From Nostoc sp. 106C (GTDB taxonomy: Bacteria; Cyanobacteriota; Cyanobacteriia; Cyanobacteriales; Nostocaceae): DNA of 42,886 bases. Positions 1 through 42,886 of this stretch are shown one piece after another. A program made the translations under genes and the position numbers. The stretch covers positions 1 through 42,886 of the forward strand of contig NZ_MTAW01000086.1 in the NCBI RefSeq assembly GCF_002154725.1, given 5' to 3'. Under the pieces are notes generated by a model. That model ran no database searches. It was not told where the DNA came from and worked only from the letters and a program-made list of their open reading frames with translations. Position 1 is the first letter of the stretch. Each line of letters begins with the position of its first letter.

Positions 1-120
1 TCCGATCTTGGGGGTTCCCCCAGGAGGAACTGCCGAAAGGGTCTCCCGACTTGAGAGTACTGGCTTTGAGCGGAGGTTTCCTCCGATGGCTTCTCCTAAG
101 GGAGACGCTGCGCGAACGCC
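1..120. repeat. Dispersed palindrome-rich repeat, copy 1
   Basis: This stretch is a chain of short perfect hairpins: GGGGG-TT-CCCCC near position 10, CGGAGG-TTT-CCTCCG near 72, TCTCC-TAAG-GGAGA near 92, then GAGACGCTGCGCGAAC. The core AACTGCCGAAAGGGT at 28-42, followed by a degenerate CC(G/A)ACTTG, recurs in the same orientation at about 25315-25340. It has no coding capacity. Strings of this kind are scattered through Nostocales genomes; that part is from general knowledge. Confidence 0.6.
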
Positions 121-185
121 AACGTCTTTGACGAACAGAACTTTGTAAGAATAACATAACAGAAATTTCTAGAGGAGGCTGGTAG

Positions 186-1178
186 ATGGCTGCAACCGAC
201 TTCAAAGACTATTACACAATTTTGGGAGTTAGTAAGACTGCCACTCCAGAGGAAATTAAACAAGCTTTTCGTAAATTAGCCCGTAAGTTTCATCCCGATG
301 TCAACCCAGGCAATAAACAAGCAGAGGCGCGTTTCAAAGAAGTGAACGAAGCCTATGAGGTTTTGTCAGACCCAGACAAGCGCAAAAAGTATGACCAATT
401 TGGTCAATATTGGAAACAAGTTGGTGAAGGCTTCCCGTCCGGTGGCCCTGGAGTTGATATGGGCGGCTTTGACTTCAGCCAATACGGCAGTTTTAATGAT
501 TTCCTCAATGAGTTGTTTGGCGGTGCTGGCCCTCGCAGTAGTCGCCAAAGCTATTCTTATCGTACTTCCACAGGTAGACCAGGTGGTTTTGGCGGTTTTA
601 ATGATTTTGGTTTTCAAGATGTAGGTGCGGGTGCAGGTGCAACTCAAGATAGTGAAGCCGCGATCGCTCTCAGTTTTGCCGAAGCATTTGCTGGTGTGCA
701 AAAGCGCTTCAGCCTTGGCAACGAAACGATAGAGGTTCGTATCCCGGCTGGTGCTAAATCCGGTACTCGCCTGCGTGTGCGGGGCAAAGGTCAAGTAAAC
801 CCTATGACCCAACAACGGGGTGATCTGTTCTTAAAGGTGGAACTTCAGCCCCACTCGTTTTTCCAAATTGAAGGCGATAATCTTGTCTGTGAACTTCCGA
901 TCACACCAGATGAAGCCACTCTCGGAGCTTCAATCGATGTTCCCACACCCGATGGTTCAGTGAACGTCAAGCTGCCTGCGGGAGTGCGTTCTGGTCAATC
1001 CCTACGTTTACGTGGCAAAGGCTGGCCCCTAGCCAAAGGTGGGCGTGGCGATCAGTTGGTGAAGGTGGCGATTGTCCCACCAAAAGACCTTAGCCAACAA
1101 GAGCGGGAATACTATGAAAAAATCCGGGCTATACGTACTTATAATCCCCGCAGTCATTTGCAACAGGTCAAGCTATAA
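186..1178 (+). CDS. DnaJ/CbpA-type J-domain co-chaperone without zinc finger
   Basis: A cytosolic Hsp70 co-chaperone of 330 residues. The J domain is at about residues 8-70 with the HPD signature at 36-38, which stimulates DnaK ATPase in this family. A Gly/Phe-rich linker follows (about 75-150), then the two beta-barrel C-terminal substrate-binding domains (about 155-310). There are no CxxCxGxG repeats, so this is the type B/CbpA form rather than canonical DnaJ. The ATG at 186 is supported by a strong Shine-Dalgarno AGAGGAGG at 171-178 with 7-base spacing. No dnaK or grpE gene lies next to it in the window. A GC-rich hairpin follows the stop codon. Confidence 0.93.
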   Translation: MAATDFKDYYTILGVSKTATPEEIKQAFRKLARKFHPDVNPGNKQAEARFKEVNEAYEVLSDPDKRKKYDQFGQYWKQVGEGFPSGGPGVDMGGFDFSQYGSFNDFLNELFGGAGPRSSRQSYSYRTSTGRPGGFGGFNDFGFQDVGAGAGATQDSEAAIALSFAEAFAGVQKRFSLGNETIEVRIPAGAKSGTRLRVRGKGQVNPMTQQRGDLFLKVELQPHSFFQIEGDNLVCELPITPDEATLGASIDVPTPDGSVNVKLPAGVRSGQSLRLRGKGWPLAKGGRGDQLVKVAIVPPKDLSQQEREYYEKIRAIRTYNPRSHLQQVKL

Positions 1179-1188
1179 AAAATCATGT

Positions 1189-1224
1189 TTCGCGCCCAGA
1201 ATTTCATGGCGTCTGAGGCGCGAA
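1189..1224 (+). terminator. Hairpin downstream of the DnaJ-like gene
   Basis: TTCGCGCC at 1189-1196 pairs with GGCGCGAA at 1217-1224 across a 20-base loop, starting 10 bases after the stop codon. There is no T-run after it, so it may be a weak terminator or an mRNA 3'-end stabiliser rather than a classical intrinsic terminator. Confidence 0.4.
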
Positions 1225-1335
1225 GCTATGTTAATTCTTTAGTTCCATTTCTGGACTCAATACGACTGTTTCTCCCACTGACTCCCTGCTTCCCTGCTCT
1301 AAACGCGATGGGATATTTTTTTATTTGGAAATCCT

Positions 1336-1992
1336 TTATTGGGGTTGATTTTTTGCCATTAAAACTTTTATCCGAGACTTAAACGCTTCAATTGTCTCTG
1401 GGGTTGGTTGGGTGGTTTGCCAGGATGGACGTTGCATCAAACGCTCGCACCAAGCTTGGAGTTTAAAATTTAAAGCTACTCCCATTTGCGGTAGCCAGGG
1501 AATGCTACTACCAGCAACGATATCAGCAAGAGTTAATTGCTCACTACCAAAGTATAAGCGATCGCCTAGTAGTTGCTCAAAGAAAGCCAGTACGGTGGCT
1601 GATTTCTGCTTTGCTTCCTCTACCTTCTGTTGATCGTCGTCTAAGCCAATCATTTGCCGAAATAGTGGATTCATGGCAGGTATTAGCTCATTTATCGTCA
1701 CCATTTCCACCATCCGCACGGTGGCTAGAGTCTGCACTTCTTGGGGTAACAAGGCAGGCGTGGGATACTTGGCCTCTAGATAGTCCAGAATTGCTAAGGA
1801 TTCCACTACCCTAAAGCCATCATCAACTAACACGGGAATATGATGGAAGGGATTGAGCGCTACAAACTCTGGTTGAAACTGATCGCCATCCAGTTTCATT
1901 TCTATTAGTTCAAAATCTAGTCCCTTTTCCAGTAAGGCAATCCAAGGGCGGCGGGAGTTCACCGAAATGGGCTGGTGATAAAGTTTGAGCAT
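1336..1992 (-). CDS. Glutathione S-transferase family protein (paralogue 1)
   Basis: A 218-residue soluble GST-fold protein. The N-terminal thioredoxin-like half (about 1-78) has LYHQPISVNSRR, with a candidate active-site Ser, the cis-proline motif HIPVL and the glutathione-binding ES in VVESLAILDYLE. The all-helical C-terminal half (about 85-205) carries the conserved LADI motif near the N-cap helix. The ATG at 1992 has a GGAGAG ribosome site about 8 bases upstream. It lies 39 bases downstream of a close paralogue on the same strand, so the two are probably co-transcribed after a tandem duplication. The substrate cannot be told from sequence; detoxification or peroxide defence is a family-level inference. 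Confidence 0.9.
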   Translation of the reverse strand: MLKLYHQPISVNSRRPWIALLEKGLDFELIEMKLDGDQFQPEFVALNPFHHIPVLVDDGFRVVESLAILDYLEAKYPTPALLPQEVQTLATVRMVEMVTINELIPAMNPLFRQMIGLDDDQQKVEEAKQKSATVLAFFEQLLGDRLYFGSEQLTLADIVAGSSIPWLPQMGVALNFKLQAWCERLMQRPSWQTTQPTPETIEAFKSRIKVLMAKNQPQ

Positions 1993-2031
1993 CAGAAAAT
2001 CTCTCCGCTTTTATCAATATGAGCTTGATCT

Positions 2032-2688
2032 TTAACCTGCATTATGCTGCGCCATTCTTGCGGCCATGCGAGCCTTCATAACTTCCAGGGGAACCTCAGT
2101 AGCTTGCCATGTTGGACGTGCAAGCAGGCGTTCGCACCAAGCATTCAGTTTTGGATAGTCGTTTAAGGAGACACCTCCTCTTGGCAACCAGGGTACTAAA
2201 GTGCCAGCAACAGGCTCAGCTAGAGTGATGTGTTCACTACCAAAGTAAGGGCGATCGTCTAGCAAATTCTCAAAAAACTTCAGCACTGTTGATGCTTTCT
2301 GCTTTGCCTGCTCAATTTTTTCCGGATCGCCTCCAGGTAAGCCTAGCATTTGCGGAGTCAACGGCATAATGGCTGACAACAACTCATTTACCGTTACCAT
2401 TTGTACCATTCGCGCGATCGCTAAATCCTGAGCATCTTTGGGCAGCATTGCAGGCGTAGAGTACTTTGCCTCTAAATAGTCCAAAATAGCTAAGGATTCT
2501 ACTATATGAAACCCTTCATCTTCTAAAACCGGAACGTGATGAAAAGGGCTAATTGCCAAAAAATCTGGTTTAAACTGCTCTCCATCCAGTTTTAGTTCTA
2601 CTAGTTCAAACTCTAGTTCTTTTTCCAGCAGTGTAATCCAGACTCGGCGTGAGTTAGGAGATATTGGGGAGTGATAAAGCTTCAGCAT
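2032..2688 (-). CDS. Glutathione S-transferase family protein (paralogue 2)
   Basis: A 218-residue GST-fold protein, a close relative of the next gene downstream: LYHSPISPNSRR at the N-terminus, then HVPVL cis-Pro and VESLAILDYLEAKY. The start is taken as the ATG at 2688, giving the same length as the paralogue. A GAGG ribosome site at 2696-2699 is 7 bases from this ATG but only 1 base from an in-frame TTG at 2694, which rules out the longer form. Differences between the copies cluster in the C-terminal substrate-binding helices (GGDPEK versus DDQQK), suggesting divergence in electrophile specificity. First gene of a probable two-gene unit. Confidence 0.9.
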   Translation of the reverse strand: MLKLYHSPISPNSRRVWITLLEKELEFELVELKLDGEQFKPDFLAISPFHHVPVLEDEGFHIVESLAILDYLEAKYSTPAMLPKDAQDLAIARMVQMVTVNELLSAIMPLTPQMLGLPGGDPEKIEQAKQKASTVLKFFENLLDDRPYFGSEHITLAEPVAGTLVPWLPRGGVSLNDYPKLNAWCERLLARPTWQATEVPLEVMKARMAARMAQHNAG

Positions 2689-2885
2689 GAGCAAACCTCA
2701 AAGCCTTATAAGTATGCAAATCGATGTCAATTTTATACCTTATAAGTAATTCGACAAATCCAAATTAATTATTTAATTTTTTATCGCAAAACTTAAAAAT
2801 AAAAATGGAAAAAGATACAAGGTAAGATTTTTGCCTTGTTTCCTTTCCCTATTACTCTTTGCAAAAGAGTCAGTTTTATTTATAT

Positions 2886-3434
2886 CTACTTAACTGATAA
2901 ATTGAATTGTTCTAACAATGTCTTAACACTGGCATTATGATCCAAAAAAGAAAATAAATGGAAGTAGCGAAGTTTGCCTTCTTTATCTAATACAAACTGT
3001 GCTGGTAAAGGCGCTCCTAAAGCTTGTCCTACCCGATATTTACGAAATACTCGACAAATAGGATCGCTCAACAACGGCATTTTTAAGCCTAAATCTCTTA
3101 CAACTATTTGGCTTTGTCTTTCGTCTGTGCTAGTAATCATCAAAACTTCTATACCACGCTCTTTAAATTGCTCGTAGTTTTCATTCAAAGCTTTGATGTG
3201 AGGATAGCACAATGGGCAATACTGCTTTTCTGTAAATATCCGGGTAAAAGCTAGTAAGACTGGTTGCTTACCTCGAAAATCTGACAATTTTACCAAACTA
3301 CCGTTGGTAATATCCGGTAGTTGAAAGTCTGGTGTTCCTACTTCCAGCCTTAACTGATTTATAGCTGGGATTGGCAGAAAATTGCGGAAGAAACGCTCAT
3401 TTAATAAGCCGCTAAAATCAGTTGAAGTTAGCAT
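2886..3434 (-). CDS. Peroxiredoxin-like (AhpC/TSA, redoxin) protein
   Basis: A 182-residue thioredoxin-fold protein. After a roughly 35-residue N-terminal extension come VGTPDFQLPD and the strand LVKLSDFRGKQPVLLAF, typical of the AhpC/TSA fold. The redox centre is a CPLC motif (Cys73 and Cys76) rather than the usual PxxxTxxC peroxiredoxin site, so it may act as a thiol-disulfide reductase or an atypical peroxidase. No resolving cysteine is seen near the C-terminus. Thr98-Ser/Thr (ITSTDERQ) and LLSDP match the family core. It sits on the same strand as, and downstream of, the 2-Cys peroxiredoxin gene, but 245 bases of repeat-rich DNA separate them, so separate transcription is likely. Confidence 0.82.
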   Translation of the reverse strand: MLTSTDFSGLLNERFFRNFLPIPAINQLRLEVGTPDFQLPDITNGSLVKLSDFRGKQPVLLAFTRIFTEKQYCPLCYPHIKALNENYEQFKERGIEVLMITSTDERQSQIVVRDLGLKMPLLSDPICRVFRKYRVGQALGAPLPAQFVLDKEGKLRYFHLFSFLDHNASVKTLLEQFNLSVK

Positions 3435-3480
3435 ATTTTAATCCTTGATTGTTTAAAGGCAATAGTCAAGAGTCCATAGT

Positions 3481-3540
3481 CCATAGATCAAGAATCCAAA
3501 ATTTAATGACCAATGAAAAATGACAAATGACAAGCGAAGC
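3481..3540. repeat. Short heptamer-type repeat (AATGACAAATGAC family)
   Basis: The spacer contains units of the form AATGACCAATGAAAAATGACAAATGACAA (read in pieces), plus AGTCCATAGTCCATAG just before. The same family recurs at about 13290, 33501-33545, 33920-33948 and 36145-36187. Non-coding; typical of short tandemly repeated sequences in heterocystous cyanobacteria. Confidence 0.6.
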
Positions 3541-3550
3541 ACAATGAAAA

Positions 3551-3620
3551 AACCACAGATAGGCACTGAATTTGACACCGATTCATCTGTATCTGTGTTC
3601 ATCCGTGGTTATCTGTGGTT
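3551..3620. repeat. 70-bp inverted-repeat element
   Basis: AACCACAGATA at 3551-3561 is the exact reverse complement of TATCTGTGGTT at 3610-3620, enclosing about 48 bases that include further ATCTGT-type units. It could form a long hairpin between the two peroxiredoxin genes. It has no coding capacity and no obvious target-site duplication. It may serve as a terminator for the 2-Cys peroxiredoxin mRNA or be a dispersed repeat; the sequence does not decide. Confidence 0.55.
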
Positions 3621-3679
3621 ATAAATGATACTGCTCTTAAATCCAGTATACTGCGTTGCTACTTTCTAGCAAGAGAAAG

Positions 3680-4291
3680 CTAGACAGCAGAGAAGTAAAC
3701 TTTAGATTTCACTGGATCGGGATTCATGGTTTTATCCCCAGGTTGCCAACCAGCTGGGCAAACTTCGTCGGGGTGAGACTGAACGTACTGAATTGCTTGT
3801 AATGTCCGCAGGGTTTCATCAACGCTACGACCAAAAGCTAGGTTGTTAATGGTAGCGTGTTGGATGACACCATCTTTATCGATGATAAACAGACCGCGCA
3901 GAGCAATACCTGCTGCTGGATCAAGAACGTTGTAAGCTGCACTTACTTCTTTCTTAATGTCGGAAACTAAGGGATAATTCAGGTCGCCGACACCACCAGA
4001 TTTGCGGTCAGTTTGAATCCAAGCTAGGTGAGAGAACTCGCTATCAACGGAAACACCAAGGATTTCCGTGTTATTTTTCTTGAATTCTTCGTAGCGATCG
4101 CTAAATGCTGTGATCTCAGTGGGACAAACAAAGGTAAAGTCTAGGGGATAAAAGAATAGAACAACATACTTACCGCGATAGTCGGAAAGTTTGATGGTCT
4201 TAAATTCCTGATCCACTACAGCTGTTGCTGTAAATTCTGGAGCCTGTTGACCAACGCGGAGGCTTCCTTCTGTTCCGTAAGTGAGGGACAT
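3680..4291 (-). CDS. Typical 2-Cys peroxiredoxin
   Basis: A thioredoxin-dependent peroxidase of 203 residues reducing hydrogen peroxide and alkyl hydroperoxides. The peroxidatic Cys56 lies in DFTFVCPTE; the resolving Cys178 is in [14 protein letters not shown] loop (about residue 99-102, GGLG class) and the C-terminal YF pair (199-200) are both present, the features linked in eukaryotic-type enzymes with sensitivity to over-oxidation. Length and motifs fit the plant/cyanobacterial 2-Cys class acting as a dimer. It is divergent from the debranching-enzyme gene, and a near-perfect 25-bp palindrome sits about 100 bases upstream of its start, a candidate redox or metal-regulated operator. Confidence 0.96.
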
Positions 4292-4389
4292 TAACCTAAT
4301 TCTCCTTCAACTTATATCCATTTACTAGCGTTGGGATTCGGGTCAGTAAAAACTTACCCGTTCACGCTGTCACAGTTTAATTACGATCT

Positions 4390-4414
4390 GTTACGACTAT
4401 ATCATAGTCATAAC
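4390..4414. promoter_or_regulatory. 25-bp palindrome, candidate operator between divergent genes
   Basis: Half-sites GTTACGACTAT and ATAGTCATAAC are reverse complements with one mismatch, around a 3-base centre. The site is 16 bases before the ATG of the debranching-type gene and about 100 bases before the start of the 2-Cys peroxiredoxin gene. Length and AT-rich inverted symmetry resemble Fur/PerR-family operators; the identity of the binding protein is inference only. Confidence 0.5.
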
Positions 4415-4429
4415 GATTTTGAGTAGCAA

Positions 4430-6532
4430 ATGGCAGATTTAGATCAAAGAGAGTGGTTGCTGACCAATGGCTTAGGTAGTTTTGCCAGTGGGACAGTTTC
4501 AGATGTCCGTACACGTACTTATCACGGTTGGTTATTTGCCGCTACAAATCCACCTTCTGAGCGTACTCTGCTGCTTTCGCACTTAGAAGCTAGCCTAGAA
4601 GTACAAGGCAAAGTAGTGGCATTGGGAACGAATTACTGGGGCAGTGGTCGAATAGAACCTACTGGCTACGAACTGCTACGCTCTTTTGATATTAACCCAG
4701 TTCCAAAATGGATTTGGGGCGATGATAATTGGCAACTAAGTAGACAATTAGTAATACCTCATGGGTTGGTGGAGCCTGACAAAGGTGGAGACAAGGGAGC
4801 ATTTTCTTCCCTGTCCCCCTTTTCTCCCCATTCTCCGACGCCGCACCCCACCTTGTGCCATCGACTTTTGATTCAGTATCGCTACGAAGGTACGGAAGTA
4901 GCCATCTTAAGGCTACGATTGCTAATTGGCGATCGCGACTTTCACCATCAACAAAAGGCTTCTCCAGAATTACACTTTTCACAAGTGCTATTGCCCCAGC
5001 AAGTTTGCTTGCAAGCGATTCTTGGCGGACGCTTTGGCACACCTTGGCATTTACGTTGGACACAAGGAGACTATCGACCTGATGGAGTATGGTACTGGGA
5101 TTATCGATTACCAGAAGAAACTCAGCGGGGATTAGGCGATCGCGAAGACCTCTACAGCCCAGGTTACTTAACGGTTACTCTTAAACCAGGAGATGTTGTA
5201 ACTTTAGAAGTCCGAGTAGGGTTTCCCGAACCACAGCCAGCTCCTCTGAGTTGTGAAACTTTTACAGAAGCTATAGAGGCTGAGGAAGAAAGACTTTCCC
5301 AGGTCTTTGGCTGGGATCGGGGAGAACAGGGGGACAAGCAAGAAAATGCTCCCTTGTCTTATGCCCAATCCCCAATTTGGCAACAACTATTAAAAGCCAG
5401 CGATCGCTTTATAGTTTATCGAGCTTCTATTGCCGGGCCTACCGTGATTGCTGGTTATCATTGGTTCAATGACTGGGGGCGTGATACTTTAATTGCCTTA
5501 CCAGGGTTAGCATTAGTTCCACAACGTTTTGATCTTGCAAAAGGGCTGTTGCGAACTTTTGGACATTACTGTCGCCAAGGACTAATTCCAAATGCATTTC
5601 CTGATGTCGGTGGTGAGCCTTTTTACAACAGTATTGATGCAGCGCTGTTGTGGATCGAAACTCTAGGACTATACTTGGAAGCTACCCAAGACTGGCAATT
5701 TTTGGCAGAGCAATTCCCTGTGGTGCAACAAATCCATAAAGCATTTGTAGGTGGCACTCGCTACAATATCCATGTAGATGCTACTGATTGGCTGGTTAGT
5801 TGGAATGCTCGTAATGTAGCCTTGACCTGGATGGATGCAGTAGTTGGAGGCGAACCTGTGACTCCTCGCCTCGGTAAACCAGTAGAAATTAATGCCTTGT
5901 GGTATTCAGCTTTGTGTTGGCTGAGTCAATGGGCAGAACGATTAAGCCAAATTCAAGATCCCAATTCCTCAGAGCGTCTGGCAAAACAAGCACAGCGTTA
6001 TGACCAGCAAGCACAACAGGTAAAAGGCTCGCTGCAAAAGTTTTGGAATCCCAAACTCTGCTACTTATACGACACTATCGAGCTAGACGATCGCCGTAAT
6101 TCCCAAATTCGCCCCAACGCAGTTTTAGCACTGTCCCTACACCATTGTGGGTTTCCACAAGAACAAGGACGTCAAGTACTTGCAGTAGCAACTTCTAGTT
6201 TGCTTACGCCCTATGGACTGCGGAGCCTCGATCCAGGAGATCCGCAATATATCGGGAAATACCAAGGTACTCCAGAGGAGCGCGATCGCGCCTACCACCA
6301 AGGTACTGTTTGGAGTTGGCTGATTGGCGCGTTTATTCGTGCTTGGGAGCGTTTTTATCCAGAAGAGCCACTGCCTTTTGATTGGCAACCCCTACTGGAA
6401 CACTTCTTACATGATGCTTGTCTTGGGTCTATTTCTGAGATTTTTGATGGCGACGCACCCCACCAACCCAAAGGCGCGATCGCCCAAGCTTGGTCGGTTG
6501 CCGAAGTTATACGCTATTTACCTAAATCTTAG
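4430..6532 (+). CDS. Amylo-alpha-1,6-glucosidase (glycogen debranching-type, GDE_N/GDE_C)
   Basis: A 700-residue glycoside hydrolase of the archaeal/bacterial debranching-enzyme type, acting on alpha-1,6 branches of glycogen. The N-terminal beta domain (about 5-275) begins with EWLLTNGLGSFASGTV and RTYHGWLFA, hallmarks of GDE_N. The (alpha/alpha)6 catalytic domain (about 315-695) carries HWFNDWGRDTLIALPGL, NAFPDVGG and RAYHQGTVWSWL. Two low-complexity insertions interrupt the N-terminal half: a Ser/Pro/His-rich stretch at about 4777-4855 and a Gly/Gln/Lys stretch at about 5320-5365, both resembling local intergenic C-rich sequence. No strong ribosome site is seen. Convergent with the methionine aminopeptidase gene. 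Confidence 0.9.
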   Translation: MADLDQREWLLTNGLGSFASGTVSDVRTRTYHGWLFAATNPPSERTLLLSHLEASLEVQGKVVALGTNYWGSGRIEPTGYELLRSFDINPVPKWIWGDDNWQLSRQLVIPHGLVEPDKGGDKGAFSSLSPFSPHSPTPHPTLCHRLLIQYRYEGTEVAILRLRLLIGDRDFHHQQKASPELHFSQVLLPQQVCLQAILGGRFGTPWHLRWTQGDYRPDGVWYWDYRLPEETQRGLGDREDLYSPGYLTVTLKPGDVVTLEVRVGFPEPQPAPLSCETFTEAIEAEEERLSQVFGWDRGEQGDKQENAPLSYAQSPIWQQLLKASDRFIVYRASIAGPTVIAGYHWFNDWGRDTLIALPGLALVPQRFDLAKGLLRTFGHYCRQGLIPNAFPDVGGEPFYNSIDAALLWIETLGLYLEATQDWQFLAEQFPVVQQIHKAFVGGTRYNIHVDATDWLVSWNARNVALTWMDAVVGGEPVTPRLGKPVEINALWYSALCWLSQWAERLSQIQDPNSSERLAKQAQRYDQQAQQVKGSLQKFWNPKLCYLYDTIELDDRRNSQIRPNAVLALSLHHCGFPQEQGRQVLAVATSSLLTPYGLRSLDPGDPQYIGKYQGTPEERDRAYHQGTVWSWLIGAFIRAWERFYPEEPLPFDWQPLLEHFLHDACLGSISEIFDGDAPHQPKGAIAQAWSVAEVIRYLPKS

Positions 6533-6604
6533 ATTGAGAAGCAAAGTCCAGAGTCAATGGTCAAGGGTCAATGGTTTTGACTATGGACTATTGACTCTTG
6601 ATTG

Positions 6605-7432
6605 TTAAATTTTCGTGCGATCAGTCAAAATCTCATAGCCAGTCTCAGTTACCAAAACGGTATGCTCAAACTGCGCCGACAAAGCATTATCCACAGTTAC
6701 CGCTGTCCAGCGATCGGCTAAAGTTCGTGTATGCTTAGAACCTGCATTTAAAATTGGTTCAATTGCCAATGTCATTCCGGCGCGTAGTTTCACATTTGGC
6801 ATCTCTCTGGTGCGGAAGTTAAACACTGAAGGTTCTTCGTGCAGATTACGTCCAACGCCGTGTCCGGTAAATTCTTCGACCACGCTAAAACCGTTGATTT
6901 TTACATGGTCTTCAATTGCCCCAGCAATATCCAGCAAGTATACACCCGCCTTTACTTGTTCAATACCTTTATAGAGAGCTTCCTCAGCTACACAAATCAG
7001 TTTAGCGGCTTCCGGGGTAACTTCACCTACGGCAATCGTAATGCAAGAGTCACCATGAAAGCCTTGATAATAAGCGCCCGTATCTACTTTTAATACATCA
7101 CCAGTGCGAATTACTTTCTTTGGACTAGGAATTCCATGTACAACTTCATTATTAATGCTGGAGCAGATAGAAGCAGGAAAGCCGTGATATCCCTTAAAGC
7201 TTGGAGTTGCGCCCATTTCTCGAATACGTTTCTCCGCATGAGCATCCAAGTCAGCCGTAGTCATTCCCGGTTGTACTAGCTCAGAAATTTCTTTAAGTAC
7301 AGTTGCTACAATTTTTGCTGATTGCCGCATAATGTCAATTTCCCGCGGCGATTTAATTTCGATACCTCGGCGCTGTTTTTTTGGCGATGTCGGCTGAGTT
7401 GTTTGAGCAAGTAAGTTACTGAGAATGTTCAT
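6605..7432 (-). CDS. map: Methionine aminopeptidase, type I
   Basis: Removes the initiator methionine from nascent proteins; cytosolic dimetal enzyme of 275 residues. All expected ligands are visible: His99 (substrate-binding), Asp117 and Asp128 in [13 protein letters not shown], His191 in FTGHGVGR, Glu225 in LAIEPI and Glu256 in FEHTVLV. An N-terminal extension of about 25 residues precedes the catalytic core ([14 protein letters not shown]); it lacks zinc-finger cysteines. It is convergent with the debranching-type gene across a 72-base spacer made of GTCAATGGTCAAGG-type repeats. Cyanobacteria often have several map genes, so this may be one of a set. Confidence 0.96.
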
Positions 7433-7740
7433 GGGAAATTAAAAGTGATGGGCGCTGGAACGCAGAAAGTTAATTTTTTCTAAGAGGATGTTTATAAAGT
7501 CTAAATTAATACCAAACCCGGCGAATATAATTCGCCCAAAACTTTTAAAACATCCTCTAAGGCACGTGAGAAATAATATCTATATTTAAATTAACTTATT
7601 TTTTACTACGCTTCGCGTGTTAGGTGTCAGTTGTTAGCTGTTAGTTATTTTTTAGAGCGAGTCTAATCTCCCTTCCCTTGATTGACAGTATATAGATTTT
7701 TTGTTACTGACCACTGACAAAATTCCTGAATGTGGAATTG
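7433..7740. other. 308-bp gene-free spacer with a MITE
   Basis: No gene is seen. The spacer holds a 74-bp MITE-like element at 7484-7557 and, downstream, short TGTTAG/TCAGTTGTTAGCTG repeats at about 7618-7650. Both flanking genes are on the minus strand, so the promoter of map should lie at the left part of this spacer; no clear -35/-10 pair could be chosen. Confidence 0.5.
7484..7557. mobile_element. 74-bp MITE-like element with TAA target duplication
   Basis: The terminal inverted repeats are GAGGATGTTTATAAAGT (left, 7484-7500) and ACTTTTAAAACATCCTC (right, 7541-7557), matching at 15 of 17 positions. Perfect 3-bp direct repeats TAA flank it at 7481-7483 and 7558-7560. The centre holds a perfect palindrome, GGCGAAT-ATA-ATTCGCC. 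It has no coding capacity, so it is non-autonomous. A 3-bp TNA-type duplication is known for some IS5-family groups; assignment to that family is inference. Confidence 0.7.
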
Positions 7741-8199
7741 TTAATTGTTGACGATAATTTCTCCCGTCATCCCTGCTTCCTTGTGACCTGGTACTGAGCA
7801 ACGTAGGGTATATTTTCCTGGCTTCAATGGTACAAATACCCATTCTGCTGTAGCACCTGGCTTTAGTTCTACTTCGTGGATCGCGCCTTTAACTTCTACT
7901 TTGCCTGCTTCAACTTTTTGCGTCCAGATGCTATCGGCAAAGTCCTTGGCGGTAAAATAGTGCTTCAGTTGACTAGGATTAGTGAGTCGCAGATTGTAGC
8001 GTTTACCAGTTACAAATTCCAAGTTATTCGGCTCAAATTTGAGTTCGTTAGCTGCATTTCCTAAGCTAACTGGAATTTCGATAGCGGCTTGCTTGAGTAA
8101 ATCGCCAGATACATTCGCTGCTAATGCTGGTTTAATATTGCTGGCACCAAAGCACAACATTAATAACAGGATAATGTAAATCCGCTTGATTGCTTGCAT
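7741..8199 (-). CDS. Secreted/lumenal cupredoxin-domain (blue copper-like) protein
   Basis: A 152-residue small copper-binding electron-transfer-type protein. The chosen ATG at 8199 gives a clean signal peptide, MQAIKRIYIILLLML followed by CFGASNIKPALA with cleavage after ALA; an upstream in-frame start at 8262 would add 21 residues before it. The cupredoxin core includes a His in LKHYF and the C-terminal ligand set CSVPGHKEAGM, i.e. C-x4-H-x4-M, so a type 1 copper site with His, Cys, His, Met is complete. The spacing differs from classical plastocyanin, and the partner is unknown. It follows the M16 peptidase gene on the same strand with a 163-base gap and is probably separately transcribed. 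Confidence 0.85.
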   Translation of the reverse strand: MQAIKRIYIILLLMLCFGASNIKPALAANVSGDLLKQAAIEIPVSLGNAANELKFEPNNLEFVTGKRYNLRLTNPSQLKHYFTAKDFADSIWTQKVEAGKVEVKGAIHEVELKPGATAEWVFVPLKPGKYTLRCSVPGHKEAGMTGEIIVNN

Positions 8200-8362
8200 C
8201 TTAGGAAAACAAGTATGTAAATTCAGGATTTTAATAATAATTTTTGTAACTAACCAAATCATTTCTCTGGGTAGTCCTAAAAAACTAATGGTAGCAATTG
8301 AAAACTAATGAAATTAGAAAACTACTCAATCTATCTTATTATTATCTATTCCCAAACTATTT

Positions 8363-11191
8363 TTACTTAATATTTTGGTCTGCCAATACAGCAGGACCAG
8401 CAGTCACTACCACAATTTTATCTGGGTGGAGTAACTCACGCGCAGCTTGATTGACTTGAGCCAAGGTAACTTGCTGAATTTTTTTTGTAAAAGAGCGCAA
8501 TTCGACTTCATCCAATCCATATACCTGATTCATCAAAATACTTTTTGTTAATTCCTCTGGGTTTGCCAAAGAAACATTGTAATTGCTGATGAGAGTTTGT
8601 TTAGCTGCTTCAACTTCTGATGCAATTACGCCTTGCTGATGGATTTGTTTTAATAGCTTGTGAGTGCTGGCGATCGCTCTACTCGTATCTTCTGGGCTAG
8701 TTTGCATTTCAATCCAAAAAGTCCCAGCATTTTTTCCGACTTGAAAATAGCTATAAATTCCATACGTCAAACCTTGGCGATCGCGGACTTCTGCGCCAAG
8801 TCTACTAGATAGGGTATCGCCTCCCAAAATCTGATTTAATACTGAGGCTGCATAAAATCGAGGATCTTGACGGTTTATGCTTGTATAACCCATATAAGTA
8901 CTAGCTTGGGCTTTACCTGGAAGGATGGAGTTAACACGTACTACTCCTTCTGGCATTGACACTTGAGGATATTTTAACTTCGGCGGTTGACCGCTAACTT
9001 CCCAATTACCAAACTCATTTTGAATTAGCGATCGCACTTTTGCTGGATCAAAATCTCCTACCAGAGCTAACACTGTAGTGTCTGGACGATAATGTTTTGT
9101 CTTGAAAGCAATCACATCCTTACGCTTAATCTGTTTTATACTCTTCTCGGTAGGAAATGTATGCAATGGATGCTCTTTGGGATAAATCGACTGAATAAAT
9201 GTTCTGATTGCTACTTCATCTGGATCGTCCAATTCTATTTTTAGAGCAGTCACAGCTTGTTTGCGATCCAGTTCCAACTCTTTTGCTGGAAATGTACTAT
9301 TTTTAACTACGTCTGCTAAAGTTTCTAAGAGTACAGGCAAGTCCCCAGCTAAACTATCACCTTCAATCCGCACGCCTTCGCGGTATGCTCTAAACTCTAG
9401 ACTGGCCCCGCGATCTTCCAATGTTTTGGCAATTGCTAAAAAATCTTTGGTTTTAGTACCATTCATTAAGTTATCTGCTACCAAAGATGCTAATCCAGCT
9501 TTATTCTCTGGGTCAAATTCCATACCTGCGTTGATATGACCGCTGAGTGTAACTGTGGGAGTACTGCGATCGGGAAGTAGTAATAACTCTAAACCATTAG
9601 CAAACTTAAATTGTTGTGGTAATTCTCGCTTCGCTAGATCTATTACCTCATCCACAGGAGGCAGGTACTTTAACAGCTCAGTTGAGGCTACAGTTGCCCC
9701 TGAAGAGAAATTTTCTGTAGTTTGTGTGGAGTGTGATTTACCTGTACCTGCTTTTGACTTTTTTTGTATTGGTTCAAACAAGCCGACTACACATGTTTCT
9801 GGTTTGAGGTATTTGTTTACTACCGCCACAACATCCGATGGATTCACCTTGCGGACATTTGCTAAGAAGCGTTCTGTATAGCGATAATCACCAGTAGTTA
9901 TCTCATCATTGCCCAATTGCATTGCTTGGTCAGTGATATCACGGTTACCTAAAATTACCACTGCTTCTAATTGAGCCTTAGCTCGATTTACTTCTTCTGG
10001 TGTCACTCCGGTTTTGACCACATCAGCGATCGCTTTCTTCAGCACGGAGTCAATTTTTGTCAAATTTTTATTAGGAGCACCTGTCACTAACAGCTCGTAC
10101 CAACCAAATTCCTGTAAGCTAGCCACAGAAGCTGTAATTTCACTAGCTAAACCTGATTCTACTAATGCCTGATAAAGCCGAGAACTTCGTCCTTCTGTCA
10201 AAATGTAATCCATCACATTCAAGGCTGGCACATCTGGGTGATTCACATCAGGTAGGGGATACACTGCTTGCAACATTTCCCCTGCTCCTGCTTCTCGCAG
10301 CACAATAGGAGTGTTGAGTGTTGAGTGTTGAGTGCTGAGTGGTTTTGACTCGCCACTCGTAACTCGTTTCTCAGTACTGTTTTTTGGTAATTTTCCAAAT
10401 ATTTCTTTCACTGCTTCTAATGTTGGGGCAGTTTGAAAATCTCCCACAATCACTAAAATGGCATTATCGGGACTGTAAAATTTGCGGTAGTAATGCCGCA
10501 CTTGCTCAACTGTAAAGTTTTCCACATCAGCTTTTGTGCCACCCACAGGCAATCCGTAAGCATGATTAGGAAAAGCTGCACGCATCACAGCGCGGTTAAG
10601 ACGATATTCCGGGCTATTTTCGTAACCTTGTAACTCAGAAATTACTACTCGCTTCTCACTTGCTAGTTGCTCGGTATCAATTAGCGAATTTTGCATTCGA
10701 TCTGCTTCCAAGATGAGGAGCGCTTTGAGCTTATTCCGTTCCGCAGTGACATAATATGCCGTTTGATCGTAGCTAGTAAAAGCGTTTGAGTCGCTGCCTA
10801 AAGCACTAAACAATCGTCCAAATTGAACTGGACGATTTTGCGTGCCTTTAAACATCATGTGTTCCAACTGGTGAGCAATACCATTGACTCCAGGTTCTTC
10901 ATTGCGCGAACCTACCTTGTACCAAACCTGTACAGTTACCACTGGCGCAGTATGCACTTCTTTTGTCAGTACCGTGAGACCATTCTCTAGCAATGTCTTG
11001 CGGACGTTTTCTGTCACTGTTTGGGCTATGATTTTTTGTGCATGTACTGTTGATTGAGCATGTATCTGCTGGGACACGACCATGTGTTGGCTATCAGCAG
11101 GTTTACCACCAAATAAAAACACTGCAATCATCCATAGACTTAGCAGCAATAACGGAAAACGATATCTATACAAGGTGGAAAACAGAGACAT
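8363..11191 (-). CDS. M16-family zinc peptidase, two-domain fused form
   Basis: A 942-residue pitrilysin/processing-peptidase-like protein. An N-terminal hydrophobic segment (about 13-28) suggests export or membrane anchoring. The first M16 unit has the inverted zinc motif HQLEH (His107, Glu110, His111) with a downstream Glu in VVISELQGYE (about 186). The second unit, starting near residue 525 (FKFANGLELLLLPD), has AGLASLVADN where the zinc motif should be, so it is an inactive partner half, as is usual in fused M16B proteins. Around residue 285-298 a Ser/Thr/Asn-rich linker is encoded by five tandem GAGTGTT heptamers (10309-10343 on the top strand), a repeat captured in frame. Confidence 0.93.
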   Translation of the reverse strand: MSLFSTLYRYRFPLLLLSLWMIAVFLFGGKPADSQHMVVSQQIHAQSTVHAQKIIAQTVTENVRKTLLENGLTVLTKEVHTAPVVTVQVWYKVGSRNEEPGVNGIAHQLEHMMFKGTQNRPVQFGRLFSALGSDSNAFTSYDQTAYYVTAERNKLKALLILEADRMQNSLIDTEQLASEKRVVISELQGYENSPEYRLNRAVMRAAFPNHAYGLPVGGTKADVENFTVEQVRHYYRKFYSPDNAILVIVGDFQTAPTLEAVKEIFGKLPKNSTEKRVTSGESKPLSTQHSTLNTPIVLREAGAGEMLQAVYPLPDVNHPDVPALNVMDYILTEGRSSRLYQALVESGLASEITASVASLQEFGWYELLVTGAPNKNLTKIDSVLKKAIADVVKTGVTPEEVNRAKAQLEAVVILGNRDITDQAMQLGNDEITTGDYRYTERFLANVRKVNPSDVVAVVNKYLKPETCVVGLFEPIQKKSKAGTGKSHSTQTTENFSSGATVASTELLKYLPPVDEVIDLAKRELPQQFKFANGLELLLLPDRSTPTVTLSGHINAGMEFDPENKAGLASLVADNLMNGTKTKDFLAIAKTLEDRGASLEFRAYREGVRIEGDSLAGDLPVLLETLADVVKNSTFPAKELELDRKQAVTALKIELDDPDEVAIRTFIQSIYPKEHPLHTFPTEKSIKQIKRKDVIAFKTKHYRPDTTVLALVGDFDPAKVRSLIQNEFGNWEVSGQPPKLKYPQVSMPEGVVRVNSILPGKAQASTYMGYTSINRQDPRFYAASVLNQILGGDTLSSRLGAEVRDRQGLTYGIYSYFQVGKNAGTFWIEMQTSPEDTSRAIASTHKLLKQIHQQGVIASEVEAAKQTLISNYNVSLANPEELTKSILMNQVYGLDEVELRSFTKKIQQVTLAQVNQAARELLHPDKIVVVTAGPAVLADQNIK
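10309..10343. repeat. Heptamer tandem repeat inside a coding gene
   Basis: Five 7-base units: GAGTGTT three times, then GAGTGCT and GAGTGGT. They lie inside the M16 peptidase gene and encode part of a Ser/Thr/Asn-rich linker between subdomains of the first M16 unit. Related GAGT/TGAGT sequence also occurs in the spacers around 11761-11800 and 11895-11930. Confidence 0.75.
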
Positions 11192-11334
11192 GGATTTTGC
11201 AGATACTCTGTAAACTAAGTTACATTTATTTGTCTTGATGACTATAGTCTAATCCTTGCGATCCCTTTGTCACCTAAGCAAAACTACCGAGATAAGCTAT
11301 TCTACCAGCAGAAATAATCAATAGAAAAGCGAAA

Positions 11335-11760
11335 TTAGTTGAGTTTTGCTAAAATACGAATGAATTCCAGGGGTAAGCCATCAGTATCTGCGATAAAAGC
11401 GACCTCAAAGATGCGATCGCCTATTTGCTGCTGTGTCGGTTCCAAAAGCACTTTCAGCGGTTGCAGGTCTGCTTTTACCAACCTTTGTTGTAAATTATTT
11501 AACCAACTTGGTAAATCTGGTGTTACTTCAGATAAATCAAATGAGAGATGATAGTAGCCCACATAGTGTTCGTCTGCAAAGGCATCTGAGGCTGGTTTCG
11601 GTTCAGGAATTTCGATTAGTTCAATTCTGCCACTCAATCCTTCCATCCAACAAGCTAGGGTGTAGCCTGTAGTGAAGCGTTCACAAACTGTAAACCCCAA
11701 TTGTTCATAGAAGGCGATCGCGCGATGAATATTCGCAGTCCGAATAGAAGCGTGGTGCAT
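11335..11760 (-). CDS. VOC (glyoxalase/bleomycin-resistance fold) protein
   Basis: A 141-residue single-domain VOC-superfamily protein. It starts with HHASIRTANIHRAIAFYEQLGF, the classic first beta-alpha-beta unit with a metal-ligand His, and repeats the fold with YYHLSFDL and ends with DTDGLPLEFIRIL, where the Glu is a likely second-half ligand. Metal-dependent lyase or dioxygenase activity is possible, but the substrate cannot be assigned from sequence; lactoylglutathione lyase is one option. The ATG at 11760 is the only sensible start. It is monocistronic in appearance, with repeat-rich spacer upstream. Confidence 0.82.
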   Translation of the reverse strand: MHHASIRTANIHRAIAFYEQLGFTVCERFTTGYTLACWMEGLSGRIELIEIPEPKPASDAFADEHYVGYYHLSFDLSEVTPDLPSWLNNLQQRLVKADLQPLKVLLEPTQQQIGDRIFEVAFIADTDGLPLEFIRILAKLN

Positions 11761-11926
11761 AAGTAGTGCTGAGTAACGAGTTTTGAGTTCTGAGTTGTCA
11801 GTGAAAAATTGTGTTTCACTATCTCAGGAATACTCTTTGTTTACAGGGTTCTGGAAAATTTTTAACTAAGAGCAACCACTAAGTATTATCAACCAAGACT
11901 CAGCACTCATTACCCAACACTGATAA

Positions 11927-12451
11927 CTACTCAAATAATCGGAAATAAGGATAGCGCACAGGGACACCAGGCTCTTTTTCCAAATCAAAATTAATCACTT
12001 CCCAGCAGGGTTCATCTGTAGGATCGGGGCTAAATTCTACCGGCAAACCGTACAGTCGCGCTGATGAATTTTCTGGCTGTTGTCCAGAACGCCAAGGAGT
12101 GCTGCGTTCTAAATAGCCACTCATCAATTCTTGATAACGACGAGCAATAATTACCCGCGTTGCTCGGTAACCTTGGGTATATAGCTTATCTAGTGCTTCG
12201 TGAATTTCAAACCGAATACCATCGGGATGGGTATGTTGTCTGTACCATTCACTATTCCACTTTCGCCAATGACGCCCCGACTGTAAATGGATTAATTCAC
12301 CAGTTTTGGGATTAGCCTCAAAAGCCCCGTGACGCGGACACAAGTAGGTATCTGTTAGTGTCAACGCCGGAATTGTTTGACGACAGTGGGGACACTGAAT
12401 TTCGGGACCAAATATTGGGTACTGCAAGCCTGGATTCATCATGAAGTGCAT
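11927..12451 (-). CDS. Conserved cyanobacterial zinc-ribbon protein (TIGR02652-like)
   Basis: A 174-residue protein of unknown function. The N-terminus has GPEIQCPHCRQTIPALTLTD and then LCPRHGAFEA, so CPHC plus a second CPRH pair forms a likely zinc ribbon at about residues 20-45. A conserved Trp/His-rich segment follows (RHWRKWNSEWYRQHTHPDG). It matches my recollection of a family restricted to cyanobacteria (TIGR02652), but that has not been verified here. Start alternatives are the ATGs at 12442 and 12439. No membrane segment or signal peptide is seen. It is divergent from the gamma-carbonic-anhydrase-like gene across a 180-230 base spacer. Confidence 0.75.
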   Translation of the reverse strand: MHFMMNPGLQYPIFGPEIQCPHCRQTIPALTLTDTYLCPRHGAFEANPKTGELIHLQSGRHWRKWNSEWYRQHTHPDGIRFEIHEALDKLYTQGYRATRVIIARRYQELMSGYLERSTPWRSGQQPENSSARLYGLPVEFSPDPTDEPCWEVINFDLEKEPGVPVRYPYFRLFE

Positions 12452-12682
12452 AGAAACATAGTTTTGTCTTCACCAGCACCAGTGGTTTGGATTTTCCACT
12501 TCGGCTCCACCACTTGGGGTTACCTGCTCACTGCTACACGGTCACTGAACTTGTTGCAGGAACAGTATTCACTAGTGTCTTCCTCAGGATAGAAGCTTGA
12601 CCCTGTGATATTCTGGTTTTGCAACCAGCCTTAAATGTTGGAGTTTCTCCAGTGTTCCTGGGTACCATATTCATATTCTATC

Positions 12683-13213
12683 GTGTCTACAGCTTCTTAC
12701 TGGCCATCTCCTGATTTTTCTCAAGCTGCCTTTGTTGCAGCTAATGCGATTGTTATCGGTTCGGTAAACATAAGGGCAGGGGTAAGCATTTGGTATGGAG
12801 CAGTCGTAAGGGCAGATGTAGAACGCATTGATATCGGCGAATGCACGAATATACAAGATGGCGCTATTCTACACGGCGACCCTGGTTTTCCTACCATCTT
12901 AGAAGATCATGTCACCGTAGGACATCGCGCTGTGATACATTCTGCCTATATTGAACGTGGCAGTTTAATTGGTATTGGAGCAATAATTTTAGACGGTGTA
13001 CGAGTAGGAGCTAGTAGCATTATTGGTGCTGGTGCAGTAGTAACTAAGGATATACCACCATTTTCTCTAGTGGTGGGCATTCCTGGCAAAGTACTACGCC
13101 AAATCACAGACACCGAAGCCGCAGAACTTATCGAACACGCTGAACGTTACCAAAAGCTAGCTTTGGTTCATGCTGGTAAGGGAACTGATATTGGATTTAC
13201 CAGGACGCAGTAA
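12683..13213 (+). CDS. Gamma-carbonic-anhydrase family (left-handed beta-helix) protein
   Basis: A 176-residue hexapeptide-repeat protein of the YrdA/PaaY/CcmM-N type. Imperfect hexapeptide repeats (for example VIGSVNIRAGVSIWYGAVVRAD) form the beta-helix, and the three zinc histidines are seen as DHVTVGHRAVIH. RxDxxxIxIGxxTNIQDG matches the family active site. The GTG at 12683 is preferred because the product then begins STASYWPSPDF, as expected for the family; an ATG at 12635 would add 16 residues (MLEFLQCSWVPYSYSI) unlike the fold. Neither start has a clear ribosome site. Carbonic anhydrase activity is unproven; many homologues are inactive or have other roles. Confidence 0.88.
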   Translation: MSTASYWPSPDFSQAAFVAANAIVIGSVNIRAGVSIWYGAVVRADVERIDIGECTNIQDGAILHGDPGFPTILEDHVTVGHRAVIHSAYIERGSLIGIGAIILDGVRVGASSIIGAGAVVTKDIPPFSLVVGIPGKVLRQITDTEAAELIEHAERYQKLALVHAGKGTDIGFTRTQ

Positions 13214-13419
13214 GGAAGCAGGGGAGCAGGGAGCAAGAGGGACAAAGAAGAAAGTACTATAGCCTTTTGACTCTGGACTATTGACCAATGACAAATGACC
13301 TATTACAAAATTGTAAACATTCTTTACACATGGGGCTGGAAAAATTGCCCACTTCAGCTAACAATAAAAATGAGAGCAGTTGACAAAACTTTAATTTATT
13401 TAACAGAGGAGTTCTAAAT

Positions 13420-13545
13420 ATGGACATTGATTTTCGCGTAGCACTCGTTTTAGCACCCATTGCTATTGCTGCTGGTTGGGCTGTATTTAACATTGGTGCG
13501 GCTGCGATACAACAAGTTCAAAACTTTTTAAACAGAGAAGCCTAA
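13420..13545 (+). CDS. psbY: Photosystem II protein Y
   Basis: A 41-residue single-span thylakoid membrane protein peripheral to photosystem II near cytochrome b559. The sequence [20 protein letters not shown] continues with [21 protein letters not shown], giving one transmembrane helix (about residues 6-25) and an amphipathic tail. The ATG has an AGAGGAG ribosome site at 13405-13411 with 8-base spacing. A strong hairpin terminator follows 25 bases after the stop. It is monocistronic, between the gamma-carbonic-anhydrase-like gene and folC. In the family PsbY is dispensable for water oxidation but conserved in oxygenic phototrophs, so it marks this DNA as cyanobacterial. Confidence 0.93.
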
Positions 13546-13570
13546 ACTCGAATAAAAATTAACATACTTT

Positions 13571-13604
13571 AACCGACTGTTTCTGTAAAAAGAAACAGTC
13601 GGTT
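13571..13604 (+). terminator. psbY terminator hairpin
   Basis: AACCGACTGTTTC (13571-13583) pairs perfectly with GAAACAGTCGGTT (13592-13604), a 13-bp stem with an 8-base loop. The T-run is short, so it probably acts as a terminator and 3'-end stabiliser of the short psbY transcript. Confidence 0.8.
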
Positions 13605-13709
13605 CATTGGTATTAGGGCATTTGTCAAGGGTCAATAGTCAATAGTTATTTGTCCTCCTTGTCCTCTAGATCTCTTCCATTTCCCCTCTACTCATCCCCG
13701 TCTCCAATT

Positions 13710-14990
13710 GTGGATATTGACTCTCTACTAAAATCCTTTCAACCTTTTGGCATCAATCTGGGACTCTCACGCATTGTCAAACTATTGGCAAATCTTGGGA
13801 ATCCTCATCATCAAGTTCCAGTAGTTCATGTTGCTGGCACTAATGGCAAAGGTTCTGTATGCGCCTATCTTTCATCGATTTTGACTGAAGCTGGTTATCG
13901 TACAGGACGTTATATTTCTCCTCATTTAGTTGATTGGACAGAACGGATTTGTCTCAATGAACAGCCAATTTCCTCAGAGGAATTGTACCAATTATTACAA
14001 AAAGTCCAAGCAGCGATGGCTGTGCCAACGTCTCCGACAAACGCTCCTGATGATGAGTCTCCGACTCAGTTTGAAGTTATTACCGCAGCAGCTTGGTTGT
14101 ATTTTGCCCAGCAGCAAGTCGATGTAGCGGTAGTAGAAGTTGGATTGGGAGGGCGTTTGGATGCTACTAATGTTTGTTCTCAACCTCTAGTGACGGTAAT
14201 TACCTCCATTAGCCGCGAACACTGGCAACAGCTAGGCCCTACTGTTGCCGATATTGCCAAAGAAAAAGCTGGAATTCTCAAAAGTGGATGTCCTGCTGTT
14301 GTAGGACCATTGCCAAAAGATGCCCTAGAAGTTGTGCGATCGCGGATTCAAGAATTACAATGCCCAATATTTACGCCTCAGCCTGCACGTCCAATATCTT
14401 CAGGATGGGCTGAATACCAAACTTTGGAAAATTCCAAATTAATTCAATATCCTTTGCCTTTACAGGGGCAAATTCAGTTAACCAATTCTGCCTTAGCTTT
14501 AGCTGCTATAGAAATTCTCCAAAAACAGAAATGGCAAATTTCTCAAGCAGCCATAATTAATGGCATGGCAAAAACTAAATGGCCTGGGCGTATCCAATGG
14601 GTTACTTGGAAAAAACATAAATTATTACTGGATGGTGCTCATAATCCTGCGGGCGCTCAAGTATTACGCGATTATGTGGATACATTGAAGAATCCCACCG
14701 TAACTTGGGTGATAGGAATGATGGCAAATAAAGACCATGCTGATATTTTCCAAGCCTTGTTACGCCAGGGAGATAGATTATTTCTGGTACCAATACCAGA
14801 TACTTCTTCAGCCGTCCCTGATGAATTAGCGAAGTTAGCTGTTAATGTTTGCCCAAGCTTAGATTTTTGCCAATCTTATCCAGATTTATCTTCAGCCCTA
14901 GAAGCTGCTTTTACTTATAATGAGAATTTAGTTATTTTGTGCGGTTCTTTATATTTAATAGGGAATTTTTTAGCAAAATATAACTCATGA
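13710..14990 (+). CDS. folC: Bifunctional folylpolyglutamate/dihydrofolate synthase
   Basis: An ATP-dependent ligase of the Mur family that adds glutamate to dihydropteroate and to folates. The P-loop is HVAGTNGKGSVCAYLSS; then SPHLVDWTERI, the Mur-ligase SREH (ITSISREHWQQLGPT), KEKAGILK and LLLDGAHNPAGAQ at the start of the C-terminal domain. The GTG at 13710 (VDIDSLLKSFQPFG) is chosen, giving 426 residues. The open frame continues upstream to a TTG at 13650, but that part (SSLSSRSLPFPLYSSPSP) is translated C-rich low-complexity spacer. No neighbour is obviously linked to folate metabolism. Confidence 0.94.
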   Translation: MDIDSLLKSFQPFGINLGLSRIVKLLANLGNPHHQVPVVHVAGTNGKGSVCAYLSSILTEAGYRTGRYISPHLVDWTERICLNEQPISSEELYQLLQKVQAAMAVPTSPTNAPDDESPTQFEVITAAAWLYFAQQQVDVAVVEVGLGGRLDATNVCSQPLVTVITSISREHWQQLGPTVADIAKEKAGILKSGCPAVVGPLPKDALEVVRSRIQELQCPIFTPQPARPISSGWAEYQTLENSKLIQYPLPLQGQIQLTNSALALAAIEILQKQKWQISQAAIINGMAKTKWPGRIQWVTWKKHKLLLDGAHNPAGAQVLRDYVDTLKNPTVTWVIGMMANKDHADIFQALLRQGDRLFLVPIPDTSSAVPDELAKLAVNVCPSLDFCQSYPDLSSALEAAFTYNENLVILCGSLYLIGNFLAKYNS

Positions 14991-15368
14991 AAAGTTTATT
15001 TTTAGTTCGTGTACTTTTTCTACGTCAGCTAGTGTATTTATACTATAAATTAATATTTTGCGTGCGTAATATATATTAATCAGTTTTAACACACTTACTT
15101 AATTAACACTTTTAATAGAGCGATCGCTCTACAAGTTATTGTAAAAATCAGGACTTTAGCATTGCTGATATCTTTACATATCAGATATCAGAGCTTGAGA
15201 TTGCATTTGCTTTTAAAGCTTATACTAAGCAATTAAATTTATTATGTAAATTCAATTTACATTTGGGATTGGCAAGACTTCAATGGGCAAAATTAACTGA
15301 GAAATTATGTTGCTGACGATCTTTGAAGCGATCGTGCTGTAGCAAGTTCTAGTTAATAGGATAAAAAA
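14991..15368. other. 378-bp gene-free AT-rich spacer with palindromes
   Basis: No gene is supported. The spacer has a perfect 14-bp palindrome AGAGCGATCGCTCT (15117-15130, HIP1 core), a hairpin CTGATATC...GATATCAG (15165-15191) and ACGATC...GATCGT (15316-15335) just before the FIST gene. One of these could control the FIST-kinase pair. A 30-codon frame from the ATG at 14988 is hydrophobic and unlikely to be real. Confidence 0.5.
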
Positions 15369-16535
15369 ATGCTAAAAGTGGTTGTTGGTCACAGCGAAGA
15401 CCCAGATTCTCAAAGTGCAATTGCAGAAATTTTAGAACAGTGTGTTCACGATTTAGCAGAGGTTATACCCCAGGCAGGTATTTTATTTGCTGGAATTGAT
15501 TTTGAGCATCAGTTAATCCTCAAAGAAATTAACCAGGTGTTTCCCGATATTGATTTGATTGGTTGCACCACAGATGGTGAAGTCTCTTCAGTTTTAGGGT
15601 TCCAACAAGATTCTTTGACGCTAATGCTTTTTAGCTCTGATACTGTAGAAATTCATGCTGGTGTCGGCTATGGAGCAAGAGAAAACCCTTTTGCAGCTGC
15701 TCACCAAGCTGTGCAACAAGCGACGGCGAAAAGCCATAGTAGCGCCAAATTATGTATTACTGTTCCAGCCAGCTATACAGAAAATGGTTCAACAACTAAT
15801 GGAGAATTAATTCTTCAAGGACTAAAACTGGCCTTAGATCCTCAGATCCCAATTTTAGGTGGTACAGCGGGAGATCAGTTTAGGTTTCAAAAAACCTACC
15901 AATTTTTCTGCAATGAAGTGCTAACTGATTCTCTACCAGTTCTGATATTTTTTGGAGATATCCAATTTTCCTATGGAATCGCCTGTGGTTGGCAACCCAT
16001 TGGGCGCAAAAACATTGTCACCAAGGCTCAGGGAACCGTCCTCTACGAGATTGATGGCAAATCGGCATTGGAATATTATCAACGGTATTTAGGCGATCGC
16101 CCACCAACGGCGGAACATCCATTAGCTGTATATGAAGGAGATAGCGATCGCTACTATATGCGGGTGCCTAATACTTACGATATTGAAACTGGTACCATCA
16201 ATTTTCTCGGTAATATTCCGGAGCAAGCCATAGTTCAAGTCACAGATATTAGCAGGGATGAAGTGATTGCTGCGGCTAAAACTTCATTACAGACTGCTCT
16301 TGCAAATTATCCAGGAACCGAACCAGAAGCCGTTTTGTTATTTTCTTGTTGCTGTCGCCGTTGGCTTTTAGGCACAAGAGCAAAAGAAGAATATCAACTA
16401 GTTAAAAATGCACTCTCTTATGAAATACCTATTTGTGGATTCTATACATACGGTGAATTTGCACCTTTAGAACCGCAGGGTTCTTCTTACTACCACCAAG
16501 AAACTTTTGTGACTCTACTTTTAGGAACAAAGTAG
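15369..16535 (+). CDS. FIST-domain sensor protein (FIST_N + FIST_C)
   Basis: A 388-residue soluble protein that appears to be a stand-alone FIST sensory module. The N-terminal FIST domain (about 20-215) includes LIGCTTDGEVSS and ILGGTAGDQFRF; the C-terminal FIST_C (about 225-370) includes GKSALEYYQRYLG, VLLFSCCCRRWLLG and PICGFYTYGEFAPL. FIST domains are proposed to bind small ligands such as amino acids and usually sit upstream of signalling outputs. Here the output is the histidine kinase whose gene starts 6 bases after this stop codon. The ATG has an AGGAT-like ribosome site. No membrane segment is seen, so sensing is probably cytoplasmic. Confidence 0.92.
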   Translation: MLKVVVGHSEDPDSQSAIAEILEQCVHDLAEVIPQAGILFAGIDFEHQLILKEINQVFPDIDLIGCTTDGEVSSVLGFQQDSLTLMLFSSDTVEIHAGVGYGARENPFAAAHQAVQQATAKSHSSAKLCITVPASYTENGSTTNGELILQGLKLALDPQIPILGGTAGDQFRFQKTYQFFCNEVLTDSLPVLIFFGDIQFSYGIACGWQPIGRKNIVTKAQGTVLYEIDGKSALEYYQRYLGDRPPTAEHPLAVYEGDSDRYYMRVPNTYDIETGTINFLGNIPEQAIVQVTDISRDEVIAAAKTSLQTALANYPGTEPEAVLLFSCCCRRWLLGTRAKEEYQLVKNALSYEIPICGFYTYGEFAPLEPQGSSYYHQETFVTLLLGTK

Positions 16536-16541
16536 AGGCTT

Positions 16542-17612
16542 ATGGAACCCACAGATAACGAGAGCAGACTTAAAGAGTTAGAAAAAACAGTTCGGATTCT
16601 GACAAAGAAACTAGAGCGTTCAGAAGCAGATCGACAACAACTTGAGAAAGTCAGTGAGCGTAAAGAAATAGTCTTAAAAAATGTAATTTGTGAATTAGAG
16701 GAGTCGCAAATAGCCTTAAGAAATCGAGGTAATGAGCTAGAAAACGCACTCAAAAATCTCAAAAGTTTACAAATGAAACTTGTGGAATCTGAGAAAATGT
16801 CTGCTCTCGGAGTTCTGGTGGCTGGAATTGCTCACGAAATTAACAACCCAGTCAACTTTATTTACGGTAATTTAAATTATGCTCAGACATATTTTCAAGA
16901 TTTACTGAGACTAATTGCACTTTATCAAGAGCATTACCCTGAACCAGCAGTAGCAATTAAACAAGAAATGGAAATAATTGAAATCGATTTTATTCAAAAA
17001 GACTCAGAAAAAATATTTCGCTCTATGACTGTAGGAGCAGAGAGAATTGCTGAAATTGTCAAGTCACTTCGTACCTTTTCTCGTTTGGATGAAGCAGAAT
17101 TTAAAGCAGTTGATATTCATGAAGGAATCGACAGTACACTAGTTATTTTAAACAACCGCCTCAAACTATCAGCAAGAAATTTTAAAGAGATTAAAGTAAT
17201 TAAAAATTATGGAAAACTGCCATTAGTCAAGTGTTACGCTGGTCATATGAATCAAGTATTTATGAACATTATTGACAATGCAATTGATGCTTTAGAAGAT
17301 TCATTCTTGAGCAAAGCTACAACTGATACTGAACAGCCAACAAATAAGCAACCACAAATTCAAATTAGCACTGGACTTATTGATAATAACTGGTTAGAAA
17401 TTCGGATTGCTGATAATGGCTTGGGAATGGAGGATAAAGTACTAACCAAATTATTTGACCCGTTTTTTACAACCAAAGCAGTGGGTAAAGGTACAGGATT
17501 AGGTTTATCAATTAGTTACCAAATTATTAACGAACTACATGGTGGAAAATTGGATTGCTATTCAGAACTTGGAGCAGGAGCTGAATTTGTCATTCAAATC
17601 CCAATACAGTAG
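16542..17612 (+). CDS. Cytosolic sensor histidine kinase partnered with FIST
   Basis: A 356-residue kinase with no transmembrane or own sensory domain. Residues 5-85 form a long coiled coil; the H-box His98 lies in GIAHEINNPVNFI, followed by a dimerisation helix pair, then the ATPase domain with N-box NQVFMNIIDNAIDAL, G1 box ADNGLGMED, F-box LFDPFFTT and G2 box GKGTGLGLS. It is translationally close to the FIST gene (6-base gap, AGAGG ribosome site), so FIST likely supplies its signal. No response regulator gene is adjacent, so its target is elsewhere. Its catalytic half is closely similar to that of the multi-PAS kinase at 25470-28526. Confidence 0.95.
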   Translation: MEPTDNESRLKELEKTVRILTKKLERSEADRQQLEKVSERKEIVLKNVICELEESQIALRNRGNELENALKNLKSLQMKLVESEKMSALGVLVAGIAHEINNPVNFIYGNLNYAQTYFQDLLRLIALYQEHYPEPAVAIKQEMEIIEIDFIQKDSEKIFRSMTVGAERIAEIVKSLRTFSRLDEAEFKAVDIHEGIDSTLVILNNRLKLSARNFKEIKVIKNYGKLPLVKCYAGHMNQVFMNIIDNAIDALEDSFLSKATTDTEQPTNKQPQIQISTGLIDNNWLEIRIADNGLGMEDKVLTKLFDPFFTTKAVGKGTGLGLSISYQIINELHGGKLDCYSELGAGAEFVIQIPIQ

Positions 17613-17621
17613 TCTCAATTA

Positions 17622-17657
17622 TTTTAGGGTGCTTTACTTTGCGATCGCACCCTAAAA
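17622..17657. terminator. Bidirectional terminator between convergent genes
   Basis: TTTTAGGGTGC (17622-17632) pairs perfectly with GCACCCTAAAA (17647-17657). The T- and A-rich arms let it work for both the kinase mRNA (+) and the binding-protein mRNA (-). A HIP1 octamer, GCGATCGC, begins in the loop. Confidence 0.8.
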
Positions 17658-17668
17658 CAAAATTTCTA

Positions 17669-18970
17669 CTATGTTCGATTATTCCACTGTTGTGCTGCAT
17701 CTTCTACAGCTTTATCGACCGTCTTTTGGTCTAACATTGCTGCTTGTAAGTTCTCATAAACTGCCTTTTGCAATTTGTTGAAATCTTTCAACGTGGGCGT
17801 TAATATCTCTGCTTGTTGTAGTTGTTTAGCACTAATAACTCGCGCTTTTTCTACTGTTGTAGCAGTAGCAGGAACATCTTTAAAGTAGCTATCAGATAGT
17901 GCTTTTACTGTAGATGGCAAAACGTTAGCAGCTTTAGCAAAAGCTAATTGGTTTTGATCGTTAGTGAGAAATAAAGCAAATTTAACAGCAGCATCCGGAT
18001 GCTTGCTATCTTTGGGGATAACTACGTTCATTACAGCAACATTTTTCTTGCCTGTCTCACCTGTAATCTGAGGCGCGATCGCAGAAGCTTGAGCAATTTT
18101 TGGAGCATTATTGGCGATCGTTTTGAGAAATTCTGGACCAGAAGCGAGAAATGCTGTTTCTCCCGCTTGGTACAAATCAATAGCATGACGATGACCTTGA
18201 GTTAATACCTCTTTAGGTAGCAATCCTTTTTTGTACAAATCTACCCAATACTGAAAAGCTGCTTTGCCTTGTGGAGAGTTAAAGGCTGCTTTACCTTCGG
18301 TATTTACTAATGTGACTCCCATTTGAACAAATGATTCCAATACCTCACCGGAATCTTGCGGTACGAAAGTTACAAAAAATGCGTATTTACCAGTTTTATC
18401 TTTAATTTGTTGTGCCGCTTGTGCTAATTCTACGTAGTTAGCAGGTGATTTATTGATACCTGCCTGTTTTAATAAATCAGTGTTATAAATGGTTAGCCGT
18501 GTGGTGAGATACCAGGGAATACCAAAACTCTTACCATTGAGTGTGCTAGCTTTCCAAATATTTGGCAGATAGGAGGAACGAACTTCATTTGGAACTTTCG
18601 TATCTACATCTAGCCAGGCATTTCGTCCTGCAAGTTGAGAAGCGAAATCCGGATTGAGGTTTACAACATCAGGTGGCGTTTTTGCTGAGACAGCTGTTAA
18701 GATTTTGTTCTCCATCGCAGCCCAGGGTATGTCAACCCAGTTAATCTTTATACCTTTGTTTTGCGACTCAAAAGTTGCAATTAGGTTTTGGAAGTAGTCG
18801 ATAAATTGAGGTTGGAGTTGCATCGTCCAAAACTCAATATTGGCTACTCCAGAAGAAGTCTGTTTTGTTCCTGTACCAACGTTACCTGTGCTGCAACTGA
18901 CAATCCAGCTGGTCAATAAACCGAGTAGTACAAATACAGACAGTCGTTTGAATTTGTGAATTTTAAACAT
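17669..18970 (-). CDS. ABC transporter substrate-binding lipoprotein (family 1, sugar type)
   Basis: A 433-residue extracytoplasmic solute-binding protein. The signal peptide ends in the lipobox IVSC with the lipidated Cys26. The body has the family-1 fold: IEFWTMQLQPQF, KGIKINWVDIPW, VVNLNPDFASQLA, SFGIPWYLTTRL and AFLASGPEFLK. Such proteins usually bind mono- or oligosaccharides or glycerol phosphates, but the ligand is not readable here. No permease or ATPase gene is adjacent, so its transporter is encoded elsewhere. It is not similar to polar amino-acid binding proteins such as GlnH, which is relevant to the PknG-type locus further on. Confidence 0.92.
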   Translation of the reverse strand: MFKIHKFKRLSVFVLLGLLTSWIVSCSTGNVGTGTKQTSSGVANIEFWTMQLQPQFIDYFQNLIATFESQNKGIKINWVDIPWAAMENKILTAVSAKTPPDVVNLNPDFASQLAGRNAWLDVDTKVPNEVRSSYLPNIWKASTLNGKSFGIPWYLTTRLTIYNTDLLKQAGINKSPANYVELAQAAQQIKDKTGKYAFFVTFVPQDSGEVLESFVQMGVTLVNTEGKAAFNSPQGKAAFQYWVDLYKKGLLPKEVLTQGHRHAIDLYQAGETAFLASGPEFLKTIANNAPKIAQASAIAPQITGETGKKNVAVMNVVIPKDSKHPDAAVKFALFLTNDQNQLAFAKAANVLPSTVKALSDSYFKDVPATATTVEKARVISAKQLQQAEILTPTLKDFNKLQKAVYENLQAAMLDQKTVDKAVEDAAQQWNNRT

Positions 18971-19111
18971 TTTACTAGTATATTTACGCTTGCTCAGAGT
19001 GAAAAGCTTATGCAGAATTGTCGAGATTATAGGCTAAATCTATTACCTAGTACCAAGATCGTTTTTTAGTAACATTTAACTTTTCAATTTAGCAGTGCGA
19101 CGGGCAAAAAA

Positions 19112-20218
19112 GTGGTGAAAAGCTTCAATAGTCTGTTTGGCAAATCTAATAAAGGAGTCGGTATTGAACTAGCACCAGAAAGGGTGAATGTAGTTCAACT
19201 ACGCAAACAGCGTCAAGGCTTTAAAGTAGAAGCCTTAACATCAGTAGCAGTTCCCGAAGGACTAATTACCGATGGTCAAATCACCGACCCTCCAGCAATG
19301 GCGCAGTTAATTCAGCAGGCGCTAGCCGAAAGTAAAATTAAAGCTTCTCGGGTTGCTACTGCTGTACCAGGACGAGATTCAATTGTACGTTTAATACCTG
19401 TACCAGCAGAGTTAGATGATAAAGAACTGCGGGAGATGGTACTAAACCATGAAGCAGCTTTGTATTTACCCTATCCTCGTGAAGAAGCTGATGTAGATTA
19501 CCAAAAACTTGGGTACTTTGTAGATGAGGATGGTATTGAAAAAGTACAAGTACTCTTAGTTGCTACACGTAAGGAGGTGACAGACGCATATATTAGTACA
19601 TTTGAGCAAGCAGGATTGCAAATCGATGTTTTAGAGATTAACAGTTTTGCGCTGATTCGGACAATTCGCGATCAACTGCGGCAATTCGGACCTCAAGAAG
19701 CAGCAGTATTGGTTGACATAGAGTTTGACAGTTCAGAAATTGCCATCATTGTTAACGGAGTACCACAATTTTCGCGCACTGTGCCGATAGGGACTTATCA
19801 AATGCAACATGCCCTGTCTAAAGCTATGAGTTTACCGACATCACGAGATATGGAACTGTTGCAGGGAATGACAATTATGGCAACTCCCGTAGACGGTGGG
19901 AAAACTGGTATGACCGAAATCAATCCTGGTATGGCAGCCTTATTAAGGGTATTGGGAGAACTCACTGATGAACTGCGTCGTTCTATCGATTTTTACCTCA
20001 ATCAAAGTGAAAATTTGGAGGTAGCACAAATTTTTCTAGCTGGTCCTGGCGGTGGACTACAACAGCTAGATGAGTTTTTTACCCAAAGATTGAGCTTGCC
20101 AACCGCTCAAATCGATCCCATAGCATCTTTGTCCTTAGAAGTTAACGAAGAGAAATACCCTGTAGTGCAACGCTCTGGCTTAGCGACAGTACTGGGTCTA
20201 GGAATTAGGGAGGTGTAA
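19112..20218 (+). CDS. pilM: Type IV pilus assembly protein PilM
   Basis: A 368-residue cytoplasmic actin-like ATPase that forms the inner-membrane alignment complex with PilN and PilO. The N-terminus has GVGIELAPERVNVVQL (phosphate-1-like loop), followed by VATAVPGRDSIVR, and the later VLVDIEFDSSEIAI and LAGPGGGLQQL nucleotide-binding motifs. The product starts at one of two adjacent GTG codons (19112/19115); no strong ribosome site is visible. It is the first gene of the pilMNO-pilQ cluster; the pilN ribosome site lies inside its last codons. Required in the family for twitching or phototactic motility and DNA uptake. Confidence 0.95.
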   Translation: MVKSFNSLFGKSNKGVGIELAPERVNVVQLRKQRQGFKVEALTSVAVPEGLITDGQITDPPAMAQLIQQALAESKIKASRVATAVPGRDSIVRLIPVPAELDDKELREMVLNHEAALYLPYPREEADVDYQKLGYFVDEDGIEKVQVLLVATRKEVTDAYISTFEQAGLQIDVLEINSFALIRTIRDQLRQFGPQEAAVLVDIEFDSSEIAIIVNGVPQFSRTVPIGTYQMQHALSKAMSLPTSRDMELLQGMTIMATPVDGGKTGMTEINPGMAALLRVLGELTDELRRSIDFYLNQSENLEVAQIFLAGPGGGLQQLDEFFTQRLSLPTAQIDPIASLSLEVNEEKYPVVQRSGLATVLGLGIREV

Positions 20219-20222
20219 CAGA

Positions 20223-20987
20223 ATGTACAGTCTGGATATTAACTTTCTTAAGGACCGTCCGAGTTTCCAGAAAAAGTCTAGTAAACAGGGAGGAATTAAA
20301 CTTCCTGTTGGGAACCTAACACCAATGTATCTGGGAGTAGCAATAGGTATTTGCTTCCCGACAGTTGCGACAGGCGCTTGGTGGTTGTTAGAAGCAAAAA
20401 ATGTTGAATTAGAGCAAAAAGTAGCACAACTAGATCAGGAAAACAAGAGGTTAGATACAGAAATAGGAAATATTAACAAAATTAAAGAACAGACCAACAA
20501 AATCAAAGGGGAAACACAAGCTTTAGTCACGGTGTTTGACCAGATTCGTCCGTGGTCAGCTATGTTGCAAGATTTGCGCGATCGCATACCTGCAAGAGTG
20601 CAAATTGATAACATCAAGCAAACCCCACCTATTGCTCCAGCCCCAGGGCAACCACCTGGTAATCCCGCTGGAGGAATAGAAATTACCGGATTGGCTCGCT
20701 CTTTTAACGACGTCAATGATTTCTTGCTAACTCTGCAACAGTCTCGATTTTTAAAGTCGTCAGAAAGCAAAATTAAGACAGCAGAGTTGGTCAATGCTCC
20801 ATTACCAGAAGGTGCTGCTAAAAATAATGTAAAAATTCCACCCGTTCAAATTGTCAAATACACTATTCAATCAAGCCTAAGCGATGTTCCAGCTTCTGAA
20901 TTAATTCGGGAGCTAGAGCAAAAAGGCACCATAGGGCTGGTGACTCGAATTCGTAGTATGCAACAAACAGGAGTCATTTCAAAATGA
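20223..20987 (+). CDS. pilN: Type IV pilus assembly protein PilN
   Basis: A 254-residue single-pass inner-membrane protein. The short cytoplasmic N-terminus begins YSLDINFLKDRP, the conserved PilM-binding INLL-type motif, here INFL. A transmembrane helix is at about residues 36-55 (YLGVAIGICFPTVATGAWWL), followed by a coiled coil (about 58-95) and a periplasmic ferredoxin-like domain with ARSFNDVNDFLLTLQQS. A Pro/Gly-rich loop (PPIAPAPGQPPGNPAGG) lies between. A strong GGAGGTG ribosome site precedes the ATG. Its stop overlaps the pilO start (ATGA), indicating translational coupling. Confidence 0.94.
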   Translation: MYSLDINFLKDRPSFQKKSSKQGGIKLPVGNLTPMYLGVAIGICFPTVATGAWWLLEAKNVELEQKVAQLDQENKRLDTEIGNINKIKEQTNKIKGETQALVTVFDQIRPWSAMLQDLRDRIPARVQIDNIKQTPPIAPAPGQPPGNPAGGIEITGLARSFNDVNDFLLTLQQSRFLKSSESKIKTAELVNAPLPEGAAKNNVKIPPVQIVKYTIQSSLSDVPASELIRELEQKGTIGLVTRIRSMQQTGVISK

Positions 20988-21757
20988 CGCTGAGTGAAGA
21001 TTTAAATTTTGCAGAACACAATGGGGAATTTGGTCAAGAATCTCCAGCTTACCCCGTGGTGTTTGGGATTAGCTTTACACCCAAAATAATTGGGATTTTG
21101 GCAGGGGTTTTAGGTCTAGCTGGAACCTTGTATATAGTTCTAAATCTGTTAATGCCAGCTTGGGATACTTATCAACAAAAGCAAGCAAAAATTAGCGAAC
21201 TGCAAGGACAAGTTGATCAAAAGAAAGCCAGTATTAAAAAGATTGACCAGGTAAAAGCCGAGTTAGATCAGGCAAAACTGCAACAAGCCCAGGTTTTAAC
21301 TTTATTTTCTAATGAAAAAACTTTGGATACATTGCTACTCGATCTCAATCGTTTAATTGAGACTGGTAATGTTAAAGTTGCTGTTCCTGGCAATCTGGTG
21401 ACAGCCAAACTGAAAAAATTTGTACCAGATGTACAGCAAGCACAACCAATTACTGATGGCAGTTTAGGAAAACAGGTAGATGGCAAGCTAAAACGCAGCA
21501 ATATTGATATTCAAATTGTGGGTACTTATGAACAAACACAATCGATTATCCGTAATATTGAGCGTTTACAGCCTTTGTTGATATTCACTGATTATCAATC
21601 GACATTAGCTCCACCAGAGCTTAACTCCACATCAGAAAAAGGAGTGCAGACTAGGGGGCCTGCATCAATTAATACAACTTTCAAGTTACAAGCATTAATG
21701 CCACTTAGTCCAGAAGAAATAGCTGCTGCTACTGCTAAAGCTGCTCCCAAGAAGTAA
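20984..21757 (+). CDS. pilO: Type IV pilus assembly protein PilO
   Basis: A 257-residue inner-membrane protein partnering PilN. A cytoplasmic N-terminus (about 1-32) precedes a transmembrane helix (about 35-58, IIGILAGVLGLAGTLYIVLN), a coiled coil (about 62-105) and a periplasmic pilus-assembly domain containing NIDIQIVGTYEQTQSIIRNIERL. It overlaps pilN by the ATGA tetranucleotide at 20984-20987. The C-terminus is Ala/Lys-rich. A 284-base hairpin-rich spacer separates it from pilQ. Confidence 0.94.
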   Translation: MTLSEDLNFAEHNGEFGQESPAYPVVFGISFTPKIIGILAGVLGLAGTLYIVLNLLMPAWDTYQQKQAKISELQGQVDQKKASIKKIDQVKAELDQAKLQQAQVLTLFSNEKTLDTLLLDLNRLIETGNVKVAVPGNLVTAKLKKFVPDVQQAQPITDGSLGKQVDGKLKRSNIDIQIVGTYEQTQSIIRNIERLQPLLIFTDYQSTLAPPELNSTSEKGVQTRGPASINTTFKLQALMPLSPEEIAAATAKAAPKK

Positions 21758-21823
21758 CACTAAATAGTGCTGAGTTCTAAGTAGAAAAAAGAAGATTTGC
21801 AATTATATCTTGCACCAGTTCTA

Positions 21824-21955
21824 ACAACCACCAGAGGTTGTCAATATAGGGCTGCATAACGAAACTCCTCTTAAGAGGTCTAAATTCTTTCCAGATTTAG
21901 TTTTCAGTCTACCTGAGTAGACTTCAGCTACTAGCCCTAGCAATTGAGTTCTAGG
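21824..21955 (+). promoter_or_regulatory. Hairpin array in the pilO-pilQ spacer
   Basis: Four successive inverted repeats lie in the spacer: ACAACC/GGTTGT (21824-21841), the perfect palindrome CCTCTTAAGAGG (21867-21878), GTCTAC-CTGA-GTAGAC (21907-21922) and CCTAG/CTAGG (21936-21955). None is followed by a long T-run. They could uncouple pilQ expression from pilMNO by partial termination or RNA processing, or mark a separate pilQ promoter region; this is inference. Confidence 0.45.
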
Positions 21956-22041
21956 CATCCAAGGTTGCTCATTCAGAATGTGGCAACATATCTACTCAAA
22001 AATTATTTGTCAACAAGATTTTATCAGGTGAGGAATGAACT

Positions 22042-24486
22042 GTGAAACAGCTTCACGGTAATAGTTTATTATTGGGTACTGCTGCTTTTATCTTTTTGGC
22101 AGCTCAACCAGTTTGGGCAGATACTACCCAAATTACTGACGTACAGCTAAATCCAGTTAATGGTGGAATTAATCTTGTTTTGAAAACATCTTCAGGCTCA
22201 CGCCCGCAAGTTTTCACAACTAAAAGAGGTAAAGCTTTAGTTACAGATCTTATTAATACTCAATTACGTTTACCACAAGGCAATAATTTCCGCCAAGACA
22301 ACCCGACTTCGGGAATTGCCTCAGTTGAAATTCTTCAGCTTGATGCCAATAGCATCCGGGTGGTGGTAACTGGAAGCAATAATGCCCCTAGCAATCAACC
22401 TGTGGTGCGAAAAGACAATGGCATTACTCTCGGGTTTAGCCCATCCGCAGGTACCACAGCATCAACACCAACACCAACAGCACCAACACCGACAGCACCA
22501 ATACCAATAGCAACAACCCCATCTACTCCGACCCCATCACAACCAAATACAAAACCAGATGTTCTCGTCCCCAACCCGGAAGTCACGATTGATGGGAAAC
22601 CGGCACTGCCGTCTGGTCCAGGTCAACCTCCAAACCAGGGACCACCTTTCTTGCCTAGAGCTGTTGCCCCACCAGTGGGGGATATTGCAATCTCTAATAC
22701 TGATGCGTCTCCCAGTACCATTGACCTAGCAACTCAGGAACGCGTCCCTCGCTTAGTGCTCCGAGATGCGCCAGTGCGGGAGGTTTTATCACTACTTGCT
22801 CGTGCAGCTGGTCTTAACCTAGCTTATGTAGGAGGAGAGGGAGCCGCAGGTGGTACTGCTGCCAATGGACAAGCAATCTCTCAAACCATCTCTCTAGATA
22901 TAGAAAATGAACCAGTACAAGATGTGTTTAATTACGTCTTGCGCTTGAGTGGTTTAGAAGCTAACCGTAGTGGTCGCACCGTTTTTGTGGGATCGAAACT
23001 GCCTACTTCCACCCGTGATACGGTGATGCGTAGCCTAAGGCTCAATCAGGTAACAGTGGGAGTCGCACTCAACTTTTTAGTTGGTTTGGGAGCAGAAAGT
23101 GCCATTAGCCGGGAACGACTTGTTACTAGCGTCAGTGCTGTACCTGTGGGTAATTCAACAGCCGCAGTCACCCAAACTCAGACAACTACAGAAACCAAAC
23201 TAGAAACGCAACGGGTTGATTTTAAAGACTCTAACCCGTTACTTAGAGGTTTACAGGCATTAGGAGATGAGCGCACTAATTCCGTTACCTTAATTGGTTC
23301 TCCTCGGCTAATTGATATTGCGATGGCTCAACTGACTCAGCTTGATATCCGCCGTCGTCAAGCGGTAATCAACGTCAAAATTGTTGATGTTAATCTCACA
23401 GGAACCCAAGATTACAATACCAGTTTTTCTTTTGGGGTGGGGAACAACTTCTTTGCCAATGATGGTGGTGCAGCATCTCTGAATTTTGGTGGCTCTAGAC
23501 CTGCTACTGCTTCAGAAGCAGCAAGTAGTGTAAATAGTACACCAGTTATTACAAACCCAGTTACAGGATCACCCTTCTTCGATCCAAATAGCAGCGTAAG
23601 TATTCCAGGAACTACCCCCGGTACCGTAGTAGTAAACCCAGATGGTACAACTACTGTAACCCAAAATCCCGGAAGTGGAACCTTTTATCAACCTGTTTCT
23701 CCTAGTAGTACTAATCCGCTACAACCAGGTTTTTCTCAAATAACTCCAGCAACCAATACTGTTGTTACACAGAACCCTAACGGTACATCAAGCGTCTCAC
23801 GAGGTACTCTTGGTACAGCTGTTGCATCTCTTCCCTCTCTTTACCAATTCCCCAAACGGTTACTCGCTAGTTTGCAGGCTCAGGTGACAAATGGCAACGC
23901 CAAGATTTTGACCGATCCTACCTTGATTGTGCAAGAAGGTCAGCAAGCTCTTGTCAACTTGACTCAGGAAGTGGTAGGGAACATAACTATTCAGACGACA
24001 GATACTGCTGGTGGTTCTAGAACAGAGAGACAAATTGATAAGCAGAAAGTTGGCTTGACCTTAAATGTGAAAATTGACCGGATTGATGACAATGGTTTTG
24101 TTTCTCTATCGGTTGCTCCGACTGTCAGCGCGCCTACAGCCGCAGAAAATACAGGCAATGGACAAATCATTTTAGTGTCTGAACGCTCTCTTACTTCTGG
24201 AATGATTCGTTTGCGAGATGGTCAAACCCTGATTCTCTCAGGTATTATTCAAGACCAAGACCGAACAAGTGTCTCTAAGATTCCTATCTTGGGTGATATT
24301 CCTTTAATTGGTTCGTTGTTTAGGAAGACAAACAGAAGCAATGAACGCAGAGAGGTAATTGTATTGCTCACACCTCAAATTATGGATGACTCAGAGCGCT
24401 CTTCCTATGGGTATAACTATAATCCTAGCCCAGAAGTGCGGCAAATTCTTGAGCGTCGCGGTTGGCAGCCTTCTGGCAAGCGGTAA
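22042..24486 (+). CDS. pilQ: Type IV pilus secretin PilQ
   Basis: An 814-residue outer-membrane secretin through which the pilus fibre passes. A signal peptide ends at about residue 26 (PVWA). An AMIN domain (about 28-130) anchors it to peptidoglycan; then come a Thr/Pro/Ala repeat linker (about 138-170), a secretin/TonB short N-terminal domain (about 230-310, LVLRDAPVREVLSLLA), a secretin N domain, a Ser/Thr/Asn/Pro-rich insertion (about 480-590), and the C-terminal pore domain with ILTDPTLIVQEGQ, SGIIQDQDRT and PILGDIPLIGSLFR. The GTG start has ribosome site GGTGAGGA with 7-base spacing. Length and the large insertion fit cyanobacterial PilQ. Confidence 0.95.
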   Translation: MKQLHGNSLLLGTAAFIFLAAQPVWADTTQITDVQLNPVNGGINLVLKTSSGSRPQVFTTKRGKALVTDLINTQLRLPQGNNFRQDNPTSGIASVEILQLDANSIRVVVTGSNNAPSNQPVVRKDNGITLGFSPSAGTTASTPTPTAPTPTAPIPIATTPSTPTPSQPNTKPDVLVPNPEVTIDGKPALPSGPGQPPNQGPPFLPRAVAPPVGDIAISNTDASPSTIDLATQERVPRLVLRDAPVREVLSLLARAAGLNLAYVGGEGAAGGTAANGQAISQTISLDIENEPVQDVFNYVLRLSGLEANRSGRTVFVGSKLPTSTRDTVMRSLRLNQVTVGVALNFLVGLGAESAISRERLVTSVSAVPVGNSTAAVTQTQTTTETKLETQRVDFKDSNPLLRGLQALGDERTNSVTLIGSPRLIDIAMAQLTQLDIRRRQAVINVKIVDVNLTGTQDYNTSFSFGVGNNFFANDGGAASLNFGGSRPATASEAASSVNSTPVITNPVTGSPFFDPNSSVSIPGTTPGTVVVNPDGTTTVTQNPGSGTFYQPVSPSSTNPLQPGFSQITPATNTVVTQNPNGTSSVSRGTLGTAVASLPSLYQFPKRLLASLQAQVTNGNAKILTDPTLIVQEGQQALVNLTQEVVGNITIQTTDTAGGSRTERQIDKQKVGLTLNVKIDRIDDNGFVSLSVAPTVSAPTAAENTGNGQIILVSERSLTSGMIRLRDGQTLILSGIIQDQDRTSVSKIPILGDIPLIGSLFRKTNRSNERREVIVLLTPQIMDDSERSSYGYNYNPSPEVRQILERRGWQPSGKR

Positions 24487-24496
24487 AAAGATCAAG

Positions 24497-24528
24497 AGAG
24501 ATGAGGGACTTACGGCTCTCTCATCTCT
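24497..24528. terminator. Terminator hairpin between pilQ and the DUF760 gene
   Basis: AGAGATGAG (24497-24505) pairs with CTCATCTCT (24520-24528) across a 14-base loop, starting 10 bases after the pilQ stop. It sits between convergent genes and may serve both. Confidence 0.65.
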
Positions 24529-24552
24529 ATTAAACCAATACTAGTTGCAGCA

Positions 24553-24903
24553 TTACGACTGTTCGGTGTCTTGGGATTGAACACCTGTAAGTTGTAATGA
24601 CTTTTCCATTTGTAGTCGCTGTTCGACATTGCGTAGGAAATAGCCATCTACCATCGCAGAACCTAAAAGCTTGCCCAGTTCATCGCGGCTGGTGGTGATA
24701 ACGGGCTGATATGTGTCATGGGGCAAGTTACCCAAGATCCCAACAATAGCACGTTGAATTAACTGTAATATCTCAGGTGAAGAAGGTTGAGAAAGTTGGG
24801 CAACCTTTTCAGGGCCCAGAGATTGTACGTATTGCCATAAATTATTGCTGTTCATTGCTTCAGATTCAAAATCCTCTGGGTTGCGATGGGAAAGGTTACT
24901 CAT
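24553..24903 (-). CDS. DUF760-type conserved cyanobacterial protein
   Basis: A 116-residue soluble protein of unknown function, matching the DUF760 family found in cyanobacteria and plastids. Recognisable segments are LWQYVQSLGPEKVAQL, IQRAIVGILGNLP and the C-terminal ISTSRDELGKLLGSAMVDGYFLRN-type region (here ITTSRDELG then SAMVDGYFLRN). The ATG at 24903 (MSNLSHRNPEDF) is preferred over an in-frame start at 24936, whose 11 extra residues are not family-like. It is convergent with pilQ; nothing in the sequence ties it to pili. Confidence 0.8.
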   Translation of the reverse strand: MSNLSHRNPEDFESEAMNSNNLWQYVQSLGPEKVAQLSQPSSPEILQLIQRAIVGILGNLPHDTYQPVITTSRDELGKLLGSAMVDGYFLRNVEQRLQMEKSLQLTGVQSQDTEQS

Positions 24904-25469
24904 AGCTTTCACTTCAGTTCGCGCTTTACTTATCAATAAATTTATCGGGATAATGATTGCAGCAAAGTCAGCGAAACCGAACTTTCAAGGCGGGGTTTCT
25001 TCTACTAAAGCTTTTGAGGTCAAGCAATTATTTGAAAATTTCAGCAGTATTTTAAAAAATTTGTTCTTAACAAATGAGTTGTGTCTAGACACGTAGCAGC
25101 TTGTCGTTAAAAGTCTATGTAAGGAGTCAAGTTTGGGGTTTGGTAGTCAAAATATCTGGGCGATGTCTACGATGCTCTACCCCTAAGCATTTGATCTATT
25201 CGGGATTAAAATCAACCGCTAAGGACGAGGCAGCGCGTTGGTGTTAGCGTAGCGGTAGCGATATAGGAGCATCCCCCTAATCACCACGTCGTGGGAAGCG
25301 AGTCCTTTAGGAGAAACTGCCGAAAGGGTTTGCCAACTTGTAGCAACTGCTTTGCAGGGAGCGCTAAGGAGGAGATAAGGCAATTGTTTACCTGAACTCA
25401 TACCAGGGAACTCTAGAGTAAGTACACCTAGAACATTCAGGAAAACTAATACGCTACGGTCTCAAACAT
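24904..25469. other. 566-bp gene-free spacer upstream of the multi-PAS kinase
   Basis: No gene is supported. It contains the divergent promoter region for the DUF760 and kinase genes, and the second copy of the palindrome-rich repeat at about 25228-25385. No clear ribosome site precedes the kinase ATG. Confidence 0.5.
25228..25385. repeat. Dispersed palindrome-rich repeat, copy 2
   Basis: It contains AACTGCCGAAAGGGT (25315-25329) then GCCAACTTG, colinear with copy 1 at the window start, plus its own palindrome CCACG-T-CGTGG near 25283 and GCGTAGCGGTAGCG repeats near 25247. Non-coding. Confidence 0.6.
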
Positions 25470-28400
25470 ATGACTCAGCTTTCTCCCACCCACGACGAAA
25501 TGTTCCCAGAAAAAATACTTCTGGAAACCGAGAGCGATGCAAGCCTCAACAAAGAATTAGTCACTCTCCGACAGAGGGTGGCACAGTTAGAGCAAGAGTT
25601 GCGAATACGAGAGTCAGAGTCGTCTCAGCAACAGGCAAATCAAGATCTAGATACTGAGAACTTCTTGAAGCAAGCAAGGGAAGAACGCCAAGCTTTGATC
25701 GCAATTCTCGAAGCCAGCGCTGATTTCATTGGCATCGCATCAATGGAAGGGCAACCTTTCTACCTCAACCCAGCAGGACTAAAGTTGGTTGGACTCAAAG
25801 ATATAGAGGAAGCTCAGACCAAACATATCAGTGAATTTATAGTACCTGAAGACCTGGAACTGCTGCATCAAAAGATTTTACCGACTGTGATTCAGGAGGG
25901 TTATTGGCAGAGTGAATTCCGTTTTCGTCATTTTATCACTGGAGAGCCAATTCCAATTGACTATACTCTCTTTGTTGTCAAAGATCTGGTCACAAACCAG
26001 CCCATTGGTTTGGCAACCATCAGCCGTGATATTCGCCATGTCTACGACGAGCTTCGCTTACGTAAATGCACTGAACAGCGTCTTTTAGCACAAACACAGT
26101 TGTTACAAAGCGTTTGGGAAGGTGTAGACTACGGCATCTTTGTCTTAGATGTTTTGGATGATGGTACGGAGTTCCGCTTTGTAGATTACAACTCAGCGAT
26201 CGCCTGTACCAGTGGTGTCCCAATGACAAGCCTTTTGGGCAAAACTTTGGCAGAAGCTTTTTCAGAAGATATGGCAAACCTCTACCGCCAGCGCTATGCT
26301 GTGGCTGTCCAGTCTGGCAAGACTAACTTCTTTGAAGAGAATTTCTGTGCCAACGGTCGAGAAACTTGGTGGTCTTTAAGTGTCACACCCTTAAGAGATA
26401 GTAGTTTGCGCATCCATCAGATTGTCGTTACGGCAACGGACATTACAGAACGCAAACAAGCCCAAACCGCACTGGAGCAACAAGAAATCCTGTACCGCAG
26501 TATTTTTGAAAATGTCAGCGATGGTATCAACATCATCGATCTGGAAACAGGAAAAATTGTAGCGGCCAATCTTGCTGCTTGCCAGATGCATGGCTATTCT
26601 CAGGAGGAATTTGTGACACTTGAGCCTTCAGAATTTATTCATCCAGATAGCCTGCCAAAGTTTGCAGAGTTTGTTAGCAAAATTCAAGCAGGTAGCCAAT
26701 TTCACGATCGCGCAATAGACGTGCGTAAAGATGGCACACTGATTGATGTTGAGGTGACAGCAACTCCCAGCCTTTACAACGGTAAAATCCATGCGTTGGC
26801 GGTAATTCGAGATATTAGTGAACGCCAGCGTGCCGAAGTTGCGCTTGCCGAAAGCGAAGCTAAGTTTCGCAACCTCGTAGAAGGTGCTAACGATATGCTA
26901 TGGGTTTGCACATTGGATGGAGTTCTCACCTATCTTTCACCTCAATTTCAAGTCATGTTTGGGTACAAATCATCCGATTGGCTAGGGGAATCCTTAATAC
27001 CCTTGGTTCATCTAGATGATTTAGCAGTAGTATTAGCTTTGCTCAATAAAGTTTTAGAGACTGGTGAGCAAGGTGCAGGAGTAGAATTTCGGCATAAATG
27101 TCTAGACGGAAGCTGGCGATGGGTCAATTCTAATGCTTCCCCAGTCAAGAATGCTGAGGGGAAAACGATCGCATTTCAGGGAATTATGCGAGACATTAGC
27201 GAGCTTTACGAGGAGCTTCGCTTACGCAAAGAAATTGAAACTGCCCTAGCTGAAAGTGAAGCTAAGTTCCGTAGGCTTGTGGAAGATGCCAATGATGTGA
27301 TTTGGGCTTCTCAATTAGATAGTACCCTCACCTATATTTCTCCCAAGTTTCAGGATATTTTTGGCTATGAAGTTTCTGAATGGTTAAATCGCTCGTTTGT
27401 GCCTTTGGTTCACCCCGATGATTTACTTGATGTCATGGAATTTCTCAATCAAATCATTGAAACAGGTCATAGTGGCGCGGGGATAGAGTTTCGCCATCCT
27501 AGAAAAGATGGAAGTTGGGGATGGGTTACATCGAATGCCTCACCAATAAAAGATGCTGATGGTAAAGTCATTGGATTGCAGGGTATTTTAAGGGATCTGA
27601 GCGATCGCAAACAAGCTGAAATCGAACTCCAGCAGAAAACCAAGGAACTGGAGCAAACTCTGCAAGAACTAAAACAAACTCAAATACAGATGATTCAAAG
27701 CGAGAAAATGTCCAGTCTGGGTCAAATGGTCGCAGGTGTTGCCCATGAAATTAATAACCCAGTTAACTTTATTCATGGCAATCTCACCCATATTAGTGAA
27801 TATACTCAGGATTTATTAAATTTAGTAGAACTTTATCAGCAGTATTATCCTCAGCCACCGCAGGAAATTGCAGATGCGATCGAGTTGATCGATGTGGAAT
27901 TTATCATTGAAGACTTGACTAAAGCCCTCCAATCCATGCGCTTAGGAACTAAACGGATTCGAGAGATTGTGCTTTCTTTGCGGAATTTCTCACGCTTGGA
28001 CGAAGCAGAAGTTAAGGATGTCAATATCCACGATGGCATCGACAGCACCATTACCATCTTGCACAATCGTTTGAAAGCACAGTCGGAACGCCCAGAGATT
28101 CAAATTTTCAAAAAATATGGTAACTTGCCTCTAGTGGAATGCCATGCGGGACAGTTGAATCAGGTGTTTATGAACATCATTAGTAATGCGATCGATGCAC
28201 TAGAGGAGTACAATCAGCAGCGATCCGACACAGAAATTGCCGCAACTCCCAGCATCATCTCAATTCAAACAGAGGTAACCCAGAACAACAGGGTGCGAAT
28301 CTGTATCGCTGACAATGGCCCAGGAATAAAAGAAGAAGTTCGCAAACGTCTATTTGATCCCTTTTTTACGACAAAGCCAGTTGGTAAAGGTACTGGCTTG

Positions 28401-28526
28401 GGTTTATCTATCAGCTATCAAATCATTACAGAGAAGCATAGTGGTAAGTTGTGGTGTGAATCTACATTCGGATATGGGACAAAATTTATTATTGAAATTC
28501 CCATAATTTATGCAAACTTGAAATAG
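25470..28526 (+). CDS. Multi-PAS hybrid-free sensor histidine kinase
   Basis: A 1018-residue cytosolic kinase with no transmembrane segment. After a coiled coil (about 20-75) come five PAS/PAC units at roughly 80-190, 205-325, 340-455, 460-580 and 590-715; units 4 and 5 are a recent tandem duplication (both start ALAESEAKFR, share PLVH.DDL and GAG.EFRH). EELRLRK linkers recur between units. The H-box His759 is in GVAHEINNPVNFI, then the ATPase domain with NQVFMNIISNAIDAL, ADNGPGIKE, LFDPFFTTKPVGKGTG. No receiver domain or adjacent response regulator is present. No conserved haem or flavin ligand was identified, so the signals are unknown. Its catalytic half is a close paralogue of the FIST-linked kinase. 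Confidence 0.95.
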   Translation: MTQLSPTHDEMFPEKILLETESDASLNKELVTLRQRVAQLEQELRIRESESSQQQANQDLDTENFLKQAREERQALIAILEASADFIGIASMEGQPFYLNPAGLKLVGLKDIEEAQTKHISEFIVPEDLELLHQKILPTVIQEGYWQSEFRFRHFITGEPIPIDYTLFVVKDLVTNQPIGLATISRDIRHVYDELRLRKCTEQRLLAQTQLLQSVWEGVDYGIFVLDVLDDGTEFRFVDYNSAIACTSGVPMTSLLGKTLAEAFSEDMANLYRQRYAVAVQSGKTNFFEENFCANGRETWWSLSVTPLRDSSLRIHQIVVTATDITERKQAQTALEQQEILYRSIFENVSDGINIIDLETGKIVAANLAACQMHGYSQEEFVTLEPSEFIHPDSLPKFAEFVSKIQAGSQFHDRAIDVRKDGTLIDVEVTATPSLYNGKIHALAVIRDISERQRAEVALAESEAKFRNLVEGANDMLWVCTLDGVLTYLSPQFQVMFGYKSSDWLGESLIPLVHLDDLAVVLALLNKVLETGEQGAGVEFRHKCLDGSWRWVNSNASPVKNAEGKTIAFQGIMRDISELYEELRLRKEIETALAESEAKFRRLVEDANDVIWASQLDSTLTYISPKFQDIFGYEVSEWLNRSFVPLVHPDDLLDVMEFLNQIIETGHSGAGIEFRHPRKDGSWGWVTSNASPIKDADGKVIGLQGILRDLSDRKQAEIELQQKTKELEQTLQELKQTQIQMIQSEKMSSLGQMVAGVAHEINNPVNFIHGNLTHISEYTQDLLNLVELYQQYYPQPPQEIADAIELIDVEFIIEDLTKALQSMRLGTKRIREIVLSLRNFSRLDEAEVKDVNIHDGIDSTITILHNRLKAQSERPEIQIFKKYGNLPLVECHAGQLNQVFMNIISNAIDALEEYNQQRSDTEIAATPSIISIQTEVTQNNRVRICIADNGPGIKEEVRKRLFDPFFTTKPVGKGTGLGLSISYQIITEKHSGKLWCESTFGYGTKFIIEIPIIYANLK

Positions 28527-28592
28527 TCATTTGTCAAGAGTTAACAGGCAACAGTTTAGTAGGCGATCGCGTTGAATAAAACATCTGGCTTT

Positions 28593-29972
28593 TCAAAAAG
28601 AATACTCTTTGATCCGTGGCATTAATCCAAATAAACTTAAAAGCGCGATCGCACTCACTGCAACTGAAGTTGTCATCTCAAAACCGTCTACATCGTGAAA
28701 GCCTTGCTGAATTGCCTTGTCGAAAGCTGCTTGGTTGATATCAAAGCTTTTTTGATTAGTCGTTTTGAACTGCTCAAACGCCCAATCTGACTGTCCTGGT
28801 TTGTTACCTATGCCTAAAGCGATCGCTTCTTGATGTTTGCCACTTTTTTCTAACTGACGAATCTGCTGATCAATAGCAATATAGGTTCCCAAGCTAGAGA
28901 GATTTGCCAGTGTCGCTTCTTTCTCACCTGCAAAGGTGATATTGTTCAGTTCGTCAGCCAAGTAACCTGTAAACCCATCGACTTTTTTACCTTGGGATTT
29001 ATATGCTTCTATTACTGACTCAAAGGTCTGCCCATTGGATAATTGGGCGATTTTAGAAACATTGTTGAAAAAAGCTTGTTCGTGATTAGTAGCAAAAGCT
29101 GGGTCAAGCAGATAGCGGCTTTCAGCAGCATTGGCGATATAGGCGAGCGCACGAGCTTGACGCAATACGTGCATAGAAGTAAAAGCATCCTCTTTCGCCA
29201 CCCGAAGATGTTGAGAAGCAGCAAGCAATGCCCCAGCTGTGTAATTCAAAAAGGCAATAGCGATCGCAGTTGCGATTAACAGCAGCGGATTAAAGGTGCG
29301 GCGCATCCGTTGACTGAGAAACATTTGAAGCCCAACCAGCACAACGATCAGTGCTAAACCAATTAGGAAAATCGAAAATATAGATTTTCTGGTTGCAACT
29401 TGTTTCTCAGCGTAGGTATCTTCTAAAGCTTGCAGATTTACCTTGTCTAACTCATCGGCTGTTGGCAGAAGTGTTTTATCGATGATTTCGGCAGCTGCGC
29501 GATAAGCAGCAAGCATTGCGTTAGTATCACCACGTGCGTGAGAGTCTCGTGCTTGCTGGATTTTAGCTATGTAGTTACCTAACCCCAGTTGCATAGTCTC
29601 AATCGGTTTACGCTCTTTGTCGCCAAAGGTGATATTCTCGGCCGCAGCCACTAACCTTTCAGTAACTCTTAGATATCGCTCTTCGTAATCCTTAACGGCT
29701 TGTTGGTTTTGCCCTGTGGGCACTAGCAGTTCATTAGCGACATTAGCATCCATACCAGCAAGCCCATCTTTGAGGCGTTGAGCAGTAACGATACTTGGGG
29801 TAGAGTCTTGACCAACGGTTTTGATACCCTGCCTCTGTGCTTGAACTCCGCTAATAATACTCAGTAGCAGTAAGACACTCGTTGCCCAGGTTAAATATAA
29901 ACCTCCCTTAAGCAGTTGCGGGGTTGTGAGTCCACGAATTGTTTTACTTGAAACTGCGATGATTTTACTCAT
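28593..29972 (-). CDS. GlnX-like membrane sensor: two tandem extracytoplasmic helical domains
   Basis: A 459-residue membrane protein with four predicted helices: TM1 about 25-43, TM2 about 196-218, TM3 about 229-252, TM4 about 434-453. They enclose two all-helical extracytoplasmic domains, about 44-193 and 253-432, each resembling a four-helix-bundle sensor like those of chemoreceptors. The cytoplasmic parts are tiny (about 24, 10 and 6 residues), so it must signal through partners. The topology matches what is known of actinobacterial GlnX, encoded next to pknG. Here it is the last gene of the minus-strand PknG-type cluster, 11 bases after the FHA gene. Function as an upstream sensor of the kinase is inference from layout. 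Confidence 0.7.
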   Translation of the reverse strand: MSKIIAVSSKTIRGLTTPQLLKGGLYLTWATSVLLLLSIISGVQAQRQGIKTVGQDSTPSIVTAQRLKDGLAGMDANVANELLVPTGQNQQAVKDYEERYLRVTERLVAAAENITFGDKERKPIETMQLGLGNYIAKIQQARDSHARGDTNAMLAAYRAAAEIIDKTLLPTADELDKVNLQALEDTYAEKQVATRKSIFSIFLIGLALIVVLVGLQMFLSQRMRRTFNPLLLIATAIAIAFLNYTAGALLAASQHLRVAKEDAFTSMHVLRQARALAYIANAAESRYLLDPAFATNHEQAFFNNVSKIAQLSNGQTFESVIEAYKSQGKKVDGFTGYLADELNNITFAGEKEATLANLSSLGTYIAIDQQIRQLEKSGKHQEAIALGIGNKPGQSDWAFEQFKTTNQKSFDINQAAFDKAIQQGFHDVDGFEMTTSVAVSAIALLSLFGLMPRIKEYSF

Positions 29973-29983
29973 ATTTTTAATAT

Positions 29984-30667
29984 CTATGATGATTGTCGGA
30001 TAGCTTTAATCACAACCCGAGTCCAATGACCTAAAGTGAATTCGTCTCCGTCTTGTAGAGGAATATCCACCATTGGCTTTAACTCTACGCCTTTGAATTG
30101 CGTACCGTTAGAAGAGCCAATATCGCGCAGAGTGAATGTACCATCTGCTTGACGGTTTAATAAAGCATGACGGTGAGAGACAGCATCGTCAGAGTCCAGC
30201 GCAATTTCTGGGTGAATTGCCCGGACTTGGCTATTACGACCGATGAGATTAGTTGCTTTTTCTAAGGGAAATGTAATAGGTGCTCGGTCAATTGGGGGTT
30301 CTGGACTTTCGGGATGACGCAGAGAGGGGTCGATTGTAACTACCACCTCCCAACCTGTAACGGGAAATTGGGGAGTAGAGGAAGATGTGGAGAAAAAACT
30401 TTGTTTTTGTGTTTCCTTTTCTTCTTCCTTTGGGGAATTAGCGATCGCTAATTCTCCATGTGCCTTAGTAACAAAGTTATAACCACAAATTTCGCAATAG
30501 TTGCCACTATCAGGTTCGTGGGGTGCACTACAATCTGGGCAGGTTTCAACATTCGTTGCATTCTGAGCTATTTTTTGTTCAGATATACCAAGAATTTTGG
30601 CTCCACAGTCTGAACAAAAATCTGATTCAGTTGATTCGTGTCCTTTAGGACATTTATATGTAGACAT
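29984..30667 (-). CDS. Zinc-ribbon FHA-domain protein (GarA/OdhI-like candidate)
   Basis: A 227-residue soluble protein. Two zinc ribbons open it: Cys6 with His10, CSDC (18-21), then CPDC (43-46) and CEIC (58-61). An acidic Ser/Thr-rich linker (about 78-100) contains EEEKETQKQSFFSTSSST. The FHA domain (about 125-225) has GR (143-144), SHRH (164-167) and SSNGT (185-189), so phosphothreonine-binding residues are intact. The ATG at 30667 is chosen; an earlier in-frame start at 30697 would only add ALRRSIQAS before Met. In actinobacteria a PknG substrate (GarA/OdhI) is an FHA protein phosphorylated on Thr just N-terminal to the domain; Thr86 is a candidate here, by inference. Confidence 0.85.
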   Translation of the reverse strand: MSTYKCPKGHESTESDFCSDCGAKILGISEQKIAQNATNVETCPDCSAPHEPDSGNYCEICGYNFVTKAHGELAIANSPKEEEKETQKQSFFSTSSSTPQFPVTGWEVVVTIDPSLRHPESPEPPIDRAPITFPLEKATNLIGRNSQVRAIHPEIALDSDDAVSHRHALLNRQADGTFTLRDIGSSNGTQFKGVELKPMVDIPLQDGDEFTLGHWTRVVIKAIRQSS

Positions 30668-30776
30668 ACTTGCTTGTATACTTCTTCTCAACGCCAAGAA
30701 GCAATATAAACTTCACTAAAAGTTGATACCTTTCCATACATTTTCCGTAAGAAAGATTTTCAATACTTTTTGCAAA

Positions 30777-31091
30777 TTACCGAGATAACATAATTAACCA
30801 ATTACCTAAACCCAATCCCAAGCTGATAACTAATATTGCCCACCAACGAGGCGTTAACAACTCCAGCCCTTTCAAGTTGGTAATATCTTCTCCACGAGCA
30901 ATTCGCTCCTGCTGATACCCAGGAAATAATATCAATCCTAAGCCCAGAACAAAGAAAGATGGTCCAATTATGCTTACCTTTAGATAAAAGTAACCTTTGT
31001 GGAGCGCCAAATCCCAGTTCCAGATTGTCAAAGCCGCCGCGATAGAAGCAATGAAAAATCCACCAAATCTTTCTACTGTTCGTGACACCAT
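30777..31091 (-). CDS. Small three-helix membrane protein of unknown function
   Basis: A 104-residue protein within the PknG-type cluster. Hydrophobic segments are at about residues 10-24, 35-55 and 84-100 (WWAILVISLGLGLGNWLIML); the loop between helices 2 and 3 carries YQQERIARGEDITNLKGLEL. I do not recognise the family. The ATG at 31091 is chosen, with AGGAG at 31105-31109 (13-base spacing); an in-frame TTG at 31115 would place that AGGAG inside the gene. Same strand as its neighbours with gaps of 93 and 109 bases. Confidence 0.6.
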   Translation of the reverse strand: MVSRTVERFGGFFIASIAAALTIWNWDLALHKGYFYLKVSIIGPSFFVLGLGLILFPGYQQERIARGEDITNLKGLELLTPRWWAILVISLGLGLGNWLIMLSR

Positions 31092-31184
31092 AACCGTCGC
31101 TTTACTCCTATTCAAAATTAAAATTTAAAAAATTTAGTTAAGGTCATGCCTTTTGCTTCTAGACTCTTGACTCTAGAGTTTTGG

Positions 31185-32468
31185 CTAATTTGAAGATTTG
31201 GGAATGCGAGTAGTCTTAGTAGAACGAGTTTCCAATGCCATAGCGTCTTCCTTGGCTACTTCTCGCTTCAGCCGTACTGTACCTGTAGGCGCATCCTGTA
31301 TGTCAACCACAGTTTTTAGCAGTTTGGCTGTGGCTTCGTTACCAGATTCATGAGCTAGTTTCACTGCTTTACCTAATTTGGCTGTAGCGACTTCAATATC
31401 ACCTCTAGCACGGGCTTCCAATCCCTCTTGAATAGATTGGGCAAGTTCTGCCTGTCCTGTATAGTGAGCAACCCGGTTATTAATTTTGGTAGATTTAGCA
31501 TCATCGTCTGTCCAGGTTGCCAAGATTCGAGCTTCGACAACTTTAGTTTCTATACCGTTGAGGGTGTACACTAAGCTTGCCCGACCCGCTAACATTTCAT
31601 CACCAACATTGCCAGGATTCACCTCAATGCAGAAGTGGTAATCACGCGACTCGTTGCTACCCCAAGCACCAGTAGGGTAATCCAAAATCTGCGGTTTGAC
31701 GGGTTTGGCACGCTGGGTAAGGTCAACAATGTCTGGACTCACCTGTTTGCAGAACAGTACTTTTGCTCCTTGGGGTGTCCACAACCGCATGGTTACGTCG
31801 CTGACATCCTTGCTCATGGCTTTTTCTAAAATCGCCCGAAAATCAGCTTCAATCATCGCAGCGTTGGGAATGATATCAGTCGTACCGAGGAGTTTATCTG
31901 CAATTTGTTGGAGTTGGGCGACTCGCCAATCAGTACCAACGCCTCGGCAATCGCACTGAAATACACCTTCACACTGTTGTAAAATCTTTTTCAGTTGTTG
32001 CTCATCTGAGTCGTCGTTCATGCCATCGGTAAGCAGTAATGCTTGTCGAACTGCATCAGGTTTCTTTTTGAACTGTGCCAGCGCCTCAGTTAGCCAGGTA
32101 GACATAAGAGTGCCACCATTAGCTAGGATTTTTTTAATTGCTGCGATCGCCTCCGCTTTCTTTTCTAGAGTAGCTTTAGATACCGGGAAAACTACACTTG
32201 CTTTACTTGAGCCAGTCACAATAAAGAAGTAGGCCTCCTCTGGTAGCAAACTCACAACTTTGACCATTGCATCCTTAGCAGCATGAATCTTACCGCCACC
32301 CATTGAACCGGAGACATCGCAGATAATGCCAAAAAGTCTGCCGTTGTTGGGAGTTGCTGGTACACCATCACCTTTTTCAACGCTGACAGTCATGATGGCA
32401 TGAACTTCTTTGGCACCTTGAGGTAAATATTGGTTTTGAAAGACTTCGGCTTTAAATTGGTTAGACAT
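31185..32468 (-). CDS. VWA-domain protein with Thr-rich C-terminal tail
   Basis: A 427-residue cytoplasmic protein. The von Willebrand A domain (about 42-215) has the full MIDAS: DVSGS (51-55), NGGT in KKILANGGTLMS and LLLTDG. A beta-rich domain follows (about 220-330) and then a helical region (about 335-395). The tail ends EDAMALETRSTKTTRIPKSSN-like (read in pieces: ALETRSTKTTR, IPKSSN), rich in Thr with basic residues, a plausible kinase target and FHA ligand (TxxI). No signal peptide or transmembrane segment. It lies between the PP2C gene (63 bases upstream) and the small membrane gene. A metal-dependent scaffold role in the cluster is inference. Confidence 0.85.
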   Translation of the reverse strand: MSNQFKAEVFQNQYLPQGAKEVHAIMTVSVEKGDGVPATPNNGRLFGIICDVSGSMGGGKIHAAKDAMVKVVSLLPEEAYFFIVTGSSKASVVFPVSKATLEKKAEAIAAIKKILANGGTLMSTWLTEALAQFKKKPDAVRQALLLTDGMNDDSDEQQLKKILQQCEGVFQCDCRGVGTDWRVAQLQQIADKLLGTTDIIPNAAMIEADFRAILEKAMSKDVSDVTMRLWTPQGAKVLFCKQVSPDIVDLTQRAKPVKPQILDYPTGAWGSNESRDYHFCIEVNPGNVGDEMLAGRASLVYTLNGIETKVVEARILATWTDDDAKSTKINNRVAHYTGQAELAQSIQEGLEARARGDIEVATAKLGKAVKLAHESGNEATAKLLKTVVDIQDAPTGTVRLKREVAKEDAMALETRSTKTTRIPKSSN

Positions 32469-32531
32469 AATATTTCTGAAGATATGAATTTAATCAACCA
32501 CAGAGGCACAGAGAAAGATAAAGAATTTAGT

Positions 32532-33491
32532 TTATAAAGCGAGAACTGCAACTGTGATGTTGTCATGTCCACCACTTTGTCGGGCAAATTCCACCAGGCT
32601 ACGAGAAACGCCGATCGCATCTGTAGCTGATGATTGCTGCACTAGGTTAGCCAATTGCCAAGGTTCAGGGGCATAGTTCCATAGCCCATCGGTACACAGG
32701 AGTAGGTATCCCGAACCAGGAATCCTAAAGTTCACAATTGAGGGGATGGAATCTGCAACTGCATCTGCTCCTAGCCAGCGAGTAATCGCATGAGCTTTAG
32801 GAGATTGTGTAGCTTCAGCTTCAGTCATTTCTCCGGCTGCTACTACTTCATATAACCAGGAATCATCCTGAGTTAATTGTTTGGAAACGTTAGGAGAAAT
32901 CCAATAAGCGCGGCTGTCACCTAGCCAACCAATAGTGGCGTTATGGTTATGGACAATAGCGGCAACAATGGTAGTGGATGGTGGATCGGAATTTACACTA
33001 GATAGATAAGGAATATTACATACAGATGTGAGAGCAGCGGCAAAGGCTGATTTAATCGCTAACTTTGGGTTTTCTTCTGTTTGCCAGGCAGTAGCTAGTT
33101 CCAAAGACGCACTTTCACCAGCAGTTTGGGCTGCTAAATCAGGTTGATCGGCACTGGAAACTCCATCGCAAACTACTAAGATATTTACCTGAGAGTCATT
33201 TATATGTTGTAGAGCCAAAAAATCTTCATTGCGGTGATGTCGCAAACCGCGATCGCTCACTCCGGCTAACTGTGAGTTAACTATAACTTCTAGGCGATCG
33301 CGCTCCTTTGGTTCTCTGCGAAATCCACAATTGGTACAGTAGCCCTCCGCGTCTATTGCTTCGTTTCCAGCACCGCATTTTTCACAGCCTTGTATGGTTG
33401 TTGGTGGTTTACTTGCAGTCAAAGGTGTACCGCATTCTTCACAAAATTGATCGTCTGCTAGGACGGATGCACCGCAGCTCAAACATTCCAT
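32532..33491 (-). CDS. PP2C-type Ser/Thr phosphatase with two N-terminal zinc ribbons
   Basis: A 319-residue metal-dependent phosphatase. Zinc ribbon 1 has CLSC (3-6) and CEEC (17-20); ribbon 2 has CEKC (36-39) and CTNC (52-55). The PPM/PP2C domain (about 72-318) has SDRGLRHHRNEDF, the metal-binding VVCDGVSS, IGWLGDSRAYWI, LLLCTDGLWNY and GGHDNITVAVL, i.e. all core aspartates. The ATG at 33491 is chosen; ten upstream residues (MTNDKQQITI) come from an intergenic heptamer repeat. It is likely the phosphatase opposing the PknG-type kinase encoded just upstream; the shared zinc-ribbon architecture supports this. Confidence 0.93.
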   Translation of the reverse strand: MECLSCGASVLADDQFCEECGTPLTASKPPTTIQGCEKCGAGNEAIDAEGYCTNCGFRREPKERDRLEVIVNSQLAGVSDRGLRHHRNEDFLALQHINDSQVNILVVCDGVSSADQPDLAAQTAGESASLELATAWQTEENPKLAIKSAFAAALTSVCNIPYLSSVNSDPPSTTIVAAIVHNHNATIGWLGDSRAYWISPNVSKQLTQDDSWLYEVVAAGEMTEAEATQSPKAHAITRWLGADAVADSIPSIVNFRIPGSGYLLLCTDGLWNYAPEPWQLANLVQQSSATDAIGVSRSLVEFARQSGGHDNITVAVLAL

Positions 33492-33500
33492 AATTGTTAT

Positions 33501-33545
33501 TTGTTGTTTGTCATTAGTCATTTGTCATTAGTCATTTGTTTGTGG
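33501..33545. repeat. Heptamer-type repeat left of the four-helix-bundle gene
   Basis: Copies of TCATTTG/TCATTAG in tandem. The stop codon and last four residues (QTND) of the four-helix-bundle gene are made of this repeat. The opposite flank of that gene (33920-33948) carries the same repeat in inverted orientation. Confidence 0.7.
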
Positions 33546-33902
33546 AATATTACCGATAGATTTGAGATATGCATTAAGTTTTGGTGCTAATTCGTTGATG
33601 ATTGATTTAAGTGCATCTACTTGAATAGTAGTTAGAAGGTTACGACTGTAGGCTCTCCTGAGCCAGTGTTGAGTTTCATTCAAAGATCCTCTTGCTACAC
33701 GGATAAAACGTCGATTTTCTGGGAAAGTACCTCGCCCTGAACCTTCTGCCAAATTTGCCCCAATGCTATCAGCTGAGCGCACAATCTGTTTACCAACAGT
33801 ATCTTTAGCAAATTGTTCCCAGCAATTTACAATTTTCCAAATTTCATCTGCCAATCGTTCTGCTAATTGATAAACCTGCAAATCTTGAAACCTCTTACTC
33901 AA
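33528..33902 (-). CDS. Four-helix-bundle protein (23S rRNA intervening-sequence family)
   Basis: A 124-residue protein of the S23/IVP four-helix-bundle family: RFQDLQVYQLAERLADEIW, QIVRSADSIGANLAEGSGRG and RVARGSLNETQHWLRRAY are diagnostic. Members are often encoded within 23S rRNA intervening sequences or scattered as single genes; the biochemical role is unclear. A TTG start with a GAAGGGAA ribosome site is used. The gene sits between the kinase and PP2C genes of the PknG-type cluster and is bracketed by inverted heptamer repeats, so it looks like a later insertion rather than a pathway component. Spacing to neighbours is 36 and 50 bases. Confidence 0.88.
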   Translation of the reverse strand: MSKRFQDLQVYQLAERLADEIWKIVNCWEQFAKDTVGKQIVRSADSIGANLAEGSGRGTFPENRRFIRVARGSLNETQHWLRRAYSRNLLTTIQVDALKSIINELAPKLNAYLKSIGNIPQTND

Positions 33903-33919
33903 TTCCCTTCCCTCTTAAC

Positions 33920-33948
33920 TAATGACAAATGACAAATGACAAATGACA
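33920..33948. repeat. Heptamer-type repeat right of the four-helix-bundle gene
   Basis: Four tandem AATGACA units between the pknG-type gene stop and the four-helix-bundle start. Inverted relative to the copy at 33501-33545. Confidence 0.7.
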
Positions 33949-33952
33949 TTTT

Positions 33953-36133
33953 TTAAATTAAAGTTCTCGGACGTATCTTATTTGCCTGATCAACTAAGTG
34001 AATTTTCTCCTTTCCGCTGGACAGATGCGCCATGTCCCGCAAGGCTTTTTCTAAGCCTTTTCTCAGATGGATTTCTTGGAGGGGTTGTCCTAGAATTTTC
34101 AGATCGGCAGCAGCTTGGAGTTGCTTTGAGGTTAGTAAATTCAAGGCTGTTTCTAAAACTTGCTTAGTCAAGCGATGACGATCCATACCTTCCAAGGTTA
34201 ATGTTTCAATTGCTGTGGAAGCTGCTTGGAGTTCTTGAGAACCGGGAGCAGAACGATCGCGATTAATTAAAGTCCGGGCAATTTCAACTCGCGATCGCGT
34301 AAATAAACTAGAGGCTGGCGGTACACGTTCCAATGCGGCGACTGCACCTTTGCGGTCTCCAGTTGCACACAGACAACGAGCCAATCCAAATGCGGCTGTT
34401 ACATAACCAGGATCGGTACGCGATACCAGATCGTACATCTTAATTGCTAGTTGATAATTTTGCGCCTGTTCTGCTGCTAAACCCAGCGCTAGCTTGGGAG
34501 CTAACTCGCCCGGTAGGTCAAAATAAACTTGGTCAAATGCTTTCTGTGCTTCTGTGGCTCTATTCTGCGCCATCAAAACACGTCCCCGATACCAGAAAAT
34601 GCGCCAGTCCCAAGGATCTTTCGCTTCGACTTTTGCTAAAGATTGCTCTACTTCCTCAAAGTCACCCACATCAATCAGGGTATTTGCTAATCGTAACCAT
34701 GCTTCGCTGGAAGTTGGAAATTGCTTGACGACCACATCTAAACTTACAGCTCGCTTAACTGGATCGGCGATCGCACTGGCGTTAAGCACTGCATTAAAGC
34801 CAGAATCGCTGGCATCTAATATGGGTATAGGTAATTGTTGATATTCTGGTTGAATGGGTTCCAAGCTACCGCTGTGAGTCAGAGCCAACATATCGCCGCT
34901 CAACAGATTGCTGGTAAATGGACGGGGGAGATTAGTTGCGATCGCCACGACTTCCCGCAGCACACCCAATAACTGATCTGCCATTTCATCGGCTGACTGA
35001 AAACGGTCATCGGGATTTTCCGCAGTCGCTTTAATTAAGAAGCGATAAAGTGATTCTTGTTGGACAAATAACGGTTCTTCTTGAGGGCTGGGTAAGGTGT
35101 AGAGGTGTTCTTTACTAAAGCCTTTAATATCAGTGAGCAGTACCGCCAAAGTTCTCCCAATAGTAAATAAATCGGAAACAACTGTCGGACCTTCACCTGC
35201 TTCTGGGGCGCTGTAACCTACTGTGCCGTAAATATCGCCATCCAGGTCATCTATGCGGCGGACACCACCTAAGTCAATGAGCTTGACATCGCCGCCTTCG
35301 ACCATGATATTGTCTGGCTTGAAGTCGCAATATACCATGCCTAAAGAATGCAAATAAGCAAATGCACTGAGGATGCGGTGAATATAAGCGATCGCTTCTG
35401 CTACTGGTAGCGGCCCCCGACTTTTGCGAATTTCCTTGAGGGTTTTACCGCCAACATACTCCATGACAATAAAACCCTCAGTACCGTGGTTGACAAAGTT
35501 GTAAATTCCCACGATATTGCCGTGTTTTACAGCTGCGAGGAACTGTCTTTCAGCCACAGCAACGGCTGCACTAGCTGCATCTTCAGTATTCAGCAGTCCC
35601 TTTAACACTACATAGCGAGATAGGGTTTTATCAAAACCTAAGTAAATCCAGCCTAAACCACCATAAGCGATCGCTCCTTTGACTTCGTATTGCCCCACAA
35701 CTAAATCACCAGGATTGAGGCTAGGGATAAACGAATACTTTTGTCCACACTTGCTACAAAATCCCTTTTCTCGCCGCAAAGGATGATTGCAATTACTACA
35801 AAAGCGCTTATTCTCCGGCACCATTGGGTTAGGAATAATCGCTTTTTCTGGCTCAGTTGAAGGTAGTTCTGGCACAGAGATTAACCCTGCTCCCAGTTGT
35901 CTGCGACTACTACGGGCAGAAGTACCACTAGTACGTCGCGAACCCTTGGAACGGTTGGTTAAGGGAGATGAACCTGTACCCGTAGTCACTGGTGAACTTC
36001 TAGCTGTAATAGTTGCGCTTTGCTTCTGGCTGCTGAAATTTTGAGATTTTACCGCCGCCAACCCGCAGACATTACAATAGCCATCTTCAATAATGCCAGT
36101 GCATCCATTTCGCGTGCAGCGATCGCTGTTCAT
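33953..36133 (-). CDS. pknG: PknG-type Ser/Thr protein kinase (zinc ribbons, kinase, TPR)
   Basis: A 726-residue soluble kinase. Zinc ribbons at 6-23 (CTRNGC, CNVC) and 112-129 (CSNC, CSKC) flank a Ser/Thr/Arg-rich linker. The kinase domain (about 147-405) has Gly-loop AYGGLGW, Lys178, YCDFKPDN in place of HRDxKxxN, and DLGG in place of DFG. The same divergent features (YNDLKPEN, DLGA, AHGGLGW) define mycobacterial PknG, as I recall it. A TPR region (about 455-620) includes FPGELAPKLAL-like PGELAPKLAL and AAFGLAR; the C-terminus LVDQANKIRP matches PknG LVDMANKVRP. The ATG has a GGAG ribosome site with 7-base spacing. In actinobacteria PknG phosphorylates the FHA protein GarA/OdhI; an FHA protein is encoded 3.3 kb downstream. 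Confidence 0.93.
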   Translation of the reverse strand: MNSDRCTRNGCTGIIEDGYCNVCGLAAVKSQNFSSQKQSATITARSSPVTTGTGSSPLTNRSKGSRRTSGTSARSSRRQLGAGLISVPELPSTEPEKAIIPNPMVPENKRFCSNCNHPLRREKGFCSKCGQKYSFIPSLNPGDLVVGQYEVKGAIAYGGLGWIYLGFDKTLSRYVVLKGLLNTEDAASAAVAVAERQFLAAVKHGNIVGIYNFVNHGTEGFIVMEYVGGKTLKEIRKSRGPLPVAEAIAYIHRILSAFAYLHSLGMVYCDFKPDNIMVEGGDVKLIDLGGVRRIDDLDGDIYGTVGYSAPEAGEGPTVVSDLFTIGRTLAVLLTDIKGFSKEHLYTLPSPQEEPLFVQQESLYRFLIKATAENPDDRFQSADEMADQLLGVLREVVAIATNLPRPFTSNLLSGDMLALTHSGSLEPIQPEYQQLPIPILDASDSGFNAVLNASAIADPVKRAVSLDVVVKQFPTSSEAWLRLANTLIDVGDFEEVEQSLAKVEAKDPWDWRIFWYRGRVLMAQNRATEAQKAFDQVYFDLPGELAPKLALGLAAEQAQNYQLAIKMYDLVSRTDPGYVTAAFGLARCLCATGDRKGAVAALERVPPASSLFTRSRVEIARTLINRDRSAPGSQELQAASTAIETLTLEGMDRHRLTKQVLETALNLLTSKQLQAAADLKILGQPLQEIHLRKGLEKALRDMAHLSSGKEKIHLVDQANKIRPRTLI

Positions 36134-36144
36134 TTAAATCTCCT

Positions 36145-36187
36145 GATTAGTCATTTGTCATTGGTCATTTGTCATTGGTCAAGAGTC
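36145..36187. repeat. Heptamer-type repeat upstream of the pknG-type gene
   Basis: Tandem TCATTTG/TCATTGG units immediately upstream of the kinase gene's ribosome site, same family as elsewhere in the window. Confidence 0.65.
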
Positions 36188-36194
36188 AAACTCG

Positions 36195-36299
36195 CAATTT
36201 TGGTTTTAAAGGCGCAACTTCCAGGCTCAAAGCTGCAACATTCAGGCTCAAAGCCTCAACGTTCAGGCTCAAAGGCTCAATTTCCAGGCTTAAAGGCTC
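36195..36299. repeat. 21-bp tandem repeat, four clear units plus one degenerate
   Basis: Units of 21 bases at 36216, 36237, 36258 and 36279, consensus AAC(A/T)TTCAGGCTCAAAGGCTC; a degenerate unit precedes at 36195. It lies in the spacer between the coiled-coil gene and the kinase gene. Being 21 bases long it stays open as a seven-residue repeat in some frames, but no real gene is indicated. Confidence 0.85.
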
Positions 36300-36365
36300 A
36301 AAAAATATCATAAATTTACAATGCAGTTTGTCCCCTTCTTCTCCCTTGTTTCATCTATAATTCCC

Positions 36366-37574
36366 CTAAGATTTGCCATTTAAACGCTTTTCATATTGAG
36401 AGACTAATTCAGCAGCTTTGTCTAAAGCAGTAGGACGTGTATACAAAAGTTGCTTTGCTTGTTCAGCTAGCTCGGATAGTTTGGCATCTTCAATCAATCC
36501 CTTGGCGAATGCTTTGGCTTTGAGAGCATCCAAGCGTCCCCGTAACTCCCGACGGCTGTCAAGGAGAGTAGTATTAGCTGTGTATGCTCGTTGTTCCGAT
36601 GCAATGTACTCTTTAGCTTTGTTCATCCAATTGTCTAAGCCGACCATAACTGGATTGACTAAACCCTCCGCTAGCTTAGTTTCTAACCTTGTCAGCCATT
36701 GACTGAGCGCATCTAATTGGACATCAGTTAATGGAGTTTGCTGTATTAAATAATTCACAATTTTTTCTTGGCTTTCCGCAAAAGCAGCCACAGAACTTGA
36801 GTGGATTGTAGTTAATTTTTCTAATAAATCGTGAGCGATCGCAAATTTCTCTCGGATTTGATGTTGCTGTTTCAGCGCTTGTTCTACAACCAATTTCACT
36901 TTTGCCAGCATTGGCTTAATCTGTTGTTCAACCTCTGCACTCACTCCCAGAGGATCTTGTTCTATACGTTGACGCAATGATGCGATCGTCGCCTGAGATT
37001 GAACTAATTCACTAAGAGAATTGGAATCTAGGGATTCTGCTAAGTTTTGCAGTGAGTAGATTTGAGATTCTGCATCCGCCAGTATGCGATCTAGATTAGC
37101 CCAAGCCGCATCAACAGCTAAAACTGTATCTCTAGCAACAGAGAAAGCATCATTCATCACTTGGAGTAACTGTGCAGGTGCGATCGCATTTGCTATGTGA
37201 GTAGCAGTCAGTAGTTCTCTGTCTGCAAGCGGTGTTTGCACAGATGCTAACTCAATTGAGGCTCCTGTTAACAGTTGTTTTACCTCATAAATTTTCTGTT
37301 CACTTGCCAAAAAGCGTGGTAATTGCTGTCGCAACTTACTCGCCTTCTCCACTACCTGCACTAATAAGTCGAAGTATTGAAACAAATCATTCATCGCCTC
37401 CAGCGCTGGAGTCACCCGCGTCGCCGTGATTCCTGTTAAATCCACTCTGGGAAAGCTTGGACTACCACAAAGTCGCTGATATGTTGGCTGTTCTTGTAGT
37501 TCTAGAAGATTTTGGCTGACAACTTTGATTTTATGTTTCCAGTCAGCTAAAAGTTGATCAATTTCATCTGTCAC
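36366..37574 (-). CDS. Helical/coiled-coil protein of unknown function, head of the PknG-type cluster
   Basis: A 402-residue, almost entirely helical, Leu/Ala/Gln-rich protein without cysteines clusters, signal peptide or membrane segments. I do not recognise a named domain. Predicted coiled-coil segments lie at about residues 1-28, 70-100, 190-260 and 330-395. A conserved-looking motif is GSPSFPRVDLTGITATRV near residue 38. The GTG at 37574 has a GGAG ribosome site with 8-base spacing. It is the first gene of the minus-strand cluster, 232 bases upstream of the kinase gene, so it may be a kinase scaffold or target; this is inference from position only. Confidence 0.65.
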   Translation of the reverse strand: MTDEIDQLLADWKHKIKVVSQNLLELQEQPTYQRLCGSPSFPRVDLTGITATRVTPALEAMNDLFQYFDLLVQVVEKASKLRQQLPRFLASEQKIYEVKQLLTGASIELASVQTPLADRELLTATHIANAIAPAQLLQVMNDAFSVARDTVLAVDAAWANLDRILADAESQIYSLQNLAESLDSNSLSELVQSQATIASLRQRIEQDPLGVSAEVEQQIKPMLAKVKLVVEQALKQQHQIREKFAIAHDLLEKLTTIHSSSVAAFAESQEKIVNYLIQQTPLTDVQLDALSQWLTRLETKLAEGLVNPVMVGLDNWMNKAKEYIASEQRAYTANTTLLDSRRELRGRLDALKAKAFAKGLIEDAKLSELAEQAKQLLYTRPTALDKAAELVSQYEKRLNGKS

Positions 37575-37774
37575 AGCGCTGACTCCTGTATCAAAGAGGC
37601 TGTTGTGGATATGGGCGATCGCTATCTGCTAACCAAGCTATTATATGTATCTTTTTTTCTAACAACTCGTGCTTAATTAATATTGAAGATTTCCACTTTC
37701 CTTCTTTAAGTCAAAAGTAGCGTGTGTTATGCCGCAAGCTAACGCACCTTAAATTTGCGATCGCCTTGACCATA

Positions 37775-38863
37775 TTAAATTTTATCTGCCAACCATTCAC
37801 GAAAACTCGAATGATAAAAGCTGTAATATTTTTCTTCTGCTATTTGTTCTTGGTGTAAAAACTCAAACCAATTTTCTAACACTTCCTCAACATCATATTC
37901 ATCTGCATTAATTAGTTGTGCAACTGCTTCTATAGATATAGACTGCTGTTGTTTGACTAAAACATTCAAGACAGCGAGGCTAAATTCCTCATCTTGATTT
38001 GCAGCCATCATTTTTTGCCAATGCTGTTGATAATATGCATTTAAACCAGATGGAATTTGATTGTAGTGTAAAGGTTGCGAGTAAAAACCCTCAGCAATAG
38101 CAGATAAAACCTGACTGATGTACATAAAATTATTTTCCGATTTAGCAGCAAGGCTAGTGCAAAATTCTTGCTCACTTATCTGATGATTACTTAGCCAAGA
38201 CTTTATATTTTCGTAAGTTAAATATTGCTGAATATATGTTTGAATATCTTGTAGAGTTTCTTCTGAGTAGCCTGCTAAATCAAGAGTCTGCGACGGCGTT
38301 TCAATTAATAAACCCGATTTCTCTCTCAAAAAAGGTCGGCGAGTTAGGAGGAAATAAACCCCATCTGCAAGATAGCGGGGAAGATAAAATAAATTTGTAC
38401 CTGGGGATTGACTATTGCGGTCAATGCGGTCTAATCCATCAATAGCAATTATCAGTTTTTGATTAGGTTCTAACTCATCGCTGATTTGCTGAATTAACTG
38501 ATGTAGAAACGTCACATGAAATGTCTCTACAGGTAACGTCTCTACATTGAATATCTCAACAAGTTGGGTGCAAATATTGCTAATGAATTCCTCAGCGCGA
38601 TTTTTACCCTCAAGTTCAACGTTGTAATAGACAACATGAGGATTATCTATCGCATACTTGGCGAGAATAGCACTTTTACCGCTACCCGGAGCGCCTGTGA
38701 TAGTGAAGTAACCCTGGTGATAACGCTGAATAAACTCTTGAATAGCCGTAAACACAAATTCATGACCGACAAAATTATGGCTTTGTTCAGTAATAATTTG
38801 CTCAAACTGTGTTGGATGTCCTCTGGAATTGATTGTAGTGGGTGGTCTGGGTGGTGAATTCAT
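37775..38863 (-). CDS. STAND/NACHT-type P-loop ATPase, short form
   Basis: A 362-residue ATPase. It begins with a linker, then the STAND-like entry NFVGHEFVFTAIQEFI, Walker A GAPGSGKS (57-64), Walker B LIIAIDGLDRID (about 137-148), sensor-1 YFLLTRRP and a winged-helix region (about 270-360) ending FYHSSFREWLADK. In larger cyanobacterial proteins this last motif directly precedes WD40 or TPR repeats; here the protein stops there, so the sensor repeats are missing. It starts 14 bases after the stop of the DUF3368 toxin gene, which suggests co-transcription with the toxin-antitoxin pair. No effector domain is present at the N-terminus (about 30 residues only). Confidence 0.85.
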   Translation of the reverse strand: MNSPPRPPTTINSRGHPTQFEQIITEQSHNFVGHEFVFTAIQEFIQRYHQGYFTITGAPGSGKSAILAKYAIDNPHVVYYNVELEGKNRAEEFISNICTQLVEIFNVETLPVETFHVTFLHQLIQQISDELEPNQKLIIAIDGLDRIDRNSQSPGTNLFYLPRYLADGVYFLLTRRPFLREKSGLLIETPSQTLDLAGYSEETLQDIQTYIQQYLTYENIKSWLSNHQISEQEFCTSLAAKSENNFMYISQVLSAIAEGFYSQPLHYNQIPSGLNAYYQQHWQKMMAANQDEEFSLAVLNVLVKQQQSISIEAVAQLINADEYDVEEVLENWFEFLHQEQIAEEKYYSFYHSSFREWLADKI

Positions 38864-38877
38864 AATTATTTTTGTTT

Positions 38878-39366
38878 TTATTCTCCAGCTTGTTGTTTAA
38901 GCAAATTGACCACAGTATCAGATAACCATAAACCAGCATCACGTAAGGCTTGAATTCCGGGAGACACGCTTAAAATTATTCCGCGTCGTTTTGCTAGCAC
39001 TATTAAGCCTCCCGTACCAATGGTGGTAATGCCTAACGATTGGCCGCAGCGCCGTGCTGCTCTATCATCAACAACGGCTGCACAATCGGAAGTTGTCAAA
39101 GCTAGACTTAATACTTGTGACTCTCCTAAACCCAAATCCCAAGCAGCAATTTCAGGTGATACAGCCGGAATTTTTACTATTTGTATCCAAGAAACACTAG
39201 GCAATTGTCTTGAGGCTGCATCATCTTCCCCTGCTGAAGTAACTTCTGTAAAAACACCTTCGGGAACAATAATTTCTTTAAAGAGTTGTGGGAGTAATTC
39301 TGCTTGTTTACTTTTAAATAAAACAATCAGAGGTGAAGAGTTGATAATGATGCCGTTAATCGACAT
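38878..39366 (-). CDS. DUF3368 PIN-like toxin
   Basis: A 162-residue PIN-fold protein of the DUF3368 family, presumed ribonuclease toxin. It has NSSPLIVLFK near the N-terminus (Asn where many PIN proteins have the first Asp), Glu in LGLGESQVLSLAL, and the acidic pair in AAVVDDRAARR followed by GTGGLIVLAKRRG. The overlap of 11 bases with the upstream UPF0175 gene indicates a coupled antitoxin-toxin pair. The first Asp position may limit catalysis; the family often shows this substitution. Confidence 0.88.
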   Translation of the reverse strand: MSINGIIINSSPLIVLFKSKQAELLPQLFKEIIVPEGVFTEVTSAGEDDAASRQLPSVSWIQIVKIPAVSPEIAAWDLGLGESQVLSLALTTSDCAAVVDDRAARRCGQSLGITTIGTGGLIVLAKRRGIILSVSPGIQALRDAGLWLSDTVVNLLKQQAGE

Positions 39367-39610
39367 TTGTCATTTCTTCGGCTAGTTCTTCTGGAGTGTA
39401 TTGCATAAAATCAACTCGGTAACGAGAGAGAGCATTAATAAACTCTGCCCTTGTTAATCCGGCAATTTCTGCTGCTTTCGCTTGAGATATGTCGCCTAAC
39501 TCATACCATTTTACTGCGGCGGCAATCCGCATCTCTTGAACGAACTCTTCAGGGTTTTTGCGGAGAGCCGAAAATACAGTTGATGGTAATTGGATTGGTA
39601 CTGTTTTCAT
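39356..39610 (-). CDS. UPF0175-family antitoxin
   Basis: An 84-residue DNA-binding-type antitoxin. LPSTVFSALRKNPEEFVQEM, then AAVKWYELGDISQAKAAEIAGLTRAEF, a helix-turn-helix, are diagnostic of UPF0175. The C-terminal acidic tail (YTPEELAEEMTNVD) probably contacts the toxin. Overlaps the toxin gene, as usual for these pairs, and likely autoregulates from its own upstream region. Confidence 0.92.
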   Translation of the reverse strand: MKTVPIQLPSTVFSALRKNPEEFVQEMRIAAAVKWYELGDISQAKAAEIAGLTRAEFINALSRYRVDFMQYTPEELAEEMTNVD

Positions 39611-39775
39611 AAAAGCGTCTTATTTACCTAATATTATGTTGAATTAGAAGAAAAGAAAAATACACCTAGAGTTGGTAGTGACAACCAGATAAAGATTTTG
39701 CTGGTAACTGTCCACCATACTATCTATTTTGGAGAATAATTAATAGATAAGACAAAAATAGAGGTAGTTATAACT

Positions 39776-40333
39776 GTGCAGTTATTAAGATGCAAGTTCA
39801 CAGTTGAGCAATATCAGAAAATGATTGAGTTGGGGATTCTTACAAAGTATGACCGAGTAGAACTAATCCGGGGAGAGATTATAGAGATGTCGCCTGTTGG
39901 AACAAAACACGCGGCTTGTGTCAGGCGACTGAGTAATAAGTTAGGTCAAAGTTTGGGAAATAGCATCATACTTTCTGTTCAAAACCCTGTAGTGTTAAAC
40001 GATAACTCACAACCTCAGCCTGATGTAGCATTACTTAAACCCCGTGATGATTTCTACGCCACTGCACACCCCCAACCCCAGGATATTTTTTTATTAATTG
40101 AAGTAGCTGATTCCACTATCGAGTATGACCGAGAAGAGAAAATTCCTTTATATGCACAAGCAAACATTATTGAAGTTTGGTTAGTAGATATTAACGAGCA
40201 AATTGTCGAAGTTTATCAACAACCAACAGCCGCAGGATATCAGCTTATGCAAAAATTTGCTTGCGATCAAGACTTATCAATTACAGCCTTCCCCGACATA
40301 AACATAACCGTCAACGAAATTCTTGGACACTAG
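39776..40333 (+). CDS. Uma2-family (DUF820) PD-(D/E)XK nuclease-fold protein
   Basis: A 185-residue protein of the large Uma2 family, abundant in cyanobacteria. It has FTVEQYQKMIELGIL, YDRVELIRGEIIEMSPVGTKH, QPQPDVALLKP and the catalytic-type strand IFLLIEVADST followed by REEKIPLYAQANIIEVWLVD, so the D-x-n-ExxD-like core is intact. Nuclease activity is predicted from fold; the physiological role is unknown. GTG start at 39776 with AGAGGT about 9 bases upstream. It stands alone on the plus strand among minus-strand genes. Confidence 0.93.
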   Translation: MQLLRCKFTVEQYQKMIELGILTKYDRVELIRGEIIEMSPVGTKHAACVRRLSNKLGQSLGNSIILSVQNPVVLNDNSQPQPDVALLKPRDDFYATAHPQPQDIFLLIEVADSTIEYDREEKIPLYAQANIIEVWLVDINEQIVEVYQQPTAAGYQLMQKFACDQDLSITAFPDINITVNEILGH

Positions 40334-40371
40334 TATCCTGTGTAGTTTATCAAAGAATTAATAATTACGAA

Positions 40372-42886
40372 TTACGAATTACATCCTATCTTCTCAAGAC
40401 GCAAAAAATGCAACTTTCCTGATTGTTCCCCTGCCACAATTGTCACGCCATCAGGTGCTACTGCACAACAATGAATGGGGCTGTCTCCTGTAAATGTAGC
40501 AATGACCTGTCCCGATTCTAAATCCCAGACTTTGAGGGTATTATCATCTGAGCCAGAAACTACCTGCTTGCCATTGGGAGTGACAGCAACAGCTTTTACT
40601 GAATCTCCATGACCATTCAAGGTGGTAATAGTGAATGGTTCTTTTCCAGATTCTATATTCCAGACTTTAACGGTCTTGTCATCGGAAGCAGAAATCGCCT
40701 GCTTGCCATTGGGAGTGACAGCAATAGCTCTCACTGCACGACTATGTTCTGTAAGAGTATATTGTTCTTGTTTAGTGTTATGTTGTTTTTCTGTAGTGAA
40801 TAGATTCCAAATTTTTAGAGTAGTATCAGATGAACCAGAGATCACCTGGGTACCATTGGTAATAATAGCAACTGCATTTATTGATTCGTTATGACCAGAA
40901 TCAAATTTTCTACTCTCTAAGTAACCATTGGAGTCAAGGTACAGAGTTCCTACATTAGTATCAACTCTAAAGCTAGATAAGTGTTTTTCAATTTTGTTAA
41001 TATTAATTGTGAAGGAATAGTCTTGCCAATTATGTTGTTTATCTTTTGCAAGAATTAACCATTTATAGTCAGAAGTGAAGACGAAATCATTTTCAAAGAA
41101 ATTTAACTTTAATATTTCTCCAGTTACTAAATACTTGATTTTAAGAGGTTCATAATATCCTATATTCCTTTCAGGCTCTGATTTATATTGTTTAAATTCC
41201 TGCAATTCACGGATAAAATAAAAATATTGATCGTCATCTAGTGATTCGTAGATATCTGTTATATCATCCGATTCGAAAAAATGCGAATATTCATCTAGCG
41301 CTTGGTAAGTATCTTCTTCGGTTTGCCAAAAATCGGAAATTTTTATCTTGCCGTCCCACTCAATTTTGACTTCTTTTACATTACTATTAACTTGCAAATT
41401 AGACAATTTCATTTCTTCTCCCTGTTCCATAACTTTAATAGTTTTCCCATCTTTTGACACTAAAATCCAGCATTTACCATCTGATGTAGATTGAAGATCA
41501 TCTTTTGAATTGAGAATTATTTTTTCATTTGTTTTTGAATAAAAAATTTCAATTTTTTCGTCGTCTGATTCGTAACTAATAGGAAAAGTCATAAGATTTT
41601 TTCCTAATGCTAAATCCCAAATTTTAAGAGTTTTGTCATCACCAGCAGAAATCACCTGTCTACCATCAGCAGTGACAGTAACTGCTTTGACAGAAGCAAG
41701 ATGACCAGAGAGGTTCCGCACTTGCTTTCTTGTTATCCAATTAATTAAAGATGAAAGAAAAGTTTGCTTTTGTTTCAAATTCCAAACCTTGAGAGTTGTG
41801 TCATCGGAAGCAGAAATGACTCTTTTGCCATCGGGGGTCATGGCAATTGCATTTACCGAGGCTGTATGACCAGTCAGGGTGATTACTTCTTCCTTTGTTT
41901 CCATATTCCAAACTTTGAGAGTTTTGTCAGCAGAGGCAGAAATCACTTGCTTTCCATCGGGTGTGACTGCAACAGCATTTACTGAATTGCTATGGGCCGT
42001 AGGAGTAAGTAGTTCCTCCTTTGTTCCCAAATTCCAAACTTTGAGAGTATTGTCGGCGGAAGCAGAAATCAATTGCTTCCCATCCTGAGTGAAAACAACT
42101 GCCTTTACCAAATCGCTATGATCAGTGAGCTGAAAAAGTTTTGCCCCTGTCTCCGGATTCCAGATGGTGACAGAATTGTTGGCAGAACGAGAAACAACTC
42201 TGAATCCTTCGGGAATAACGGCTACTGCAATTACTGAATCGAGATGATGATGAGGTGGTTTGAACAGTTCCTTTGCTGTATCTATGTTCCAGATTTTAAG
42301 CTGGTTATTCGATGAAGCGGAAATTATACTTTTACCATCGAGTGCTATGGCAACTGCAACTACTGAGCTACTATGACCATTAAAGGAACGTATTTCCTCT
42401 CCTGTTTTTAAATTCCAAACTTTGAGAGTGTTGTCAGATGAAGCGGAAACCATGTGTGACCCATCGGGAGTAATTGCAATCGCATTAACTGAATCACGAT
42501 GTTTAAATAGAGTAAAAATTTTATTACCTGTTGCTAAATCCCAGACTATAACAGTCTTATCCAAGGAACAAGATACCACTTGCTTATTATCAGGGGTGAT
42601 AGCAATTGCGTTAATCCAGTCATCATGACCAGAGAGACTGAAAATTTCATCACCTTTTTCTAAATCCCAAACTGTGAGAGTCTTGTTCAAGGAAGCAGAT
42701 ATCAATTTCTTACTATCGTGAGTCACTGCAAGTGCCTGTACTCGACCATAATGACCAGAAAGAGTAACAATTTCATCACCTGTTGCTAAATTCCAGACTT
42801 TGAGAGTTTCGTCTTTAAGAGTCTTGTCGACCTCAGAGGGTGACAACCTACCTATAAAGGTTGCTGCATAAGGGATAGGGCATAGA
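40372..42886 (-). CDS. WD40-repeat protein, 5' end beyond the window
   Basis: At least 824 residues with about 14 WD40 repeats (typical unit SVNAVAVTPDGKQVISASAD then KTLKVWNL). Ten repeats are followed by a roughly 230-residue acidic, aromatic-rich insert without WD40 motifs (about 40900-41590), then four more. The ending GDSPIHCCAVAPDG...GKLHFLRLE is typical of the last blade of cyanobacterial STAND-ATPase WD40 proteins. The reading frame has no stop up to the window edge, and the TTG at 42846 has no family-like start, so the gene probably begins outside and may carry an N-terminal ATPase. It would form two beta-propellers for protein binding. Confidence 0.85.
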   Translation of the reverse strand, partial: LCPIPYAATFIGRLSPSEVDKTLKDETLKVWNLATGDEIVTLSGHYGRVQALAVTHDSKKLISASLNKTLTVWDLEKGDEIFSLSGHDDWINAIAITPDNKQVVSCSLDKTVIVWDLATGNKIFTLFKHRDSVNAIAITPDGSHMVSASSDNTLKVWNLKTGEEIRSFNGHSSSVVAVAIALDGKSIISASSNNQLKIWNIDTAKELFKPPHHHLDSVIAVAVIPEGFRVVSRSANNSVTIWNPETGAKLFQLTDHSDLVKAVVFTQDGKQLISASADNTLKVWNLGTKEELLTPTAHSNSVNAVAVTPDGKQVISASADKTLKVWNMETKEEVITLTGHTASVNAIAMTPDGKRVISASDDTTLKVWNLKQKQTFLSSLINWITRKQVRNLSGHLASVKAVTVTADGRQVISAGDDKTLKIWDLALGKNLMTFPISYESDDEKIEIFYSKTNEKIILNSKDDLQSTSDGKCWILVSKDGKTIKVMEQGEEMKLSNLQVNSNVKEVKIEWDGKIKISDFWQTEEDTYQALDEYSHFFESDDITDIYESLDDDQYFYFIRELQEFKQYKSEPERNIGYYEPLKIKYLVTGEILKLNFFENDFVFTSDYKWLILAKDKQHNWQDYSFTININKIEKHLSSFRVDTNVGTLYLDSNGYLESRKFDSGHNESINAVAIITNGTQVISGSSDTTLKIWNLFTTEKQHNTKQEQYTLTEHSRAVRAIAVTPNGKQAISASDDKTVKVWNIESGKEPFTITTLNGHGDSVKAVAVTPNGKQVVSGSDDNTLKVWDLESGQVIATFTGDSPIHCCAVAPDGVTIVAGEQSGKLHFLRLEKIGCNS

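Follow-up and report, generated by a model that had tools for sequence, protein, structure and literature searches.

The locus at positions 28593-37574 of the Nostoc sp. 106C window (the whole 42,886-nucleotide stretch of contig NZ_MTAW01000086.1 that was analyzed) raised the question of whether its sensor, kinase, phosphatase and FHA genes form one signaling unit, and whether such a unit would control 2-oxoglutarate metabolism. The sequence-only reading from which the analysis started had listed eight minus-strand genes, and eight ORFs, all on the minus strand, were indeed found (Table). The motifs AYGGLGW, YCDFKPDN, DLGG and LVDQANKIRP that it had quoted all lay within the 726-aa kinase product, and its PP2C, FHA and VWA proteins were recognized by Pfam profile matches. 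The linkage of sensor, kinase, phosphatase and FHA protein in one cluster was likewise borne out. Its gene count stood, but one gene (36366-37574), later recognized as the sixth conserved one, had been left unnamed.

Table. Genes of the locus, with positions in the window
Gene product	Position	Strand	Description
COIL	36366..37574	-	402-aa all-helical protein, no known family; sixth conserved module member
PknG	33953..36133	-	N-terminal zinc-ribbon-like Cys pattern, S/T/R-rich linker, rubredoxin, kinase, PknG-type TPR
23S_rRNA_IVP-type protein	33528..33902	-	124 aa, four-helix bundle, between PknG and PP2C; outside module; PF05635 3.5e-29
PP2C Ser/Thr phosphatase	32532..33521	-	N-terminal double zinc ribbon
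VWA protein (VWA_3 + VWA_3_C)	31185..32468	-	MIDAS residues intact
112-aa ORF	30777..31115	-	TTG start; two hydrophobic segments (hydropathy); no Pfam match; outside conserved module
FHA protein	29984..30697	-	two N-terminal zinc-ribbon-like Cys clusters
GlnX-family membrane sensor	28593..29972	-	4 TM segments, 2 ectodomains, conserved cytosolic loop, C-terminal G...R..EY tail

Six of the eight genes, encoding COIL, PknG, PP2C, VWA, FHA and GlnX, were found to recur together. The IVP-type protein and the 112-aa ORF were not found by tblastn (E<=1e-5) in the 80 named relatives, which were the best 80 of 295 candidate relatives. The predicted promoters and terminators (16 and 5 sites) were not above those of shuffled sequences (17.3 and 9.1), so that an operon is suggested by strand and spacing only.

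By its sequence, the product of 33953-36133 is a genuine PknG kinase. It matched PF16918 PknG_TPR, which makes up its C-terminus (1.1e-69), PF16919 PknG_rubred (2.7e-19) and Pkinase (1.3e-31), and phmmer aligned its residues 78-724 with the 2pzi chain at 4e-139, compared with 2.6e-22 for the best PknB chain. Residues K178, D270, N275 and D287 were conserved in 100%, and the rubredoxin cysteines C112, C115, C126 and C129 (two CxxC) in 99-100%, of 103 aligned rows; a cruder fixed-spacing pattern for the rubredoxin cysteines matched 90 of 105 rows. The N-terminal zinc ribbon was called, without a Pfam hit, from the conserved cysteines C6, C11, C20 and C23 (89-90%). In trees of 103, 50 and 36 rows, the window kinase and all other PknGs were split from a PknG-like outgroup (L152-L154) with full support. 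These trees include no other kinases, so the separation from other kinases rests on scores: against the PknG profile, kinases from 20 other regions of the same genome reached at most 108 bits, and the weakest PknG row 492 bits. The earlier assignment to PknG was thus upheld by the 2pzi match, the domain set, the score gap and a tree position with the PknGs rather than outside their clade.

The membrane sensor was also recognized as had been proposed. The product of 28593-29972 scored 304.5 bits against the GlnX family model NF058618 (cut-off 250) and had four hydrophobic segments at about residues 23-45, 192-223, 229-252 and 432-455; it did not reach the equivalog NF041460 for the protein kinase G-activating GlnX (41.6 bits, cut-off 780). 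Within its tail, G449, R453 and E456 were conserved in 97% and Y457 in 91% of 74 rows. The AlphaFold2 model was nearly all helix (pLDDT 92.9), with two helical extracellular domains. A Foldseek search matched the ectodomain to the ligand-binding domain of Vc1313 with D-arginine (8bsa) at a probability of 1.00 and a TM score by target of 0.75, although the match was not significant by its E-value of 0.23.

The remaining recognizable proteins retained their key residues, whose catalytic or binding roles in these domains are general knowledge. The phosphatase matched PF13672 (1.8e-9) and, over its cut-off, the zinc ribbon PF13240, whereas its match to NF033484 (6.2e-40) remained under the cut-off of that model; D119, D278 and D320 were conserved in 95% of 74 rows. 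The VWA protein matched PF18571 (2.3e-21) and PF13768 (7.2e-19), and its MIDAS residues D51, S53, S55, T120 and D148 were conserved in 98-100% of 73 rows. For the FHA protein, PF00498 was matched at 1.2e-13 and the double zinc ribbon PF12773, under its cut-off, at 0.00082, with G153, R154, S174, H177 and N197 conserved in 94-98% of 68 rows. Its likelier start is an ATG near 30667 (MSTYKC).

The sixth protein, COIL, appears to represent a new family. The window protein matched no Pfam family, and no family matched more than 3 of its 45 relatives at E<=0.05. It was predicted by AlphaFold2 to be all-helical (pLDDT 89.5), with no fold match in the PDB at E<=0.001. Sequence-profile hits (best 0.0016) were scattered, fell mostly on coiled-coil stretches and were taken as chance. 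A divergent TelA was also considered, both proteins being of ~400 aa and both occurring in these loci, but was rejected at a profile-profile probability of only 1.1%. In 60 of the 80 named loci the COIL gene lay upstream of PknG at a distance of no more than 500 bases; many of the remaining loci were cut by contig ends.

The linkage of the six genes was then assessed across bacteria. At least 8 kb was available on both sides of PknG in 37 of the 80 named relatives, and in 30 of these 37, from four phyla, all five partners lay on one strand. Of 386 cyanobacterial genomes, 6 had PknG, and GlnX was present in exactly these 6. The conserved co-occurrence by which the earlier reading was to be judged was thus found. 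The full one-cluster arrangement, which that reading had regarded as special to a cyanobacterium, was also present in Acidobacteriota and Burkholderiales; of 18 loci from actinobacteria that have both PknG and GlnX, 10 carried all six genes plus GlnH, and 8 showed none of the other four genes nearby. The four were likewise unseen beside PknG or GlnX in five Chamaesiphon genomes, where some of the stretches examined are cut, hence PknG and GlnX may be able to function as a pair with no partners encoded nearby. When pairwise distances over 55 loci were compared among the six families, they correlated at 0.86-0.96, with the contribution of species kinship left in. When the remaining ORFs of the module loci were clustered, the largest families reached at most 11 and 10 loci and are apparently broad families of transporters and histidine kinases; no further general member was accepted. 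A PAS histidine kinase (25470-28526) was dropped as a candidate member, as no general family emerged among the neighboring ORFs.

Such a grouping could in principle arise if common signaling genes were chance neighbors without a shared function, since this genome is rich in genes for Ser/Thr kinases, with 73 Pkinase matches at E<=1e-15. This reading is strongly disfavored and was considered very improbable. The gene order was kept, up to rotation, across phyla, and GlnX was found elsewhere in the assembly in 13 of 13 tested genomes lacking it at the PknG locus, of which at least two (L025, L028) may reflect contig breaks only. The distant GlnX was preceded by FHA in 8 of the 13; VWA stood before FHA in 5 of those 8, and PP2C as well in 2 of those 5. 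Furthermore, the neighborhoods of 20 further kinase genes in this genome were nearly empty of module genes: the COIL, VWA and GlnX profiles matched no neighbors, the FHA profile matched near one kinase gene at 33 bits (weakest true FHA member, 117), and the PP2C profile near one at 158 bits, above the weakest true PP2C member (66). It was concluded from these comparisons of gene content that the locus represents one instance of a signaling unit common to very distant bacteria.

A less remote but still unlikely explanation was that the locus is a TerY-P-like triad of VWA, PP2C and Ser/Thr kinase with a role in stress, metal response or defense, GlnX and an FHA reader being later additions to it. 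The available text on TerY-P describes VWA, PP2C and a kinase with a zinc ribbon (PMC11090510), and here a VWA protein with MIDAS residues, a PP2C and a zinc-ribbon kinase are encoded together in the same manner. Moreover, TelA, a toxic anion resistance protein, was encoded upstream of VWA in 4 of the 5 loci from betaproteobacteria; the remaining locus is a contig of 3.8 kb. Outside the betaproteobacterial loci, however, TelA was not found. The kinase is a rubredoxin/TPR PknG with the TPR domain as its C-terminus instead of the C-terminal zinc ribbon or OB fold described for TerY-P (PMC11090510), and the module adds GlnX, FHA and COIL. Among the PADLOC matches shown (25 of 35 families), PknG drew mostly kinase models, such as PD-T4-6; the listing gave one PDC-M21C hit for PP2C and none for GlnX, VWA or COIL, from a library that may lack a TerY-P model.

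The sequence-only reading had pointed to an OdhI/GarA-like output; in such a system GlnX would report amino acids, PknG would phosphorylate the FHA protein and the latter would release a metabolic enzyme of 2-oxoglutarate/glutamate metabolism. The locus does contain the GlnX-PknG pair together with an FHA partner, and the same pair governs an FHA protein in C. glutamicum and mycobacteria according to the portions of PMC9769921 and PMC6069109 consulted. Nevertheless, the FHA protein scored only 29.9 bits against the OdhI model (cut-off 200), and none of 10 OdhI matches in the window's genome passed that cut-off (best 46.4 bits). No ETTS-like motif was found in 68 module FHA rows, and no TQAxFRP segment in 85 readable module PknG N-termini, although the exact motif was present in just 3 of 9 readable canonical kinases. 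Linked GlnH was confined to Actinomycetota and Dormibacterota: no match at E<=0.001 was obtained in the window or in other cyanobacterial loci, many of which are cut by contig ends, nor was GlnH found in the examined stretches of acidobacterial or betaproteobacterial loci. Elsewhere in the genome only general GlnH matches occurred (best 2.5e-16 at 30% identity). The organism had also been said to lack a standard 2-oxoglutarate dehydrogenase, and this agreed with zero genomic matches to the E1 family PF16870, for which 6 of 14 control genomes were positive. With no OdhI over cut-off, GarA-docking motif, linked GlnH or E1, a 2-oxoglutarate role for the locus is not supported, and OdhI/GarA-like control was judged improbable, more so than a TerY-P origin.

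The relation of the six-gene unit to the GlnX-GlnH-PknG(-OdhI/GarA) pathway of Corynebacterium and Mycobacterium was considered as well. The two share a PknG homologous along the length of the 2pzi chain and a homologous GlnX with the four-TM, two-ectodomain layout depicted in the consulted part of PMC9769921. In contrast to that pathway, the module adds COIL, PP2C, VWA and FHA, the window has no linked GlnH, and its genome has no OdhI over cut-off. The extra N-terminal zinc-ribbon pattern was present in 79 of 85 readable module PknG rows and in 0 of 9 canonical ones. The known mycobacterial/corynebacterial pathway contains only part of the six-gene unit; with GlnX, GlnH and PknG, mycobacteria have a shorter version of the module. 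A rubredoxin-bearing PknG homologue has already been reported in Calothrix, and another in Ktedonobacter (Lisa et al. 2021, PMC8546545); the consulted portion of that paper does not describe their neighboring genes, and its main text contains neither 'vwa' nor 'phosphatase'.

Tentatively, the six-gene module might be the original PknG pathway, with a native output other than 2-oxoglutarate, and might have moved whole between phyla; the mycobacterial/corynebacterial pathway would then be a stripped branch in which COIL, PP2C, VWA, FHA and the zinc ribbon of the kinase were lost and signaling was redirected to GarA/OdhI. A canonical clade as sister of all module kinases was not rejected by the AU test (p 0.352), so that the PknG tree is compatible with the extra genes having been lost as well as with their having been gained.

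We therefore proposed, with a probability of roughly 60%, that the conserved COIL-PknG-PP2C-VWA-FHA-GlnX locus encodes a switch in which a membrane sensor drives a kinase/phosphatase pair, COIL serves as a scaffold, and FHA and VWA are dedicated partners. The six genes stay linked even between remote phyla, their products retain the residues for catalysis and binding, and PknG and GlnX co-occur in the tested genomes; gene linkage is the basis on which FHA, VWA and COIL are suggested as PknG substrates or partners. GlnX would use its helical ectodomains to sense a small molecule on the outer side of the inner membrane, probably by direct ligand binding in cyanobacteria and probably with the solute-binding protein GlnH in Actinomycetota and Dormibacterota. 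Its cytosolic loop and C-terminal tail would pass the change to the PknG TPR domain. PknG would then phosphorylate threonines of the module, most likely in its own S/T-rich N-terminal linker and/or in VWA or COIL. By binding these phosphothreonines, the FHA protein may, together with VWA and the COIL scaffold, assemble or release an output complex, and PP2C would reset the switch. Through their zinc ribbons, PknG, PP2C and the FHA protein probably dock to each other or bind metal. The cellular target of such a switch need not be 2-oxoglutarate metabolism.

The PknG literature, as far as it was consulted, centers on mycobacteria and corynebacteria and thus on one pathway with an FHA substrate. 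The assumptions made about PknG and GlnX are altered by a broader module that has a phosphatase, a phosphothreonine reader, a VWA protein and a new helical partner of its own. Such a module cautions against transferring the 2-oxoglutarate function to every PknG. It also supplies candidate PknG partners that can be searched for in harmless organisms, cultured cyanobacteria among them.

The eight minus-strand genes that the sequence-only reading had placed at 28593-37574 were all present as ORFs (Table). Six of them form the conserved module, comprising COIL (an all-helical protein of no known family), the PknG kinase, a PP2C phosphatase, a VWA protein, an FHA phosphothreonine reader and the membrane sensor GlnX. 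The remaining 112-aa and 124-aa ORFs had no counterpart at E≤1e-5 in the best 80 of 295 relatives.

Table. Genes of the window locus, and TelA genes upstream of betaproteobacterial modules (coordinates within each locus).
Feature	Position	Strand	Remark
COIL, 402 aa, family unknown	36366-37574	-	first in transcription order
PknG kinase	33953-36133	-	second
Four-helix-bundle protein, 124 aa	33528-33902	-	third
PP2C phosphatase	32532-33521	-	fourth
VWA protein	31185-32468	-	fifth
ORF, 112 aa	30777-31115	-	sixth
FHA protein	29984-30697	-	seventh
GlnX-like membrane protein	28593-29972	-	eighth
TelA gene, locus L085	1821-3086
TelA gene, locus L086	3821-5104
TelA gene, locus L079	4016-5236
TelA gene, locus L083	3921-5189

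The proteins of the window were checked against Pfam and NCBIfam. The kinase was identified by its sequence as PknG, as had been claimed: it carried PF16918 (1.1e-69) and PF16919 (2.7e-19) along with the kinase domain, and it matched the M. tuberculosis PknG structure 2pzi at 4e-139 across residues 78-724, versus 2.6e-22 for the best PknB chain. The genome contains 73 Pkinase matches at E≤1e-15; in 20 regions surrounding other kinases the PknG profile reached 108 bits at most, whereas the weakest PknG row scored 492. The GlnX-like protein scored 304.5 bits, above the NCBI GlnX-family cut-off of 250, and 41.6 bits with the narrower equivalog model, below its cut-off of 780. Its four hydrophobic segments are laid out as in C. 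glutamicum GlnX (accessible text of PMC9769921). Using PADLOC, kinase models made up 25 of 35 among the matches listed for PknG, the PP2C protein gave a single PDC-M21C match (3e-7), the FHA protein a weak one (0.0072), and GlnX, VWA and COIL of the window none.

Just upstream of the module, an AAA/STAND-type ATPase (37775-38863) showed a weak Avs1b-like PADLOC match (1.3e-9, 34 bits). It is followed by two small overlapping genes (38878-39610), which we take to resemble a PIN-type toxin and its antitoxin. On the other side, a gap of 66 bases separates the end of glnX from that of a large PAS-repeat histidine kinase (25470-28526, opposite strand), and a similar kinase occupies the same place in the closely related locus L012.

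Further, scanning named genomes yielded 352 pattern matches, 295 of which encode a relative, and the best 80 of these 295 were analysed. They belonged to Cyanobacteriota (59), Acidobacteriota (8), Pseudomonadota (5) and Actinomycetota (2), with one locus each from Armatimonadota, Dormibacterota, Bacillota, Verrucomicrobiota, Sericytochromatia and Myxococcota. Many were MAG contigs, the taxonomic assignment of which may be wrong; named strains included Granulicella rosea, Trinickia fusca, Undibacterium jejuense and Phytohabitans flavus. At least 8 kb was available on either side of PknG in 37 of the 80 loci; 30 of them had all five partners on one strand and within 8.5 kb (cyanobacterial 21/28, acidobacterial 5/5, pseudomonadotal 3/3, actinomycetotal 1/1). 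The seven incomplete well-flanked loci were all cyanobacterial (L028, L048, L051, L052, L067, L071 and L072), and the phyla with a single locus showed 1 to 5 partners on cut contigs. As a control, the neighbourhoods of 20 further kinase genes from the window's genome were scanned with the module profiles: COIL, VWA and GlnX were never found, and FHA (weak) and PP2C once each. The module genes travel together. Pairwise distances of the six families correlated at 0.86-0.96 across 55 loci, uncorrected for species kinship. PF16918 (E≤1e-20) and the GlnX family (E≤1e-10) were each found in at least six of 386 cyanobacterial genomes, the same six, these being lower bounds with up to five and four candidates, respectively, scored per genome.

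GlnX was not near PknG in 23 of the best 80 of 295 loci. It was found elsewhere in the assembly in all 13 genomes tested, the remaining ten contigs ending close to PknG. The detached genes occurred as PP2C-VWA-FHA-GlnX (two), VWA-FHA-GlnX (three), FHA-GlnX at a contig edge (three) or GlnX alone (five, all Chamaesiphon genomes); contig breaks may account for some of the splits, at least those of L025 and L028. In a Sericytochromatia genome, a further VWA-FHA-GlnX-COIL block runs up to a contig edge (L216, G035:C444:1-4534), although a single PknG was found there.

With inserted genes disregarded, the complete gene orders were rotations of one order: COIL-PknG-PP2C-VWA-FHA-GlnX in most complete cyanobacterial and acidobacterial loci, PP2C-VWA-FHA-GlnX-COIL-PknG in L031 and L036, VWA-FHA-GlnX-COIL-PknG-PP2C in Burkholderiales and one Sericytochromatia MAG, and GlnX-GlnH-COIL-PknG-PP2C-VWA-FHA in Actinomycetota. 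Nonomuraea gerenzanensis had the cyanobacterial order followed by GlnH. The exceptions were L050 and L051, with COIL beyond GlnX on the opposite strand, and L151, with GlnX on the opposite strand. Insertions and a few changes of strand aside, the rotated orders look like tandem copies trimmed at different ends. Four of the five betaproteobacterial loci had a TelA (toxic anion resistance) gene upstream of the module, which points towards a connection with metal or tellurite stress.

A sample of 296 Actinomycetota genomes was drawn around that of L091, known beforehand to hold the module. PF16919 was found in at least 18 of them (no more than 18 candidates were scored in each genome), and all 23 places were examined. 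Ten held all six genes (the sampling centre itself and L151 among them), eight GlnX and PknG alone of the six, two PknG without GlnX, and three a distant PknG-like kinase adjoining a VWA gene. Therefore, the proposed contrast, one cluster in cyanobacteria and a scattered system in actinobacteria, is not generally valid. The last three kinases (L152, L153, L154) come from genomes in which the full module is present too; together with VWA they may be a two-gene paralogous system, and they may serve as a natural outgroup of PknG. Two actinobacterial genomes with a canonical locus, i.e., the mycobacterial-corynebacterial GlnX-GlnH-PknG short form lacking the other four genes, have a second PknG copy without nearby GlnX (L147, L150); these copies formed a separate branch. 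GlnH adjoined GlnX in all 18 GlnX-bearing actinobacterial loci and was also present in L080 (Dormibacterota), L089 (Micromonospora) and L217; it was not found in the examined stretches of cyanobacterial, acidobacterial or pseudomonadotal loci. The Tsukamurella record L218 is a short form, in which the protein preceding the kinase is annotated as glutamate-binding.

The proposed 2-oxoglutarate output gained no support. PF16870 had zero matches in the window's genome, when 6 of 14 control genomes were positive, and none of its ten FHA matches passed the cut-off for OdhI, the canonical FHA substrate (29.9 bits for the module protein, cut-off 200). An ETTS-like motif was absent from all 68 module FHA rows. 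The segment TQA[VLI]FRP, presumably part of the GarA-docking region (our reading, partly after the accessible text of Lisa et al., PMC8546545), was present in 3/9 canonical and 0/85 module kinases, thus marking just part of the canonical ones. A metabolic role for the module is possible.

Residues with roles known from general domain knowledge were conserved: PknG K178, D270, N275 and D287 (100% of 103 rows), the VWA MIDAS (98-100% of 73), the FHA phosphopeptide site (94-98% of 68), PP2C metal ligands D119, D278 and D320 (95% of 74), and C-terminal G449, R453 and E456 (97% of 74) and Y457 (91%) of GlnX. COIL was predicted to be all-helical (pLDDT 89.5, pTM 0.66), and no matching fold was found for the predicted structure. 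The predicted GlnX (pLDDT 92.9) has an ectodomain resembling the Vc1313 ligand-binding domain solved with D-arginine and D-lysine (probability 1.00, TM by target 0.73-0.75); the GlnX fold search gave no match at E≤0.001, this resemblance included, and the rows ranked highest by E-value mainly belonged to other membrane proteins (TM about 0.1-0.3).

In the accessible text of Lisa et al. 2021 (PMC8546545), a Calothrix PknG homologue was already reported and such kinases were described as mostly restricted to Actinobacteria; our data show that they occur more widely. In a 2018 mBio paper (PMC6069109), conservation of the GlnX-GlnH-PknG operon was described for Actinobacteria; the accessible text of that paper does not contain the word 'phosphatase'. 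TerY-P triads and kinase/PP2C/vWA linkage in actinobacterial conflict systems have been described (PMC11090510, PMC7159879); as far as accessible, these accounts mention neither PknG nor GlnX. No description of the six-gene module was found in the open-licence literature, a coverage that excludes most subscription papers and bioRxiv preprints.

The cyanobacterial PknGs formed a fully supported clade (100/99) nested among acidobacterial sequences, two of which were its sister; cyanobacteria also grouped with Acidobacteriota in the GlnX tree, the branching order there being unsettled. This placement, together with the patchy occurrence in 386 cyanobacterial genomes, suggests that the module was transferred between phyla. 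The short-form PknGs were one clade with full support (100/100, two trees). It lay among the module lineages in the best trees with L152-L154 as the outgroup, and the AU test did not reject the alternative (p 0.352). An N-terminal zinc-ribbon pattern was present in 79 of 85 readable module kinases and in none of the nine readable canonical ones (six and two unreadable rows, respectively, were left out); by pattern match it was absent from L083-L088, two of which are cut. A similar cysteine pattern precedes the kinase in L152 and L154, the two outgroup N-termini inspected of three, and all three outgroup kinases adjoin a VWA gene. These last two hints would favour a loss in the canonical line.
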